Assembly: GCA_945288535.1 (NCBI GenBank)
Contig: CALYQQ010000007.1
Span: 62,001-126,000, forward strand
Direction: 5' to 3'
Source: an uncultured Enterobacterales bacterium
GTDB taxonomy: Bacteria > Pseudomonadota > Gammaproteobacteria > Enterobacterales > CALYQQ01
Length of the DNA: 64,000 bases
Shown in pieces: positions 1 through 64,000 of this stretch; the stretch's first letter is position 1; each line of letters begins with the position of its first letter. The notes under the pieces are model-generated. The model was given only the letters and a program-made list of their open reading frames with translations, searched no databases and was not told the origin of the DNA. The translations under genes and the position numbers were made by a program.

Positions 1-766
1 TACACGTTTTCCGATAATTGTGGGTAGTTCTCGATAAGACAGTTTGATAGGTAAAAGTTTTCTAGTATAAAGGGGTTCAATAGATGTGCTTTTGATCTTG
101 GTGTTAACTTTATGCTTGGTAAGCAATATTTATTAATTACTTAGAATAACAAGGATAGCTTCAATGTTATTAATACCTAACTGTTTCACGATTTCATCAA
201 CAATCATTAAAAAAATGACGGGTTTACTAAAATATTAAGTATTTCCTTATAGAAATAATCATAAACATCTTCGATTGTGTTTATTAATAAGTAATTCATT
301 ATTAACTATGCCTAGATAGAAGCTAAAAGAATAAAATTGAGTAATTAAGGCTAGTCTATTGACATATTTTATAAAAAAAGAAACTTAGGCGTTATATTAA
401 TAAGAAGTTTATACGAGTTGTTAAATATATTTTATAACCAGATAAAAGAATGCGGCAAAAAGACGTTTTAAAAAATTATATTATCACCCAAATATAGCAT
501 ATGTCGACATTCCTCTTTAAAGACGCTTATTATTCTATATAGATTTTTCTATTGTAGCAATAGAGAAAGTATGGAAGAATGTATAGCGAGTTATTATGCA
601 TACCAACTGGAATAATGAATATTTTCCAATGCGATAAATATAGAGTACGGAGCGTTTGCAGGTTGTTTTCTTTGTGGAATAGAAAGTAAAATAGACTTAC
701 TGTCTATGTCAACAATAACAGTATGTTCTATTTAGGGATGACAGTCGAATAATTTATTAAAATAAT
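1..766. other. AT-rich intergenic stretch, no gene seen
   Basis: No open reading frame with a plausible ribosome binding site or recognisable protein was found on either strand. The stretch is very AT-rich with frequent stops in all frames. It ends at the 3' end of a minus-strand tRNA-Ser. It could hold a decayed gene, but I see no recognisable remnant. Confidence 0.6.
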
Positions 767-854
767 TGGCGGAGGAGGTGAGATTCGAACTCACGGTGGG
801 TCACCCCACGGCGGTTTTCAAGACCGCTGCCTTCAGCCACTCGGCCACTCCTCC
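767..854 (-). tRNA. serT: tRNA-Ser (anticodon UGA)
   Basis: Read on the minus strand, the sequence starts GGAGGAGTGGCCGAG and ends CTCCTCCGCCA. This gives a seven-base-pair acceptor stem, a T arm with GTTCGAATC, a long class II variable arm (the GTGGGG...CCCAC hairpin) and an encoded CCA tail. The anticodon loop CTTGAAA carries TGA, so it reads UCA and related serine codons. The length of 88 nt with CCA is normal for tRNA-Ser. It stands alone in a gene-poor spacer; no integrase or attachment-site duplication was seen beside it. Confidence 0.97.
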
Positions 855-1662
855 GTAACGGCATGCACTATAAATCAGTGTGATTTAATTGTAAATACCT
901 TATGCGTTTATTTGCTTGAAAAAGCAGCAAATAAGGTGTGTTTGACTGAAATATACCCTAGAAGATTCGCTAATTGCTTTTTCTAATTGTTCATTGATAT
1001 GACTAAGTATCAACAATACTTAATGGCTAAGTGTACCAATGAAAAGAATATTATTAATAAATATAATTTACTTATCATAATGCTTTTATTTCTATTCTGC
1101 TTTTTGCCACTGTTATAAATAAAAGAAAGTAGCTAGATGATAGAGTTGACTCGGTAACACACTAAAAATAACAATAATTTTATAAATCACTTTTTCTTAT
1201 TCATAAAACAAAAAAGTAAGCAGCCTATTTATGATGCTGATTTATAAGCTAAGATAAACCATGCTTTCAAATGATAGAAAGTTGTTTTAAATTATTATGT
1301 TACCTAATGACATAATAATATGTTGTAAGTATGCTTATTGTTAATCTATTAACTAGTGTTATTGAATAGCTAATAAAAATAATGCTAATACAGGCTATCG
1401 TCAAATCAGAATAAGGAAATCTTATTAATGTTCATCTATAGCTTAAGATTACGCTATTTTTTCCCTTTATTTCTTGTTTTAAACGAAGTGGAAATAGCTC
1501 ATCCATGTTTATTTTTAGCAAATTCTTTCTATAACAAGACTATAAAAAATAATAATTTATAGCAATACCATCTTAAATAAGGAAAAGTTTATATTCATTA
1601 GCTATTCTTACTGTGTCACGTTATTTATTTAATAATCACTGAGGTGTTTTTAGGGGGAATAA
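855..1662. other. AT-rich intergenic stretch, no gene seen
   Basis: About 800 bases between the divergently oriented tRNA-Ser and the first protein gene. I see no credible coding region, only short AT-rich frames. The promoters of the two flanking genes must lie here, but none matches consensus well enough to call. Confidence 0.6.
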
Positions 1663-2670
1663 ATGATGAACTATGAAGTTAATGAATATTATTCAAAAAG
1701 GGTCTATTGGAGTAGCATCTTTGCGGGCGTTATTGCTGTTATCGCTATTTCCATTTTATTATCTATGCTTGCAACCAGTTTAGGCTTCTCAATGGTTGAG
1801 CCGCTTTCAGCTCATCCAGTAGAAGGGGTTGGTTCATCTGCTGTGGTTTGGGCGCTTTGTATATTAATCAGTCTCGCGTGTGGGGGGTTTTTGGCAGGGC
1901 GCTTAGTTTCTTCAAATGGGATGGTTCACGGTTTTTTAGTGTGGGCTACAACGCTAATTGTTGCTTTAATCTTTGGTAGCATGTTAATTTCTGGTATGTT
2001 GAGCATGACAGGAAGTGCTATTAGTTCTGTCGCGTCGGCAACAGGTAATATTGCTTCTGGAGCTACATCAATAGTGACAAACTCACTTCCTGATTTTACA
2101 GATAATGACGATAATATACTTGCTAATTTTATGGATAAAAATGATTCAAAAGAGATGCAGGACAATATTATGCGTGCATTACGGAAAAGTAACATTCCAT
2201 CTCTACAGCCAGAATTTTTACAAACACAATTACGTGATGCAAAAAATGACATTGGTGCAGCTGTTAAACAAATGGCATTAAAACCTGATGATTCTGATAC
2301 GATTTTACAAGATTTAACCAGTAAATTGAAACATCGTGGTGAAGCGATTACTAAAAATGTCGACCGTAATAGTGTAGTAAAAGCGTTGAGCGAGAATACT
2401 AATTATTCACAAAGTGAAATTAATCAAATTGCTGATAATATTATTGATGCAAAAAATAAAGCGTCTGCACAATTAAATGAACAGCTGAATAATCTTCAGC
2501 AAGGAATGCAACAATTTAAACAACAAGCACTGGTAACTGCTGACCAAACGGCTTCTACTTTAGCAAAATCAACGTTAGTGATCTTTTTTGCTTTATTACT
2601 TGGTTGTGTTGTTAGTTCTATTGCTGGCGCAATGGGAGCGAAGAAAAACAGAGTAAATGTAACACATTAA
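1663..2670 (+). CDS. Unrecognised multi-pass membrane protein with soluble middle domain
   Basis: The product (335 aa) has three hydrophobic segments in its first third (about residues 17-38, 57-80 and 86-112) and one near the C-terminus (about 303-325). Between them lies a polar, Gln/Asn/Lys-rich helical stretch (about 140-300) that looks coiled-coil-like and probably lies outside the bilayer. A GGGGG ribosome binding site precedes tandem ATG codons; the second, three bases later, is an equally good start. I do not recognise the family. It resembles in plan the poorly characterised enterobacterial membrane proteins with Gly/Ala-rich N-terminal helices. No operon partner is present. The function is unknown; an envelope role is only a guess from topology. 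Confidence 0.8.
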   Translation: MMNYEVNEYYSKRVYWSSIFAGVIAVIAISILLSMLATSLGFSMVEPLSAHPVEGVGSSAVVWALCILISLACGGFLAGRLVSSNGMVHGFLVWATTLIVALIFGSMLISGMLSMTGSAISSVASATGNIASGATSIVTNSLPDFTDNDDNILANFMDKNDSKEMQDNIMRALRKSNIPSLQPEFLQTQLRDAKNDIGAAVKQMALKPDDSDTILQDLTSKLKHRGEAITKNVDRNSVVKALSENTNYSQSEINQIADNIIDAKNKASAQLNEQLNNLQQGMQQFKQQALVTADQTASTLAKSTLVIFFALLLGCVVSSIAGAMGAKKNRVNVTH

Positions 2671-3234
2671 CTCAATAAAATCGTGACGCAAAAAGGTATA
2701 AATGTCAATGAGAAGATGTTTATGCCTTTTTATTTAGGCTAAAAACAGCATATTTTAACTTAATTGTAGTAGGAATAATTTAACTTAAATTGAATAGAAA
2801 TAAGATTGGTGTGACAGTTAATATTATAAAAAGCCGCGCATCAATGATGCGCGGACTGTGCGTTCTGAACATTTTCGATTATGCACTTAATTGTCTATCT
2901 TGTAAAGTATAATTTTCATAGGATAAATAAATTTTAATATATTCTATAGTGAGGTCAGATAACGACTAGTAACTTAAATATTATTAATATTTGACATTAT
3001 AATAGTTTAGATAATTAACATTTAATATAAATAGTTACGGTGTATAATATGACAAGATAAATTAGTTTTAGTCCCTAAAATAACACTAATCACATCTAAA
3101 AAGTGGATTAATATTCGTTCAAATAAATACTATATTTTTTAATAAGATTATTTTAACTGTCGTTTAATAGAAAACAGAAAATAAGTTTTATCTATCCAAC
3201 ATGATCTTTCTAAATAAAAACACAGGAAGTTGTT
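2671..3234. other. Intergenic spacer with orphan minus-strand terminator
   Basis: No protein gene is seen in this 564-base spacer. Apart from the GC-rich terminator hairpin at 2834-2854, there is a weak minus-strand promoter-like pair: TTAAAT (3020-3025) and TATAAT (2996-3001) with an 18-base spacer. Together they would delimit a transcript of about 160 nt. This is tentative. Confidence 0.4.
2834..2854 (-). terminator. GC-rich hairpin with T-tract, minus strand
   Basis: A perfect nine-base-pair stem (CCGCGCATC/GATGCGCGG) with a three-base loop is followed, on the minus strand only, by CTTTTTATAAT. This is a textbook Rho-independent terminator for minus-strand transcription, yet no minus-strand gene is found upstream of it before the 109-aa gene at 3235. 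It may end a small RNA or be a relic of a lost gene. Confidence 0.75.
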
Positions 3235-3564
3235 ATGAAAATACTATATTTTATTTTAATCTTGATTATTCCAGCTTGTTCTGTAAATGCCGCTTCGGCT
3301 AAAGCTCGTTGCCAAAGTGGTTTTGATTTTATTTATAGTGTATTAGTACTTAATACCGACTTAGAAAAAACTGTAAAGAATAGCATTGCTGAAGCAAGGG
3401 AATATGGCTATTTTGATGATAGCGATCATGAAATTCGAGAATATTTGATTAATTCTTTAGAAACAATAAAAAAAGATAAAAAAGCCTTACAAGCTATTAA
3501 AGATCTTCCTTATTTTTCAGAGAAGGCTTATATCAATGCTTGTCTTGGTAACCCACCACGTTAA
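3235..3564 (+). CDS. Small secreted (periplasmic) protein, unknown
   Basis: The 109-residue product begins with a typical Sec signal peptide: Lys at position 2, a hydrophobic core through about residue 15 and a probable cleavage after VNAAS near residue 20. The mature part is about 90 residues, mostly helical and charged, with two cysteines (CQSG near its start and NACLG near the end) that could form a disulphide. An AGGAAG ribosome binding site lies seven bases before the ATG. The family is not recognised. It stands alone, sharing a bidirectional hairpin terminator with the converging xthA. Confidence 0.75.
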   Translation: MKILYFILILIIPACSVNAASAKARCQSGFDFIYSVLVLNTDLEKTVKNSIAEAREYGYFDDSDHEIREYLINSLETIKKDKKALQAIKDLPYFSEKAYINACLGNPPR

Positions 3565-3594
3565 TTTCTTTTATAAAATATTTACATGATTTTG

Positions 3595-3636
3595 TTTAAC
3601 TATGGTATTACAGATTGAATTAATATCATAGTTAAA
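3595..3636. terminator. Bidirectional hairpin between small periplasmic gene and xthA
   Basis: A 15-base-pair inverted repeat (TTTAACTATGGTATT against AATATCATAGTTAAA, one G-T pair) with a 12-base loop lies between two convergent genes. Its position and strength fit a shared terminator, although neither side has a long T-tract. Confidence 0.55.
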
Positions 3637-3680
3637 TCTCATAAAGAATGTATTAGTTACATGCTATTGCACTATTAAAG

Positions 3681-4496
3681 CTATTCTTTAGTAAATACAA
3701 AATCCGCCCATATTGGCGCATGATCCGAAGGTTTTTCCATTGCTCTGATATTATATGCAATACCCGTTTCACGACAATACTGAGCAAGTGTTTTACTTGC
3801 TAACAAGAGATCGATTCTTAACCCCCGATTATTGAGAAAACCTTTTGAACGGTAGCTGAACCACGAAAACTGGTTATTAGTTTCTGGATGCTGTTGCCGA
3901 TACGTATCGATTAAACCCCAATCTAAAATACGTTGTAACCAGGCTCTTTCTTCTGGTAAAAATGAACAGATGCCTTCTTTCAACCATTGCTTCCTATTTT
4001 CTTCACCAATACCAATATCATTATCCTGAGGACTAATATTCATATCTCCCATAACAAGAATAAGCTTTTCAGGCGAAAGATGGGTTTCTAGATAGCTGTT
4101 TAGGTCGTGATAAAATTTCGCTTTTGCTGAAAATTTTGTTTCATGATAACGCGTCTCCCCCTGCGGAAAATAACCATTGATAACAGTAATAATACCTATT
4201 GGTGTAGGGTAATCAGCCATAATTAATCTATGTTGAGCAAATTCATCATCACTAGGAAAACCCTTTCTAATGTTTTGAGGTGGTAATTTACTCATCAGTG
4301 CTACACCATAATGTGCTTTTTGCCCATGATAGATCATATGATAGCCAAACGGACTGAGTGCATCGATTGGAAACATATCATCGTGAACTTTTGTTTCTTG
4401 TAATCCAATGATATCAGGTTGATATTGTTCAATAATAGCTTGAAATTGATGGATTCTGGCTCGTAGACTGTTAATATTAAAAGAGATAAATTTCAT
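3681..4496 (-). CDS. xthA: Exodeoxyribonuclease III
   Basis: Mg-dependent AP endonuclease and 3'-5' exonuclease of base excision repair. The 271-residue length matches E. coli XthA (268). Family motifs are in order: FNINSLRAR at the N-terminus, LQETKV with the metal-binding Glu, the HYGVAL segment, [17 protein letters not shown] with catalytic Asp/Asn, RIDLLLAS and the C-terminal [10 protein letters not shown] with the catalytic Asp-His pair. The start is MKFISFNIN, as in homologues. It is monocistronic, with purU upstream across a 630-base gene-free spacer. Confidence 0.97.
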
Positions 4497-5126
4497 TAGG
4501 ATTCTTTATAGTTAATTGATAAACATGTTTGGTTAGACAAACTATTATGATTATTGAGTAGATAATAATCCAGTTGAGCTAAACAGTTGTGATATCCGGG
4601 ATGAACTAACAAAATATCAAGTTATTACAATTAGTACAATGATAACAATAGAATTAAAAATAACACAATAGCGGTTAAACGTTATTAGTTTACTAAGAAG
4701 CATTAGTCTTAATCATGTACTTTCTTATGTCTGTTAAAATGCGCATCGTTAATGCCGTATTACCAAAATATAAACAAATTAGAGCATTTTTTAATATCGA
4801 ACCTAGAATAATGATACTTTATACCAATAGACTAACGCATTATCGTAATCATTAGTTATGATAATAGAATAGGTTTTAAAGTAAACTAATTATTTTTATT
4901 AGTAAGAAACAATATAACATTAACTCGTCATTAAACCGGGTAAATGATAAAATGCGTTAATTTTTATATCAATCAGTTAATTAGATGAATAAATAATATT
5001 CATAATTATATATGTTATTGATGAGTTTTAGTCAGTAAAAACATTAAATTTATATGTATTAATAAACTATTCGATTTAATTATCGAATAAATGCATAAGC
5101 GACGTAGATAATGCAACTCTTTTTAT
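4497..5126. other. Gene-free spacer between purU and xthA
   Basis: Six hundred and thirty AT-rich bases between two minus-strand genes. I found no credible coding frame, RNA gene or strong hairpin. The xthA promoter must lie in the half next to 4497. Confidence 0.55.
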
Positions 5127-5960
5127 TTAAAGGATCACTGTACGATTATTATAAACAAATACGCGTTGAGATAATAAATAAAACAGTGCTTTACTTAATA
5201 CAATTTTTTCCACATCTCTCCCAGCACGCATCATATCTTCAGGTAAATACGAATGATCTACAGGAATAACATCTTGTACAATGATAGGGCCTTCATCTAA
5301 ATTATCATTTACAAAATGTGCGGTAGCACCGATGATTTTTACGCCACGTTGATAAGCTTGATGATAAGGACGAGCTCCAATAAAGGCAGGCAAAAAAGAG
5401 TGGTGAATATTAATAATTTTGTTTGAGTAACGAGAAACAAAATCAGGTGTTAAAATACGCATATATTTTGCTAAAATAAAATAATCTGGATTAATAGTAT
5501 CGATAATTTGAGTCACCATGATCTCGTGTTGTTGATGCGTTAATCCTTTATGGCTAATAAAATAAAAAGGAATATTAAATTTTTCAATTAAGGGTTGCAA
5601 GCTATCATAATTACTAATGACGGCGACAATATCTATATCTAAATCACCATATATACTTTTTATTAACAAATCACCTATACAGTGAGCTTCTTTAGTTACG
5701 GCGACTACAACTTTTTTTCGTGCAACAGTAATTAATTCTTGTTGCGATCCATCTGGTAATACATTATCAATATCTGCTAAAAAGGAATCATCATTAAATA
5801 CACCTTCGAGTTCTGTGCGCATAAAAAAAGAGTGTGTTTGATGATCAACAAATTCATTGTTTTGAATAATATTAAGTTGATGTTTGTAACAAACGGCGGT
5901 AATTTTGGCAATTAAACCTTTGGCATCATAACAGACAGTTCTTAATACTTTCTTTTGCAT
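5127..5960 (-). CDS. purU: Formyltetrahydrofolate deformylase
   Basis: Hydrolyses 10-formyl-THF to THF and formate, supplying formate for PurT and balancing one-carbon pools. The 277 residues show an N-terminal ACT domain (about 1-85; KVLRTVCYDAKGLIAKI) and a formyltransferase-fold catalytic domain. The latter carries the conserved NIHHSFLPAFIGARPYHQAY block, IIGATAHFVNDNLDEGPII with its catalytic Asp, and the C-terminal QRVFVYNNRTVIL. Length and both ends match E. coli PurU (280 aa). It lies 96 nt downstream of ychJ on the same strand, the E. coli order. Confidence 0.97.
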   Translation of the reverse strand: MQKKVLRTVCYDAKGLIAKITAVCYKHQLNIIQNNEFVDHQTHSFFMRTELEGVFNDDSFLADIDNVLPDGSQQELITVARKKVVVAVTKEAHCIGDLLIKSIYGDLDIDIVAVISNYDSLQPLIEKFNIPFYFISHKGLTHQQHEIMVTQIIDTINPDYFILAKYMRILTPDFVSRYSNKIINIHHSFLPAFIGARPYHQAYQRGVKIIGATAHFVNDNLDEGPIIVQDVIPVDHSYLPEDMMRAGRDVEKIVLSKALFYLLSQRVFVYNNRTVIL

Positions 5961-6056
5961 AGGTCATATCCTCCAACTTAATGAGTTGTTAGAAATAGTA
6001 TTTTATTCAACGTCGTTACTTAGCAATAACGCTATTATTTTGTTTTAATGTTATAT

Positions 6057-6524
6057 TCAAATCCCACAGCATTTTTTGTATTTTTTCTTGGAGCCACATG
6101 GACATAAACTATTACGCTTGGTAATAGGATAATGCCCTTCGATATAATACCATTTATTCTCTATTTTTTTAAAATAGGATCTTTCATGCAATGTCTCTGC
6201 TACATGAGTTTTTTTATTTATATAGTGAGCAATAAATTCAACTTCATCATATTCAATTAATGATGCGTTGGCACCTGAATCAATAATAATAAGATTTGTC
6301 CATTGAAACTGCTCACAACTTTTTTTGACATTCTCATATAATGCCAATTTAGGTATATTGCTATCCCAGGTTGCTAATAAATAAGAAATATTTTTTTCTT
6401 TATAAGCACAATAACGAGAACGCATTAATGTTAATGCTGTAGGCGCACATTTATGTTGGTGTAAGAATGGATAGCAGCAATCCACATAATTTTTGTTACT
6501 ACCACATAAACAATGGGTCGGCAT
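6057..6524 (-). CDS. ychJ: YchJ family SEC-C motif protein (UPF0225)
   Basis: A 155-residue protein with two zinc-binding SEC-C-like motifs framing an NTF2-like middle domain. The N-terminal motif is CLCGSNKNYVDCC and the C-terminal one CPCGSKKKYKKCC. The central LMRSRYCAY and RSYFKKIENKWYYIEG segments are diagnostic of YchJ. The biochemical role is not established; related SEC-C motifs in SecA bind zinc and ribosomal partners. It is transcribed toward purU and divergently from galU. The rssA-rssB pair found between ychJ and galU in E. coli is absent. Confidence 0.93.
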   Translation of the reverse strand: MPTHCLCGSNKNYVDCCYPFLHQHKCAPTALTLMRSRYCAYKEKNISYLLATWDSNIPKLALYENVKKSCEQFQWTNLIIIDSGANASLIEYDEVEFIAHYINKKTHVAETLHERSYFKKIENKWYYIEGHYPITKRNSLCPCGSKKKYKKCCGI

Positions 6525-6667
6525 AATGCTTCCTTAAATAATTTACGCTAGTGTGACTTTAAGTTAACTCATTAAGTCGTAATATAAAAGTTTGATATAC
6601 AATGGGGCTATTATGTATTATTTGCCTCATTTACTCTATTTTATCTTTATTATTATCGAGAAATAAT

Positions 6668-7567
6668 ATGTCAAAGCGTCAAAATCAAGTTCGTAAAGCG
6701 ATTATTCCGGTAGCAGGTTTAGGCACTAGAATGTTACCTGCGACCAAAGCAATTCCAAAAGAGATGCTTCCTTTAGTAGATAAACCGCTTATTCAATATG
6801 TAGTTAATGAATGTATTGAAGCAGGTATTAATGAAATTGTTTTAGTTACGCACTCCTCCAAAAATTCAATAGAAAATCATTTCGATACCAGCTTTGAATT
6901 AGAAGCTATTTTAGAGAAGCGCGTTAAACGACAGCTATTAGCCGAAGTGCAAGCAATATGCCCTAAGCATGTGACTATTATGCATGTTCGTCAAGGACTC
7001 GCAAAAGGGCTAGGGCATGCTATTTTATGTGCACAACCACTTATTGGAATGAATTCATTTGCCGTTGTATTACCTGATGTCATTATTGATGAATATCACT
7101 CTAATTTAAAAAAGGATAATTTAAGTGAAATGTTACAACGTTTTAATGAAAGTGGGCATGGACAAGTCATGGTGGAGTCAGTACCTGAATATGAAGTATC
7201 ACAATATGGTATTGTTGACTGTAAAGGACATAAACTTATACCAGGGGAGAGCATTGAAATGGTTAATGTTATTGAAAAACCAGAAATAGAAGAAGCTCCA
7301 TCCAATTTAGCTATTGTTGGCCGTTATATCCTTCCTGCTGATATTTGGCCATTATTAGCGAAGACCCCACCTGGTGCTGGCGATGAAATACAGTTAACGG
7401 ATGCTATAGCCTTACTTATGCAAAATAATCGTGTTGAGGCTTATCATTTGAAAGGAAAAAGCCATGACTGTGGTAATAAATTGGGTTATATGAAAGCATT
7501 TGTTGAATATGCGCTACGACATCCAGAATTAGGTAATGAATTTCATCATTGGTTAACACAGTTATAA
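6668..7567 (+). CDS. galU: UTP-glucose-1-phosphate uridylyltransferase
   Basis: Makes UDP-glucose from UTP and glucose-1-phosphate for LPS core, galactose metabolism and osmoprotection. The nucleotidyltransferase signature [23 protein letters not shown] is close to the N-terminus, followed by PLIQYVVNE, the LPDVIIDEY metal site and VIEKP. The reading frame extends 22 codons upstream, but those codons encode a hydrophobic stretch absent from the family. I place the start at [11 protein letters not shown], giving 299 residues (E. coli 302). A hairpin with a T-tract follows the gene. Confidence 0.96.
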
Positions 7568-7584
7568 ATAATATTACTATAATG

Positions 7585-7609
7585 TATCATTACCTTAATG
7601 ATAGTTTTT
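7585..7609 (+). terminator. galU terminator
   Basis: An eight-base-pair stem (TATCATTA/TAATGATA) with a three-base loop is followed by GTTTTTA, 18 bases after the galU stop. The stem is AT-only but the layout is that of an intrinsic terminator. Confidence 0.65.
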
Positions 7610-7981
7610 AATTCTGTTATCAACATTATATTTTTCATTGGTAATAAGTCATCAATTGCATTTTATTCTTATGATAAAGGAACATTAACCAGAATTGTTA
7701 TTATTTAAATGTGTGGTATGTCTTATCTTTCATTAATACTATCGCACATTAAATATTAATGTGTGATTTGTTAATCAATATCTAGGATAAAGAGCATTAT
7801 TATACTTAAATAAGTATAATGACTTGATGGCGGGGTGCGAATACATGTATAACATCTAATTTAAATAATTAAGGCAGAGAACAAAATAAACTATATCTAT
7901 CGGTAATTATCTGAGTGATGGATATAAACAACTCCCGTTATATCCATCACAAAGACATATGTATTATGTCAGAGAGTACAA
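7610..7981. other. galU-hns convergent spacer with palindromes
   Basis: No gene was found. The spacer holds a 22-base palindrome at 7799-7820 (ATTATACTTA, AA, TAAGTATAAT) and the hns-side hairpin at 7915-7950. Convergent genes on both sides suggest these are transcript ends rather than operators. Confidence 0.5.
7915..7950 (-). terminator. Hairpin downstream of hns
   Basis: A 13-base-pair perfect inverted repeat (GTGATGGATATAA / TTATATCCATCAC) with a ten-base loop lies 31 bases past the hns stop. No marked T-tract follows on the minus strand, so it may act as a 3'-end stabiliser rather than a strong terminator. Confidence 0.5.
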
Positions 7982-8389
7982 TTAGATTAGGAAATCATCT
8001 AATGATTTGCCTTCACTCATTGCTTTCTTTATAACAGCAGGTGTTCTACCTTGACCGGTCCATGTCTTAGCTTCACCATTTTCATCAATATAACTATATT
8101 TAGCTGGACGAGCTGCTCTTTTAGATTTTGCAGCTAATTTAGCAGCGCTACCTCCACCTTGTAATAACTCATTAATATCAATGCCATCTGCCATTAACAT
8201 TTCACGGTATTGTTGTAACTTACGAGCGCGTTCTTCCTGTTCTTCCTGAGCTGCACGAATTTCTTCCCGACGTTCAGTTACCACTACTTCAAATTTTTCC
8301 AACATTTCTTCAAGTATTTCTACTGGATATTCTCTTGCTTGGGCTCGTAGGGTACGAATGTTATTTAAAACTTTTAAAGCGTCACTCAT
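7982..8389 (-). CDS. hns: Nucleoid-associated silencer H-NS
   Basis: A global repressor that coats AT-rich, often horizontally acquired DNA. The 135 residues (E. coli 137) show the N-terminal oligomerisation helices ([31 protein letters not shown]) and a Lys/Ala-rich linker (about 88-97). The C-terminal DNA-binding domain carries the [15 protein letters not shown] hook, including the Gln-Gly-Arg AT-hook-like motif. In this AT-rich genome its targets would be widespread, including the cassette at 35-41.7 kb. The tdk gene that follows hns in E. coli is missing. Confidence 0.98.
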
Positions 8390-9683
8390 TGTTTTTCATC
8401 TCAAAATTTATAATGAAGGATATAATATTATTAATTACCACTTAATAATAGAATGCTAGTTTATTTAATGCAATAGGTTATTTATAAACAAATTAGAAAT
8501 AAATATACTTTAATTATACAACATAAATCAATTTTAGAAATATTCTCGAACATTTATTAATCATTCATAAACTATGGTTAAATTATTTTATAATAATTTT
8601 TATAATTATATTGAACCTATATGAAAAATTGTTGTCAGACTCCGTTTATATTTTATTCGGTTATATTATAAATTAATTTGACCGTGATTGATTTTTTCTA
8701 ATATAAAGCGTATTAAGACGAATTTTAATCATTTTGTTTTATAATTAATCTAATTTGTTTTATTGAAAATTAACTTTAATATATCGTTACAATTTCATGA
8801 AGAGAGTAAAAATTATTATTATTTGCATTAGTATGATGATTGATGAACTAAAATGTATCATCAAATAATAAAATTATTTTATTTTTATTTTAAAGAACGT
8901 GATACAAAAAAGAATTACATAAATAAATTTAAGTTATGTTCTACGCGTTATTCTTTATTCGTTATCTTTCCATTAGTTATACCGTTGTAAGTCGCAGGCA
9001 ATAGAAAAGCGTTTATTGGTTATCTAAAATGTTTAATACTATCATTTTTCATGCACAGTCAGACTAAATTTATGGTGGTTATTTATATATTATTTATAAT
9101 AAATATTCGCAATACTTATTTACAATATAAGCTATTCAGAAAAATTACTAGATCAATAACTATTAAAAATTAACCCAAATAACCTTCTTTTATATTATCA
9201 AATACTAGGTATTTTGGTTATGTATATTGGATATAGTCATCCACGATAAATAAAAATACAGAAAGTATTAATGTTCAATTTTGCTACTAATAGTAATAAT
9301 AATTTAACCAATATTAATATTTTGATTATCACTATTACAGTTTAAATTAAATAGTTGTTTTTTTAATGAACAAATAAAGTGAATTATTCAAAATAACTTA
9401 TAGCGATTACAAATATAAAAATTTCTTAAAAGGTTGAAATGAAATTTTGCAAAAGACTTATAGAATTATAATGTCGTTGTTATTTTAATGACTTTTTTAT
9501 GAACAAGTAATACAGCTAAGTTATTTTAAAATATTTTTAATTATTAATATATGTGTTAATTTGTAACAAAAGAATGCAGGTTTAGTATTTTTTTATCAGA
9601 AAAAGTTTAAAAAATATTAACGAATAAATTAATAAAATACGATGTAATAAAGTGACGGGTTAGTGTATAAAAACTTCATAATA
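8390..9683. other. 1.3-kb gene-free AT-rich spacer where tdk would be
   Basis: Between hns and adhE, E. coli carries thymidine kinase (tdk). Here I find no frame resembling Tdk (no phosphate-loop near an N-terminus, no zinc-cysteine pairs) and no other gene. The sequence is extremely AT-rich with runs of A and T, as expected of H-NS-bound promoter DNA or an eroded gene. Confidence 0.55.
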
Positions 9684-9714
9684 AATAAGCCTGCTTTTAT
9701 TAAACAGGCTTATT
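9684..9714 (-). terminator. adhE terminator
   Basis: A ten-base-pair perfect stem (AATAAGCCTG / CAGGCTTATT) with an 11-base loop lies about 30 bases beyond the adhE stop codon. On the minus strand it is followed by the AT-rich run TATTATGAAGTTTTTATAC. Confidence 0.7.
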
Positions 9715-9744
9715 AGATTGAACGATAAAATAACGAAGTAACTT

Positions 9745-12408
9745 TTATTTTTTGGCTTTTTTAGGTCTTAACGTTACTGATTTAACACTTTCTTCTTCAT
9801 CAGAATAAGCTCGTCCATAGTAAGTATCCAGTAAAAGCTGTTTTAATTCAGATAGTAATGGATAACGTGGATTTGCGCCTGTACATTGGTCATCAAAAGC
9901 CTCTTCTGCAAGCTTATCGACTTTAGCCAAAAAGAGATCTTCTGCAATACCATAGTCACGAATTGAAGTCGGAATATTTAATTCTGCTTTTAATTCATCT
10001 AACCAAGTAATGAGGTTTTTGATTTTATCTTCAATTGTATTAACTCCTACTGTTAAACCTAAATAATCTGCAATTTCCGCATAACGTTCATGTGCTACCG
10101 GATGAGAATATTGGCTAAAAGTAGCTTGTTTAACAGGATTAGGATTAGCATTGAAACGAATAACATTACATATCAACAAGGCGTTAGCACAACCATGAGG
10201 AATATGAAATGCTGCACCTATTTTATGCGCCATTGAATGACATACACCAAGGAAGGCGTTACCGAATGCTATGGCTGCCAATGTTGCTGCATTGTGTACT
10301 TTCTCACGTGCGACTGGATTTTTTGCACCCTCATGATAACTAGCCGGTAAGTAATCTTTTAACAATTTTAATGCCTGAAGAGCCTGACCATTGCTAAATT
10401 CGCTTGCCATTATTGATACCGAAGCCTCAAGCGCATGGGTGATGGCATCAATTCCACTAAATGCACATAAAGAACGAGGCATGTCCATAACAAGATTCGC
10501 ATCAACAATAGCCACATTAGGCAAAAGCTCATAAGCGGCTAATGGATATTTAACACCTGTTGCATCATCAGTTACTACAGCAAATGGAGTCACTTCCGAG
10601 CCAGTACCTGATGTTGTTGTTACACAGACTAACTTAGCCTTTTCGCCTAATTTAGGGAATGGATAAGTACGTTTAGCAATATCCATGAAACGTAAAGCTA
10701 AATCTTCAAATTTAACATTAGGGTGTTCATATAATACCCACATTAATTTAGCTGCATCCATAGGCGAGCCTCCACCTAAGGCAAGAATGACGTCCGGTTG
10801 GAATGCATTCATTTGTGCTACACCTTTTCGGACAATCGTTAATGTTGGATCAGCTTCAACACCGAAAAATATATCGACTTCAATACCCATTGGTTTCAAG
10901 ATATCGGTAATTTGATTGACATAACCATTATTGAATAAGAAACCATCAGTAACAATGAAGACTCGCTTCATTACGTTATCTTTAACAAGTTGTTTTAGTG
11001 CAGTCGATAAACAGCCTCGACGAAAATAAATTGAACTAGGTAATTTATGGCACAACATATTTTCAGTTCTCTTGGCAATGGTTTTTCTATTAATAAGGTG
11101 TTTTGGGCCAACATTTTCTGAAACAGAGTTTCCTCCCCAAGATCCACAACCTAATGTTAATGATGGATCCATATTAAAATTGTATAAATCACCAATGCCA
11201 CCATGAGCTGCAGGTGAATTAATTAAAATGCGACCAGTTTTCATTCGATGGCCAAAATAACTAATGCGTTCTTTATTGTTATCTTGATCTGTATAAAGGA
11301 CAGAAGTATGACCACGTCCACCAAGATAAATCAATTTTTCAGCTTTGCTTACTGCCTCTTCAAAATTTTTAGCACGATACATGGCTAGCGTTGGTGATAA
11401 TTTTTCATGAGCAAAAGCTTCTGCTTCATCTACATCACTGACTTCTCCGATAAGAACTTTCGTTTTTGGTGAAACAGAAAATCCTGCAAGTTCTGCAATT
11501 TTTACTGCGGTTTGGCCTACAATATCTGCATTTAATGCACCATTTTTTAAGATGACATCTCTGATCGCTTGTAACTCATTACTTTTAAGAAGATAGGCGC
11601 CTTGATTCGCAAAACGTTGACGAACAGTATCATAAATTTCATCAACAATAATAACCGCTTGCTCAGAAGCGCAAATCATACCATTATCAAAGGTCTTTGA
11701 CATAAGAATAGAAGCAACTGCACGTTCAATATCGGCAGTTTCATCAATGACAACAGGTGTATTACCTGCACCAACACCTATTGCAGGTTTTCCTGAACTA
11801 TAAGCAGCCTTAACCATACCAGGTCCCCCCGTTGCTAGTATTAAATCAACATCGGGATGGTGCATTAAATGATTAGATAATTCGATAGAAGGTTCATCTA
11901 TCCAACCAATAATATCTTTAGGTGCACCGGCAGCAATAGCAGCTTGTAAGACAATATTAGCGGCATCGTTTGTTGATTTTTTTGCACGAGGATGAGGCGA
12001 AAAAACAATAGCATTGCGTGTTTTTAAACTTATTAACGCTTTAAAAATAGCAGTTGATGTTGGATTTGTTGTAGGTACAATACCACAAATAATGCCAACG
12101 GGCTCAGCTATTGTAATAGTACCATAGGCGTCATTTTCTTCAATAATGTCACAGGTTTTATCATCTTTAAATTTATTATAAATATATTCTGAAGCGAAAA
12201 GATTTTTAATGACTTTATCTTCTATTATTCCCATACCTGATTCAGCAACTGCTTTTTTAGCTAATGGGATCCTAGCAGCGGCTGCGGCCAATGAGGCAGC
12301 ATGGAAAATTTTATCTACCTGTTCTTGTGTAAAGTTGGCATATTCTTGCTGAGCTTTTTTTATGCGTACCATTAATTTATCAAGTTCAGCGATAGTTGTA
12401 ACAGCCAT
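9745..12408 (-). CDS. adhE: Bifunctional acetaldehyde-CoA / alcohol dehydrogenase
   Basis: Fermentative enzyme reducing acetyl-CoA to ethanol, forming cytoplasmic spirosomes. The N-terminal aldehyde dehydrogenase domain (about 1-440) has the catalytic Cys in NGMICASEQ and the GAGNTPVVID and GGRGHTSVLY segments. The C-terminal iron alcohol dehydrogenase domain (about 450-870) has GGGSPMDAAKLMW, TTSGTGSEVTPFAV, and metal-ligand histidines in SGIDAITHA, CHSMAHKIGA and IPHGCANA. The 887 residues match E. coli AdhE (891). It is monocistronic. Presence of adhE implies a facultatively anaerobic metabolism. Confidence 0.98.
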   Translation of the reverse strand: MAVTTIAELDKLMVRIKKAQQEYANFTQEQVDKIFHAASLAAAAARIPLAKKAVAESGMGIIEDKVIKNLFASEYIYNKFKDDKTCDIIEENDAYGTITIAEPVGIICGIVPTTNPTSTAIFKALISLKTRNAIVFSPHPRAKKSTNDAANIVLQAAIAAGAPKDIIGWIDEPSIELSNHLMHHPDVDLILATGGPGMVKAAYSSGKPAIGVGAGNTPVVIDETADIERAVASILMSKTFDNGMICASEQAVIIVDEIYDTVRQRFANQGAYLLKSNELQAIRDVILKNGALNADIVGQTAVKIAELAGFSVSPKTKVLIGEVSDVDEAEAFAHEKLSPTLAMYRAKNFEEAVSKAEKLIYLGGRGHTSVLYTDQDNNKERISYFGHRMKTGRILINSPAAHGGIGDLYNFNMDPSLTLGCGSWGGNSVSENVGPKHLINRKTIAKRTENMLCHKLPSSIYFRRGCLSTALKQLVKDNVMKRVFIVTDGFLFNNGYVNQITDILKPMGIEVDIFFGVEADPTLTIVRKGVAQMNAFQPDVILALGGGSPMDAAKLMWVLYEHPNVKFEDLALRFMDIAKRTYPFPKLGEKAKLVCVTTTSGTGSEVTPFAVVTDDATGVKYPLAAYELLPNVAIVDANLVMDMPRSLCAFSGIDAITHALEASVSIMASEFSNGQALQALKLLKDYLPASYHEGAKNPVAREKVHNAATLAAIAFGNAFLGVCHSMAHKIGAAFHIPHGCANALLICNVIRFNANPNPVKQATFSQYSHPVAHERYAEIADYLGLTVGVNTIEDKIKNLITWLDELKAELNIPTSIRDYGIAEDLFLAKVDKLAEEAFDDQCTGANPRYPLLSELKQLLLDTYYGRAYSDEEESVKSVTLRPKKAKK

Positions 12409-13061
12409 ATACTTTCTCCATATATTTAATTTTAATTAAATATAGATTATCACTGAATACTTAATAAATGGAATTAATTTATACTAATTTTATTAATAAA
12501 AAATAAAAATAAAGTTTGTTTGTTTTTTTTGTCGGCAATTGTTAAAAACTTATTATTAATTAATTAAAATTTGTTTTCAGATTGTTCTTTAGAAGTTATA
12601 AAATAATATATTATTTGTCAAATAATAATTAATTATAATATTTAAAAAAATAAAAATTTAAATAAATTAAAAGTATTACTTAATAAAATAAATATAACCT
12701 ATTGTTATTTAATGATTTTTATTAAATTCTGTTTTTTTCTTTTTTTATAAAACATGATGGTGTAATAATTTTTCACTTTTTAAAAAAGTAATCATCATTT
12801 TTTTTATTTATAATTAACTTGATTTAATTATTTATTAAAAATTAAATTGAATTAAAGTATAAAAATTATTATTAATAATTATAAGCTGAAATATAAAAGA
12901 TAATTTTCTTTATACGTTATAATAGTAATACTATTAAAAATGAAATAGTGTTAGTAATTGTATAATATGAAAGTTATATCGAATAAAGACTAGATTATTC
13001 GTTATAATTTCATTACATTACATCTTTCTTTATACCTATTCGCGTAAATTTTGAGGAAGTG
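12409..13061. other. adhE-ychE divergent spacer, no gene seen
   Basis: About 650 bases of very AT-rich DNA holding the divergent promoters of adhE and ychE. No coding region is visible. In E. coli the adhE leader is long and regulated by Fnr, Cra and Fis; I could not confirm any such site here. Confidence 0.5.
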
Positions 13062-13694
13062 ATGGATTTTTCAGAGTATATTAAGTTTTTTGTTGGTTTG
13101 GTCGCGGTTGTGAATCCAGTGGGTATCTTACCTGTATTTATTAGCATGACCAATTATCAATCTGTCACTGTTCGAAATAAAACCAATGTAACAGCTAATT
13201 TATCATTGGCCCTTATTCTATTGGTATCATTATTTTTAGGGGATCGTATTCTCGATCTATTTAGTATATCGATGGAATCATTCCGTATTGCGGGGGGGGT
13301 ATTAATAGTATCGATTGCAATGTCAATGATTAGTGGTCGATTAGGTGAAGACAAACAAAACAAGCAGGAAAAATCTGAAACAGTTATTCGTGATAGTATT
13401 GGTGTTGTTCCACTTGCTATGCCATTAATGGCCGGCCCGGGAGCAATTAGTACAGTAATTGTTTGGGGTGCACATTATCATAGTTGGTATGATTTATTGG
13501 GTTTAAGTTTTACAATTATAATATTTGCTTGTTTTTGTTGGATTTTGTTTAAAACCGCCTCTGTTCTAGTAAAAGCACTTGGTCAAACTGGAATAAATGT
13601 TTTTACTCGAATTATGGGATTATTACTAATGTCACTTGGCATAGAATTTATTATCATGGGTGTTCGTGCAGCATTACCTGGATTAGTAAACTAA
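13062..13694 (+). CDS. ychE: MarC/YchE family inner-membrane protein
   Basis: A UPF0056 multi-pass membrane protein of unknown transport function, 210 residues with about six hydrophobic helices. The family motifs are VAVVNPVGILPVFI at the N-terminus and PLAMPLMAGPGAIST in the middle. A GAGGAAG ribosome binding site directs the ATG at 13062; the GTG codon immediately before it lies within that binding site and is not the start. It precedes oppA in the same direction, as in E. coli, but about 300 bases apart. Confidence 0.93.
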   Translation: MDFSEYIKFFVGLVAVVNPVGILPVFISMTNYQSVTVRNKTNVTANLSLALILLVSLFLGDRILDLFSISMESFRIAGGVLIVSIAMSMISGRLGEDKQNKQEKSETVIRDSIGVVPLAMPLMAGPGAISTVIVWGAHYHSWYDLLGLSFTIIIFACFCWILFKTASVLVKALGQTGINVFTRIMGLLLMSLGIEFIIMGVRAALPGLVN

Positions 13695-13990
13695 TAGCTT
13701 ATGTTTATCACATGATAAGAATAAAATAACTTATTTTAATAGGTTTTTATATTTATTGATGAGTATTTACTTTATATTTTTATTTTAATGCAATAATTAA
13801 TAGTCTATTTGACATAATAATTTTTTAGCTAAAAAATGTTAAATTACATGAGAAGGTTATTTTTTAAGATAAAAATAATATATTAGTATAAAGTTTTTTA
13901 TATTGTTAATAAGAAAACCATTTATATTGATGTTGTAATGTTGTAATAAGTATAATCAGGTGAGCGGATTCTTATAACACAGGGGGAAGG

Positions 13991-15634
13991 ATGAAAAGTA
14001 AAACTAAATATAATATTTCAATAAGTTCTGCACTATTTTTATGGATGGCAACTATTAATAGTGTATATGCAGCAAATGTTCCTCAATATATCACTTTGGC
14101 AGATAAACAAGAAATTGTTATTAATAATGGTACAGAACCTACATCACTTGATCCACATAAAGTTGATGGTACACCTGAAGCTAATTTACTTTACAACCTG
14201 TTAGAAGGATTAACAATTACGGATGATAAAGGACAAACTATTGGTGGCGTAGCAGAAAGTTGGGAAAATCACGATTACAAAGTTTGGACATTTCATTTAA
14301 GAAAAGAGGCTAAATGGTCTAATGGTGAACCACTCACTGCTAAGGATTTTGTTTACAGTTGGCAGCGAGCTATTGATCCTAATGTTGCTTCTCCTTATGC
14401 GAGCTATTTTAGTTATGCACATATCGAAAATATTGATGATATCATTAATGGCAAAAAATCTCCTGCAGATTTGGGCGTAAAGGCATTAGATGATTATACA
14501 TTACAAGTAAAATTAACAGAATCAGTACCTTATTTTCCTAAGATGCTATCACATGCGTCTACGAAGCCTGTTCATCAAAAAACAATAGAGCAATTTGGTG
14601 ATAAATGGACACAAGCTAAAAATTGGGTAGGTAATGGCGCATATACACTTGATCAATGGATTGTTAATGAACGCATTGTATTGAAAAGAAATCCTTATTA
14701 TTGGGATAATAGTCATACAGTAATTAATAAAGTTACATTGTTACCCTTAACGTCATCTGTTACTGATGTTACACGTTATCAAGCAAATGAAGTTGATATC
14801 ACCTATAATGAAATCCCTATTGAACTGTATAGCAAAATTAAAAAGGAAATGGGTGATCAATTACATATTAACCCTTATTTATGTGTTTATTATTACGAAT
14901 TGAACAATTCAATAGCACCTGTGAACAATTTACAGGTTCGTAAAGCACTTAGTTTAGCATTAGACCGAGATATCATAGTTAATCGTATATTAAATCAAGG
15001 TCAAAAAATCGCTTATACCTTTACGCCTCCTTATATTGATGATGGTAACTTAATCCAGATTCCCGACTGGGCTAATCAAGCACAAGATAAACGCAATCAA
15101 GAAGCTATTGAATTACTGAAAAAAGCAGGTTATTCGGCTAATAATAAATTAGAATTGCAGCTTCTTTACAATACTAACGATGTACATAGTAAAATTGCTG
15201 TCGCAGCAAGTGCTATTTGGAAGAAAAATTTAGCGGGTATGGTTGAAATTAAACTTATCAATCAAGAATGGAAAACATTTTTAGATACTCGCCGTCTAGG
15301 TAAACATCAAATTGCACGTGGTGGCTGGTGTGCTGATTACAATGAGCCTAGTAGCTTTCTTAATATTATGCTTTCTAATAGTAGTAATAATCATTCTTTT
15401 TATAAAAGTGCTGGGTTCGATGCAATTATGGCTAAAACAAAAACCGCTGTAACTGCACAAGAACGTCAACAAATATATGCAAAGGCCGAAGAAAAATTAG
15501 ATCAAGATACGGCAGTAATTCCCATTTTTCATTATGTGAATATTCGGTTAGTTAAACCTTATGTTGGTGGTTATCCTGATAAAAATCCACTAAATGAAAT
15601 GTATGTTAAGGATCTTTATATCATTAAACATTAA
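13991..15634 (+). CDS. oppA: Oligopeptide-binding periplasmic protein
   Basis: The periplasmic receptor of the oligopeptide ABC importer. The 547 residues carry a signal peptide (basic MKSKTK, hydrophobic core, cleavage near YAAN) and the SBP family 5 fold. Landmarks include EPTSLDPHKVDGTPEANLLY, WSNGEPLTAKDFVYSW and RNPYYWD. A GGGGGAAGG ribosome binding site precedes the ATG. It is separated from oppB by a strong hairpin, a layout that allows more OppA than membrane components. Other enterobacteria regulate oppA by the sRNA GcvB; no site was verified here. Confidence 0.97.
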   Translation: MKSKTKYNISISSALFLWMATINSVYAANVPQYITLADKQEIVINNGTEPTSLDPHKVDGTPEANLLYNLLEGLTITDDKGQTIGGVAESWENHDYKVWTFHLRKEAKWSNGEPLTAKDFVYSWQRAIDPNVASPYASYFSYAHIENIDDIINGKKSPADLGVKALDDYTLQVKLTESVPYFPKMLSHASTKPVHQKTIEQFGDKWTQAKNWVGNGAYTLDQWIVNERIVLKRNPYYWDNSHTVINKVTLLPLTSSVTDVTRYQANEVDITYNEIPIELYSKIKKEMGDQLHINPYLCVYYYELNNSIAPVNNLQVRKALSLALDRDIIVNRILNQGQKIAYTFTPPYIDDGNLIQIPDWANQAQDKRNQEAIELLKKAGYSANNKLELQLLYNTNDVHSKIAVAASAIWKKNLAGMVEIKLINQEWKTFLDTRRLGKHQIARGGWCADYNEPSSFLNIMLSNSSNNHSFYKSAGFDAIMAKTKTAVTAQERQQIYAKAEEKLDQDTAVIPIFHYVNIRLVKPYVGGYPDKNPLNEMYVKDLYIIKH

Positions 15635-15644
15635 TGATAATTAT

Positions 15645-15682
15645 CAGGTATGTCATGTTTTTTGTTGACATACCTGTTTTTA
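15645..15682 (+). terminator. Intercistronic hairpin between oppA and oppB
   Basis: An 11-base-pair perfect stem (CAGGTATGTCA / TGACATACCTG) with a ten-base T-rich loop is followed by TTTTTAT. It lies wholly within the 67-base oppA-oppB gap. It looks like an attenuating, partial terminator that also protects the oppA message. Confidence 0.8.
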
Positions 15683-15701
15683 TAATAAAAGAGTAAAAGC
15701 A

Positions 15702-16622
15702 ATGTTTAAATTTGTTATACGTCGGTTATTAGAAGCAATACCCACCTTATTTATTCTTATTACACTTTCATTTTTTATGATGAGACTTGCACCAGGTAGT
15801 CCATTTACCGGGGAGCGTAATCTTCCGCCGGAAGTTTTAGCTAATATTGAAGCAAAATACCATTTAAATGATCCTATATATAAACAATACATTCACTATT
15901 TAGCTCAATTATCTCAAGGCGACTTTGGGCCATCATTTAAATATCGTGATTATACGGTTAATGATTTACTAGCCGAACATTTTCCTGTCTCCGCTAAGCT
16001 TGGTTTAGCCGCTTTTATTGTTGCATTGCTTTTTGGGGTAACAGCCGGTGTTGTTGCGGCATTAACTCAAAATAGTCGCTGGGATTATATGGTAATGGGT
16101 GTTTCCATGTTAGGTATCGTTATGCCAAGCTTTGTTATCGCACCTTTACTTATTCTTATTTTTTCGGCATTACTTCATTGGTTGCCAGCAGGAGGATGGA
16201 ATAATGGTTCATTAAGCCATATCATTTTGCCAATGTTCGCACTTTCATTATCTTATATTGCGAGTATTGCCCGCATTACACGTAGTTCTATGATTGAAGT
16301 TTTACATACTAACTTTATTCGCACAGCTAAAGCAAAGGGATTATCCACACCTTATATTATATTCCACCACGCCTTAAAACCTGCATTATTACCAGTAATT
16401 TCTTATCTTGCACCAGCATTTGTTGGCATTATTACGGGGTCTATGGTGATTGAATCAATATTTGGTATTCCAGGTATTGGTCAATTATTTGTAAATGGGG
16501 CATTAAATCGAGATTATTCATTAGTGTTAAGTTTAACAATACTTGTGGGTAGTCTGACGATACTTTTTAATACGATTGCCGATATTCTTTATGCTTTAAT
16601 TGATCCAAAGATCCGTTATTAA
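15702..16622 (+). CDS. oppB: Oligopeptide ABC transporter permease OppB
   Basis: One of two inner-membrane permeases of the oligopeptide importer, 306 residues, the same length as in E. coli. It starts MFKFVIRRLLEAIPTLFILI and has six predicted helices. The EAA-loop region near residues 200-230 contains FIRTAKAKGLSTPYII, the contact with the OppD/OppF ATPases. The start codon follows a GAGTAAAAGCA leader. It is co-directional with oppC, 16 bases apart. Confidence 0.97.
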   Translation: MFKFVIRRLLEAIPTLFILITLSFFMMRLAPGSPFTGERNLPPEVLANIEAKYHLNDPIYKQYIHYLAQLSQGDFGPSFKYRDYTVNDLLAEHFPVSAKLGLAAFIVALLFGVTAGVVAALTQNSRWDYMVMGVSMLGIVMPSFVIAPLLILIFSALLHWLPAGGWNNGSLSHIILPMFALSLSYIASIARITRSSMIEVLHTNFIRTAKAKGLSTPYIIFHHALKPALLPVISYLAPAFVGIITGSMVIESIFGIPGIGQLFVNGALNRDYSLVLSLTILVGSLTILFNTIADILYALIDPKIRY

Positions 16623-16638
16623 ATGACGGGATATTATT

Positions 16639-17532
16639 ATGATTTCAGAAAATAAATTAACTTTAGATACATTACCCGAAATTGCGGGAAGAAGCTTATG
16701 GCAAGATGCCATGAGGCGTTTTGCTAGTAATAGAGCAGCAATTACTAGCCTAGTAATTCTTTTCTTTATTATTTTATTTGTTATTTTTCTTCCTATGATG
16801 TCGCCTAATCAATATGACGAGCCAGACTGGTCTATGATATCGAGTGCACCAACCTGGCAACAATTTCATTTATTTGGTACCGATGCTACAGGGCGTGATT
16901 TATTAGTAAGAGTCGCTATTGGTGGTCGTATCTCATTACTTGTTGGTGTCTCTGCTGCAATGATTGCTGTTATTCTTGGTACCTTATACGGAACTATCGC
17001 AGGTTATATTGGTGGTAATACTGATATTTTAATGATGCGCTTTCTTGAAATATTAAATTCATTCCCTTTCATGTTCTTTGTTATTTTGCTGGTTACTTTT
17101 TTTGGCCAAAATATTTTTCTTATATTTATTGCAATCGGTATGGTTTCTTGGCTGGATATGGCCAGAATTGTACGGGGACAAACCTTGAGTTTAAAAGGGA
17201 AGGAATTCATTGAAGCCGCACATATTTGTGGGGTATCGTCAAAATATATCATTTTACGCCATATTGTGCCTAACGTCATTGGGTTAGTTGTTGTGTATGC
17301 TTCATTGCTAGTGCCTAATATGATTTTATTTGAATCATTTTTGAGTTTTCTGGGTTTAGGCACACAAGAACCATTAAGTAGCTGGGGAACCCTCTTAAGT
17401 GATGGCTCAAAATCAATGACAGCCATGCCTTGGATGATTGCTTATCCAGCAAGTTTTTTAGTTATCACCTTATTTTGTTTTAATTTTATAGGTGATGGTT
17501 TACGTGATGCTTTAGATCCGAAAGATCGTTAA
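16639..17532 (+). CDS. oppC: Oligopeptide ABC transporter permease OppC
   Basis: The second permease subunit, 297 residues (E. coli 302). It has a cytoplasmic N-terminus, a first membrane helix at about residues 33-52, the periplasmic HLFGTDATGRDLLVR signature, and the EAA loop (GKEFIEAAHICGVSSKYII) typical of Opp/Dpp permeases. It pairs with OppB to form the peptide channel. A GACGGGATATT leader precedes the ATG; oppD follows 12 bases after the stop. Confidence 0.97.
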   Translation: MISENKLTLDTLPEIAGRSLWQDAMRRFASNRAAITSLVILFFIILFVIFLPMMSPNQYDEPDWSMISSAPTWQQFHLFGTDATGRDLLVRVAIGGRISLLVGVSAAMIAVILGTLYGTIAGYIGGNTDILMMRFLEILNSFPFMFFVILLVTFFGQNIFLIFIAIGMVSWLDMARIVRGQTLSLKGKEFIEAAHICGVSSKYIILRHIVPNVIGLVVVYASLLVPNMILFESFLSFLGLGTQEPLSSWGTLLSDGSKSMTAMPWMIAYPASFLVITLFCFNFIGDGLRDALDPKDR

Positions 17533-17544
17533 AGGAAATTGCAA

Positions 17545-18567
17545 ATGAAGTCAACAGAACTCTCAACAAATAAAACATTATTGGGCACTAGCCAGCAGCA
17601 ATTTCCATTACTTGAAATAAACCATCTTAAAGTGACATTTTCTACTCCAGATGGCTTAGTTACTGCAGTAAAAGATCTTAGTTTTTCCATTAATGAAGGT
17701 GAAACTGTCGGTATTGTGGGAGAGTCAGGATCAGGTAAGTCACAAACAGCATTCGCGTTTATGGGATTATTGGCACAAAATGGACAAGTGTCTGGCTCAG
17801 TAAAATTTATGGGGCAAGAAATACTTGGTTTACCTGAAAAAGAATTAAATAAAATTCGTGCTGAAAAAATTGCGATGATATTTCAGGATCCGATGACTTC
17901 ACTTAACCCTTATATGAAAGTCGGCCAGCAATTAATTGAAGTGTTAATCGTGCATAAAGGAATGAGTGTACGTGATGCATCTCAGGAGGTATTGGCCATG
18001 TTAGATGCTGTTAAAATACCTGAAGCAAAACGTAGAATGAATATGTATCCTCATGAATTCTCAGGAGGGATGCGTCAACGCATAATGATTGCTATGGCGT
18101 TATTATGCAGGCCAAAACTTATCATTGCTGATGAACCAACGACAGCATTAGATGTTACAGTTCAAGCTCAGATTATGGCACTGCTAAATGATTTGAAACG
18201 CGATTTTAATACCACCATTATTATGATCACTCATGATCTTGGTGTTATTGCGGGCATTAGCGATAAAGTATTGGTCATGTATGCGGGCCAAATGATGGAA
18301 TATGGCAAAGTTAAAGATGTATTTTATCGACCATCACATCCTTATACTATTGGTCTGTTAAAAGCTGTTCCACGTTTAGATCATGAAGATGATATTTTAG
18401 CTACCATCCCGGGAAACCCACCTAATCTATTATCACTCCCCGCAGGATGTCCTTTTAAACCGCGTTGTACTAGTGCGACTCCGCAGTGTGATCAAGTACC
18501 TCAACTTGAATGTTTTGGAGAAGGGCGTTTACGCGCCTGTGTTAAGCCATTTGAGATGTTAATATGA
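17545..18567 (+). CDS. oppD: Oligopeptide ABC transporter ATPase OppD
   Basis: One of the two ATPases that energise peptide uptake, 340 residues. Walker A is GESGSGKSQT, the signature motif is FSGGMRQR, Walker B is LIIADEPTTALD and the switch histidine is in ITHDLG. The C-terminal Opp/Dpp extension carries a four-cysteine iron-sulphur-type motif (CPFKPRC...CDQ...C). I take the ATG at 17545, eight bases after AAAGGA; the TTG two codons earlier is too close to that site. Its end overlaps the oppF start by four bases. Confidence 0.97.
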   Translation: MKSTELSTNKTLLGTSQQQFPLLEINHLKVTFSTPDGLVTAVKDLSFSINEGETVGIVGESGSGKSQTAFAFMGLLAQNGQVSGSVKFMGQEILGLPEKELNKIRAEKIAMIFQDPMTSLNPYMKVGQQLIEVLIVHKGMSVRDASQEVLAMLDAVKIPEAKRRMNMYPHEFSGGMRQRIMIAMALLCRPKLIIADEPTTALDVTVQAQIMALLNDLKRDFNTTIIMITHDLGVIAGISDKVLVMYAGQMMEYGKVKDVFYRPSHPYTIGLLKAVPRLDHEDDILATIPGNPPNLLSLPAGCPFKPRCTSATPQCDQVPQLECFGEGRLRACVKPFEMLI

Positions 18568-19568
18568 GTGAACAAATGACCCTACAAGGTGAAGAATTAT
18601 TAACGGTAGCAAATTTGCAAGTTGAATTTGCTATTAAAGATGTAGGCCAAAAATTTTGGTCAACTAAAAAATCGCTTAAAGCGGTAAATGGTGTAAGTTT
18701 TAATTTATATGCAGGTGAAACACTAGGTATTGTTGGTGAGTCTGGTTGTGGTAAATCAACGCTAGCAAGAGCGTTGGTGGGCTTAGTAAAAACAACAGCA
18801 GGTCAAATTAATTGGTTAGGTGCGGATATTACTAAAGCCGATGATAAAATCTGGCATAGAATGCGACAAAATATCCAAATGATTTTTCAAGATCCACTTG
18901 CGTCCCTGAATCCACGTATGACAATAGGCGAGATTATTGCTGAGCCATTAAAAACATTTTATCCACAAATGAGTGTACAACAGCGACAACAAAAAGTGAA
19001 AGATATGATGGCTAAGGTTGGGCTATTACCAAACTTAGTTAATCGCTATCCACATGAGTTTTCAGGAGGACAGTGTCAACGTATAGGGATTGCGCGCGCA
19101 TTAATATTAGATCCTAAATTAATTATTTGTGATGAACCAGTTTCGGCCTTGGATGTCTCTATTCAAGCGCAAGTTGTTAATTTATTAAAGCAATTACAAC
19201 AAGAAATTGGTTTATCATTGATTTTTATTGCACATGATTTGGCTATTGTGAAACATATTTCAGATAGGATATTAGTCATGTATCTTGGAAATGTAGTTGA
19301 GACAGGTAGTTATAGTGAAATCTATCATAATCCATTACATCCTTACACAAAGGCATTAATGTCGGCTGTACCTATTCCCGATCCTAACAAAGAGCGACAA
19401 AAACAAATTGAACTCTTAACGGGTGAGTTACCATCGCCGATTAATCCTCCTTCAGGCTGTGTATTTCGGACACGTTGCCCGATTGCTGGTAATGAATGTG
19501 CTAGCATTGTTCCTCAGTTAAAGGGTAATGCTAATCATGCTATTGCATGCTTAAAACAAAGTGTGTAA
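18564..19568 (+). CDS. oppF: Oligopeptide ABC transporter ATPase OppF
   Basis: The partner ATPase of OppD, 334 residues. Walker A is GESGCGKSTL, the signature is FSGGQCQRIG, Walker B is LIICDEPVSALD and the H-loop is IAHDLA. A C-terminal cysteine cluster (GCVFRTRCPIAGNEC) is present. The ATGA overlap with oppD indicates translational coupling. It is the last gene of oppABCDF and is followed by a hairpin shared with the converging yciU. Confidence 0.97.
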   Translation: MSEQMTLQGEELLTVANLQVEFAIKDVGQKFWSTKKSLKAVNGVSFNLYAGETLGIVGESGCGKSTLARALVGLVKTTAGQINWLGADITKADDKIWHRMRQNIQMIFQDPLASLNPRMTIGEIIAEPLKTFYPQMSVQQRQQKVKDMMAKVGLLPNLVNRYPHEFSGGQCQRIGIARALILDPKLIICDEPVSALDVSIQAQVVNLLKQLQQEIGLSLIFIAHDLAIVKHISDRILVMYLGNVVETGSYSEIYHNPLHPYTKALMSAVPIPDPNKERQKQIELLTGELPSPINPPSGCVFRTRCPIAGNECASIVPQLKGNANHAIACLKQSV

Positions 19569-19613
19569 TGGAGAATAACATTAATAATATAGAGATAATT
19601 AAATAGCGTAATA

Positions 19614-19645
19614 TGCAAAGCATAAGTTTCTTATTATGCTTTGCA
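19614..19645. terminator. Bidirectional hairpin between oppF and yciU
   Basis: A 12-base-pair perfect stem (TGCAAAGCATAA / TTATGCTTTGCA) with an eight-base loop lies between two convergent transcription units. It most likely ends both. Confidence 0.65.
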
Positions 19646-19665
19646 CAAAAGATTAGATGATCTCG

Positions 19666-20004
19666 TTAGTCTTTTTTCCAAAGGATATGGCAGAATTTGT
19701 TATCTTTTTCACGACAAATTAAAATACGTGAAAAGATTTCATCGATTTCATCTTGCTCATTCGTAAGTCCTATAACGACTTCCGAGAAATATTCAGGAAG
19801 TAACTCGAAATCTACATGTTCATTCCATTCGTCTGTTATATCATGTAGCTCAGCGACACCACGCTCTTCAAACTGTAGGTTAAATAATAAAATATCTGCC
19901 GGATCTAAATTATCCGCTGCCAATTCAAGAAAAATATCGTAAGCCTGATCTAAGGTTTCATCCTCATTCAGACGATTGTTTATATCAAAAAGCGTTATAT
20001 CCAT
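19666..20004 (-). CDS. yciU: YciU, DUF440 double-stranded DNA mimic protein
   Basis: A 112-residue, strongly acidic protein (Asp/Glu-rich throughout; [24 protein letters not shown] near the start and an [18 protein letters not shown] block). It belongs to the YciU/HI1450 family, which are proposed dsDNA mimics that bind HU-like proteins. Length and sequence are typical. It starts 29 bases after the cls stop on the same strand, so cls-yciU is probably one unit, as in E. coli. Confidence 0.95.
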
Positions 20005-20033
20005 CGAAGTTTCCGTAAAATATGTGATGATAT

Positions 20034-21494
20034 CTATAGCAGTGGACTAAAGAAATAAAATAAACGCTCAATAATACGATGTAATAAAGATCGTTTTTGC
20101 CAATCATCAATAGTAAGCATTTCTGAACCCGCGATATATTCTCGCTGGATCGCAGCCATTTGTTGACCGAGTTCAGCATCATCAATGACAGCGGTAATTT
20201 CAAAGTTAAGCCACAAGCTACGATTATCGAGATTCACACTACCAATAAGATTTAATTGATCATCTACTGTAATACATTTTGTATGTAATAGGCCATCTTT
20301 AAATTTATAAATTTTAACGCCAGCTAATAATAATTCGGCATAAAATGCGCGACTTGCCCACCCAACCATTATTGAATCACTTTTAGCCGGAACAATCAAA
20401 CTAACGTCAATACCACGCATTGCGGCTGTACAAATAGCATGAAGTAAATCATCACTGGGGACAAAATAAGGCGTGACTAAAACTAATTTTTTACGTGCGG
20501 AGTAAACAGCAGTTAAAAGGACTTGAAGGATCATATCTTCTGGATAACCTGGGCCAGATGGGATGATATGTACTGCGTGTCCTGTTTCTTCAGTAGGATA
20601 AGTAGGAAGTGAATCTGGAATTGGTGGTGTGGTATTTTGTCCGGTTTCAGCTTCCCAATCACTGGCATAAATAACTTTCATCATAAGTGAAACAGGGCCA
20701 GTAATTCTAATCATTAAATCAATCCACTGACCGACACCACTATCTTGTTTGAAATAACGTGGATCAACCAAATTCATACTACCTAAGTAAGCAATATGCG
20801 TATCTATTATTACCATTTTACGATGTTGACGCAGATCCATTCTGCGTAAGAACATTCTAAAAATATTTACTTTTAATACTTCGATAAGTTCAACGCCTGC
20901 ATCGCGCATACGTTTAGCAAAAGGTGAGTAAAAGAAACGAAAACTACCGGCTGAATCTAACATGACTCGGCAACGAACACCACGTTGTGCAGCTGCCATA
21001 ACCGCTTCTGCGACTTCATCAGCAAGACCACCTCGATTCCAAATATAAAAAACAATATCAATTGATATTTTCGCTTCGTTAATATCATGAATAAGTGATT
21101 TAAGAGTTTTATCTGCAGATGTTATGACTTTAAGTTGATTATCTCGTGTCGCAGGAACACCTTGACGATGTTCGCAAAGTTGAAATAAGGGGGCGGAAAG
21201 CTGGGTTGTTGATGTGCAAAAAATATCTTTAGTTTTCTTCAATTCTGATAACCATGCCAATGCTAATGGCCAACGCTTTTTGGCATGTTCTGCACGTTTC
21301 TTACCTAAATGAAGTTCTCCAAGCAAAGCATAAGCAATAACACCCAATAAAGGGATAATATAAATAATAAATAACCACGCCATTGATGATGATACCGCAC
21401 GGGGTTTCATCACAATACGAAGGGTAACAAGTGCAATTAATAACCAGTATACAAAAACCAACAGCATACTTAGCGCTGTATAAAACGTACTCAT
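20034..21494 (-). CDS. cls: Cardiolipin synthase A
   Basis: Condenses two phosphatidylglycerols into cardiolipin at the inner membrane. The 486 residues are identical in length to E. coli ClsA. Two N-terminal membrane helices (about 4-27 and 36-58) precede two phospholipase D HKD motifs: [18 protein letters not shown] and [18 protein letters not shown]. The ending [10 protein letters not shown] is that of the family. The E. coli neighbour kch is absent, so yciI is directly upstream, 134 bases away. Confidence 0.97.
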
Positions 21495-21628
21495 AATTTT
21501 AATTTATCGTTAAATAGTTGTTATAAATAGCTTATTCTCATTAAATATGAATTAATCAACAATATACAAATCAACGTTAACATATTTAAGATAACGCCGT
21601 TCATATTATGAATTTAATGATAGTAAGT

Positions 21629-21925
21629 TTAAAATGTTCGTTTGAACGGTTTAATGATGACGTTTTGATAAACACCTGTTTTAACATAAGGATCATCGTT
21701 TATCCATTCAGTAGCCTGTTGAAGATCTATGAACTCTGCAATAATTACAGATCCAGTAAATCCTATATTGCTTGCTTCATCATTATCTACAGTTGGATTT
21801 GCACCTGCAATTAATAAACGATTTTGACGTTTTAATTCTTCTAGTCTGCTTAAATGTTGTGGACGTATTGCTAATCGTTTTTCTAATGAATCGGTGACAT
21901 CTTCAGCATAGATAACATATAACAT
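21629..21925 (-). CDS. yciI: YciI family protein
   Basis: A 98-residue member of the YciI/YCII domain family, with a ferredoxin-like dimeric alpha-beta barrel fold related to small dehydrochlorinase and muconolactone isomerase-like proteins. It starts MLYVIYAEDVTDSLEKR; the conserved His and Asp of the putative active site are in RPQHLSRL and NDPYV. It is divergent from tonB, as in E. coli. The physiological substrate is unknown. Confidence 0.94.
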   Translation of the reverse strand: MLYVIYAEDVTDSLEKRLAIRPQHLSRLEELKRQNRLLIAGANPTVDNDEASNIGFTGSVIIAEFIDLQQATEWINDDPYVKTGVYQNVIIKPFKRTF

Positions 21926-22168
21926 GAGAAGTCCTTTACAAAGCTAATAAAATAATGAAATATCAAATGGTATTATTTTCATTTAATATGGAATGACTAT
22001 GCTACAGTAATTCAGATCTCACCCTTATTGCAATATTTCCAGATAAAAATGGCTTTTTTTGGTAATTACACAATTTAATTAATACGTTTTTATTTAATTA
22101 AATTTGCTGTAATTTTACTCTATAAAACCATACAACCAATAGATGACCTAATCAATTATAAATTTTAT

Positions 22169-22197
22169 TTAACATTAGTCAAAATAGCCCATATAAT
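22169..22197 (+). promoter_or_regulatory. tonB promoter
   Basis: TTAACA (22169-22174) and a perfect TATAAT (22192-22197) are separated by 17 bases, putting the transcription start near 22204 and leaving a leader of about 50 nt before tonB. Confidence 0.75.
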
Positions 22198-22204
22198 TGG
22201 ACAT

Positions 22205-22223
22205 GAATATGATAACTATTTTC
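22205..22223 (+). promoter_or_regulatory. Fur box at tonB
   Basis: The 19-mer GAATATGATAACTATTTTC matches the Fur consensus (GATAATGATAATCATTATC) at 14 of 19 positions. It overlaps the expected transcription start immediately downstream of the tonB -10 box. This fits iron-dependent repression of tonB, as known in E. coli. Confidence 0.7.
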
Positions 22224-22254
22224 ATTTAAAATAACATGGCCATTGTTAATTAAT

Positions 22255-23073
22255 ATGACAACTGAGAAAAGAAAAAAATATAAAGGTAATCCTATCTCAG
22301 GTGCTATATGCATTTCTATTATATTACATAGTTGTATATTAGCCGGTTTAGTTTATGCAGCAACCTTTACATCTGAGCCTAAGTTATTGGAGCAGGATGC
22401 TACTATGGATGTAATGATGATTGATGTGAATTTCCTTGCTACATCATCAGAGGCAGAACAAAGTGAGCAACCTCCATCTTACCCTAATGAGGAGGAGGTC
22501 ACTGATGTTGAACCCGATGTGATACCTGAACCGAAACCTGAACCTATTCCTGATCCTGAACCGGAAGTCAAATCCGAACCAGAACCCTTAGCTGATGCAA
22601 TACCATTGCAACAAGTGAAGCCGGAAGAAATTAAACCTAAAGAGAAAAAAATTGCGCCTATTAAAAAGCCAACGTCGGTTAAAAAACCTAAAAAACAGCC
22701 ATCACCTACTAAAAAAACAAATAAGCCTATAACGAAGGCACCATTAGAAGGTAATGCAGCAATAACAGCGGCACCCGTAGCGGCAAAAGGATCATCGTTA
22801 AGTAATGGAGCTAAAGCATTAAATAGAACGCAACCCGCTTATCCCGATCGTGCTAGAGCAATGGGTATAGAAGGTAAAGTTATTGTGAGATTTGATATAA
22901 ATTCACAAGGATACGTAGATAATATTCGAATTATATCTGAATCACCTAAAAATATGTTTAGTCGAGAAGTAAAACGAGCAATGAGGCGCTGGCGTTACGA
23001 ATCAAATAAACCTACAAGTGATAAAGAGATCACTATATTATTTAAATTAACAGGGGGCGCAATTATTACCTAA
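22255..23073 (+). CDS. tonB: Energy-transducing protein TonB
   Basis: Couples the proton-motive force via ExbB/ExbD to outer-membrane siderophore and cobalamin receptors. The product has a cytoplasmic basic N-terminus, one membrane anchor (about residues 15-35, containing the SxxxH-type SIILHS), and a long periplasmic Pro-Glu/Pro-Lys spacer (about 70-165). A C-terminal TonB domain carries QPAYPDRARAMGIEGKV and the MRRWRYE motif. I use the ATG at 22255 rather than the TTG four codons earlier; the length is then 272. It has its own promoter and Fur box. Confidence 0.95.
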   Translation: MTTEKRKKYKGNPISGAICISIILHSCILAGLVYAATFTSEPKLLEQDATMDVMMIDVNFLATSSEAEQSEQPPSYPNEEEVTDVEPDVIPEPKPEPIPDPEPEVKSEPEPLADAIPLQQVKPEEIKPKEKKIAPIKKPTSVKKPKKQPSPTKKTNKPITKAPLEGNAAITAAPVAAKGSSLSNGAKALNRTQPAYPDRARAMGIEGKVIVRFDINSQGYVDNIRIISESPKNMFSREVKRAMRRWRYESNKPTSDKEITILFKLTGGAIIT

Positions 23074-23123
23074 TAATATATAGGGAAATATGCTGTTGTT
23101 GCTTTTTTATGATGATATAACCC

Positions 23124-23152
23124 AAAATGACGGGAACTTACCCCGTCATTTT
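23124..23152. terminator. Bidirectional terminator tonB/yciA
   Basis: An 11-base-pair stem (AAAATGACGGG / CCCGTCATTTT) with a seven-base loop has A-runs on one side and T-runs on the other. It can end both the plus-strand tonB and the minus-strand yciA transcripts. Confidence 0.85.
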
Positions 23153-23164
23153 TATAGCTAACAT

Positions 23165-23596
23165 TTAATTAATATGAATATTTAGTTTTCTATTTTGTTG
23201 GTTTTCTGGCAACGGCCTAGATTTACCGTTATCATCGATAGAAACATAGGTGAATATCGCTTCTGTTACACATTGTCGCTTACCAATCATACCTGAAGAT
23301 ACTTTTTTTACCCATATTTCGATTTTTATGGTAAGTGACGTTCTGCCTGTTTTTATGCATTCAGCATGGCAACAAACGATATCACCAACCTCTACTGGTT
23401 TTAAGAAGGTCATCGCATCGACAGCTACCGTGACTGTCCTACTTTGAGCGATCTCTTTTGCTAGAATAGCACCACCCATATCCATTTGGGACATAATCCA
23501 TCCACCAAAAATATCACCATTGGCGTTTGTATCTGCTGGCATAGCTAATGTCCTGAGCACCAGTTCACCACGAGGAACCCGCTGTTCAGTCGTCAT
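23165..23596 (-). CDS. yciA: Acyl-CoA thioesterase YciA
   Basis: A hotdog-fold acyl-CoA thioester hydrolase of broad chain-length specificity. The conserved core LRTLAMPADTNANGDIFGGWIMSQMD includes the catalytic Asn and Asp, followed by VGDIVCCHAECIKTGRTSLTI. The frame is open 11 codons upstream, but homologues begin a few residues before VPRGELVLRT. I therefore take MTTEQRVPRG at 23596 (143 aa), with a GAGAGAAAG leader. It follows yciB on the same strand, the E. coli order. Confidence 0.95.
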   Translation of the reverse strand: MTTEQRVPRGELVLRTLAMPADTNANGDIFGGWIMSQMDMGGAILAKEIAQSRTVTVAVDAMTFLKPVEVGDIVCCHAECIKTGRTSLTIKIEIWVKKVSSGMIGKRQCVTEAIFTYVSIDDNGKSRPLPENQQNRKLNIHIN

Positions 23597-23673
23597 AATC
23601 TTTCTCTCATCTAATGTAGCTAACATCATTAATATTAATTAATGGAATTAAATACGATTTATTGTCTACATTT

Positions 23674-24225
23674 CTATTTGTCTGTATTAGGCTTTTCTTC
23701 TTTTGGTAAAAAAGGGTAAATGTAAACACCACAAATAACAGTGACAATAATTGATGCAATTGGGGTACCAAATGATTTAAATGCAGCCCATATGTCGATG
23801 GATAATGAAAAACCAATATAAAGATTAATAAGGGCTATAAAACTAAAAAATGCAATCCAGATCCAATTTAAATGATACCAAACTTTAGCTGGCAAGCTTA
23901 GCTCTTTTCCTAACATTTTTTCTAGTAGAGTTTGTTTCATAAAATAGGGTGAAACTAATAAAGCAAAGGCAAGTAACCCATTAAAAATAGTTACTTTCCA
24001 AATAATAAATCGTTGATCTTGTAAGTAAATAGTTAATGATCCGAAGATGGCGACTAATATAAAGCTGAACAGTTCCATTTTGTCAACTTTGCGATATTTA
24101 ATCCAACAAAAAATGAGCACAAGAGCGGTTGTCAAAATTAATAATTTTGTCGCAATGAATAAATCATAGGTTTTTAATGCAACAAAGAAAGTAAGAAGTG
24201 GAAATAAATAGAGCAATTGCTTCAT
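23674..24225 (-). CDS. yciB: YciB inner-membrane septation protein
   Basis: A 183-residue intracellular septation protein A (IspZ) family member with five predicted membrane helices. It starts MKQLLYLFPLLTFFVALKTYD, as in homologues, and carries the family GKELSLPAKVWYHLNWIW segment. In E. coli YciB links envelope integrity, cell length control and elongasome/divisome proteins. It lies between yciC and yciA, as in E. coli. Confidence 0.95.
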   Translation of the reverse strand: MKQLLYLFPLLTFFVALKTYDLFIATKLLILTTALVLIFCWIKYRKVDKMELFSFILVAIFGSLTIYLQDQRFIIWKVTIFNGLLAFALLVSPYFMKQTLLEKMLGKELSLPAKVWYHLNWIWIAFFSFIALINLYIGFSLSIDIWAAFKSFGTPIASIIVTVICGVYIYPFLPKEEKPNTDK

Positions 24226-24378
24226 AACATATCCTGATTAATGTTGAAGTATAATAATACTACACGGCCAATTTTACAGATGATTAAGCATTTTTTGCAA
24301 TAAAATGTCATACCAGATAGGGTAAGTCATCATTTGACCGCATATTTGCATATATAATGTCGATTATTACTTAAAAAC

Positions 24379-25158
24379 TCACTGATCTTTATAATAACTT
24401 TTTTGCGTCGTTAATAAATAAAAACGTAGCAAATAGGTAGTAAAAAAGATTGATATTCCTACATTTAATAATAGTATTATCATACGACCAATCCCTATTG
24501 ATATAGGTATATTTATTATTAATTGTGCTAATAATACAGGGATAATTATTTTAGCTAATAGAATACAAAAACAAACAGGTAAAAGGTATTGACTATTTTT
24601 AAACATAAGTTTAATACTTTGTACCAAAGCGTGTATCAAATTAGCATGATTAATAACTTTAATAATAGGTGCTAACATTAATGCATAAATGAGGAAAACT
24701 CCTGGTAAAATAAATAATCCTAAACCGGTAAGTATAAGAAGATGACTGGCAAAGGTAATAAGTAATACACCAGGTAGATAACTCATGATTTTACCTAACA
24801 CGAGCATAACATTGGCATTACCATAGTCAGTGAGACAATTTATGATAGCTAAAGTACCACATACAGTAACGGCGCTAATAAGTAATTCAGGAAAATAAAA
24901 ATAAGGTAGTATATCTATCAATTGATTAATTTGATCAGCTAAGTAATTTGTTTGTTGTTCAGAATAGTCACTATTCAAATTAACAAGAGATTGATTAATA
25001 CGTTCCATTATGGCTTTAGCCATATCTTGTTGTGAAGAAAAAATAAATGATAACAACTGATTAAGAAATACAATACTTAAGGCTAATATAATAAACCGCA
25101 CTTTAGAATTTTTTAAGCAGTATAGGCTATCATTCAGTATACTTCTAACTAATGTCAT
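24379..25158 (-). CDS. yciC: YciC family (UPF0259) membrane protein
   Basis: A 259-residue, six-helix inner-membrane protein of the UPF0259/YciC family, judged from its position upstream of yciB-yciA, its length (E. coli 247) and the hydrophobic pattern (GLGLFILPGVFLIYALMLAP). E. coli YciC and YciB act together in envelope maintenance. Its N-terminal part (MTLVRSILNDSLYCLKN) is cytoplasmic. The 153-base gap to yciB leaves room for a separate yciB promoter. Confidence 0.9.
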   Translation of the reverse strand: MTLVRSILNDSLYCLKNSKVRFIILALSIVFLNQLLSFIFSSQQDMAKAIMERINQSLVNLNSDYSEQQTNYLADQINQLIDILPYFYFPELLISAVTVCGTLAIINCLTDYGNANVMLVLGKIMSYLPGVLLITFASHLLILTGLGLFILPGVFLIYALMLAPIIKVINHANLIHALVQSIKLMFKNSQYLLPVCFCILLAKIIIPVLLAQLIINIPISIGIGRMIILLLNVGISIFFTTYLLRFYLLTTQKSYYKDQ

Positions 25159-25435
25159 AGTTTCCCCTGATAATTAGCTTATATGAATATAAATGAATTA
25201 TCATCTACACTAATGATAAGACTATTAAATTTTTAGAATTGAAAATTTCAGTATACCTTGTTAATTTTAACAATTAAATATGAATAAGATAGAGTTGCTG
25301 TTTTTTACGGCATAGTTGAGGGGAATATTTCCTATTGGCTTGTACTATCTAGCTGTTAATTCGTGCTATTATGCTATCAAACTATTATGCTAATAACTCA
25401 CTATATACTTTTTGTGCAGGGAAGGGAGATCTCTT

Positions 25436-27898
25436 ATGAAGTGTCGCGTTGAGAAACGCATTACATTGCTATTATTTCCTGCTGTAGTTATTGCTGCTAT
25501 AGTTGCTATTTTTAGAAATAATCAAATAACTTTTTTTTATGCTTCTATTCTGCTGTTCTTTATTATTTATTTTTCTATAGCTTACATTATTTATAACAGA
25601 ACAATAAAACAAAATAACTTCTTTTTTTACCCGCCCAATCAACCCATTAATTGGCTATGGATCATTATTGCAACGAATATTTCTTTATTATTATTGATAA
25701 GTTATTTCTTTGTTACAAATGTTTATCAACGATATCATTATCTATTAAAAGAAGGTGAGTATCTCTATCAATCTGCATGTACAATTGATAATGATCAAGA
25801 GGTTGCTTCACGAAGAATGGCAAAGCAGCTTGCTATTCAACGTCATATTCGTTTGATTTCAACGGATTGGTTTGTTTCATTACAACGTTATTATGTAACA
25901 GGTGGGCATACCAAGGCATATGCACTTCAACAAAAGCTATGGCATTGTTATAGTGATTTAAATACGCGTAATTTAGTTCAGCCTTTAGCAGAAAAGCTTC
26001 AGCAACAACTTTCTATTTATGTGCGCCCACGCGTCAGCCTCATGAATAAAATGCAAATGTTCGAATCCAGTTATGAGCAATTAATGGCATATAAAATGAT
26101 GGCTGAACCTAAAAAAGTCAATCCTCATTTTTTGATAACAGTATTAAGTGATGATCGGGTGCGACCTGATACTATTCCAATCGACCAATGGCATCACCAA
26201 TCTGTAGAATTAGTGACTTTTTATGTTTATAACCTAATGAATAATCCAGATTGGGCTATCACACTTAATGATATGCTTGTTCATGAGGTTAGAAAGTCAT
26301 TAGTTCATGATATTAATTTGCATAACAGTGAAACAGCTGTTTATCAACGAATATTAAAACAAGCTGCTCAAAATTACGATGATTTATCATTGAATAGACT
26401 ATTAAAGGGAGTTGATAGTCAAATGCTATTTGTCTCTTTAATTGATATTCCTGGTATGTTTACACGACAGGCATGGGAAGGGGTTATTGAAAATGAAATT
26501 AATCAACATATGATTACCTCCTATCCTGATATTCAATGGGTAATTGGTGATGATGAGATTAAGGGGTTAATATTGATCCCACAAGATCAGCTGCGTATGA
26601 CGCTTATTTATCGTTATAACCGTGATTATAATGCTGCTTGGCACTATTTTTTAAATAACTTGCGTTGGCGAGAAGCTGAAACAGTAGCAGAATCAATTGA
26701 TCAATTAACATTATTATCTGAACCAATTAAATCCCCTTTTATAGCGCTAATGGATGCAATACGTTATCAAGGTGAAATCAGCTATAGCTATGAATTACCC
26801 ACAATAACGATTAATGGAAATACGCAAACCACTAGTCGGGTAAAATCATTTAATGCAAACTCTGGCTTTGGTCATTTAATAAAGCTATTTGATATAAAGG
26901 GAGAAAAACAATCAATTTTACACGCGTATCTCGATTATGTGACAATGTCACGCGATAAATTAGCAGCGATATCGTCTTCGGCAGATCCTGTAATTGTGGC
27001 TAATGCAATAAGTGAAACCTTAGTACAACACAACAATGATCAAATTATTGATAAACGTGTTTACGGTAAACAACTTGCAACCTCTTTAGGTACGGAGTGG
27101 GCGCAATTTAGCCATAATCTTTTTATACAACCTGTTGAGCAGGCATGGAAAATATTGCTTGATCCTCTCGTTGAGCGCGTTAATCAGCATTGGCAGATAT
27201 CGATTGCTGAACCATGGAATGGTAGGCTCGCATTTTATTATCCATTACGAAAGACAAATAAAGATGTTCCATTAGATGAGCTTTATCAATTATTACGCCC
27301 AATCACAGGAACGATTGATCAATTTATTTCATCTGAGCTTGCATCGTCAATAACACAAAAAAATGGTAGTCGGTTAATAAAACCATTAGAAAATGATCGA
27401 ATACGTTTTCATCCGAAGTTTTTATCAACAATCAATACAATTAACCAAATAACAGCATCATTACCCTTAAATAAAGAGATGAGTATGTCATTTGTGCTTA
27501 CTGGGCGTACATCTAATAAAGTAAAACGTACCGAATTAATTATTGATGAACAAACGGCAATAGGAAGTCATTATAATACCTCTTATGAAATAGCCTGGCC
27601 TACGAACTACACATTTCCTCAGACTGAATTGCGATGGACAACTGATTTTGGGGGTGAAAGAAATTATGATGATATTCGCGGTTCAATGTCTTTTATTCGT
27701 TTGTTAGAAAAGGCCAAGATACGCACTCTTGATAATCGCCATTATCTCATTAGCTGGAAAGCAAGTGATGGTAATTTAATTGAGTTTGAACTCGATACGA
27801 AAAGAGGGAAAGGGCCTTTGGCTTTCTTACTCTTACGTGGATTGACGTTACCTCCTGTTGTTTTTGAATCTATAGATTCTATCGATAATACCTCTTAA
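25436..27898 (+). CDS. Orphan TssM/IcmF-like protein lacking the cytoplasmic NTPase domain
   Basis: The 820 residues match the periplasmic part of the type VI secretion protein TssM. Landmarks are the YEQLMAYKMMAEPKKVNPHFL block, IDIPGMFTRQAWEGVI, the LLSEPIKSPFIALMDAI motif and the C-terminal GPLAFLLLRGLTLPPVVF. Helices are predicted at about 9-26, 31-53 and 74-96. Between the second and third helices only about 20 residues remain, where TssM normally carries a cytoplasmic domain of roughly 300-400 residues with a phosphate-binding loop. No Walker A motif is present. The start is the ATG after AAGGGAGATCTCTT, not the TTG eight codons earlier. No other tss gene is nearby. The frame is intact over 2.4 kb, so it is probably expressed. 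Confidence 0.85.
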   Translation: MKCRVEKRITLLLFPAVVIAAIVAIFRNNQITFFYASILLFFIIYFSIAYIIYNRTIKQNNFFFYPPNQPINWLWIIIATNISLLLLISYFFVTNVYQRYHYLLKEGEYLYQSACTIDNDQEVASRRMAKQLAIQRHIRLISTDWFVSLQRYYVTGGHTKAYALQQKLWHCYSDLNTRNLVQPLAEKLQQQLSIYVRPRVSLMNKMQMFESSYEQLMAYKMMAEPKKVNPHFLITVLSDDRVRPDTIPIDQWHHQSVELVTFYVYNLMNNPDWAITLNDMLVHEVRKSLVHDINLHNSETAVYQRILKQAAQNYDDLSLNRLLKGVDSQMLFVSLIDIPGMFTRQAWEGVIENEINQHMITSYPDIQWVIGDDEIKGLILIPQDQLRMTLIYRYNRDYNAAWHYFLNNLRWREAETVAESIDQLTLLSEPIKSPFIALMDAIRYQGEISYSYELPTITINGNTQTTSRVKSFNANSGFGHLIKLFDIKGEKQSILHAYLDYVTMSRDKLAAISSSADPVIVANAISETLVQHNNDQIIDKRVYGKQLATSLGTEWAQFSHNLFIQPVEQAWKILLDPLVERVNQHWQISIAEPWNGRLAFYYPLRKTNKDVPLDELYQLLRPITGTIDQFISSELASSITQKNGSRLIKPLENDRIRFHPKFLSTINTINQITASLPLNKEMSMSFVLTGRTSNKVKRTELIIDEQTAIGSHYNTSYEIAWPTNYTFPQTELRWTTDFGGERNYDDIRGSMSFIRLLEKAKIRTLDNRHYLISWKASDGNLIEFELDTKRGKGPLAFLLLRGLTLPPVVFESIDSIDNTS

Positions 27899-27932
27899 CT
27901 AAATGGTGCAATTTAGATAAAACGACTTGTTT

Positions 27933-27956
27933 TCCCTCTTGGTCTAGTAAGAGGGA
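27933..27956. terminator. Hairpin between tssM-like gene and trpA
   Basis: An eight-base-pair stem (TCCCTCTT / AAGAGGGA) with an eight-base loop lies between two convergent genes. It is probably a shared transcript end, though T-tracts are weak. Confidence 0.5.
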
Positions 27957-27968
27957 GAAAGTTATATA

Positions 27969-28775
27969 TTATTTTATGCTAGCCGCTTTCATTGTTTGGA
28001 CAAATTCTGTCAGTTTTGTAAACATTCTATCAGGTTGTTGGTAGTTGTTTTCAATGATGCTAACAATAGCTGATCCTGAAATAACGCCTGAAGCTCCCGA
28101 ATTTAATGCGGTTTTGACTTGCTCGGGTTTAGAGATCCCAAAACCTTGGATAGCCGGTGGCGCTTGATAACTAGTTAATTTAGCAACTAAATCACTTGAT
28201 GGTCGTTGCGCATCATGATCGACACCGGTAACACCAGCACGTGATAATAAATATGTGTAGCCTTTACCATATTTAGCAATTTGGCTAATCAATACTTCAG
28301 AAGCATTCGGTGGACAAATAAATATAGGTGAAATGTGATATTTTTCGGCTACCGTTCTAAAGGGTGTCGATTCGTGAAAAGGTACATCTGCAATCAAAAC
28401 AGAATCGACACCTGCATTTTTGCAACGCGCATAAAAATTATCGATCCCTTTACGATAAACAAGATTTGCATAGAGCAATAGCCCTATTGGTATTCTAGGC
28501 TGTTTTCTTCTGATATGAGCGATCAGGTCAAAACATACATTCGGTGTAATATTAGCAGCAAAGGCACGTTGGGTTGCACTTTGTATTACAGGTCCATCAG
28601 CTAAGGGATCAGAAAATGGAATACCTAATTCTAATGCATCAGCACCAGCAGTAATGAGTGTATCAATAATATTGAGTGATAATTCTGGTGTTGGATCGCC
28701 TAATATGACAAAAGGAACAAAAGCCCCCTGATTGCTATTGGCTAAGTCAGTAAAAAGCTGTTGATAACGATCCAT
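27969..28775 (-). CDS. trpA: Tryptophan synthase alpha chain
   Basis: Cleaves indole-3-glycerol phosphate to indole and G3P, channelling indole to TrpB. The 268 residues equal E. coli TrpA. The catalytic Glu is in [19 protein letters not shown], with its Asp a few residues on; the phosphate-binding [10 protein letters not shown] and GVISGSAIV segments are present. The start codon overlaps the trpB stop by one base (TAATG), indicating coupled translation. It is the last gene of trpEGDCBA. Confidence 0.98.
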
Positions 28776-29965
28776 TAGTACTCTCCCCGCGATTTTAAAA
28801 TATCATGAACAGTAAAAATATCTTTATCTCCCCGCCCAGAAAGATTAACAATAAAGATTTGTTCTTTTTGTGGATTAGCGTTAATGCATTTTAAGGCATA
28901 GGCCAATGCATGCGACGACTCTAACGCAGGAATAATTCCTTCATGACATGAAAGCAGCTGAAACGCAGTTAAGGCTTCATCATCTGTGACAGAAACATAT
29001 GTAGCACGACCAATATTGTTTAAATGCGCATGTTGAGGGCCAACGGCTGGAAAATCTAATCCAGCAGAAATTGAATAAGATTCTTTGATTTGTCCTTCAT
29101 CTGTTTGCATCATTGGGGCTTTCATACCAAAATAAATACCTACTGTACCATGCTTTAAAGCAGCACCATGCTGGCCAGATTCAATGCCCAATCCACCAGG
29201 TTCCACACCAATAAGTTTAACTGTGGGTTCATCAATAAAATCGGCAAACATACCAATAGCATTTGAGCCACCTCCCACACAGGCGATAACCGCATCAGGT
29301 AAACGGTTTTCTCTTTCCAAAATTTGTGTTTTAGTTTCTTTGCCTATCATTCGTTGGAATTCACGAACAATCGTAGGGAAAGGATGCGGGCCCGCGGCGG
29401 TTCCTAGCATATAATGGCTGGTTTGGTAAGTTCCTGACCAATCTCGTAAGGCTTCATTGCAGGCATCTTTCAGCGTTGCTGAACCTGTTTCTACAGGAAT
29501 AACATTAGCCCCCATTAAACGCATACGAAAGACATTAGGTAACTGGCGTTGAACATCTTTTGCGCCCATATAAATACGGCATTTTAAACCGAGTAATGCA
29601 CAGGCAAGAGCAGAAGCAACACCATGTTGGCCAGCACCTGTCTCGGCAATAATTTCTGTTTTTCCCATACGCTTAGCTAAAAGTGCTTGACCCAATACTT
29701 GATTCGTTTTATGAGCACCGCCATGAAGGAGATCTTCACGTTTTAAGTACAGTTTGCTCTTAGTTCCTTTAGTCAAATTATGACATAATGTCAATGGTGT
29801 TGGTCTGCCAGCATAATTGTGTAGCAAATCATAAAATGCTTTATGAAAAGTCGGATCTTGTTGGGCATCTATAAATGCTTGTTCTAATTGTTCAAGTGCT
29901 GGAACCAATATTTCTGGGACATACATTCCCCCAAACTCACCGAAATACGAATTTAGTTTAGCCAT
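28775..29965 (-). CDS. trpB: Tryptophan synthase beta chain
   Basis: A PLP enzyme that condenses indole with serine to tryptophan. The 396 residues (E. coli 397) carry the PLP lysine in [21 protein letters not shown] and the phosphate-binding [20 protein letters not shown] and the C-terminal [12 protein letters not shown] are also present. All catalytic residues appear intact. It lies 33 bases downstream of trpC. Confidence 0.98.
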
Positions 29966-29998
29966 TACCTTATCCTTTAGTATGTCACTGCGCGCATC

Positions 29999-31363
29999 TT
30001 AATAGTTAGTAATAATTTGAAAAATCGATTTAATTTTATTATGTGATTTCACACCAGGCGATATTTCAATACCAGAATTAAAGTCTAGGCCAATTGTATT
30101 ATAATTAAGTGCTTGTTCTACATTTTGGCAATTCAGTCCACCTGCTAATATGACGTTATCTAATGGGTAGTTTGTTAGACGGTGCCAATCAAATGATTTA
30201 CCACTACCGCCTTTGCCGTTATCAAAAAGATAACGATCAACGTCTGGCATAGTGGTTTGTGGCATATCATTCTCCATATTGATAGCGCGCCATATTTTGC
30301 ATGCTTGTGGCAATAATTTTCTTAATGTATGAATATCATTATTAGTTTCATCCCCATGTAATTGAACCGCATATAATGATAATTGTTTCGCTATTTGACT
30401 AATAACGGCTGGGGATTCATTCACAAATACCCCTACCCATAATAAAGCGGGTTCTGCGCTAACAAGTTGGTGTGCTCGCTGTACTGTAAGATAACGTGGT
30501 GAATGGCGGGCAAAAATTAAACCACCATAAAGCGCGCCTGATTGATACGCCATATGTGCATCTTCTATTTGTGTTAATCCACATATTTTATGTTCACCAA
30601 AAATAACCCGACGAACTGCTGCATCTAAATTATTTTCTGACATAAGTGCACTTCCAATAAGAAAACCATTTACATAGTGACTTAATGCTCTTACTTGTTG
30701 GTTAGTATAAATCCCTGATTCACTTATAATAATCTTGTCTTTAGGTAACTTGGGTGCTAGTTGCTTGACACGATTTAAATCAACAGAAAGATCTCGCATA
30801 TCACGATTGTTAATACCGATGGCCTTAGCATTAAGCTTGATAGCTCTCTCGAGTTCATCATCATTACTTATTTCTGTCAAAACACCCATATTAAGTGAAT
30901 GTGCTAACTCTGATAATTGTTGATAATGTTGATCATCCAAAACTGATAACATTAGCAAAATGGCATCCGCTTGATAGTAACGTGCTAAATAGATTTGATA
31001 AGGATCGATAAAAAAATCTTTGCATAATATAGGCAGGCTGGCACACTGGCTAACTTGTTTTACATAATCAAAACTACCTTGAAAATAGTCTTCATCAGTT
31101 AATACAGAAATAGCCGAAGCGTAATGTGCATAGACATTTGCAATTTTTTCTGGGGAAAAGTCAGCCCGAATTAATCCTTTCGACGGTGAGGCTTTTTTAC
31201 ATTCAAGAATAAAGACCGTTTTATTACTTGTCAAAGCCTGGTAAAAGTTACGTGTAGCCGATGTAATATTCGCTTTAAGATACTCAATGGGTTGTTCTGC
31301 CATACGTTTTGTTAACCAATGCCGTTTGTTATAAACGATTTTATTTAAAATTGTTTCTTGCAT
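29999..31363 (-). CDS. trpC: Fused indole-3-glycerol-phosphate synthase / phosphoribosylanthranilate isomerase
   Basis: A bifunctional enzyme catalysing the two steps between phosphoribosyl-anthranilate and indole-3-glycerol phosphate. The 454-residue length matches E. coli TrpC(F) (453). The first barrel (about 1-255) holds ILECKKASPSKGLIRADF, LCKDFFIDPYQIYLARYYQADAILL and IISESGIYT. The second (about 256-454) holds CGLTQIEDAHMAYQSGA, VQLHGDET and LAGGLNCQNV. The fused form is usual in Enterobacterales. It is five bases from trpD. Confidence 0.98.
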   Translation of the reverse strand: MQETILNKIVYNKRHWLTKRMAEQPIEYLKANITSATRNFYQALTSNKTVFILECKKASPSKGLIRADFSPEKIANVYAHYASAISVLTDEDYFQGSFDYVKQVSQCASLPILCKDFFIDPYQIYLARYYQADAILLMLSVLDDQHYQQLSELAHSLNMGVLTEISNDDELERAIKLNAKAIGINNRDMRDLSVDLNRVKQLAPKLPKDKIIISESGIYTNQQVRALSHYVNGFLIGSALMSENNLDAAVRRVIFGEHKICGLTQIEDAHMAYQSGALYGGLIFARHSPRYLTVQRAHQLVSAEPALLWVGVFVNESPAVISQIAKQLSLYAVQLHGDETNNDIHTLRKLLPQACKIWRAINMENDMPQTTMPDVDRYLFDNGKGGSGKSFDWHRLTNYPLDNVILAGGLNCQNVEQALNYNTIGLDFNSGIEISPGVKSHNKIKSIFQIITNY

Positions 31364-31367
31364 TAGA

Positions 31368-32369
31368 TTATCCTCGTTGAGCTAATGCTAATAGCCGTCG
31401 ATAAGCATCACCACTTTTTATAATAGCAATAGCACGTTGTGTATTTTCCACTAAATTTTCATGACCAAAAATACGTAATAACATAGCAACATTAGCGGCT
31501 ACAGCGGCTTCATGAGCTGGCTCTCCTTTACCTTGAAGTAAGCGCCGCAAAATATCACAATTCTGTAGTGGATCACCACCACGTAACAAAGCAAGAGGGT
31601 AAGTATTCAATCCAAAATCAGTAGGTAAAAGTTGATACTGTTGAATAATTCCATCTTTTAGTTCAGCAACAATTGTACCGCCATGGACAGCAACTTCATC
31701 CATGCCACTACCATGTATAACAGCGGCACGATGATAACCTAATGCCCGTAACGCTTCTGCAATAGGCATAACGAGGGCTGGACTATATACACCGATTAAG
31801 GCAAGTGGTGGGCGAGCTGGATTGATTAATGGGCCAAGCACATTAAATATGGTTCTTGTTTTTAGCTGCTGACGAACAGGCATAGCATATTTAAAGCCTG
31901 TATGGTATTGTGGTGCAAATAAAAAACAGATACCAAGATCATCAAGTGCTGCACGAGCCTCTTCGGCGGGCAGATCCAATCTTATATTAAACGCGGCTAA
32001 CAGGTCAGATGATCCTGATCGGCTAGACACACCACGATTACCATGTTTGGCTATTTTTACATTACAACTAGCAGCAACAAACGCACTAGCTGTCGAAATA
32101 TTAATGGTATTACAACCATCTCCACCAGTGCCAACAATGTCTGCGAAGTCATAATGCGGTCGAGGGAAATATTGTGCGTGAGCCAGTAGCGCTTTTGCTG
32201 CACCTGTTATTTCCTCGTAGGATTCGCCACGAACCTTCATACTAACTAATGCTGCAACTAACTGAGTCTGGGTTAATTCACCTTTTATGATAGCATTGAA
32301 TAATTGTTGGCTTTCATGTTGTGTCAGCGATTTAGCTTGATAAAGTTTATTTAATAGCGCGTCCATCAT
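31368..32369 (-). CDS. trpD: Anthranilate phosphoribosyltransferase
   Basis: Transfers phosphoribosyl from PRPP to anthranilate. The 333 residues contain the glycine-rich PRPP site [17 protein letters not shown] and [28 protein letters not shown] and the VVHGSGMDE-type VIHGSGMDE are also present. It is a stand-alone protein, separate from TrpG, unlike the TrpGD fusion of E. coli; the split arrangement occurs in other enterobacterial lineages such as Serratia. Its start overlaps the trpG end by about 20 bases. Tandem ATG codons make the exact first residue uncertain. Confidence 0.97.
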
Positions 32370-32955
32370 TATTTCCTTTTGCTAACGCCCATGCCAACGT
32401 TTGATTTAATAGTTGTGTGCCTTGTGGCGTGAGAATAGATTCTGGGTGAAATTGAAAACCACAAGCACGATCATTATCATGACGGACCGCCATAACCTTA
32501 TCGTGATATCGCGCTGCAATATGTAATTGATCTGGCAAGTCAGTTGCGACCAGAGAGTGATAACGTGCTACTAATAAAGGATTACTTAATCCGTTAAACA
32601 TTGCTTGTTGGTCATGTTCAATCAATGATGCTTTACCATGGACAATTTCATCTGCTTGGCCAACTTTACCACCATAGGCTTCAATGATCGCTTGATGACC
32701 AAGGCAGATACCAATCACAGCGTATTTACCTATAATTTCCTGTAATAGTGCAGGCATGCATCCAGCATTCGAAGGTGTTCCTGGCCCAGGCGAGAGTAGG
32801 ATAATAGGGTTATCCATAGCCTTTAATTGTGCCAAAAGTGTATTTAATGGAATAGTATTGCGATAGATAGTGACATGATGTCGACTTATTCTGAGCTGAT
32901 CGACTAAATTATAGGTAAATGAATCCCTATTATCTAATAATAAAATAGATGCCAT
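32347..32955 (-). CDS. trpG: Anthranilate synthase glutamine amidotransferase component
   Basis: Provides ammonia from glutamine to TrpE. The 202 residues show the class I GATase triad: Cys in [10 protein letters not shown], and His/Glu in [10 protein letters not shown]. The start [16 protein letters not shown] is typical and places the ATG one base after the trpE stop; the frame is open further upstream inside trpE but that is not coding. It is separate from trpD here, with a 23-base overlap. Confidence 0.97.
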
Positions 32956-32956
32956 A

Positions 32957-34543
32957 TTAAACCTCTTGGGGTTGATGAGCTTGAATAATGGCATGAAGAA
33001 CAGCCTGAGCTTTTTTATGACTCTCTTCCACTTCTTTTTCTGGTACAGAGTGCAGCACGACTCCGACACCCGCTTGAACTGTCGCAACATCTTTCTCAAC
33101 ATAGGCTGAGCGAATAACAATACAGGTATCCAGTTCACCATGACCGGTTAAATAACCTATAGCACCTCCATAGCTACCACGTCGTTTTTGTTCCACGTCA
33201 GCGATAAGTTGCATTGCACGCACTTTGGGAGCTCCACTTAATGTGCCCATATTCATGCAGGCTTGATAAGCATGTAACGCATCTAATTCAGGACGAAGTA
33301 TCCCAACAATATGAGATACTAAATGCATAACAAATGAGTAGCGATCAACGCTAGTGAGTTTAGTAATATATCGGCTTCCTGGTAGGCAAATACGAGCTAA
33401 ATCATTACGAGCCAAATCAACTAACATAATATGTTCGGCCATCTCTTTATCATCTGAACGCATTTCCAGTTCAATGCGACTATCTAAGTCATTATCGATA
33501 GAGCCATCAGCTAATCTGGCTCTTGGCCGCGTACCTGCAATTGGATAAATTTCTATATGGCGATGTTGAGCATCGTATTTTAATGCACTTTCAGGTGATG
33601 CGCCAAATAGCGTAAAAACTTGATCTTGCATATAAAACATATAGGGACTTGGATTATTTTTTTTGAGCACCTGATAAGCTTTAAGTGCATTAGGACAAGG
33701 TATATAAAAACGTCGAGAAGGTACCACTTGGAAAACATCGCCACGATGAATCGCCAATTGCATGTTTTTAACTGTTTCGGCGTAGTGTTCATCGGATTGA
33801 CAATAGCGAATTGATGTTTCTGTAATAGGTGAAAATGGATTTTCTGACATTGCTTGAGAAGGAGGCGTTTGTGGAGATAAAGTAATTTCTTGTTTGAGAG
33901 ATGTTATGCGTTGTTGTAATCGGTGTTGTTCTGTAGCAATAGGATTAAACAATGTTGCTTGTAAAGAAGCTCTATGATGTTGATGATCAATAATAAGTAA
34001 TGTTTCTGCTAGATAGAAACAATAATCAGGACAATTAGTATCATTAGGTAAATCAGGTAGGTTTTCAAAATAAGTAACTAAGTCATAAGAAAAAAGACCA
34101 CCTAAAAATAGTGCCTCTGGTGGAGTATTTTCACAATGATATAATGATAAAAGGGTACGTAGTACATCAAATACCGACAGTGACATGAGTCGGGAATCTT
34201 CATCTTGAAGGTTATTTATAGGCGGAAAGGTCAAGGAATAGCAATTTTTTGTTTTTTTTATATGTACAGTATTAGCAAATTTATTAGCTAATAAGGGTAA
34301 TATAACTAACCCGTTATTATTAAGCGCTTCTACTATAACCGTTAATCCTACAGCATGTATACGTAGCGCACTATCTATAATCATCAGGCTTTTTAAGTTT
34401 TTTTTATTATTAATATCTGCTGATTCAAATAATAATGTTGCTGGGCGCGAATCACAAAGTTGTTTAAATAGCAACGTAGGATCATCATTGTAGCGAACAT
34501 CCAGGCTAAACACATGTAAATTGGCTTTACTGCTATTATTCAC
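32957..34543 (-). CDS. trpE: Anthranilate synthase component I
   Basis: Converts chorismate and ammonia to anthranilate. The 528 residues (E. coli 520) carry the N-terminal feedback-binding LLFESAD motif (the LLES-type tryptophan site). The C-terminal chorismate-binding domain has [30 protein letters not shown]-like [20 protein letters not shown] and [11 protein letters not shown]. It starts with GTG after GGGAG at six bases. It is first of trpEGDCBA, preceded by a consensus-like promoter. The upstream neighbour trpH (yciV) of E. coli is missing, replaced by the cassette at 35-41.7 kb. Confidence 0.97.
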
Positions 34544-34683
34544 GATAAACTCCCTTCTTAAATATGAAATGATAAAAAGTACATGCTGTACTAACTAATT
34601 CTTATTAAAGAAATATATTACGGCGATATAGCTAATATCATTTGGGGTTTAGTCTATTTTTTAACTAAATAAGACCATGTACT

Positions 34684-34712
34684 AGTATGGTGATTCAATA
34701 TTAAAAAGTCAA
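34684..34712 (-). promoter_or_regulatory. trp operon promoter with TrpR-like half-site
   Basis: On the minus strand TTGACT (34712-34707), a 17-base spacer and CATACT (34689-34684) form a near-consensus sigma-70 promoter. The -10 box runs into ACTAGTAC, one half of the E. coli trp operator, which also overlaps the -10 there. The second half-site is not evident. The leader to trpE is about 134 nt. Its small frames contain no tandem Trp codons, so a classical trpL attenuator is not seen. Confidence 0.75.
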
Positions 34713-35084
34713 GTAGATAACAATTTTTGTTATTGTATAAATGCATAGATTGATTGTTATTTCATGTTAAATGAAAAAAATGTAATGGATAATAGCTGAA
34801 GTTACTGTCTATTACGTTTATCAATTAATGAGTAAAAAAAGATAGCCTAAATGGTAAATTAAACTAATGTATTGCTGCATAATATAATTTATATAAAAGA
34901 GTGTTACCGAGTCTACTATTTAGGTACGATGACTATTGATAATATGTAAGAATAAGATGCAGTTAACAAATTAAAATGAGCGTATCTGAAGAGAAGTACA
35001 TTTAACTAGCCGAACTGTTTGGAAAGTTTTATCAGGAAGACATGTTCAAAGATCGCGTATATTATGTAGTAAGTGCTCTAAATA
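34713..35084. other. Spacer between trp promoter and cassette terminator
   Basis: About 370 AT-rich bases upstream of the trp promoter. No gene, RNA or strong hairpin was recognised. In many enterobacteria trpH would start here on the opposite strand; I see no remnant. Confidence 0.5.
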
Positions 35085-35111
35085 AAAACCACTTTATATG
35101 CAAGTGGTTTT
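35085..35111 (-). terminator. Terminator of the nucleoside/ATP-grasp operon
   Basis: A ten-base-pair stem (AAAACCACTT / AAGTGGTTTT on the plus strand) with a seven-base loop is followed on the minus strand by TTTATTTAG. It lies about 60 bases after the last ATP-grasp gene and marks the end of the five-gene operon. Confidence 0.85.
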
Positions 35112-35169
35112 AATAAATAGACACTATATTTAGCGAGTAAATCTAGAGATAATATATCATCTGAGAATA

Positions 35170-36408
35170 TCAGTTTTTTAAAACAGTCTCGCAATTAATC
35201 GGCGATGTTTCAATTATAGATTGTTCTAAATTAAACGACTCAATTGCTACGCTATCAAGCGATTTAAATATGTTTTTAATCATATTATGATTTCCAGCAA
35301 CAATAATATTTCTTGAAGGATTACCATCTACATGTATTACTTCATCACGATAGATAATGAGATCTTTTTTATCAAAGAGTTCTGGCGCTATTTCATCTGC
35401 TAAACGACCACCAATTTGAAGTGCTGAATTGTTTGAAATATTGCTTGCTACTAAATTTTTATTCCACTCCCCAGAAGAAATAAGATAAAGCGCTTCGAAT
35501 GAATTTATTCCACTGGCAGCAGAGCTTAAGCAACTAATCCCACTTATTCTTGGGTTAATTTCAAGGAAAAAAATGTTATCGTCTTTGACAATAAAGTCTA
35601 CACAGCAGGCACCGGAATAATCTAAATAAGTCAATAGATTACATAAACGCATCTTTATTTCATGATTTAATTGACCTTTGAAAAATTCAGGATGAGATAT
35701 CCGAACTGTATCAAAATTAGAGCGTACCCCGTTGCTAGTTTTTCCTGTAAAACAGGGAGGTTGAATAAAATAATTATCAGGTGTACCTATGATTTCAATA
35801 CATCCAAGATAACCATCAATGAAAGATTCAACAAGAATGTTTTTTTGGTCATTCGAATTTAAATTTTTGATTAACTCAAATTCATTACTTATTATTTCAA
35901 TTCCATGTCCCATACAATCCCATAGAGGTTTTGAGATAACGGGAAATGGAATATGACTGATTAATTCGATCTCTAATTTATTTCCAAATGGCTCTTTTAA
36001 GAGGTGGCCTTGAGTGAATTCCCTATCTAAAATTTCCCATTTTGGGGTAGGAAGGGAAAACTGTTCAAAGAGTGTTTTGGTTGCTCTTTTATCTGCTAGT
36101 TTATAAATGGCAGTCACTGGACCAGGTACAGTCTCTACATCCTTTAGTAGCGTGATGTCTTCAATGGTTCGTTCATTTGGTATTGACCAGGATATTACCT
36201 TTTTTATGCGCTTTTGTGAAAATACATTATTATCTATGTCTTCATACAACGCATCTGAAATTAGAGGCTTGAAATTTTTGGGCTGATCTTTCAATAACAA
36301 AAATGAATCACGATTTGTTATTTTAATTTTTTTCCATGCCATTTCTAAAAAGGGAGAAGCTTGGATCACATCTAAAGATCGTATACACAATAAAGCTGAT
36401 GATTTCAT
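35170..36408 (-). CDS. ATP-grasp ligase, divergent (last gene of cassette)
   Basis: A 412-residue ATP-grasp protein expected to activate a carboxylate as acyl-phosphate and join it to an amine. An N-terminal pre-ATP domain runs to about 105. The nucleotide-binding Lys is probably in VISKPLWDCMGHGIEII (about 158-172), with adenine-binding LVESFI (about 192-197). Metal ligands are in CVDFIVKDD (about 269-277) and FLEINPRISG (281-290). The last of these is the hallmark ATP-grasp motif and suggests catalytic competence. It is distinct in sequence from the neighbouring ligase, so the pair probably acts on different substrates. Its start overlaps the preceding gene by ATGA. Substrates are unknown. 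Confidence 0.85.
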   Translation of the reverse strand: MKSSALLCIRSLDVIQASPFLEMAWKKIKITNRDSFLLLKDQPKNFKPLISDALYEDIDNNVFSQKRIKKVISWSIPNERTIEDITLLKDVETVPGPVTAIYKLADKRATKTLFEQFSLPTPKWEILDREFTQGHLLKEPFGNKLEIELISHIPFPVISKPLWDCMGHGIEIISNEFELIKNLNSNDQKNILVESFIDGYLGCIEIIGTPDNYFIQPPCFTGKTSNGVRSNFDTVRISHPEFFKGQLNHEIKMRLCNLLTYLDYSGACCVDFIVKDDNIFFLEINPRISGISCLSSAASGINSFEALYLISSGEWNKNLVASNISNNSALQIGGRLADEIAPELFDKKDLIIYRDEVIHVDGNPSRNIIVAGNHNMIKNIFKSLDSVAIESFNLEQSIIETSPINCETVLKN

Positions 36409-37673
36409 TCTATATCAACCTTTGTTGTCTTAGATAATTCATCCATAGCATGAAGGATAGATTGTTCACTATTTGAGACTAAAATAGCCCAGCCTAACCT
36501 TTCCATATTTGTTGAACCTGGTTTAACATGCGAACCTAATTGTGCCGTGACCCTGGATTCTATAATATTTGCATGATCGAGTTTAGAAGGTAATTTAAGA
36601 GATTTAAATATACCTTCTGTCTCGGGGCGGATAAACTGTACAGCAGAATATCGCTTAGCATGTGCAGGCGTAAAGTCAGCATGGAGATTACCTACAGCAT
36701 GCTTTGCATAAATCGCTAAGGGATTTTCATCAGTAGAAATTTCGACTAAGCGAGGAATATAATCTCCCGCTGGTCTAGAGCAACTCTCAATAATACGAGG
36801 TTTGCCATTATGATCTAACTTTATTTCAGTATGACTGATGCCATTCGTAATACCTAGCGCAATCACGGCTTTACCTGCCACAGCTAAAATATCATCACGT
36901 AAAACATCAGAAATAGGTGCCGGAAATATATGGCCCGTTTCAGCTCGCGCTTTTCCCTGGGTGGTAAATTTCATTGTGACGCCCCAAGGAAAATATTTGC
37001 CTGATATAGAAATGCCTTCTACACTAAATTCTTGTCCTGGAATATATTCTTGAATAAGAATTTCGTTACTAAATGGAATATCATGCGGGAATTCATGACT
37101 CCATTGTGAAGCATCAGTATATGCTTGTGGAAGATCCTCAATAGTGTTAATGACTGATACACCAAAAGATGCAGCATTTTCAGCAGGTTTCACAACTAAA
37201 GGAAACGTTAGATCTTCAAGATGAAGTTGGTTGATATCATCTTTGTTCGTGATGACTGCTTGTAAATGAGGAAGCGGGCAATGTGCGTCAGCTAATATTC
37301 GATACATAAAATGTTTGTTTCGTCTAGCTTTAGATAACGTCGCATCAGGTCCACAGAGATTTAGACCATGAGCCACTTCAGCGGCAATATCGGTTAGAAA
37401 TTCCCAAGAGACAACAACACCAGAAACGCCTTTTTTCCTTGATTCATTAATTAATGTTTCTATTGCTTTTTCTCTTACAGAAAAGTCGACAAAGATAGTA
37501 TCATCCATTAATTCTTTAAAGTTTAACAGCATAGAATGATAGACTTTTTCTGTGGTCGCTATTACTGTATGCAAGCCGAGTGAACGTATTGCTTTAAGAA
37601 GTAATTCCCCCCCCATCCCAATGGGTTCAATTACCAAAATAATTTTCTTTTCATTAATCGTTGAAGCGCTCAT
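36405..37673 (-). CDS. ATP-grasp amino-acid ligase (BacD/L-amino-acid ligase-like)
   Basis: A 422-residue ATP-grasp enzyme resembling L-amino-acid alpha-ligases (BacD/YwfE type), which form peptide bonds between unprotected amino acids. The N-terminal Rossmann-like domain begins IILVIEPIGMGGELLL. The ATP-binding Lys lies in PLVVKPAENAASFGV (about 158-172), the adenine-side residues in IQEYIPGQEFSVEG (207-220), and Mg ligands in GISHTEIKLD (278-287) and PRIIESCSRPAGD (292-304). A C-terminal lid of about 110 residues follows. AAAGGAGAA precedes the ATG. It overlaps the MFS gene start-to-stop by 20 bases and the next ligase by four. Specificity cannot be read from sequence alone. Confidence 0.88.
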   Translation of the reverse strand: MSASTINEKKIILVIEPIGMGGELLLKAIRSLGLHTVIATTEKVYHSMLLNFKELMDDTIFVDFSVREKAIETLINESRKKGVSGVVVSWEFLTDIAAEVAHGLNLCGPDATLSKARRNKHFMYRILADAHCPLPHLQAVITNKDDINQLHLEDLTFPLVVKPAENAASFGVSVINTIEDLPQAYTDASQWSHEFPHDIPFSNEILIQEYIPGQEFSVEGISISGKYFPWGVTMKFTTQGKARAETGHIFPAPISDVLRDDILAVAGKAVIALGITNGISHTEIKLDHNGKPRIIESCSRPAGDYIPRLVEISTDENPLAIYAKHAVGNLHADFTPAHAKRYSAVQFIRPETEGIFKSLKLPSKLDHANIIESRVTAQLGSHVKPGSTNMERLGWAILVSNSEQSILHAMDELSKTTKVDIE

Positions 37674-38889
37674 TAACTTCTCCTTTCAGATTTTTGAAAC
37701 CAAGCCCAAAAATTAAAATAGTTAATATTAGAAGAACAGCCCATGTTGAATGTTTATTTATGTCAAGAAGCCATCCAAATAAGGCTGGAGATATTGTCAT
37801 TCCGATAGACCATGTCATCTGAAAAGCAGCCATATAGCTACCATTATTCTTTTTAGGTGCTAAATTTATGCTAAGTACATTAACGGAAGGTGTTGACAGC
37901 ATTTCAGCAACACTATATACAAGCATTGCAATTGACAGCACAAAGCAGGTTGCAAGTTTGTTTTCCTCGGTAATACTTGCAAACCAAAAAAGAACGAATG
38001 AAAAAATATTAAGAAAATATGAAAATTTTATACTCTGTATTGGTTCATACTCTTTGGTCCATGAAGCAACGTGGGTACTTAATAAAGCTACGATAACTGT
38101 ATTAAAGATCACTAATCCTCCAGAAAACAAGGGCGGTAGTCCGAGTTGTTCTGTAGCATAAATTACTATCACTAAGGGGATCACCATTGCGGCTAAGACT
38201 AAACCAAAATTAAGGATAAGCAGTCGACGATAGCGACAATCTAAAAACACACTTTTTAAGTTTTGTTTTTTTTCATCTTTTAAATCCTCTGTTTCATCCA
38301 AATATAGGCTTGGTTGCCAAATTGTCAGAGTAAGACAAGATAAAAAATAAAATAAAGATGAAGCGATAATGACACAATGTAAACTTGTATTTGAATTGCT
38401 CGATAATGCTAATGATGTGAAAATAGTGCCTAATCCAAGTCCAATATTTCTAATCGACGCAATTAAACCAAACCATATTTGTGTGCCACTCCCTCCTGAA
38501 GCTAATAGCACAAGTCCACGATTACTTGTCCAAAAAATATGGGAACCTGCTTGAGTCAAAAGCTGAGTGAACATTATTGTAAAAGGGTCTCTAGCGAAAA
38601 GACACATAATGAAACCAATGCCACACATGAAATCACCATAAATTGATAACTTCTTAGGGCCAAGTTTATCTAATAATCGACCAATCAAAATTGGCACTAA
38701 TGATGAAAGTGCTCGACCTGTAGCTATAGCTAATCCAATTACAGATAGACTTAACGTAGTTGTCCTATTGAAGTAAATCATCATAAACGCCATGATTAAG
38801 CCACTTCCCGTTGCATTAAGAATTGTTGATACAACAAAAAGTTTGGAACGATTTATGTTGGGCACAGATACTTTAAAAATATTTTTCAC
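37654..38889 (-). CDS. Major facilitator superfamily exporter
   Basis: A 411-residue, 12-helix MFS protein of the drug:proton antiporter type. The loop 2-3 motif is GRLLDKLGPKKL. A charged cytoplasmic central loop (about 205-225, EDLKDEKKQNLKS) divides two six-helix halves. A second motif-like stretch APKKNNGSYMAAFQMTWSIG is in the C-terminal half. It lies 17 bases after the thymidylate-synthase-like gene and overlaps the first ligase. In this setting it most plausibly exports the pathway product and gives self-protection. Uptake of a precursor is an alternative. Confidence 0.88.
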   Translation of the reverse strand: MKNIFKVSVPNINRSKLFVVSTILNATGSGLIMAFMMIYFNRTTTLSLSVIGLAIATGRALSSLVPILIGRLLDKLGPKKLSIYGDFMCGIGFIMCLFARDPFTIMFTQLLTQAGSHIFWTSNRGLVLLASGGSGTQIWFGLIASIRNIGLGLGTIFTSLALSSNSNTSLHCVIIASSLFYFLSCLTLTIWQPSLYLDETEDLKDEKKQNLKSVFLDCRYRRLLILNFGLVLAAMVIPLVIVIYATEQLGLPPLFSGGLVIFNTVIVALLSTHVASWTKEYEPIQSIKFSYFLNIFSFVLFWFASITEENKLATCFVLSIAMLVYSVAEMLSTPSVNVLSINLAPKKNNGSYMAAFQMTWSIGMTISPALFGWLLDINKHSTWAVLLILTILIFGLGFKNLKGEVNERFND

Positions 38890-38906
38890 GCAGAAACCTT
38901 ACAGAG

Positions 38907-39989
38907 TTATACAGTTAAACTATCAGTAATTGAATCTCTCATTAGATTAAATGCGGTTAAGAAATCAGGCGATATTTCGTTAATGAGATTAAGCGTTTCC
39001 TGGGATTTCCATTTACGACTTAAATATTCAATAGCGGCTATGTGGAAATCGGTGTCACCTAAATCGCGTAGGTAGTTTATTATAATATCCCTATCAACAT
39101 TCAACTGTAGTGCATTATGTATTTTTAAAAGAATTGCTGAATTTCTAAAGAAAGGATCGTTGATTTTATGTTCTATCTCAGAAGACTTATTGAAATCGCC
39201 AATTCTTGAGTATTCCTCAGCATTGAAAACCATAGCTAAAGTATCATCGAGCTCAGCAATACAAATATTAATTGGTGTTGGTTTAATATTAAACTCATAC
39301 ATACTTTTAGGTTGAGATATTTTACTAATTTTTTTTGCTGTAGAATAATGGCGGTTGTAAATGTGGAAAGTTCCTACATACCAAGATAAGTGACCCACTT
39401 TCCACGCCATAGTATTAGCAATAATTTCGTGTAATACGCTCCATTCAAAGAAATTTATCCCACTGAATCCCCAAATAGCGTCATTAGCACGTACAGTAAC
39501 ATGCAAATCAAGATAGCCATTACGTTGAATAAAATGCAACCAGTTATTACAAGGTACATCTTTTGTATCTTGATAATCACTTTCTGGATCAAAAATAGTC
39601 ATAACTGCGCGTTTAGTTAATGGGTCCTCTTTAAGTCGTTTAATAACACCTTCTAATTGATCTATTTTCCCTTTCCAATTTCTTAGCCTTGGCCCATAAG
39701 CTGCTCGCCAAGTCAATTTATCATCGGAAAATTCTATAGCACGAGGAAGATAATTATTTAAAAATGCCAAATCATTTCTCCCAGCTAAAACCCATAATGT
39801 TTCAGCAACTTGTGCAAAAACATTATTATTACGGTAGGGTATAACGAGAAATCGTTCTGTAGGAAGATGTATTTTTGTCAATGTCGATAAGACTTCCATT
39901 TGTTCTTGATCGCGAGAGCCTATTTTTTTCCCTTTATTTAAAATTGTATCAAGAGTATTTATTAACGCATTCGTAATATTACGATTCAT
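38907..39989 (-). CDS. Thymidylate-synthase-fold pyrimidine nucleotide C5-modifying enzyme
   Basis: A 360-residue protein whose first about 220 residues follow the thymidylate synthase fold. It has ETLWVLAGRNDLAFL, a phosphate-binding Lys-Arg pair in LTKRAVMTIFDPE, and the catalytic Cys in VPCNNWLHF (Cys147). VRANDAIWGFSGINFFEW contains Arg167, Asp170 and Asn179, and HIYNRHY has His209/Tyr211. Differences from true ThyA are Ala for the conserved Ser after the Arg, a one-residue insertion before the Asn, and a non-ThyA C-terminal extension of about 140 residues. Such proteins include CMP/dCMP hydroxymethylases of the MilA type. The ATG at 39989 follows AGGAAAAAT; an ATG four codons earlier is less likely. 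It overlaps the preceding gene. Confidence 0.85.
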   Translation of the reverse strand: MNRNITNALINTLDTILNKGKKIGSRDQEQMEVLSTLTKIHLPTERFLVIPYRNNNVFAQVAETLWVLAGRNDLAFLNNYLPRAIEFSDDKLTWRAAYGPRLRNWKGKIDQLEGVIKRLKEDPLTKRAVMTIFDPESDYQDTKDVPCNNWLHFIQRNGYLDLHVTVRANDAIWGFSGINFFEWSVLHEIIANTMAWKVGHLSWYVGTFHIYNRHYSTAKKISKISQPKSMYEFNIKPTPINICIAELDDTLAMVFNAEEYSRIGDFNKSSEIEHKINDPFFRNSAILLKIHNALQLNVDRDIIINYLRDLGDTDFHIAAIEYLSRKWKSQETLNLINEISPDFLTAFNLMRDSITDSLTV

Positions 39990-40497
39990 ATTTTTCCTCA
40001 TAGCCTAATTTCGCCATTTCACGCTCAATGATGAGATATGCTTCTTCTAGATCCTCATATTCGAAATGACGACACCCCTCACTACCTGAAATCATGGCTG
40101 AGACAACTTTATTATTTCCTCGTTTAAACAGCGTAATCACAGGGATCCGCCAACTTATAGCTGTTGCAATCTCATAACCGACTCCAAGACTAGGGGTCGT
40201 GACTTCTGCGACAACAACGTGAGAGTGGCGCAGCCAATGCAGATCTCTATCATGAATAAACTTATCTGTTAAAAATGATTGGCCTCCAATTGATAAACTG
40301 TAATCGCCGACATGTTCTGTGATTACTTGTCCATATTTTTTTAGTTTAGTGATTAACTTAGAATAGATAGGTACATCATCTCGACCTGCTCTAATAGAGC
40401 CTGCAAAATAAATGACTAATATTTGCTCATTAGCAATGTCACTCGTGATAGTATGTAATATTTCACTCATTAATATTATCCATATAGTAAATCTCAT
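39979..40497 (-). CDS. DNPH1/MilB-family nucleotide N-glycosidase
   Basis: This 172-residue protein is a clear relative of 2'-deoxynucleoside 5'-phosphate N-hydrolase (DNPH1/Rcl) and of the CMP N-glycosidases MilB and BlsM. The phosphate-site motif VIYFAGSIRAGRDD (about 28-41) and TEHVGD are present. HDRDLHWLRHSHVVVAEVTTPSLGVGYE (82-109) supplies the family's catalytic Asp85 and Glu98. VVSAMISG holds the conserved Ser133 that reaches the partner active site in the dimer. It would release a free pyrimidine (or purine) base from a nucleoside monophosphate. First gene of the cassette operon; an alternative ATG lies nine codons downstream. Confidence 0.88.
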   Translation of the reverse strand: MRFTIWIILMSEILHTITSDIANEQILVIYFAGSIRAGRDDVPIYSKLITKLKKYGQVITEHVGDYSLSIGGQSFLTDKFIHDRDLHWLRHSHVVVAEVTTPSLGVGYEIATAISWRIPVITLFKRGNNKVVSAMISGSEGCRHFEYEDLEEAYLIIEREMAKLGYEEKYES

Positions 40498-40705
40498 ATT
40501 TATTCCATTTATAAAAAAAGATTTAAGATAAAATTTCTTTTTTTATGGAAAATTATGATGGATGAAAGAAAAGATAAAACGTGAGGCATATTGGTATTGT
40601 TAAATGGGCTTAGAATTCCCTCCGAATAAGTAATTTGTGCACTATTAGTAAATTTTTAAGTTATCGAATTTCTAACTTTGATAAGACTAAAATATGTCTT
40701 TCCTA
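40498..40705. other. Divergent control region of the cassette
   Basis: This AT-rich region separates the minus-strand operon from the plus-strand LysR-type regulator, the standard LysR layout. It contains a dyad TTATC-N14-GATAA (40661-40684) and an imperfect A/T-tract inverted repeat near 40508-40549 (TTCCAT...ATGGAA). Either could be a regulator site, but AT-richness makes chance likely. No minus-strand promoter could be chosen with confidence. Confidence 0.45.
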
Positions 40706-40734
40706 TTGTAAATATAGATAAGTGTACTTATACT
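40706..40734 (+). promoter_or_regulatory. Promoter of the LysR-type regulator gene
   Basis: TTGTAA and TATACT are separated by exactly 17 bases. The expected transcription start near 40741 leaves a short leader to the GTG start at 40766. Confidence 0.65.
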
Positions 40735-40765
40735 GCGGACAAAAATTCATCAATAAGGAATGGAA

Positions 40766-41674
40766 GTGAATAGCTTTAAAAGTATCAATGCTTTTGTTCA
40801 TGCTGCAGAGTTCAGTAGTTATGTGATGGCTGCTAGAGTTTTAGGTATTTCTCCTTCAGCCGTAGCAAAGAGTGTAGATAGGCTTGAAGACGATCTTGGA
40901 ATAAGATTATTCCACAGGACAACACGTAGCATAAGTTTAACCGAGGAAGGTAATGTTTTTTATGCAAGATGCAAGTTTATACTTGATGAGATTAAAAACA
41001 CAAAAGCATTAATCGTAGAAGCACGTACAATACCAAAAGGCAAATTACATGTGAGTGTACCACAAATCTTTGGTCATACATTTCTTATGCCATTACTACC
41101 TAAATTTTTAGCTAAGTATCCCGATATTCAGTTGGATATCGATTTTGAAGATCGTGTTGTAGATATCATTGCTGAACGAATTGATATTGCGGTCAGAAGT
41201 GGTCTACTTGTTGATAATCGACTTGTTGGTAGAAAGTTGGGGGAGCAATATTTTGTCGTCTGTGCAAGCCAAAAATATATTGATTTGTATGGAGCACCTT
41301 CTACGCCTGCTGAATTAATAGAGCATCACTGTATTCATTTTAAGTATCCTTCAAGTGGGCGTATAGCGCCATGGTCTTTTATGGCACCCTATGAAAATTT
41401 AGATCTTCCAAAGAATCTTATCTTCAATAATACGTATGCAGGGTTACGTGCCGCGATGGATGGTTTAGGGATTGCACATCTACCTGTTTACGTCGCCGAA
41501 GATGCATTTAAAAAACACCAACTTACGCCAATATTAACAGAATATATGTTACCTTTAGGAACGATGTCATTAATATGGCCCTCAAACAGACACTTATCTC
41601 CTAAAGTTAGAGCATTTGCAGATTTTATCAGTAGCGAATTTGCTACGGGTAAATATTTAGTGAATGAATATTAA
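40766..41674 (+). CDS. LysR-type transcriptional regulator, divergent from the cassette
   Basis: A 302-residue LTTR with an N-terminal winged helix-turn-helix (FSSYVMAARVLGISPSAVAKSVDRLEDDLGIRLFHR) and a C-terminal effector-binding domain of two Rossmann-like lobes (about 92-300). The frame opens with ATG at 40760, but AAGGA abuts that codon. The GTG at 40766 has proper spacing (six bases) and gives the typical MNSFKSINAF N-terminus, so I choose it. Divergent orientation from the DNPH1-like gene suggests it controls the cassette. The closest general relatives are DmlR/YafC-type LTTRs, whose ligands vary widely, so the effector is unknown. Confidence 0.9.
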   Translation: MNSFKSINAFVHAAEFSSYVMAARVLGISPSAVAKSVDRLEDDLGIRLFHRTTRSISLTEEGNVFYARCKFILDEIKNTKALIVEARTIPKGKLHVSVPQIFGHTFLMPLLPKFLAKYPDIQLDIDFEDRVVDIIAERIDIAVRSGLLVDNRLVGRKLGEQYFVVCASQKYIDLYGAPSTPAELIEHHCIHFKYPSSGRIAPWSFMAPYENLDLPKNLIFNNTYAGLRAAMDGLGIAHLPVYVAEDAFKKHQLTPILTEYMLPLGTMSLIWPSNRHLSPKVRAFADFISSEFATGKYLVNEY

Positions 41675-41766
41675 CTATTACAGATACAGATCAGACGTTA
41701 TCAGATCTTATCTTGAACTGGTAGAAAGCTTTTCGAAAGCACATCTTAATGTTTTCTTCACAAGAG

Positions 41767-42033
41767 TTATGGCATGGTATAGTTGAACTTTAAGCATAGT
41801 GAACTATCATATCCGTCACGCTCTTCGTATAGAAAAAGCATTGTTATCATTTCATCTCGTTCGTAAAAAATACAGCCAATATAACTTCTGTATTTTTTAA
41901 GAAAATTTTTTAGATGTAATAAAAAGCTAGTTGCGCCAACATTGAATCCTTCATGCCTATTTGTCTGCAAGCGTTTTTTATTAATCACTATAATGGTTTT
42001 AACGAGCGCTTTTTTTGTTTGACTTATAGGCAT
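41767..42033 (-). CDS. Small hypothetical protein (88 aa)
   Basis: The frame encodes a basic N-terminal half (MPISQTKKALVKTIIVINKK) and an aromatic C-terminal half (YIGCIFYERDEMITMLFLYEER). An AAGGAAATAGAG stretch lies upstream of the ATG at a slightly long distance. No signal peptide or membrane helix is evident. I do not recognise a family and cannot exclude that it is a chance frame. It sits between the LysR regulator (converging) and tRNA-Asn. Confidence 0.4.
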   Translation of the reverse strand: MPISQTKKALVKTIIVINKKRLQTNRHEGFNVGATSFLLHLKNFLKKYRSYIGCIFYERDEMITMLFLYEERDGYDSSLCLKFNYTMP

Positions 42034-42599
42034 AATAGCTCTATTTCCTTATTAATAATTAAATTTACCTACAGCGTAATAGGGCGTTACAATAATGATA
42101 ACAATATATGACGTAGATATTTAAAGAACGATTGGTTATTTAAATATCTATATATAGATTAATTAAAGAAAAATTGTTAAATAAATAGGACGTTAAGTTA
42201 CGCTTACTTTTTAATTACTGTGGGATAGAAGAGTAATAGTGAAATGATAGTGCTTCTTATTAGGAAGTGTAACATGCTTTCAAATAAATTATTTAAAAAA
42301 GCTTTTATGGTTAAGTTCGTTTGTATAGCTTGGAAATAATGTAACTGGTTAATCAATAGAAGAGCTGGCGTGATAATATAAAGATTGTGATCTGGATAAT
42401 CTTTGATAGTTAACTAAAGCAAATTTATCTAAGAAACAAGAGACGTAACTTAAATGGAAGTAAAATTCAAAAACAGACTGAATTTTCTTAATGTATTTGG
42501 TGATGTTTGCTAGATTAATTTCTTAATAGTAGAGAAGATAAAAAGTTCCATGCTAACCTTTTGAATTCTTTTTTCACAGATTAGCATGAAACCTAAATT
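42034..42599. other. Gene-free spacer beside tRNA-Asn
   Basis: About 570 bases at the edge of the accessory region. No gene, integrase remnant or duplicated tRNA 3' end was noticed. If the cassette was acquired at the tRNA-Asn, no attachment-site repeat is obvious by eye. Confidence 0.5.
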
Positions 42600-42675
42600 T
42601 GGCTCCCCTGACTGGGCTCGAACCAGTGACCTACGGATTAACAGTCCGCTGTTCTACCGACTGAACTACAGAGGA
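42600..42675 (-). tRNA. tRNA-Asn (anticodon GUU)
   Basis: Read on the minus strand the 76-nt sequence starts TCCTCTGTAGTTCAG and ends CAGGGGAGCCA. The acceptor stem pairs fully with one T-G pair. The D loop, anticodon stem GGACTGTTAATCC with anticodon GTT and T arm CTGGTTCGAGCCCAG are standard, and CCA is encoded. It is almost identical to E. coli tRNA-Asn. tRNA-Asn genes are frequent integration sites, which is of interest next to the accessory cassette. Confidence 0.97.
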
Positions 42676-42814
42676 ATCGTTTGAACGGGGCGCATAATAT
42701 CGTTAAGTCATCATGCTGTCAATGCAAAATTTTTAAATTTGTATCAACTGGTTGTCTTGTGATCAATTTGATGATTTTATAGTACATTGTAACCTAGAAT
42801 AAGATAGATATAGA

Positions 42815-43714
42815 TTATGCAGTAAAGATAGCAATTAATATCGGTGCACACAAACTAACAATAAAACCATGAACAATTGCAGCCGGAACTATTTCGATAC
42901 CAGCACATCGCTGTAAAATGGGAAGAGTAAAATCCATTGATGTTGCACCAGAAATGCCTAATGCGCAGGTTGCATTATTACGAGCGAGTAAAGGAATAAA
43001 AAATAGTGCAACTAATTCTCGTAATAGATCATTAAAAAAACCAATAGCGCCCCATATTGGCCCTAATGTCTTATTCAGCATAATACTTGATAACGAATAC
43101 CAACCATTAGCTGATGTAATCGCCAAACCATAATTAAGGGGAATATTTAAAAGTAATGCAGCAGCTGTACCACCCGCTAAAGATGATGCTATAACCATTA
43201 TGGCAATAAAGAATCCTCTTTGATTTAGAATAAGTTGACGTAATGTAATATGGCTACCGCGTAATTGTATACCGATCAAAAATAAGAGAAACGTCAGCGT
43301 GATTTCACTTGCTTTACTAGCCCAAATGAATCCACTCCAGTGTGTAAGTCCCACCAAAAAACCGACTAGTAATATACCACTCATCTGCAAAGAATCTCTA
43401 AGCATAGATAATTTAAATAATGCATTTTGATAATGAAATGTTAGATGCCATTTATAAAAATAATTAGAAATAGATAATATAATTATGTTTGCACCTACAC
43501 TAAATACAAAAAATAAAAATGCATATATAAATATTGATGGTAAATTATTTATATTATCAGAATTAGCTAAAATTATGCCCATAAAGAATAAAATAATATA
43601 AATAATGTAATTTATTACATTATTTATTATTTTAAATAATGTAATATGAGTAATTCGAAAGCAATAACCAATAATAAGAGGTAATAATATAATTAATAAT
43701 TCATAAACTATCAT
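42815..43714 (-). CDS. lysO: Lysine exporter LysO
   Basis: An inner-membrane lysine (and thialysine) exporter, formerly YbjE. It has 299 residues from the ATG at 43714, matching E. coli LysO. The N-terminal part (LLIILLPLIIGY; LILFFMGI-like IILFFMGIILANSDN) and C-terminal part (ASEITLTFLLFLIGIQLRG, ANGWYSLSSIML, GATSMDFTLPILQRCAG, PAAIVHGFIVSL) are diagnostic. The frame extends 17 codons further to a TTG within a hairpin; I reject that start. It is downstream of cspD on the same strand, with the hairpin between. Confidence 0.95.
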   Translation of the reverse strand: MIVYELLIILLPLIIGYCFRITHITLFKIINNVINYIIYIILFFMGIILANSDNINNLPSIFIYAFLFFVFSVGANIIILSISNYFYKWHLTFHYQNALFKLSMLRDSLQMSGILLVGFLVGLTHWSGFIWASKASEITLTFLLFLIGIQLRGSHITLRQLILNQRGFFIAIMVIASSLAGGTAAALLLNIPLNYGLAITSANGWYSLSSIMLNKTLGPIWGAIGFFNDLLRELVALFFIPLLARNNATCALGISGATSMDFTLPILQRCAGIEIVPAAIVHGFIVSLCAPILIAIFTA

Positions 43715-43763
43715 GTAACTTAATATACCGTGTGTTATAAAAATAGCATCAATATAATGTAAC

Positions 43764-43799
43764 AAACCACTATATAATATCTAAATTATATAGTGGTTT
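43764..43799 (-). terminator. Strong hairpin between cspD and lysO
   Basis: A 14-base-pair perfect inverted repeat (AAACCACTATATAA / TTATATAGTGGTTT) with an eight-base loop lies about 90 bases after cspD. On the minus strand it is followed by GTTACATTATATT. It probably ends the cspD transcript; it also overlaps the lysO upstream region. Confidence 0.65.
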
Positions 43800-43888
43800 A
43801 AATGCAAAGATACAATAAAATCTTCAGCAACCATAAAAGTACTTACTGAAGTATCAATAGAAATAGGTTACATAAGGTTATAAGTAAT

Positions 43889-44098
43889 CTATTGAGTAAC
43901 AGGAATTATAAGGCTTGTATGCTCACCCTTAGGTCCCTGAGCGCGAACAAACTGTACTCTTTGGCCTACCTTCAATGTTTTGTAACCTTCCATTTGGATA
44001 GTGGCAAAATGTGCAAATACTTCTGTTTCACCTTCATCGGGTGTAATAAAGCCAAACCCTTTTGCATTATTAAACCACTTAACGGTACCTGTTTCCAT
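43889..44098 (-). CDS. cspD: Cold-shock-like protein CspD
   Basis: A 69-residue single-stranded nucleic-acid-binding protein of the CspA family. In E. coli CspD is a stationary-phase inhibitor of DNA replication. The OB fold carries RNP1 KGFGFI and RNP2-like VFAHF. The start [17 protein letters not shown] is set by homology and a GCGAGGAAT leader; the frame is open 14 codons upstream but not conserved. Position next to clpS-clpA, divergent, is the E. coli arrangement and identifies it as cspD rather than another csp. Confidence 0.93.
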
Positions 44099-44517
44099 GT
44101 GTCGATATTCCTCGCAAGGCATTAGGTTGAAAAGGCACATACCTTTTTTAATTCTATTATTTAAAATTAAAGAATTAAATAGATATATAGCTATACTTAA
44201 TTACTATTATCATCACGGTTGTGATAAAAAATAAATAGCAATATTATATTAAATAATAATTCAATATTTAATTTAGCATAATTAGTATGTCAATTATATT
44301 GAATGGTTACAAGTCTAACTTTATTAAAAATAAGTATAATAGTTTAATTTAAAATATTATTAAAAATATTAAAGTTGACTAAATAAGGTTATTAATAACT
44401 TATAACATAATAAATTTACTACGGTAATACCGCTATGTTAATGTTGATGATATCATAGTCATAAATTAGTTAGAATAATGTTATGAGTTAGATGTGTAAT
44501 TAAAATATTGGCTGAAT
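44099..44517. other. cspD-clpS divergent control region
   Basis: About 420 AT-rich bases containing the divergent promoters of cspD and clpS. Short frames here are shadows of cspD or random. I found no convincing operator or small RNA. Confidence 0.5.
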
Positions 44518-44838
44518 ATGAGTAAGTATAAACGTGACGAGTCTATAGATCTGGTAGAAAAAGATGATCTAAAAGAAAAAAGTAATCCGCCGTCCATGTA
44601 TAATGTTATTTTGAATAATGATGATTATACGCCAATGGACTTTGTTATTGAGGTTTTACAGAAATTTTTTATGATGGATGTTGAATATGCTACGCAGCTT
44701 ATGTTACAGATTCATTATCAAGGAAAAGCTATTTGTGGCGTGTATACAGCTGAAATAGCAGAAATGAAAGTAATACAGGTTAATCATTACGCACACGAGA
44801 ATGAATATCCTTTGTTATGTACACAAGAGAAAGTCTGA
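44518..44838 (+). CDS. clpS: ClpS adaptor for ClpAP
   Basis: N-end-rule adaptor delivering substrates to ClpAP, 106 residues as in E. coli. It has a flexible N-terminal tail followed by the core [28 protein letters not shown]. The Asn/Asp pair and the His in [13 protein letters not shown] line the N-degron pocket. It lies 30 bases upstream of clpA on the same strand, so it is co-transcribed. Confidence 0.97.
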
Positions 44839-44868
44839 TTATGATTCTGTTTTATCCGGGAGATGCTA

Positions 44869-47145
44869 ATGCTTAATGAAGAACTGGAAGTGAGTCTCGA
44901 CAAAGCTTTTGCCAGAGCAAAGGAACATCGTCACGAATTTTTTACAACAGAATATTTGTTGTTAGCCTTATTAGATAACCAATCGGCAAGAGAGGCGCTA
45001 GATGCCTGTCAAATAGATATCGTTAAATTATATTCAGAACTGACTTCTTTTATTGATAAAACAACTCCGGTATCTCTTAATTCAGATAATGAAATTCAAC
45101 CAACATTGAGTTTTCAACGCATTATTCAGCGTGCCGCTTTTCATGTGCAATCGTCAGGTCGAGATGAAGTCAATGGTGCCAATGTATTGGTCGAGATTTT
45201 TAGTGAACAAGAGTCTCATGCAGCTTATTTGTTACGTAAATACGACGTAAGTCGATTGGATATTATCAATTTTATTTCGCATGGTTTTCGTAAAAATGAC
45301 GAAACGAACATGGAGCAAAATTATAATGCAAATAAAGATGATGATTTGTCTGAAAACGATGTAGAAATTGAAAATTACTCAGTAAATTTGAATAAACTGG
45401 CTGAAGCAGGGGGGATTGATCCTTTAATTGGTCGCCAGAGTGAAGTTGAACGGACCATCCAGATCCTTTGCCGTAGACGTAAAAATAATCCTTTATTTGT
45501 AGGAGAGCCGGGTGTAGGTAAAACAGCGATAGCCGAAGGGCTGGCTTGGCGCATTGTACAAGGTGATGTTCCTCAAATTATTGCTGATAATGTAATCTAT
45601 TCTTTAGATATTGGTTCCCTATTAGCTGGGACGAAGTATCGCGGTGATTTTGAAAAACGTTTCAAATCTTTATTAAAGATTTTTGAACAAAATGAAAATA
45701 GTATTTTATTTATTGATGAAATTCAGACGATTATTGGTGCAGGCTCAACATCTGGTGGACAAGTTGATGCAGCTAATTTGCTTAAACCATTGTTAGCAAC
45801 AGGTAAACTTAGGGTTATTGGTTCTACAACATATCATGAATTTTCAAGTATTTTTGAGAAAGATCGTGCGCTTGCTCGTCGATTCCAAAAGATCGATATA
45901 GCTGAACCCTCGATTGCAAACACGATTGATATTCTTAATGGACTTAAATCAAAATATGAAACACACCATGCTGTTCGCTATACACAAAAAGCGATTAAAG
46001 CGGCAGTAACATTATCAGTAAAATATATTAATGATCGTCATTTACCTGATAAAGCAATTGATCTATTAGATGAAGCCGGTGCAAGAAACCAATTATCTCC
46101 AATAAGTAAACGTAAAAAAACTATTGGTGTAAGCGATATTGAGTCGGTTGTTGCTAAAATTGCCCGTATCCCAGAAACAAACGTTTCTAATGATGAGCGA
46201 CATATATTGAGTCATCTAAGTGAACGACTAAAAATGTTGGTTTTTGGTCAGGATCAAGCCATTATCGCATTAACTGACGCAATTAAAATGAATCGAGCGG
46301 GATTAGGCCAAGAACATAAACCAGTTGGTTCTTTTTTATTTGCAGGTCCAACAGGGGTTGGTAAAACAGAAGTGACACAACAGTTAGCAAAGGCATTAGG
46401 GATTAAACTATTACGTTTTGATATGTCAGAATATATGGAACAACATACGGTGAGTCGTTTGATTGGTGCGCCCCCTGGTTATGTTGGTTATGATCAGGGT
46501 GGGCTTTTGACTGATGCCATTATTAAGCATCCCCATGCAGTATTATTATTAGATGAAATTGAAAAGGCGCATCCAGATATTTTTAATTTATTATTACAAG
46601 TAATGGATAACGGTACGCTTACTGATAATAATGGCCGTAAGGCAGATTTCCGTAATGTTATTCTCGTTATGACCACGAATGTGGGGGTTCGCGAAATAGA
46701 ACGTAAATCGATCGGCTTTACTCATCAGGAACATATTAATAATAATGCAATAGACGAAATTAAAAAGGTTTTTTCACCAGAGTTTCGAAATCGACTTGAT
46801 AATATTATTTGGTTTAACCATTTAACAGAGCAAATTGTCTCTAAAGTTATTGATAAATTTATTGCTGAGCTTCAAGTACAACTGGATGCCAAAGGTGTCT
46901 CTTTAGAAATTTCTTCTGATGCTAGACGTTGGTTAGCCGTTAAAGGTTATGACAAAACAATGGGAGCAAGACCAATGTCACGTGTTATTCAGGAGCATAT
47001 CAAAAAACCATTAGCTAATGAACTTTTATTTGGAAAATTAGTGAATGGGGGCTCGGTCAACGTCATTGTCAATGAACAAGGAAGTGGTTTGAGCATTATG
47101 TTTAAATCTGTTATAAATCCAGCAGAAGTAGGAACGATTCACTAA
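44869..47145 (+). CDS. clpA: ATP-dependent Clp protease ATP-binding subunit ClpA
   Basis: A hexameric AAA+ unfoldase of the ClpAP protease. The 758 residues equal E. coli ClpA. The Clp N domain (about 1-140) binds ClpS. AAA module 1 has Walker [10 protein letters not shown] and Walker B ILFIDEI; module 2 has GPTGVGKTE and [12 protein letters not shown]. The C-terminal D2-small domain is present. The ATG at 44869 is six bases after GGGAG and gives [10 protein letters not shown] like homologues; the ATG two codons earlier overlaps that site. The ClpP-binding IGF/L loop probably corresponds to SIGFTH. Confidence 0.98.
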
Positions 47146-47195
47146 AGACTTATGGATTATATAGTAGTATTATTAGATAAATAGCTAATATTAAT

Positions 47196-47615
47196 TTAAT
47201 GAGAAAAATAGCGATTTAAACGCTCCATATAAAGCTGACAACCATTGATGTCGCCACTATATTCATAATGATTGATTATGTGATTTTTATCGACACCTAT
47301 TTTTATTTGACACGAATATGTAATAGCAATAGGTGTATTTTCATTATAATAACCATGATAAATGCGATCATTGAAAGTAGCAAGGTGAGTCGATGCCGTG
47401 GGTACAACAACAACACCTTGCGACTTTATCTGCCAAATATATACGGTAATATCATCAAATTGTTGTGTATATGTAGGATAGCCTAGTGCAGAAAAAGCCA
47501 CCGTTTTTTTCTGGTCTAATAACAAACTTAATTTATGATCTAATTGTTGCATAGAAACACAGCCTGTTAAAAAGGTTGTTAAAATAAATGTTGTTATCAA
47601 AATAAGTAGTTTCAT
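47196..47615 (-). CDS. Putative small lipoprotein
   Basis: A 139-residue protein with a lipoprotein signal peptide: MKLLILITTFILTTF then the lipobox LTGC, with Cys19 as the probable lipidated residue. The residue after Cys is Val, so outer-membrane sorting is expected. The mature domain contains LGYPTYTQQFDDITVYIW, reminiscent of small outer-membrane lipoproteins that respond to envelope state, and two further cysteines (YSCQIK, NGCQLY). The family is not recognised. It converges with clpA and has no evident partner. Confidence 0.75.
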   Translation of the reverse strand: MKLLILITTFILTTFLTGCVSMQQLDHKLSLLLDQKKTVAFSALGYPTYTQQFDDITVYIWQIKSQGVVVVPTASTHLATFNDRIYHGYYNENTPIAITYSCQIKIGVDKNHIINHYEYSGDINGCQLYMERLNRYFSH

Positions 47616-48046
47616 AATGATGAATAATGATATTAATTTAAAAAATGGTTCAATCTTAATACGTTTTTACGCAACAATATAACTTACTAACAATCTAACA
47701 ATATCATCTTAAAATAAGTTATTTTTTTACGTTATAGATTAATAAACTAACATATTAATTAAAATAAGATATTAAGACTAAAATCGTATTAGCTAGATAA
47801 AAGATAGGACACTGTCCATAAAACTATTTCATTCAATATTATCATAGTAGCTCATTTTCTATTATTATAATGAAACAACTTAAACAAAATGTTGTGAATG
47901 ATAGTTAATCTCAATAAGATTATTAAGAATAAATTAATAATCTTATTGTTGTCTAAATGAGGCTTGCCATTATCAGCAGTAGCGATATGTTAAAATACGT
48001 AAATCTACTTTATAATTACTTACCTTTTAAATTAATTTATCATTGT
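47616..48046. other. Gene-free spacer between ttcA and the lipoprotein gene
   Basis: About 430 AT-rich bases between two minus-strand genes. No coding region or strong hairpin was recognised. Confidence 0.5.
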
Positions 48047-48976
48047 TTATTCAACTTTTAGAATATCAAGTTGTAGTGACGAATCAATGTTCAAAGCATC
48101 CTCCCGTCCTTTCCAAGTTAGCGTTGGTATTTCTTCACGATCAAAGGCTAAATCACCACCAGCAACAATGCTATCTCCAGCTTTTAGAGAGACAAAATCA
48201 AATAATTGACTATCGCATAAGTGCGATGGGATCACATTTTGTATAGCGCGAAACATAGTTTCAATTCTTCCAGGATAACGACGATCCCAGTCATGTAACA
48301 TTTCTTTAATAACTTTGCGTTGTAAATTTGGTTGTGAACCGCACAAATTACAAGGAATAATAGGAAAGGCCTTTGCTTGTGCGTAACGTTCGATATCTTT
48401 TTCTTTACAATAAGCCAGTGGTCTAATAACAATATGTTTTCCATCATCACTCATCAATTTAGGTGGCATACCCTTTAATTTACCACCATAAAACATATTA
48501 AGAAATAACGTTTCTAAGATATCATCACGATGATGGCCAAGTGCTATTTTAGTTATATTTAATTCAGTTGCGGTACGATAGAGAATTCCACGTCTTAACC
48601 GAGAACAGAGTGAACAAGTTGTTTTTCCCTCAGGAATTTTTTCTTTTACAATTGAATAGGTATTTTCTTCCACAATTTTATAATCAATCTCTAAAGAAGA
48701 AAGATATGAAGGTAAAATATCTTCTGGAAATCCGGGTTGCTTTTGATCGAGATTAACTGCAATTAATTCAAAATTGATTGGCGCACTTTGTTGAAGGTTA
48801 CGTAAGATATCTAGCATAGTGTAACTATCTTTGCCACCCGATAAACAAACCATTACTCGGTCACCCTCTTCAATCATATTAAAATCTGCAATAGCTTGTC
48901 CAACATCTCGTCTTAAACGTTTTTGTAATTTGTTCAGATTATATTGTTGCTTTTGGGTTAACATATTCATGGTCAT
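48047..48976 (-). CDS. ttcA: tRNA 2-thiocytidine(32) synthetase TtcA
   Basis: Adds sulphur to C32 of certain tRNAs using ATP and an iron-sulphur cluster. The 309 residues (E. coli 311) hold the PP-loop [12 protein letters not shown], the cluster-binding [10 protein letters not shown] and [12 protein letters not shown] Cys pairs, and [21 protein letters not shown]. The N-terminus [21 protein letters not shown] is conserved; start codons at residues 1 and 3 are both possible. It is monocistronic. Confidence 0.97.
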
Positions 48977-49334
48977 ATTAATGCTCTGCTCAGGTAATAT
49001 CTTTATTTTTTAACTAGCCGGTTATACTACGGATTCTTAGATTAATTGCTAGTATCAGATGAAACGTTATATGATTTTTTTTGCTTATTTCTTTTTTATT
49101 AGATCATTTATTATATGAGTGATGAAAAAACATGCTATGGAAGATAAATGAACGCGCAGTATAACAGTATGCCTATCGATTATATCACTTGCGTTACTTT
49201 TCATAGGGTGTATATATGATAAGTAGTGATTATTTACATAAACTCAGGTAGAAACAATAAACATAAAATCATATTAGCAATATTAGGTTGTTTTCATTAA
49301 ATTTTATTCTTATTTTATAACAGGCATACTCATT
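48977..49334. other. ttcA-monooxygenase divergent spacer
   Basis: About 360 bases between divergent genes, with long T-runs. Nothing coding is visible; promoters for both flanks must lie here. Confidence 0.5.
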
Positions 49335-49631
49335 ATGAATGATATAAGAATTGTTGCTATTTTATTAATTAAAGAACAATATCAGAATGAATTTTCTCCT
49401 CAACTAAAAAAACTGGTTGAAATGAGTCGAGAAGAAGAGGGATGTAAACAATATGAATTGTTGAGTCAAAATCAGCAAAACCCACTTGAGTTTATTTTTC
49501 TTGAACATTGGGTATCTACTGAAGCATTAGAGCGACATAATCAGTCATCTCATTTTATGGAGTTTGTTAAATTTGCTTCTGATAAGATAGTATCATTAGA
49601 TATCAAAAAACTAAAATGCTATAGCAAATGA
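49335..49631 (+). CDS. Antibiotic biosynthesis monooxygenase (ABM) domain protein
   Basis: A 98-residue ferredoxin-like dimeric barrel protein of the ABM/YgiN/LsrG type. Typical features are an N-terminal strand (IRIVAILLIKEQYQNEF), the SREEEGCKQYELL turn, and the conserved FIFLEHWVSTEALERHNQSSHF block with its Trp and His residues. Members act as quinol or small-molecule oxygenases and isomerases without cofactors, so the substrate cannot be given. It is monocistronic, converging with rne. Despite the family name no antibiotic role is implied. Confidence 0.85.
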   Translation: MNDIRIVAILLIKEQYQNEFSPQLKKLVEMSREEEGCKQYELLSQNQQNPLEFIFLEHWVSTEALERHNQSSHFMEFVKFASDKIVSLDIKKLKCYSK

Positions 49632-49705
49632 ATGGACTTAAATAGAATTCATTTAAAAAGATCTGGCAATAGTCATTAATTTTACTTTTTAACATTAATT
49701 AGTAA

Positions 49706-49733
49706 AAATGGCTTAGTGAAATCTAAGCCATTT
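49706..49733 (-). terminator. rne terminator
   Basis: An 11-base-pair stem (AAATGGCTTAG / CTAAGCCATTT) with a six-base loop lies 12 bases beyond the rne stop. On the minus strand it continues TTACTAATT, so the stem ends in a run of five T. It may also serve the converging 98-aa gene. Confidence 0.8.
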
Positions 49734-49744
49734 AATTAAATTAA

Positions 49745-52700
49745 TTATTTTGCTTCTGTTCGTGCAATATCGGATGTTGCATGATTTGTTGCGATATGAC
49801 CACCAGCACCGCCTCGACCATTGAAGTGATAAGCAGGACGTTGCCAATTACTTTGAACAATAGGCTGTGGCTCATAATTACATGCCGGTGCCTTTGTCAT
49901 CGGTGCACTTGCAAAATTATTATTTGCTTTATGCGAATGAGACATAACGATAGGTTGATCATTATTTTTATCATGACCAGTGATACCCGGTAATATTTCA
50001 TCTTTATCGATAGTTGTTGGCGTTTTTATCGATTCTACATCACTATTGTTTACGATCATCTCATTTAGCATAGACGGCTCGCTTTGTTGAGTATCAATTA
50101 AATGAGTATCTAAGGCAATAATTGATGTATTTTCCTTAGGGGCAACAAGAATGGTTTCTGCTATAAAAATAGATTGATTAGCTATACTATGCGCCTCTAC
50201 GGGTACTGTAGTTTCAACTGAGTCGGTCAATACGTCTGTCGGCGTTATATTATTTTGCTTTACCTCAGCATCTTGAACAACCAATAGCGGAACAACAACA
50301 TTTTCAGCTGTTAATGACGGTATTTGGGGCTGTTCAGCTGTGTGTTTAGTGTGCTCTTCAACAAGCAACGGCGTATTTGTATTACTATGTTGAATCTGAC
50401 GAGTTAATTCATTATTTTGACTATTTAATAAAGTATAATTTATAGCTATTTTGCCGGATGCTAATTCTGGTGAAGCCACTGCTAACTGTAAAGGCATTGG
50501 CGAAACAATTGGATAGCGCTCATCCCGATAACGACGACGGCGTTGACCACTCACTCTAAGATGGCGTGGTGAACGACGTGAACGACGAGGAATAGATATA
50601 CTTTCATCAGTATCATTATTACCTGTATTTTCAGATTGATGAGTTGCTACAACAGCTAACTCTTTTCTTGGTTGCGCTTTTGTATCATCTATTATTGATA
50701 CTGTAGAAACTGTTTCAGTGATCAACTCATTAGTTGATATTGCTTCAACGATTGGTTGATTATCAATTACTTGAACAGATACTGATTCAACATTTTGTTC
50801 TAAACGAATTTTACGTTTAAGTGTACGACGTTGGCGTCGCGGTTTCACTGATGTTGTTTTTTCTTCAGGTGCCGTATCTTGGATTGTCGTTTCAGATGCT
50901 GCCAGTGCCGCTTCTCGACGTTTTTCTTCACGACGACGTTGTCGTTCAAGGCGCTGTTGTTCACGGCGACTTTGTAATTGCGCATCGCGCGTCGCTGCAT
51001 GCTTAGATATTGATTCTGCTGTTGATGATGAAGCTGTACTACCTAATGCCTTTTCACGATTTGAACGATTATCTCTATTATCACGATTACGATCTCTACG
51101 ATTATTATTTTGTTTGCGTTGAGCACGACGTTCTTGCTGTTGTATTTGTGGTTTATTATCACTGACAATCTCTGATGAAGTTGTAGCAAATAAAGATTTA
51201 ACCATGGTTTTTATGCGACCGAATAATCCTTCTCCAGAAGAAGTTATAGGTTGCTTAGTAACTGAACTCGTATTGACATTAACTTCACTTAATGGAGTTA
51301 TTTCAGTATTCATTGAAAAATTACTTAATGCCGGCACTTCTGGTTGTGTACGATCGGCTAGTGAATTCTCCTCATACTCATTAACTGTACGATTTTTCTT
51401 TTTTTGAGCGAAACCAGGTTCGTAAGGAGAGTCACCCATTCTAATACGATCAACGATATAATGTGGTGTCTCAAGTTCGCTATCAGGATCAACAATAATC
51501 TGAATATGTTGACGTTTTTCAATTGCCTTAATTGCATCACGTTTAATATTTAAAAGATAAGCAGCAATAGATACGGGTACTCTAGCGTAAACCTGCGCTG
51601 TATTATCTTTTAACGCATATTCTTCCAATAAACGTAGTATTGATAGAGAGAGTGACTCATCGTCACGAATCGTACCTGTACCACTACAGCGGGGGCAAAC
51701 ATGATGACTAGATTCCCCAAGGGAAGGGCTCAAGCGTTGACGCGACATCTCTAATAGACCGAACCGTGAGATTTTTCCTAACTGTACACGAGCCCGATCT
51801 GGACGCACAGCTGTGCGCATTCTTGCCTCAACTTCACGTTGATGGCGAATAGGTGTCATATCAATAAAATCAATAACAATGAGACCGCCCAAATCACGTA
51901 GACGTAGTTGTCGTGCGATTTCATCAGCGGCTTCTAAATTAGTATTAAATGCGGTTTCTTCAATATCACCACCACGTGTCGAACGCGCAGAGTTAATATC
52001 AATTGCAGTTAATGCTTCAGTAGAGTCAATAACAATTGAACCGCCAGACGGTAACGCAACTTCCCGCTCAAAAGCAGATTTAATCTGTGATTCAATTTGA
52101 AAATGACTAAATAAAGGTACTTCACCTGTATAAAGTTTTATCTTACTACTAAAATCCGGGCGACCAAGTGAAGTAATGTGCTCTTTCGCTAGGTTAAAAA
52201 GCTCAATACTATCAATAAGAATTTCACCAATGTCAGGTTGTAGGTAGTCGCGAAATGCACGAACAATCACATTACTCTCTTGATGAATTAAGAAAGGGGC
52301 AGGGCGACTTTCAGCAACTTTCTTTATAGCCTCCCAGTGCTTAAGTCTAAAATCCAAATCCCATTGCAATGATTCGGCTGATTTACCCACACCTGCAGTG
52401 CGAATAATTAACCCCATACCATCAGGTACTTCAAGTGAAGACAAAGCTTTTCGTAGATCGGTACGATCATCACCTTCAATGCGACGAGATATGCCACCTG
52501 CGCGTGGATTATTAGGCATTAAGACAAGATAACTACCGGCTAAGCTAATAAATGTCGTAAGTGCTGCACCTTTATCACCACGTTCTTCTTTATCTATTTG
52601 GACGATTAATTCTTGACCAACTTGTAATACGTCTTTAATGACTGGGCGCCCATTAAAATTATAATTTTCCGGAAAATATTCGCGTGCGACTTCTTTTAAT

Positions 52701-52906
52701 GGTAAAAAACCGGGTTTTGATGTGCCATATTCAACAAATGCTGCATCTAAGCTAGGTAAGACAGCAGTTACTTTCCCTTTATAAATATTGGCCTTTTTTT
52801 GCTCATGTCCTGGGCTTTCAATATCTAAATCATAAAGATGTTGCCCATCTACCAGAGCAACACGCAACTCCTCTTCCTGAGTTGCGTTAATTAACATTCT
52901 TTTCAT
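49745..52906 (-). CDS. rne: Ribonuclease E
   Basis: An essential endoribonuclease and degradosome scaffold, 1053 residues (E. coli 1061). The catalytic half has the S1 domain (about 35-125), the 5'-sensor and RNase H-like parts, the metal-binding DNase I-like Asp residues in ALTAIDIN and [11 protein letters not shown], and the zinc-link CPRCSGTG. The disordered half retains an amphipathic membrane segment ([17 protein letters not shown]). It also has Arg-rich RNA-binding stretches ([25 protein letters not shown]) and a PNPase-binding tail [18 protein letters not shown]. So the degradosome organisation looks intact despite genome reduction. It starts [14 protein letters not shown], like E. coli. 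Confidence 0.98.
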
Positions 52907-53602
52907 TAAATGATCTTCTCATATTCTTATATTTTCAAAAAGTCTGGTCAATTTATGCAGTGTTGTACTATTAGTCATATTTTTTCGTCATAAAATTTGC
53001 ATTGCATATTATAATTTTCTTATGCCAACCTTCACAGCTGTCATTATCAGCAAGCTTATATTATTACTTAATAAGTACTTTTTTTTCAGTGAGTTATTCA
53101 TGTCTAATCTATTTAAACATGCCATCTTCATGTCTGCGTTTGTTTATTGCATTTCCAGACTCAACGTTTGCTTAACCCTTTACGTCTTACGCCATTGCTG
53201 CGCTAAGTGAAATAAGCAGTTTATTAGTTTTTAGTGAATTACTACAGTAAGTTTACAAAACACCAAACTCACATATTATTAACTGTGTGTAACTATATAG
53301 CAAGACGACTTTTAAAGTTATAAATAAATATTTTATTTTTAAAATAGTTATACACATTATTAGCTTATTATAGGATTTATAAAGATTTTTACCATTGTAA
53401 TGCCATACGCGAGGCATTGGACTGTTACTAACAGAAATGTATTAATGTCATAGTTTACTTTGCTATTTTATTAAATTAATCACGTTAATTAACAAAAAAA
53501 TACTTTACTCAATCTATTATAAGCAAGTAACTAAATGTTAAAAATCAATACACAAATCTAGATGCTTGTTATTTTTTAGAAATTCATTTATGTTGCAGTT
53601 AA
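52907..53602. other. rne leader / rne-rluC divergent region
   Basis: About 700 bases without a gene. By analogy with E. coli, rne has a long structured 5' leader used in autoregulation. The less AT-rich part at about 53100-53215 (minus strand) could belong to it, but I could not identify the known hairpins. Short frames here look random. Confidence 0.45.
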
Positions 53603-53642
53603 TATTTCATACGTTTTAACAATTGATAAAACGTATGAAATA
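53603..53642. repeat. 16-bp perfect inverted repeat upstream of rluC
   Basis: TATTTCATACGTTTTA and TAAAACGTATGAAATA are perfect inverted copies separated by eight bases. It ends 15 bases before a TATAAT box (53657-53662), so it overlaps the -35 region of a likely rluC promoter. There is no T-tract, which argues against a terminator. An operator or a stable RNA hairpin is possible. Confidence 0.75.
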
Positions 53643-53714
53643 GATAGTTAACTTTATATAATATAGCAATTTTTTGCTTGTAAGTCGCCCTTTTAATACG
53701 AGAATACATTTCTA

Positions 53715-54662
53715 ATGAAAACAGAGCAGCACCCCGTCCGTTTTGTAACAATAACAGCAGAAAATGAAGGACAACGTATTGATAATTTTTTACGTACTCA
53801 GCTTAAAAGTGTACCCAAAAGCATGATTTATCGCATTTTACGAAAAGGTGAAGTACGTGTAAATAAGAAGCGGATAAAGCCGGAATATAAATTACTTTGT
53901 AATGACGAAGTTCGTATACCACCCGTAAGAATGGCAGAACAATCAGATAGAGAATTATCAGCAAAATTGAGTGGAGTTGCCCAATTAGAAGCGTGTATCT
54001 TATATGAAGATGACTATTTATTGGCACTAAATAAGCCATCAGGTATTGCAGTCCATGGAGGGAGTGGATTAACGTTTGGTGTAATTGAAGCATTAAGAGC
54101 ACTTAGGCCTGAAGCTAAGTTTCTGGAATTAGTTCATCGTTTAGATAGAAATACATCAGGTATTTTGCTTATAGCCAAAAAACGTTCCGCGCTTCGTTCA
54201 CTTCATGAACAATTAAGGAATAAAACAATTCAAAAAGATTATTTAGCCTTAGTAAAGGGGAAGTGGCCTTCGCAGTGTAAAGTGGTACGAGCCCCTCTTA
54301 TTAAAAACATCTTACAAAGTGGCGAAAGGATAGTAAAGGTGGGTGCAGAAGGAAAACCCTCTGAGACGCGTTTTAAAGTAGAAGAACGCTTTAGTCAAGC
54401 AACATTAGTTAGAGCGAGTCCAGTAACAGGCAGAACGCATCAGATCCGCGTACATACGTTACATACAGGCCATCCGATTGCATTTGATGATCGTTATGGT
54501 GATAAACAATTTGACTTTTCCTTAGCGGAAACAAAACTTAATCGTTTATTTTTGCATGCTGCACAATTACGAATAGCGCATCCAGCAAGTGGAGAAACGC
54601 TAGTCTTGAATGCGCCTATGGATAATGTGTTGGTAGCATGTTTACGTCAATTACGTAATTAA
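53715..54662 (+). CDS. rluC: 23S rRNA pseudouridine synthase RluC
   Basis: Forms pseudouridine at positions 955, 2504 and 2580 of 23S rRNA in E. coli. The 315 residues (E. coli 319) have an N-terminal S4 RNA-binding domain (about 18-75; QRIDNFLRTQLKSVPKSMIYRILRKGEVRVN). The catalytic domain has the RluA/C signature HRLDRNTSGILLIAKK, with the nucleophilic Asp, and GRTHQIRVH. It is divergent from rne, as in E. coli, and converges with yceF. Confidence 0.97.
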   Translation: MKTEQHPVRFVTITAENEGQRIDNFLRTQLKSVPKSMIYRILRKGEVRVNKKRIKPEYKLLCNDEVRIPPVRMAEQSDRELSAKLSGVAQLEACILYEDDYLLALNKPSGIAVHGGSGLTFGVIEALRALRPEAKFLELVHRLDRNTSGILLIAKKRSALRSLHEQLRNKTIQKDYLALVKGKWPSQCKVVRAPLIKNILQSGERIVKVGAEGKPSETRFKVEERFSQATLVRASPVTGRTHQIRVHTLHTGHPIAFDDRYGDKQFDFSLAETKLNRLFLHAAQLRIAHPASGETLVLNAPMDNVLVACLRQLRN

Positions 54663-54734
54663 TCTTTATTTTGTGACATTGTCACGTATAATCTTAGTTT
54701 GTTTATATAGGAATTATCTATTGTTCATAAGTAA

Positions 54735-55328
54735 TTAATCTGTCAATATGTTCAAGCCAACTTTAAGTAGCATGTGATTAAGTGCTATCAATGGTAATCC
54801 TATTAGTGTATTAGGATCGCGACCTTCAAGTTTTTCAAATAAGGTAATGCCCAATCCTTCGCATTTAAAGCTACCAGCACACTGATAGGGTTGTTCTTTT
54901 TTAAGGTAGCATTTAATTTCATCTTCAGTGAGATGGCGAAAAAAGACATGAAAAGGTTCGCAGATAACATTTAATTGATGTGTTTGGCTATTAAGTAGCG
55001 CTAAACCTGTATAAAAGGTTACTTTATTACCACTAGCCGCTTTTAACTGTTGTAAAGCAATACGGTATTCACCAGGTTTACCTACTATAGTATTATCGAT
55101 AACACATACTTGATCTGAACCAATAATATAGTGATTTGGATACTCTGATTGGAGTGAGAGTGTTTTTTGTTTAGCTAAACGTATTACTAATTGTGTGGCC
55201 GATTCACCTAAATGCGGGGTTTCATCTGTATGAGGTTGGCAGCAAACAAAAGGTAATTGAAGCTTTTGAAGTAACTGTTGGCGATAGGGTGATGATGATG
55301 CAAGCACAATAGGTAATTTATGTGACAT
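54735..55328 (-). CDS. yceF: Maf-family nucleoside triphosphate pyrophosphatase YceF (m7GTP)
   Basis: A Maf/HAM1-like house-cleaning pyrophosphatase; E. coli YceF prefers 7-methyl-GTP. It is 197 residues from [20 protein letters not shown]. The frame begins five codons earlier, but homologues start just before the LASSSPYR motif. [27 protein letters not shown] with the catalytic Asp, and the [12 protein letters not shown] substrate loop are conserved. It is divergent from yceD. Confidence 0.95.
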
Positions 55329-55429
55329 AAACTCTGTTACCATTTACAATAAAATAAAGGAAAAATGACGATTAATTTACCATCAGTTAATTTTTTTTGC
55401 TAAAAAAATAAGATAAATGTGCTTTTTCT

Positions 55430-55458
55430 TTGACTATATTGAACAAGACAGTTAATAT
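55430..55458 (+). promoter_or_regulatory. Promoter of the yceD-rpmF-fab cluster
   Basis: TTGACT (55430-55435) and TAATAT (55453-55458) are 17 bases apart. The yceD ATG at 55468 is only nine bases downstream of the -10 box, so a transcript starting here would be essentially leaderless. No ribosome binding site precedes the ATG. Confidence 0.7.
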
Positions 55459-55467
55459 TCGCGCCTT

Positions 55468-56001
55468 ATGAAAAAAACGAAATTACCTTTATCGATTGAT
55501 GCGCTAAGAGCCGCGCAAAAACAACTTGATTATGTAGGTATTATTCCTGCAAAAGCGACTGTGCGTCTGGCTGAAGCGGTCGATGGTATTAATAGCGATA
55601 TTGATGCCAGTTTGTCGTTTTTTATTGATAAACAAAAGTTGGTGGTGATAACCGGTAAAGCAAGTGTCAGTGTATCACTGCGTTGCCAACGGTGTAATAA
55701 ACCATTTGAACAGACTGTTTATTCAACCTTTTGTTTTAGCCCGGTCAAAAATGATGAACAGGCTGAAACATTGCCGGAAGGGTATGAGCCGATCGATATC
55801 GACAGCTATGGCGAAATTGATCTATTGTCAATGATTGAAGATGAGATTATCCTATCGTTGCCGATTGTTCCGGTACATAATACTGAACACTGTGAAGTGT
55901 CCGAAGCGGATATGGTATTTGGTGAATTGCCTCTTGAAGCAGAAAAACCAAATCCATTTTCTATTTTAGCCAGTTTAAAAAAAAGTAATATCAAGGAGTA
56001 A
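55468..56001 (+). CDS. yceD: YceD (DUF177), 23S rRNA accumulation protein
   Basis: A 177-residue protein of the DUF177 family, needed for normal 23S rRNA levels in E. coli and plants. The four-cysteine-type site is reduced to CQRCNKPF plus a later Cys in [15 protein letters not shown]. The N-terminus ([18 protein letters not shown]) aligns with E. coli, which supports this start although no ribosome binding site is visible. rpmF follows after five bases, preceded by AAGGAGTAAGG near the yceD stop. Confidence 0.95.
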
Positions 56002-56006
56002 GGTCA

Positions 56007-56177
56007 ATGGCCGTACAACAGAACCGAAAAACCCGCTCAAAACGTGGTATGCGTCGTGCTCATGATGCGTTGACAACAACTACAGTCTCTGTGGATAAGG
56101 TTTCCGGTGAAACTCATTTACGCCACCATATCACAGCTGATGGTTATTACCGTGGCCGTAAGGTTATTGCTAAATAA
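56007..56177 (+). CDS. rpmF: 50S ribosomal protein L32
   Basis: A 56-residue ribosomal protein (E. coli 57): [22 protein letters not shown], then [19 protein letters not shown]. The frame is shorter than a typical ORF cut-off but matches L32 along its full length. It lacks the four zinc-binding cysteines of the C+ form. A strong AAGGAGTAAGG site precedes it. plsX normally follows; here only a decayed copy does. Confidence 0.98.
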
Positions 56178-56197
56178 AATAGTTGTTAGGCGGTAAT

Positions 56198-57100
56198 TTG
56201 AAGCGCCTAAGCATTGTTTTTGATGCTATAAGCGGAGACTATAGTTCCGGTATAAGAGTGCCTGCTATAGTGCAGGCGCTTGTTGTCAAGCCTGAACTAA
56301 AACTTTTATTTATTAATAATCTAAAAATTGTCCAGTCTCACATGCACAATGCATTTCCTATATCGCTTCAACGTTTAATGCTATCTTTTATATCTTTTAT
56401 TTTTTATTTCAGTTAATTATGGCTGTTTTTTAACCTATCCTTGCCTAATGTTGACTAAAAAAATAAATTCTTAAAAAGTATTAATCAAAGATAAATTAGT
56501 TTCGTTATATTGGGTAAATAGAATAAATTGCACTAACATATTTCTAAAACATAGTGAATAAATTACATTGAAAAACGCTATTTCCAACAAAAATAAAGGT
56601 GATATAACTATTTTAAATTTGAAAATACATATACCTTGAGATAATAATACACATCTCTGTTTTTTCATGGAGGGTATTGGATAACACTAAATTGAGCCTA
56701 TTTTGTTTTAATCTAATTCATTTTATGAGATAAAAAAATAAGAAAATCATCATTAATATTATTACAAAATGACAATTATATTAACGCAATAATCTTATAG
56801 TAATAATCGTAAATGTGTTAACGTTAGCCGTTATTGATGAAGAAATAAGATGTTCTTGTTTGCAGTAGCATTGTTAATGATATGGTAGTAAACGGAATAA
56901 ACGAATATAAACAATACGAGCATATTTGTTTTTAAGTTCATTAGGAAAAAAGGAATCGCCGTTTTGGTGGTTAAAATTGCTAGTGTAGTGTGTCTATCAT
57001 CAGGAAATTAATTTCATAACGAAAAAACCTGATCATTATAATGACACCCATTATAGTGCTTATGCGATTAGAAGCAGTCATGTTGTTAATAACCGTATTA
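56198..57100 (+). pseudogene. plsX: Decayed plsX (phosphate acyltransferase)
   Basis: The spacer from rpmF to fabH is 1026 bases, about the size of plsX. Its 5' end has an AGGCGG site and a TTG start encoding LKRLSIVFDAISGDYSS and VPAIVQAL, which aligns with the N-terminus of PlsX (LTRLTLALDVMGGDFG...VPAALQAL). Similarity fades after about 40 residues and a stop occurs at 56414. Near the 3' end a different frame encodes ESPFWWLKLLV, a TAG stop, then KKPDHYND and AIRSSHVVNNR (57022-57096), matching the PlsX C-terminal region (WWLLLLK, NPDQYNG, VIKSHGAANQR). The middle is AT-rich and unrecognisable. PlsX makes acyl-phosphate for PlsY; loss implies reliance on PlsB. Confidence 0.85.
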
Positions 57101-57203
57101 TGTTAATAATAAACTAATATGGTTATTCGGTTAACCAAATATGTGTACCAAATGCATAACAGTGTGTTTGGAAGCTGTATTATCTAAGAGTGATTAATAA
57201 GTA

Positions 57204-58160
57204 ATGTATACAAAAATTCTTGGCACGGGCAGTTATTTACCCAAACAAATTAGAACTAATGCAGATTTGGAGCAGATGGTAGAAACCAGCGATGAATGGA
57301 TTACTACACGAACTGGGATCCGTGAGCGAAGAATTGCAGCACTTGATGAAACAGTTGCATCCATGGGATTACATGCCGCACTTAATTCCTTAGATATGGC
57401 TGGTATTGATAAAGACGATCTCGGATTAATTATTGTTGCTACGACATCAGGTGCAAATGCTTTTCCTAGTGCTGCATGCGAAATTCAGCAGCAACTTGGT
57501 TTAACAACAAAAATTCCCGCATTTGATGTGGCGGCAGCGTGTGCCGGATTTACTTTTGCATTAAGTATAGCGGATCAATATATAAAAAATGGCGCTGTTC
57601 AATATGCATTAGTGATTGGTGCTGATGCATTATCAAGAACGCTTGATCCTAATGATCGTAGTACTATTATTTTATTTGGCGATGGTGCTGGAGCTGTAGT
57701 GCTTGGTGCTTCAGAAGAACCGGGTATTCTTTCCACTCATTTGCATTCTGATGGGCGCTATGGCAATTTATTAGTATTGCCTAATAAGAATCGTTTTTCT
57801 GAGAATCAATCAGCCTTTTTAGCGATGAAAGGTAATGAAGTCTTTAAATTTGCTGTTACTGAATTAGCGCATTTAGTCGAGGAGACATTGACAGCAAATG
57901 CTATTGATAAGTCTGCTTTAGATTGGCTGATACCTCATCAAGCAAATTTGCGTATTATTTCGGCAACAGCCAAAAAATTAAATATGGATATGGATAAAGT
58001 TATTGTTACGTTAGATCGCCATGGTAATACTTCTGCCGCATCCGTACCTTCAGCATTAGATGAAGCTGTTAGAGATGGTCGTATTAAGCGCGGACAATTA
58101 CTATTATTAGAGGCATTTGGTGGTGGATTTACCTGGGGATCGGCGCTCGTCCGTTTTTAA
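57204..58160 (+). CDS. fabH: Beta-ketoacyl-ACP synthase III
   Basis: Starts fatty-acid synthesis by condensing acetyl-CoA with malonyl-ACP. The 318 residues (E. coli 317) have the catalytic Cys113 in [12 protein letters not shown], His in IPHQANLRI and Asn in [12 protein letters not shown]. The beginning [19 protein letters not shown] matches E. coli. Because plsX is decayed, its promoter must lie in the pseudogene or upstream. fabD follows 42 bases later. Confidence 0.98.
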
Positions 58161-58202
58161 TTTTATTTATTTCTTATAATTATTATGATGAGTAGGTAAA
58201 TA

Positions 58203-59129
58203 ATGACTAAATTTGCAATGGTTTTTCCTGGCCAAGGTTCACAAAGCGTTGGTATGTTATCTCAGGTAGCGCAGGCGTATTCCGTGGTTGAACGTACCTT
58301 TGCTGAAGCATCCCATGTACTTAATTATGACTTATGGGAATTAGTTCAAAAAGGCCCTGCTGAGGAATTAAATAAAACATGGTTTACCCAACCAGCGTTG
58401 TTAGCTGCATCGGTTGCACTATGGCGTATTTGGCAAGAAAAGCAAGGCGCAACGCCTGATTATATGGCTGGACATAGTCTTGGTGAATATTCAGCCTTAG
58501 TATGTGCAGATGTTATTGATTTTCAGCAAGCTATAAAACTTGTAGAATTACGTGGTAAATTAATGCAAGATGCTGTTCCTGAAGGTGTTGGTGCAATGTC
58601 TGCCATTATCGGATTAGATAATGAAGCAATTGCTAAAGCATGCGAGGAAGCTTCACAGGGCGAAGTTGTTGCACCTGTAAACTTTAACTCACCAGGGCAA
58701 GTTGTGATAGCTGGAATGGCGACTGCCGTTAATCGCGCAAATGAGTTATGTAAAGCTGCTGGCGCGAGAATGGCATTACCCATCCCTATTAGTGTTCCAT
58801 CGCATTGTATATTAATGAAGTCTGCTGCAGATAAATTGGCCGATGCGTTGAATAAAATTACTTTTAATGCGCCACAAATTAATATTATAAATAATGTTGA
58901 TGTAAAAATTGAAACAGCACCAGAAGCAATTCGTGATGCATTGGTACGTCAATTATATAATCCTGTTCGTTGGGTAGAAACTATCCATTTTATGGCAGAA
59001 CAAGGTGTTACTGAATTAATTGAGGTTGGACCAGGAAAAGTATTAACAGGATTAGTTAAAAGAATTAATTCTACGATAACAGCAACAGCTGTGAATGATG
59101 TTGCAACCTTTGATAAATTATTTAATTAA
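58203..59129 (+). CDS. fabD: Malonyl-CoA:ACP transacylase
   Basis: Transfers malonyl from CoA to ACP. The 308 residues (E. coli 309) show the nucleophile in GHSLGEYSALV, the Arg in LRGKLMQ, the catalytic His in VPSHC and the oxyanion FPGQGSQ. The C-terminal EVGPGKVLTGLVKRI is typical. Clear synteny with fabH and fabG supports the assignment. Confidence 0.98.
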   Translation: MTKFAMVFPGQGSQSVGMLSQVAQAYSVVERTFAEASHVLNYDLWELVQKGPAEELNKTWFTQPALLAASVALWRIWQEKQGATPDYMAGHSLGEYSALVCADVIDFQQAIKLVELRGKLMQDAVPEGVGAMSAIIGLDNEAIAKACEEASQGEVVAPVNFNSPGQVVIAGMATAVNRANELCKAAGARMALPIPISVPSHCILMKSAADKLADALNKITFNAPQINIINNVDVKIETAPEAIRDALVRQLYNPVRWVETIHFMAEQGVTELIEVGPGKVLTGLVKRINSTITATAVNDVATFDKLFN

Positions 59130-59263
59130 TCAAAGTCATTTTTCCAAATAAAAAGGTCTTTTGTTTCATACTATCTGATTTATACTTACAGGCAACTTTA
59201 ATTAGCTGAAAGTAAATTCAAATAGTTATCGTAAATAGAATGCTAATTACAATGAGGTCACGC

Positions 59264-59998
59264 ATGAAGCTGGATGGAAAAATTGCACTAATCACAGGAG
59301 CCAGTCGTGGTATAGGGCATGCAATTGCAAAAAAATTTGTTGCTGCTGGCGCAAAAGTTATCGGTACAGCAACTACACAAAAAGGTGCAGATGAAATCAG
59401 CCAGTATTTAGGTGAACATGGTAAAGGATTTGTATTGAATGTCACAGATGAACATTCAATTGAGCTTGTCCTTAATACTATCAAAGTTGAATTTGGTGAA
59501 ATTGATATTCTTGTTAACAATGCAGGGATAACCCGTGATAATTTGTTAATGCGAATGAAAGACGATGAATGGCAAGCTATTATTGATACTAATTTGACTT
59601 CGGTTTATCGTCTTTCAAAAGCAGTATTACGTGCTATGATGAAAAAACGTTATGGGCGTATTATTACTGTTGGCTCTGTTGTGGGTACTATGGGAAATGC
59701 GGGACAAACAAATTACGCTGCAGCAAAAGCTGGATTAATTGGCTTCAGTAAGTCGTTATCCCGTGAAGTTGCTTCCCGTGGTATCACTGTGAATGTTGTT
59801 GCTCCTGGTTTTATTGAAACAGATATGACCCGGGCATTGACAGATGAGCAACGTTCAGGCATTTTAGCTCAGGTACCAGCAAATAGGTTGGGCCTTGCGC
59901 ATGAAATTGCCAGCGCTGTTGCTTTTTTAGCCTCAGATGAGGCTGGATATATTACTGGTGAAACTTTACATGTCAATGGTGGCATGTATATGATTTGA
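59264..59998 (+). CDS. fabG: 3-oxoacyl-ACP reductase
   Basis: NADPH-dependent short-chain dehydrogenase, 244 residues, the same as E. coli. The cofactor loop is GASRGIGHAIA, followed by NNAGITRDNL, the catalytic Ser in VGSVVGTMGNAG, and Tyr/Lys in NYAAAKAG. I use the ATG after GAGGTCACGC at 59264, giving MKLDGKIALITGASRG. The frame begins eight codons earlier but without a ribosome binding site or homology. Confidence 0.98.
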   Translation: MKLDGKIALITGASRGIGHAIAKKFVAAGAKVIGTATTQKGADEISQYLGEHGKGFVLNVTDEHSIELVLNTIKVEFGEIDILVNNAGITRDNLLMRMKDDEWQAIIDTNLTSVYRLSKAVLRAMMKKRYGRIITVGSVVGTMGNAGQTNYAAAKAGLIGFSKSLSREVASRGITVNVVAPGFIETDMTRALTDEQRSGILAQVPANRLGLAHEIASAVAFLASDEAGYITGETLHVNGGMYMI

Positions 59999-60151
59999 TT
60001 GCTGTGAAATATTTTGACTATTTTATAGTGATAACTATAAAAAACTCAAAATAGAGTTTCAATCATATGATAATTTGGTTGTAACTTTTTCAGCATTGAA
60101 TAAACTACGAAAACCATCGCATAAGCGAGTTTTGATAGGAAATTTAAGAGT

Positions 60152-60391
60152 ATGAGCACTATCGAAGAACGTGTTAAGAAAATCTTTGTCGAGCAACTAG
60201 GTGTAAAAGAAGAAGAGGTAAAAAATGAAGCCTCTTTTATTGAGGACTTGGGTGCAGATTCTCTTGATGTCGTCGAATTAATCATGGCTTTGGAAGAAGA
60301 GTTTGATACTGAGATTCCAGATGAAGAAGCAGAGAAGATTTCTACTGTTCAAGCAGCAATCGACTATATTACTGCCGCAAGTCAGAAATAG
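60152..60391 (+). CDS. acpP: Acyl carrier protein
   Basis: A 79-residue acidic carrier (E. coli 78) with the phosphopantetheine Ser in [19 protein letters not shown]. The sequence is nearly identical to E. coli around helix II, the interaction surface for Fab enzymes. The 153-base spacer from fabG probably holds its own strong promoter. A hairpin before fabF may lower downstream expression. Confidence 0.99.
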
Positions 60392-60400
60392 TTACACCTC

Positions 60401-60422
60401 TAGGCGATCATTCGATCGCCTA
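60401..60422 (+). terminator. Hairpin between acpP and fabF
   Basis: A nine-base-pair stem (TAGGCGATC / GATCGCCTA) with a four-base loop begins nine bases after the acpP stop, followed by AGTTTCCTCTC. It is probably a partial terminator or message-stabilising element that lets acpP be made in excess of fabF. Confidence 0.65.
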
Positions 60423-60493
60423 AGTTTCCTCTCAGGCGTTATAGCAGGATAGCAAGTGAATATATCAATTTATTATCATCATGGAGGCCCTAG

Positions 60494-61738
60494 GTGTCTA
60501 AACGTCGAGTTGTTGTGACTGGGATGGGCATGCTTACTCCTGTTGGCAATACTGTTGAGAGTAGTTGGCAGTCTCTTCTTGCCGGGAAAAGTGGTATTTC
60601 CCTTATTGAACATTTTGATACAAGTGCCTTTACTACAAAAATTGCTGGATTAATTAAAGGGTTTAATAGCGAAAAGGCTATTTCACGTAAAGATGCACGT
60701 AAAATAGATCTATTTATTCAATATGGCTTAGTTGCTGCGCAGCAAGCTATTGAAGATTCTGGACTCGAAATAACGGAAGCATTACAACCTAGAATTGGCA
60801 CAGCGATTGGCTCAGGTATTGGTGGACTTGGATTAATAGAAGAAAATTGTATTTCTTTAATGAATGCTGGACCTCGTAAAATCAGTCCTTTTTTTGTACC
60901 AGGGACCATTATTAATATGATATCAGGTCAATTGTCAATAAAATATGGTTTACGAGGACCAAGTATATCTATTGCAACTGCATGTAGTACAGGTGTGCAT
61001 AATATCGGTCATGCTGCAAGGATTATTGCATATAATGATGCGGATGTTATGATTGCCGGCGGTGCAGAAAAAGCAAGTATATCTTTAGGTATTGGTGGCT
61101 TTGGTGCTGCGCGTGCATTATCAACGCGCAATCATGATCCAGAAGCTGCCAGCCGTCCCTGGGATAAAGATCGTGACGGCTTTGTTCTTGGTGATGGTGC
61201 TGGGGTTGTTATTTTAGAAGAATATGAGCATGCTAAGCGACGTGGTGCAAAAATCTATGCTGAAGTTGCTGGCTTTGGTATGAGTAATGATGCTTATCAT
61301 ATGACTGCACCTCCTGAAGATGGAGCTGGTGCAGCGTTAGCAATGGAAAATGCATTACGTGATTCAGGTATCATGCCAGATGATATCGGTTATATTAATG
61401 CACATGGTACATCAACCATGGTAGGCGATCTCGTTGAGGCGAGAGCAGTCAAAAAAGTATTTGGTGAATGGGCCCATCATGTTATGGTAAGTTCAACAAA
61501 ATCGATGACCGGTCATCTTTTAGGTGCAGCAGGTGCAGTAGAATCTATATTTACTATCTTGGCACTTTGCGATCAGGTTGTGCCGCCAACAATCAATCTA
61601 GAGAATCCAAGTGAAGGCTGTGATTTAGATTTTGTTCCAAATGAAGCGCGCCAAGTAAAAAATATTAATTCTATGTTGTGCAATTCATTTGGCTTTGGTG
61701 GTACTAATGCGTCTATCGTTTTTCGTAAAATTATATAG
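60494..61738 (+). CDS. fabF: Beta-ketoacyl-ACP synthase II
   Basis: The elongating condensing enzyme controlling cis-vaccenate levels. The 414 residues (E. coli 413) include the catalytic Cys in [11 protein letters not shown] and His residues in [12 protein letters not shown] and [14 protein letters not shown]. The gatekeeper GFGGTNAS is present. It starts with GTG after GGAGG ([10 protein letters not shown]), as in E. coli. pabC, the next gene in E. coli, is absent. Confidence 0.98.
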
Positions 61739-61772
61739 ATAATAATAAGTCACTATCAAAAATATATAATTT

Positions 61773-61804
61773 AAACTCCCGGTATTATGCCGGGAGTTTT
61801 ATTT
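61773..61804 (+). terminator. fabF terminator
   Basis: A ten-base-pair GC-rich stem (AAACTCCCGG / CCGGGAGTTT) with a seven-base loop is followed by TATTTTA, 35 bases past the fabF stop. It is a strong intrinsic terminator separating the fab genes from mltG. Confidence 0.9.
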
Positions 61805-62034
61805 TAGCAGTACACTCGTTATAGATTGATTGTTACACTAAGTCATTTTTTCCCTATTCAATTGGAACGACCTCAATAGTATAATAAAGTGCTCTAAAAT
61901 AGATAACAGTATAATAAATCTAGAAAAAGACCATAATAGGGGTACATTTCGTCTGTTATCAGCAAAAATAACTACACTAATTGATAGAGCGTTATGCGTT
62001 ATTTGTTGCACTTTTCAGATTATAAGTTGGTACT
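61805..62034. other. fabF-mltG spacer, pabC absent
   Basis: With the terminator, the whole fabF-mltG gap is 296 bases. In E. coli pabC (aminodeoxychorismate lyase, about 800 bases) lies here. No PLP-lyase-like frame or remnant is seen; the spacer is too short for one. Confidence 0.6.
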
Positions 62035-63075
62035 ATGTTAATGAAGAAACTAGTTAAAATAAGCCTGTTTTTACTAGCGTTTATTATTGTACTGCTCGTT
62101 ATTGTTAAAAGTTGGTTGGATAATTATGAGCAATCAAAATTAGCACTTTTCGAAAATAAGATTTTTACTTTACCGGCAGGAAGCGGGCGCATAGCTCTAA
62201 AAAGTTTATTAGAAAAGGAAGGAATTATAACAAATACGCGACCCTTACTTTTTTTATTTAAGATAAAGCCGGAACTATCACAACTTAAAGCGGGGACTTA
62301 TTTATTGACACCGAATATGACAATTAAAGATATGTTAACGGTGTTTAATCAAGGAAAAGAATTCCAATTTGATATTCGTTTTATTGAAGGCTCACAGTTT
62401 AAAGAATGGTTGCCTATTATGGCAAAAGCCGCTTATCTAGAGCAAACCTTAAAAGGAAAAACCGAAAAAGAAATTGCTGAATTAGTTGGTATTACTGGTG
62501 CTGATTCCATTGAAGGTTGGTTATCTCCGGATACATATTCTTATACTGCACATAGTACAGATCTCATGTTATTACAACGTGCATATAAAAGAATGAAAGT
62601 GGCGGTTGAAGAAGTTTGGCGTGAGAGAGATGCTAATTTACCTTATAAAACGTCTTACGAAATGTTAATTATGGCATCAATAATTGAAAAGGAAACCTCA
62701 CTTAGTGAGGAACGTCCTTTAGTTGCATCTGTTTTTATTAATCGTTTAAGAAAAGGTATGCGATTACAGACAGATCCAACGGTTATCTATGGGATGGGGG
62801 AGAATTATAAAAATCAATTAACACTAAAAGATATTAGAACATCTACACCCTATAATACATATACCATTAATGGACTCCCCCCGACGCCCATAGCTATGCC
62901 AAGCAAAGCTTCACTTATAGCAGCTGCACATCCAGCTCAAACCGACTATATTTACTTTGTTGCAACAGGTAATGGTGGTCATAAATTTACAACACAATTA
63001 CGAGATCATAACAAGGCTGTTCAGGAATATAGGGAAGTTAAACGTAATCAAAAAGCAAATTTGGATAAAAAATGA
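62035..63075 (+). CDS. mltG: Endolytic murein transglycosylase MltG
   Basis: Inner-membrane lytic transglycosylase that terminates nascent glycan strands (formerly YceG). The 346 residues have one N-terminal anchor (about 8-25) and a LysM-like domain (about 45-110). The YceG domain carries the catalytic Glu in SIIEKETSL, and [13 protein letters not shown] and [23 protein letters not shown] codons at residues 1 and 3 are both possible. Its end overlaps the tmk start by four bases. Confidence 0.96.
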
Positions 63076-63707
63076 ATGGCAAATTTATTGTAATTGAGGG
63101 ATTGGAAGGCGCAGGTAAAACAACCGCAATAAAAAATGTTGTTTCTGTTTTGCAAGAAAAAGGTATCACGGATATTATTTTTACTAGAGAGCCGGGTGGC
63201 ACACCATTAGCTGAGCAATTACGCAACTTAATAAAACAAGGTATTGATGGTGAAAATATTACGGCTAAAGCAGAAGTATTAATGTTATATGCAGCCCGGA
63301 TCCAGCTGATTGAACAAGTTATAAAACCCGCATTATCACGGGGTGCTTGGGTTATAGGTGATCGGCATGATCTCTCATCCCAGGCTTATCAAGGTGGTGG
63401 TCGAGGCATTGATCCATTATTTATGGCTATGTTACGAGATACTGTTTTACAAGGATTTAAACCTGATTTAACATTTTATTTAGATATTTCGCCAAAAGAG
63501 GGCTTAGCGCGTGCTCGGCAGCGAGGTAAACTCGATCGTATAGAACAGGAATCCTTGTCCTTTTTTGACCGAACGCGTCAGCGCTATTTAGAATTAGCGA
63601 TAGCGGATGTTTCTATTATAACGATCGATGCATCTGATTCAATTAGTAATGTAAATACTACTATTAGACAATACTTGCTTAACTGGCTTGATTGCCAAAA
63701 GGATTGA
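63072..63707 (+). CDS. tmk: Thymidylate kinase
   Basis: Phosphorylates dTMP to dTDP. The 211 residues (E. coli 213) have the P-loop [10 protein letters not shown], the DR(H)-type motif [17 protein letters not shown], and the Arg-rich lid [27 protein letters not shown] is the substrate-binding region. The ATGA overlap with mltG and the one-base gap to holB show a coupled operon. It is the essential dTTP route here, as tdk is missing from its usual site. Confidence 0.98.
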
Positions 63708-63708
63708 T

Positions 63709-64000
63709 ATGAAGTGGTATTCCTGGTTAACACCACACTATAAAGAACTTGTTAAGCTATATCGGACTAATAAAGCACATCATGCACTATTGCTTAATTG
63801 TCCTGTACCTGTAGGAGAAGCATTGCTTGCACAAGCACTAGCGCATTGGCTAATGTGTACTAATCGACAAAAAGAACGAATTTGTCATCAATGCCATAAT
63901 TGTAAAATGATGCAAGCCGGTACTCACCCTGATTGGCATATAATTAAACCGATAGAAGGTAAACAGTTACTAGGAATAGAATCTATTCGCTTGCTTACGG
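63709..64000 (+). CDS. holB: DNA polymerase III delta-prime subunit (partial)
   Basis: The first 97 codons are present before the window ends. They match HolB: MKWYSWLTPHYKELVKLY, HHALLLNCP, and the zinc-binding cysteine cluster CHQCHNCKMMQAGTHPDWH. Delta-prime is a clamp-loader subunit of the replicative polymerase. It starts one base after the tmk stop, as in the enterobacterial mltG-tmk-holB order. The 3' end lies outside the window. Confidence 0.96.
   Translation, partial: MKWYSWLTPHYKELVKLYRTNKAHHALLLNCPVPVGEALLAQALAHWLMCTNRQKERICHQCHNCKMMQAGTHPDWHIIKPIEGKQLLGIESIRLLT

Follow-up and report, generated by a model that had tools for sequence, protein, structure and literature searches.

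Gene organization of the locus

The window, a stretch of 64,000 nucleotides from an uncultured Enterobacterales bacterium with a genome of 2.5 Mb, carries on its minus strand an operon of five genes arranged head to tail, coding for a hydrolase, a TS-fold enzyme, an MFS transporter and two ATP-grasp ligases. The first gene (39979-40497; 172 aa, with a possible internal start at 40470) encodes a DNPH1-type nucleotide N-hydrolase, recognized by a PF05014 match, by rat and human DNPH1 as best PDB matches and by a conserved catalytic set. The second (38907-40001; 364 aa) encodes a TS-fold protein, predicted to be a UMP 5-hydroxymethylase from a PF00303 match of 98 bits, from MilA as best PDB match, from residues Asp148, Cys151, Asn183, Lys130 and Ala172, and from an AlphaFold model with pLDDT 93; its probable start is the ATG at 39989 (360 aa), preferred because a GAGGA ribosome-site-like sequence sits just upstream, while residues are numbered here from the ATG at 40001 (364 aa). 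Both reading frames had been placed at the same minus-strand coordinates in a first-pass annotation, and the 11-base overlap that it reported (39979-39989) is obtained with the ATG at 39989; from the upstream ATG at 40001 the overlap is 23 bases. After a gap of 17 bases follows the MFS gene (37654-38889; PF07690), which overlaps by 20 bases the first ATP-grasp gene (36405-37673; PF13535 and a sub-threshold LAL_C2 match); this in turn overlaps by 4 bases a second, divergent ATP-grasp gene (35170-36408; PF02786/PF02655), whose product keeps the EINPR metal-binding motif.

Divergent from the operon, on the plus strand, lies a gene for a LysR-family protein (40760-41674; PF00126/PF03466), which probably regulates the operon; it occupies the same position, with 72-77% identity, in three of the related loci described below (L010-L012). 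On the other side, between the cassette and trpE, reading of the intergenic sequence revealed a probable terminator, a AAAACCACTT-loop-AAGTGGTTTT hairpin followed by a T-rich tail (35084-35111, minus strand); a mechanical scan had not flagged it. In the trpE leader (34544-35170) the sequence ACTAGTAC resembles a TrpR operator half-site; among the trp genes downstream, trpG and trpD are separate and trpCF is fused.

The TS-fold enzyme

The genome contains a separate, true ThyA on contig C6, which scores 419 bits with PF00303, versus 99 bits for the operon protein (98 in the window scan); these scores, together with Asp148, rule out a duplicate ThyA. The TS-family catalytic set is present in the alignment (Cys151, Glu67, Tyr102, Arg171, Asp174, His213, Tyr215), and the catalytic residues that the first-pass annotation had listed as retained are all there, shifted by four positions: Cys151, Arg171, Asp174, Asn183 and His213/Tyr215. 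ThyA hallmarks are absent, with PCN for PCH, Asp148 for Leu three residues before the Cys, and Ala88/Phe91 for W80/W83. This agrees with the specialised role suggested earlier: the protein falls outside the ThyA group, and a ThyA is encoded separately. Its best solved match, both by sequence and by fold, is the CMP 5-hydroxymethylase MilA, on which the model superposes with a TM of 0.86, C-terminal helical domain included.

Work on T4 dCMP hydroxymethylase names an Asp (or Glu) located three positions ahead of the catalytic Cys as belonging to the hydroxymethylation signature: in the T4 enzyme this Asp activates water, and the D145N mutant is inactive; TS has Leu at this position (PMC6400193). 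The window protein reads Asp148-Val-Pro-Cys151, and Asp is found there in 51 of 51 family sequences, as well as in T4 dCH, SPO1 dUH and MilA, with Leu in ThyA. On the basis of Asp148, the operon enzyme can be called a hydroxymethylase rather than a methylase. An amino acid, instead of water, might trap the methylene, and the resulting 5-(aminoacyl-methyl)uracil would be extended to a small peptide by the ATP-grasp enzymes; such a reaction would provide the ligases with a carboxylate or an amine and would draw on exocyclic-methylene chemistry inherent to the TS family, but the water-activating Asp148 is kept in all members and we know of no precedent for amino-acid trapping in this protein family, so that this is the least probable of the readings considered here, and a highly improbable one.

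Concerning the base, cytosine is marked by Asp (Asp186 in MilA, Asp179 in T4) and uracil by Asn (PMC5175136). The operon enzyme has Asn183 at this position, and not the Asp of the MilA/BcmA type. Two residues before the catalytic Tyr it has Ala100, where T4 has Ser, MilA Thr and SPO1 dUH Ala; it thus lacks the Ser/Thr that is the rule in the dCH family, and since SPO1 dUH also has Ala, Ser/Thr seems to be a trait of cytosine enzymes and not of all hydroxymethylases. From Asn183, Ala100 and the location of sister enzymes beside 5-hmdU DNA kinases, the base can be called uracil. An enzyme acting on cytosine like MilA or BcmA, and leading through hydroxymethylcytosine to a bacimethrin- or mildiomycin-type product, would account for MilA being the best solved match and for the Lys/Ala pair described next, and would follow the same logic as MilA plus MilB; Asn183 instead of Asp and Ala100 instead of Ser/Thr argue against it.

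As for the sugar, MilA owes its ribose preference to Lys133 and Ala176, and the K133R/A176S mutant shows a reversed preference (PMC5175136). Lys130 and Ala172 reproduce this signature in the operon enzyme, for which ribose can be called over deoxyribose under a rule proven by mutation in the MilA background only. The combination Lys/Ala/Asn predicts a UMP 5-hydroxymethylase, and UMP 5-hydroxymethylation by a TS-fold enzyme would be new, as no UMP hydroxymethylase is described in the literature searched. PolB, the UMP C5-methylase of polyoxin biosynthesis, is similar in that it makes a one-carbon change at C5 of UMP within a peptidyl nucleoside pathway; however, it is a flavoenzyme of the ThyX family, it methylates and its fold is unrelated.

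The DNPH1-type hydrolase

The operon hydrolase is the sole PF05014 match in the genome and is related to mammalian DNPH1 with E = 4e-34 (phmmer, PDB), while MilB gave no match to it at E<=1; the cassette hydrolase is therefore DNPH1-type and not MilB-type, a further argument against the cytosine reading. The DNPH1 catalytic set is entirely kept: Tyr30, Arg36, Glu61, His62, Asp85, Glu109 and Ser133 align with human Y24, R30, E55, H56, D80, E104 and S128, so that human E55/H56 correspond to Glu61/His62. Among the residues named in the first-pass annotation, Asp85 (human D80) and Ser133 (human S128) stand, but Glu98 has to be replaced by Glu109, which the alignment places at the nucleophile E104; the mechanistic residues, E104 included, are those established for DNPH1 (PMC10603095). 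Like the human enzyme, which has the same catalytic residues and frees 5-hydroxymethyluracil (hmU) from its nucleotide, the cassette hydrolase is predicted to release the base, in this case from hmUMP. Human DNPH1 differs in being a sanitiser of the nucleotide pool and in its active-site loop, which reads TEHVGDYSLS..GQ in the cassette enzymes; its substrates are 2'-deoxynucleotides, and acceptance of a 2'-hydroxyl by the cassette hydrolases is not readable from sequence. To our knowledge, DNPH1-type hydrolases are so far known as nucleotide sanitisers, and the biosynthetic role predicted here would be new.

Characterised DNPH1 acts on hmdUMP (PMC10603095; PMC10483697), which favors a module working on dUMP, where the TS-like enzyme would form hmdUMP and DNPH1-type cleavage would keep DNA clean, with hmU as a precursor. 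The nearest enzymes with an assigned activity or context, SPO1 dUH and those of bacterial 5-hmdU loci, are also dUMP hydroxymethylases; the comparison of relatives given below speaks for UMP instead.

ATP-grasp ligases and proposed pathway

The first ATP-grasp protein is an L-amino-acid-ligase family enzyme (LAL/DdaF/BacD-like) and is conserved across the ATP-grasp cassettes. A profile search gives BL00235 and BacD as best PDB matches, and these two and DdaF, all L-amino acid ligases, are its nearest named relatives; no match exceeded the NCBIfam curated cut-offs. The second ATP-grasp protein matches generic ATP-grasp enzymes, LAL and PylC in a fold search; its model, with a pLDDT of only 67, is not reliable enough for assigning a class of substrate.

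The idea that the pair first modifies C5 and then releases the base, put forward in the first-pass annotation, is still the best reading, in line with the residues, the operon and the conservation of the pair; the MFS gene and the two ATP-grasp genes, not mentioned there, make the pair a biosynthetic cassette. Family membership, operon, residues, conservation and the context split are read from the sequences, and from these are inferred all the reactions, the preference for UMP, the ligation and the purpose. We consider it probable that this is a two-step pyrimidine module, leading from UMP to 5-hydroxymethyl-UMP and to free hmU, followed by ligation and export. The synthesis would start from UMP and CH2-THF, converted to 5-hydroxymethyl-UMP by the TS-fold enzyme: Cys151 would attack C6, an exocyclic methylene would form, and water would be added via Asp148, replacing hydride transfer. 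The N-glycosidic bond would then be cut by the DNPH1-type enzyme, with Glu109 as nucleophile, Asp85 as acid and Glu61 for water activation, generating hmU and ribose 5-phosphate. Finally, the two ATP-grasp enzymes might ligate amino acids and/or the free base, for which the CH2OH is the most plausible site of attachment; since hmU has no amine, the bond to it would have to be an ester, unless the acceptor is a different one. The MFS protein is probably the exporter of the product, which would probably be an antimetabolite or an antibiotic; the free base probably serves to build a small molecule for export that is not yet described, and that is tractable because the cassette has only five genes.

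The MilA/MilB (mildiomycin) and BcmA/BcmB (bacimethrin) systems share the same scheme of TS-fold ribonucleotide hydroxymethylation and subsequent release of the base by an N-glycosidase within a biosynthetic cluster, as well as the Lys/Ala ribose signature, and MilA also has the C-terminal helical domain. They differ in the base, cytosine (Asp) instead of uracil (Asn), and in their partners, mildiomycin or thiamine-analogue genes instead of ATP-grasp or NRPS genes. In the literature search hydroxymethyluracil was not linked with ATP-grasp, no gene cluster combining TS, ATP-grasp and hydroxymethyl was found, and the paper on Photorhabdus 4'-thiothymidine contains no mention of ATP-grasp or of an N-hydrolase.

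Distribution of the cassette

The adjacent hydrolase-TS pair is kept in nine other loci from three phyla; this conservation and the PF00303 and DNPH1 scores speak against a chance finding. The identical five-gene order, MFS gene included, occurs in Tenebrionibacter intestinalis, two Pantoea, Glycomyces and an actinomycete MAG (L010-L013 and L020). An order-wide spread is ruled out, the gene being present in one of 395 Enterobacterales genomes searched, the window's own.

On 32.9-kb plasmids of Apilactobacillus kunkeei related genes are reordered and accompanied by a third ATP-grasp gene; BLAST gives no link between the MFS gene found there and that of the window. The comparison gives a likely function to these genes of a honeybee symbiont. 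On the pPKS plasmid the cassette (L005, 15905-22243) adjoins a type II PKS cluster, and the corresponding paper lists three ATP-grasp proteins, the words thymidylate and hydrolase being absent from its main text (PMC9648514). A contig assigned to an 'uncultured Clostridia' MAG (L017) matches the A. kunkeei cassette with 99-100% identity and is probably mis-binned.

The pair also occurs in Rhizobium rhizogenes and a Lachnospiraceae MAG (L015, L018), where it precedes a standalone NRPS C domain that retains the HHxxxD motif, an A-PCP protein and one or more glycosyltransferases, beside an MFS or MatE transporter. The presence of two unrelated routes of amino-acid activation beside the same pair suggests, as we infer, that the free base or a derivative is aminoacylated. 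A more tentative proposal, which we hold to be plausible though somewhat short of probable, is that these are exchangeable cassettes common to several animal- and plant-associated bacteria, in which a UMP 5-hydroxymethylase derived from the dUMP hydroxymethylases of DNA modification works with a DNPH1-type hydrolase, and hmU is conjugated to amino acids either by ATP-grasp enzymes, as in the window, or by the standalone NRPS C and A-PCP proteins, as in Rhizobium and Lachnospiraceae. The A-domain pockets, read by eye, are DILQCGMIWK (L018, 8982-10862) and DMFQCGMVWK (L015, 3602-5488), which we tentatively take to be glycine-like; the best PDB match of the L018 A-domain enzyme is to linear gramicidin synthetase A modules. 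A PF12281 nucleotidyltransferase gene (13008-14102) comes after the NRPS-type cassette of L018.

Relationship with dUMP hydroxymethylases

Relatives were gathered via two short peptide patterns, so that the counts refer to a sample. Of the relatives in genomes and plasmids, 50 could be scored. Nine have Lys/Ala/Asn and all nine adjoin a DNPH1-type gene; the other 41 combine Arg/Ser with Asn or, in one case, with Asp, and no DNPH1-type gene accompanies any of them (0/41), while a PF18723 5-hmdU DNA kinase domain lies in the fetched stretch of 38 of them. Fisher's test on the split between signature and DNPH1 gives p ~5e-10, for sequences that are not phylogenetically independent, the members of the pairs L005/L017 and L011/L012 being nearly duplicates of each other. 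A later set of eighteen loci (17 viral, one from a genome) is entirely Arg/Ser without DNPH, with the kinase in 10 of the 17 viral ones. A phage or defence origin of the cassette was rejected: PADLOC gave no match for the TS, hydrolase and ligase genes, and neither Lys/Ala nor DNPH is found in the viral relatives (0/17).

The dUMP 5-hydroxymethylases of SPO1 (gp29), Yuavirus-type phages and bacterial 5-hmdU loci have the same Asp-x-Pro-Cys-Asn motif and Asn marker and are the closest overall in sequence, with up to ~50% identity for the bacterial 5-hmdU loci; they differ by their Arg/Ser deoxyribose signature and by the lack of a DNPH1 partner, and the bacterial ones sit with 5-hmdU DNA kinase, thymidylate-kinase-like, MazG or UDG genes, in a context of DNA modification. 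Because Lys/Ala is present in all cassette enzymes and in none of the 41 dUMP-type relatives, and the DNPH1 gene is never found at dUMP-type loci, a module acting on dUMP appears unlikely. Conversion of UMP is the preferred reading, and the residue split makes this prediction of specificity directly testable.

In a tree built without the diagnostic columns the cassette proteins form one group (support 89/97, not starred), and MilA is not their sister. Forcing them into one clade with MilA, which sits on a long branch and is present as a fragment, was rejected (p-AU 0.017). Genes for a thiaminase, a methyltransferase or mildiomycin sugars are also absent from the operon, and a cytosine product of the MilA kind, rejected on account of Asn183, Ala100, the tree and the type of hydrolase, is given very little probability. 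As the cassette enzymes stand together and apart from MilA, the ribose signature looks convergent, and the family seems to have arisen when a dUMP hydroxymethylase of DNA modification was recruited to UMP, in convergence with MilA.

The dUMP-type relatives (L006-L009, L014, L016, L019, L021-L054) come from chromosomes and MAGs of bacteria, with many Actinomycetota among them, and from rhizobial plasmids. Most lie beside the PF18723 kinase domain, and a thymidylate-kinase-like gene is often present; in some of the rhizobial plasmids MazG_C and a uracil-DNA glycosylase are found instead. These are likely thymidine-hypermodification loci outside recognised phages. Three Arg/Ser relatives (L050, L067 and L074) have Asp at the base position, possibly reflecting a switch to dCMP; L050 still lies beside a 5-hmdU DNA kinase homologue.
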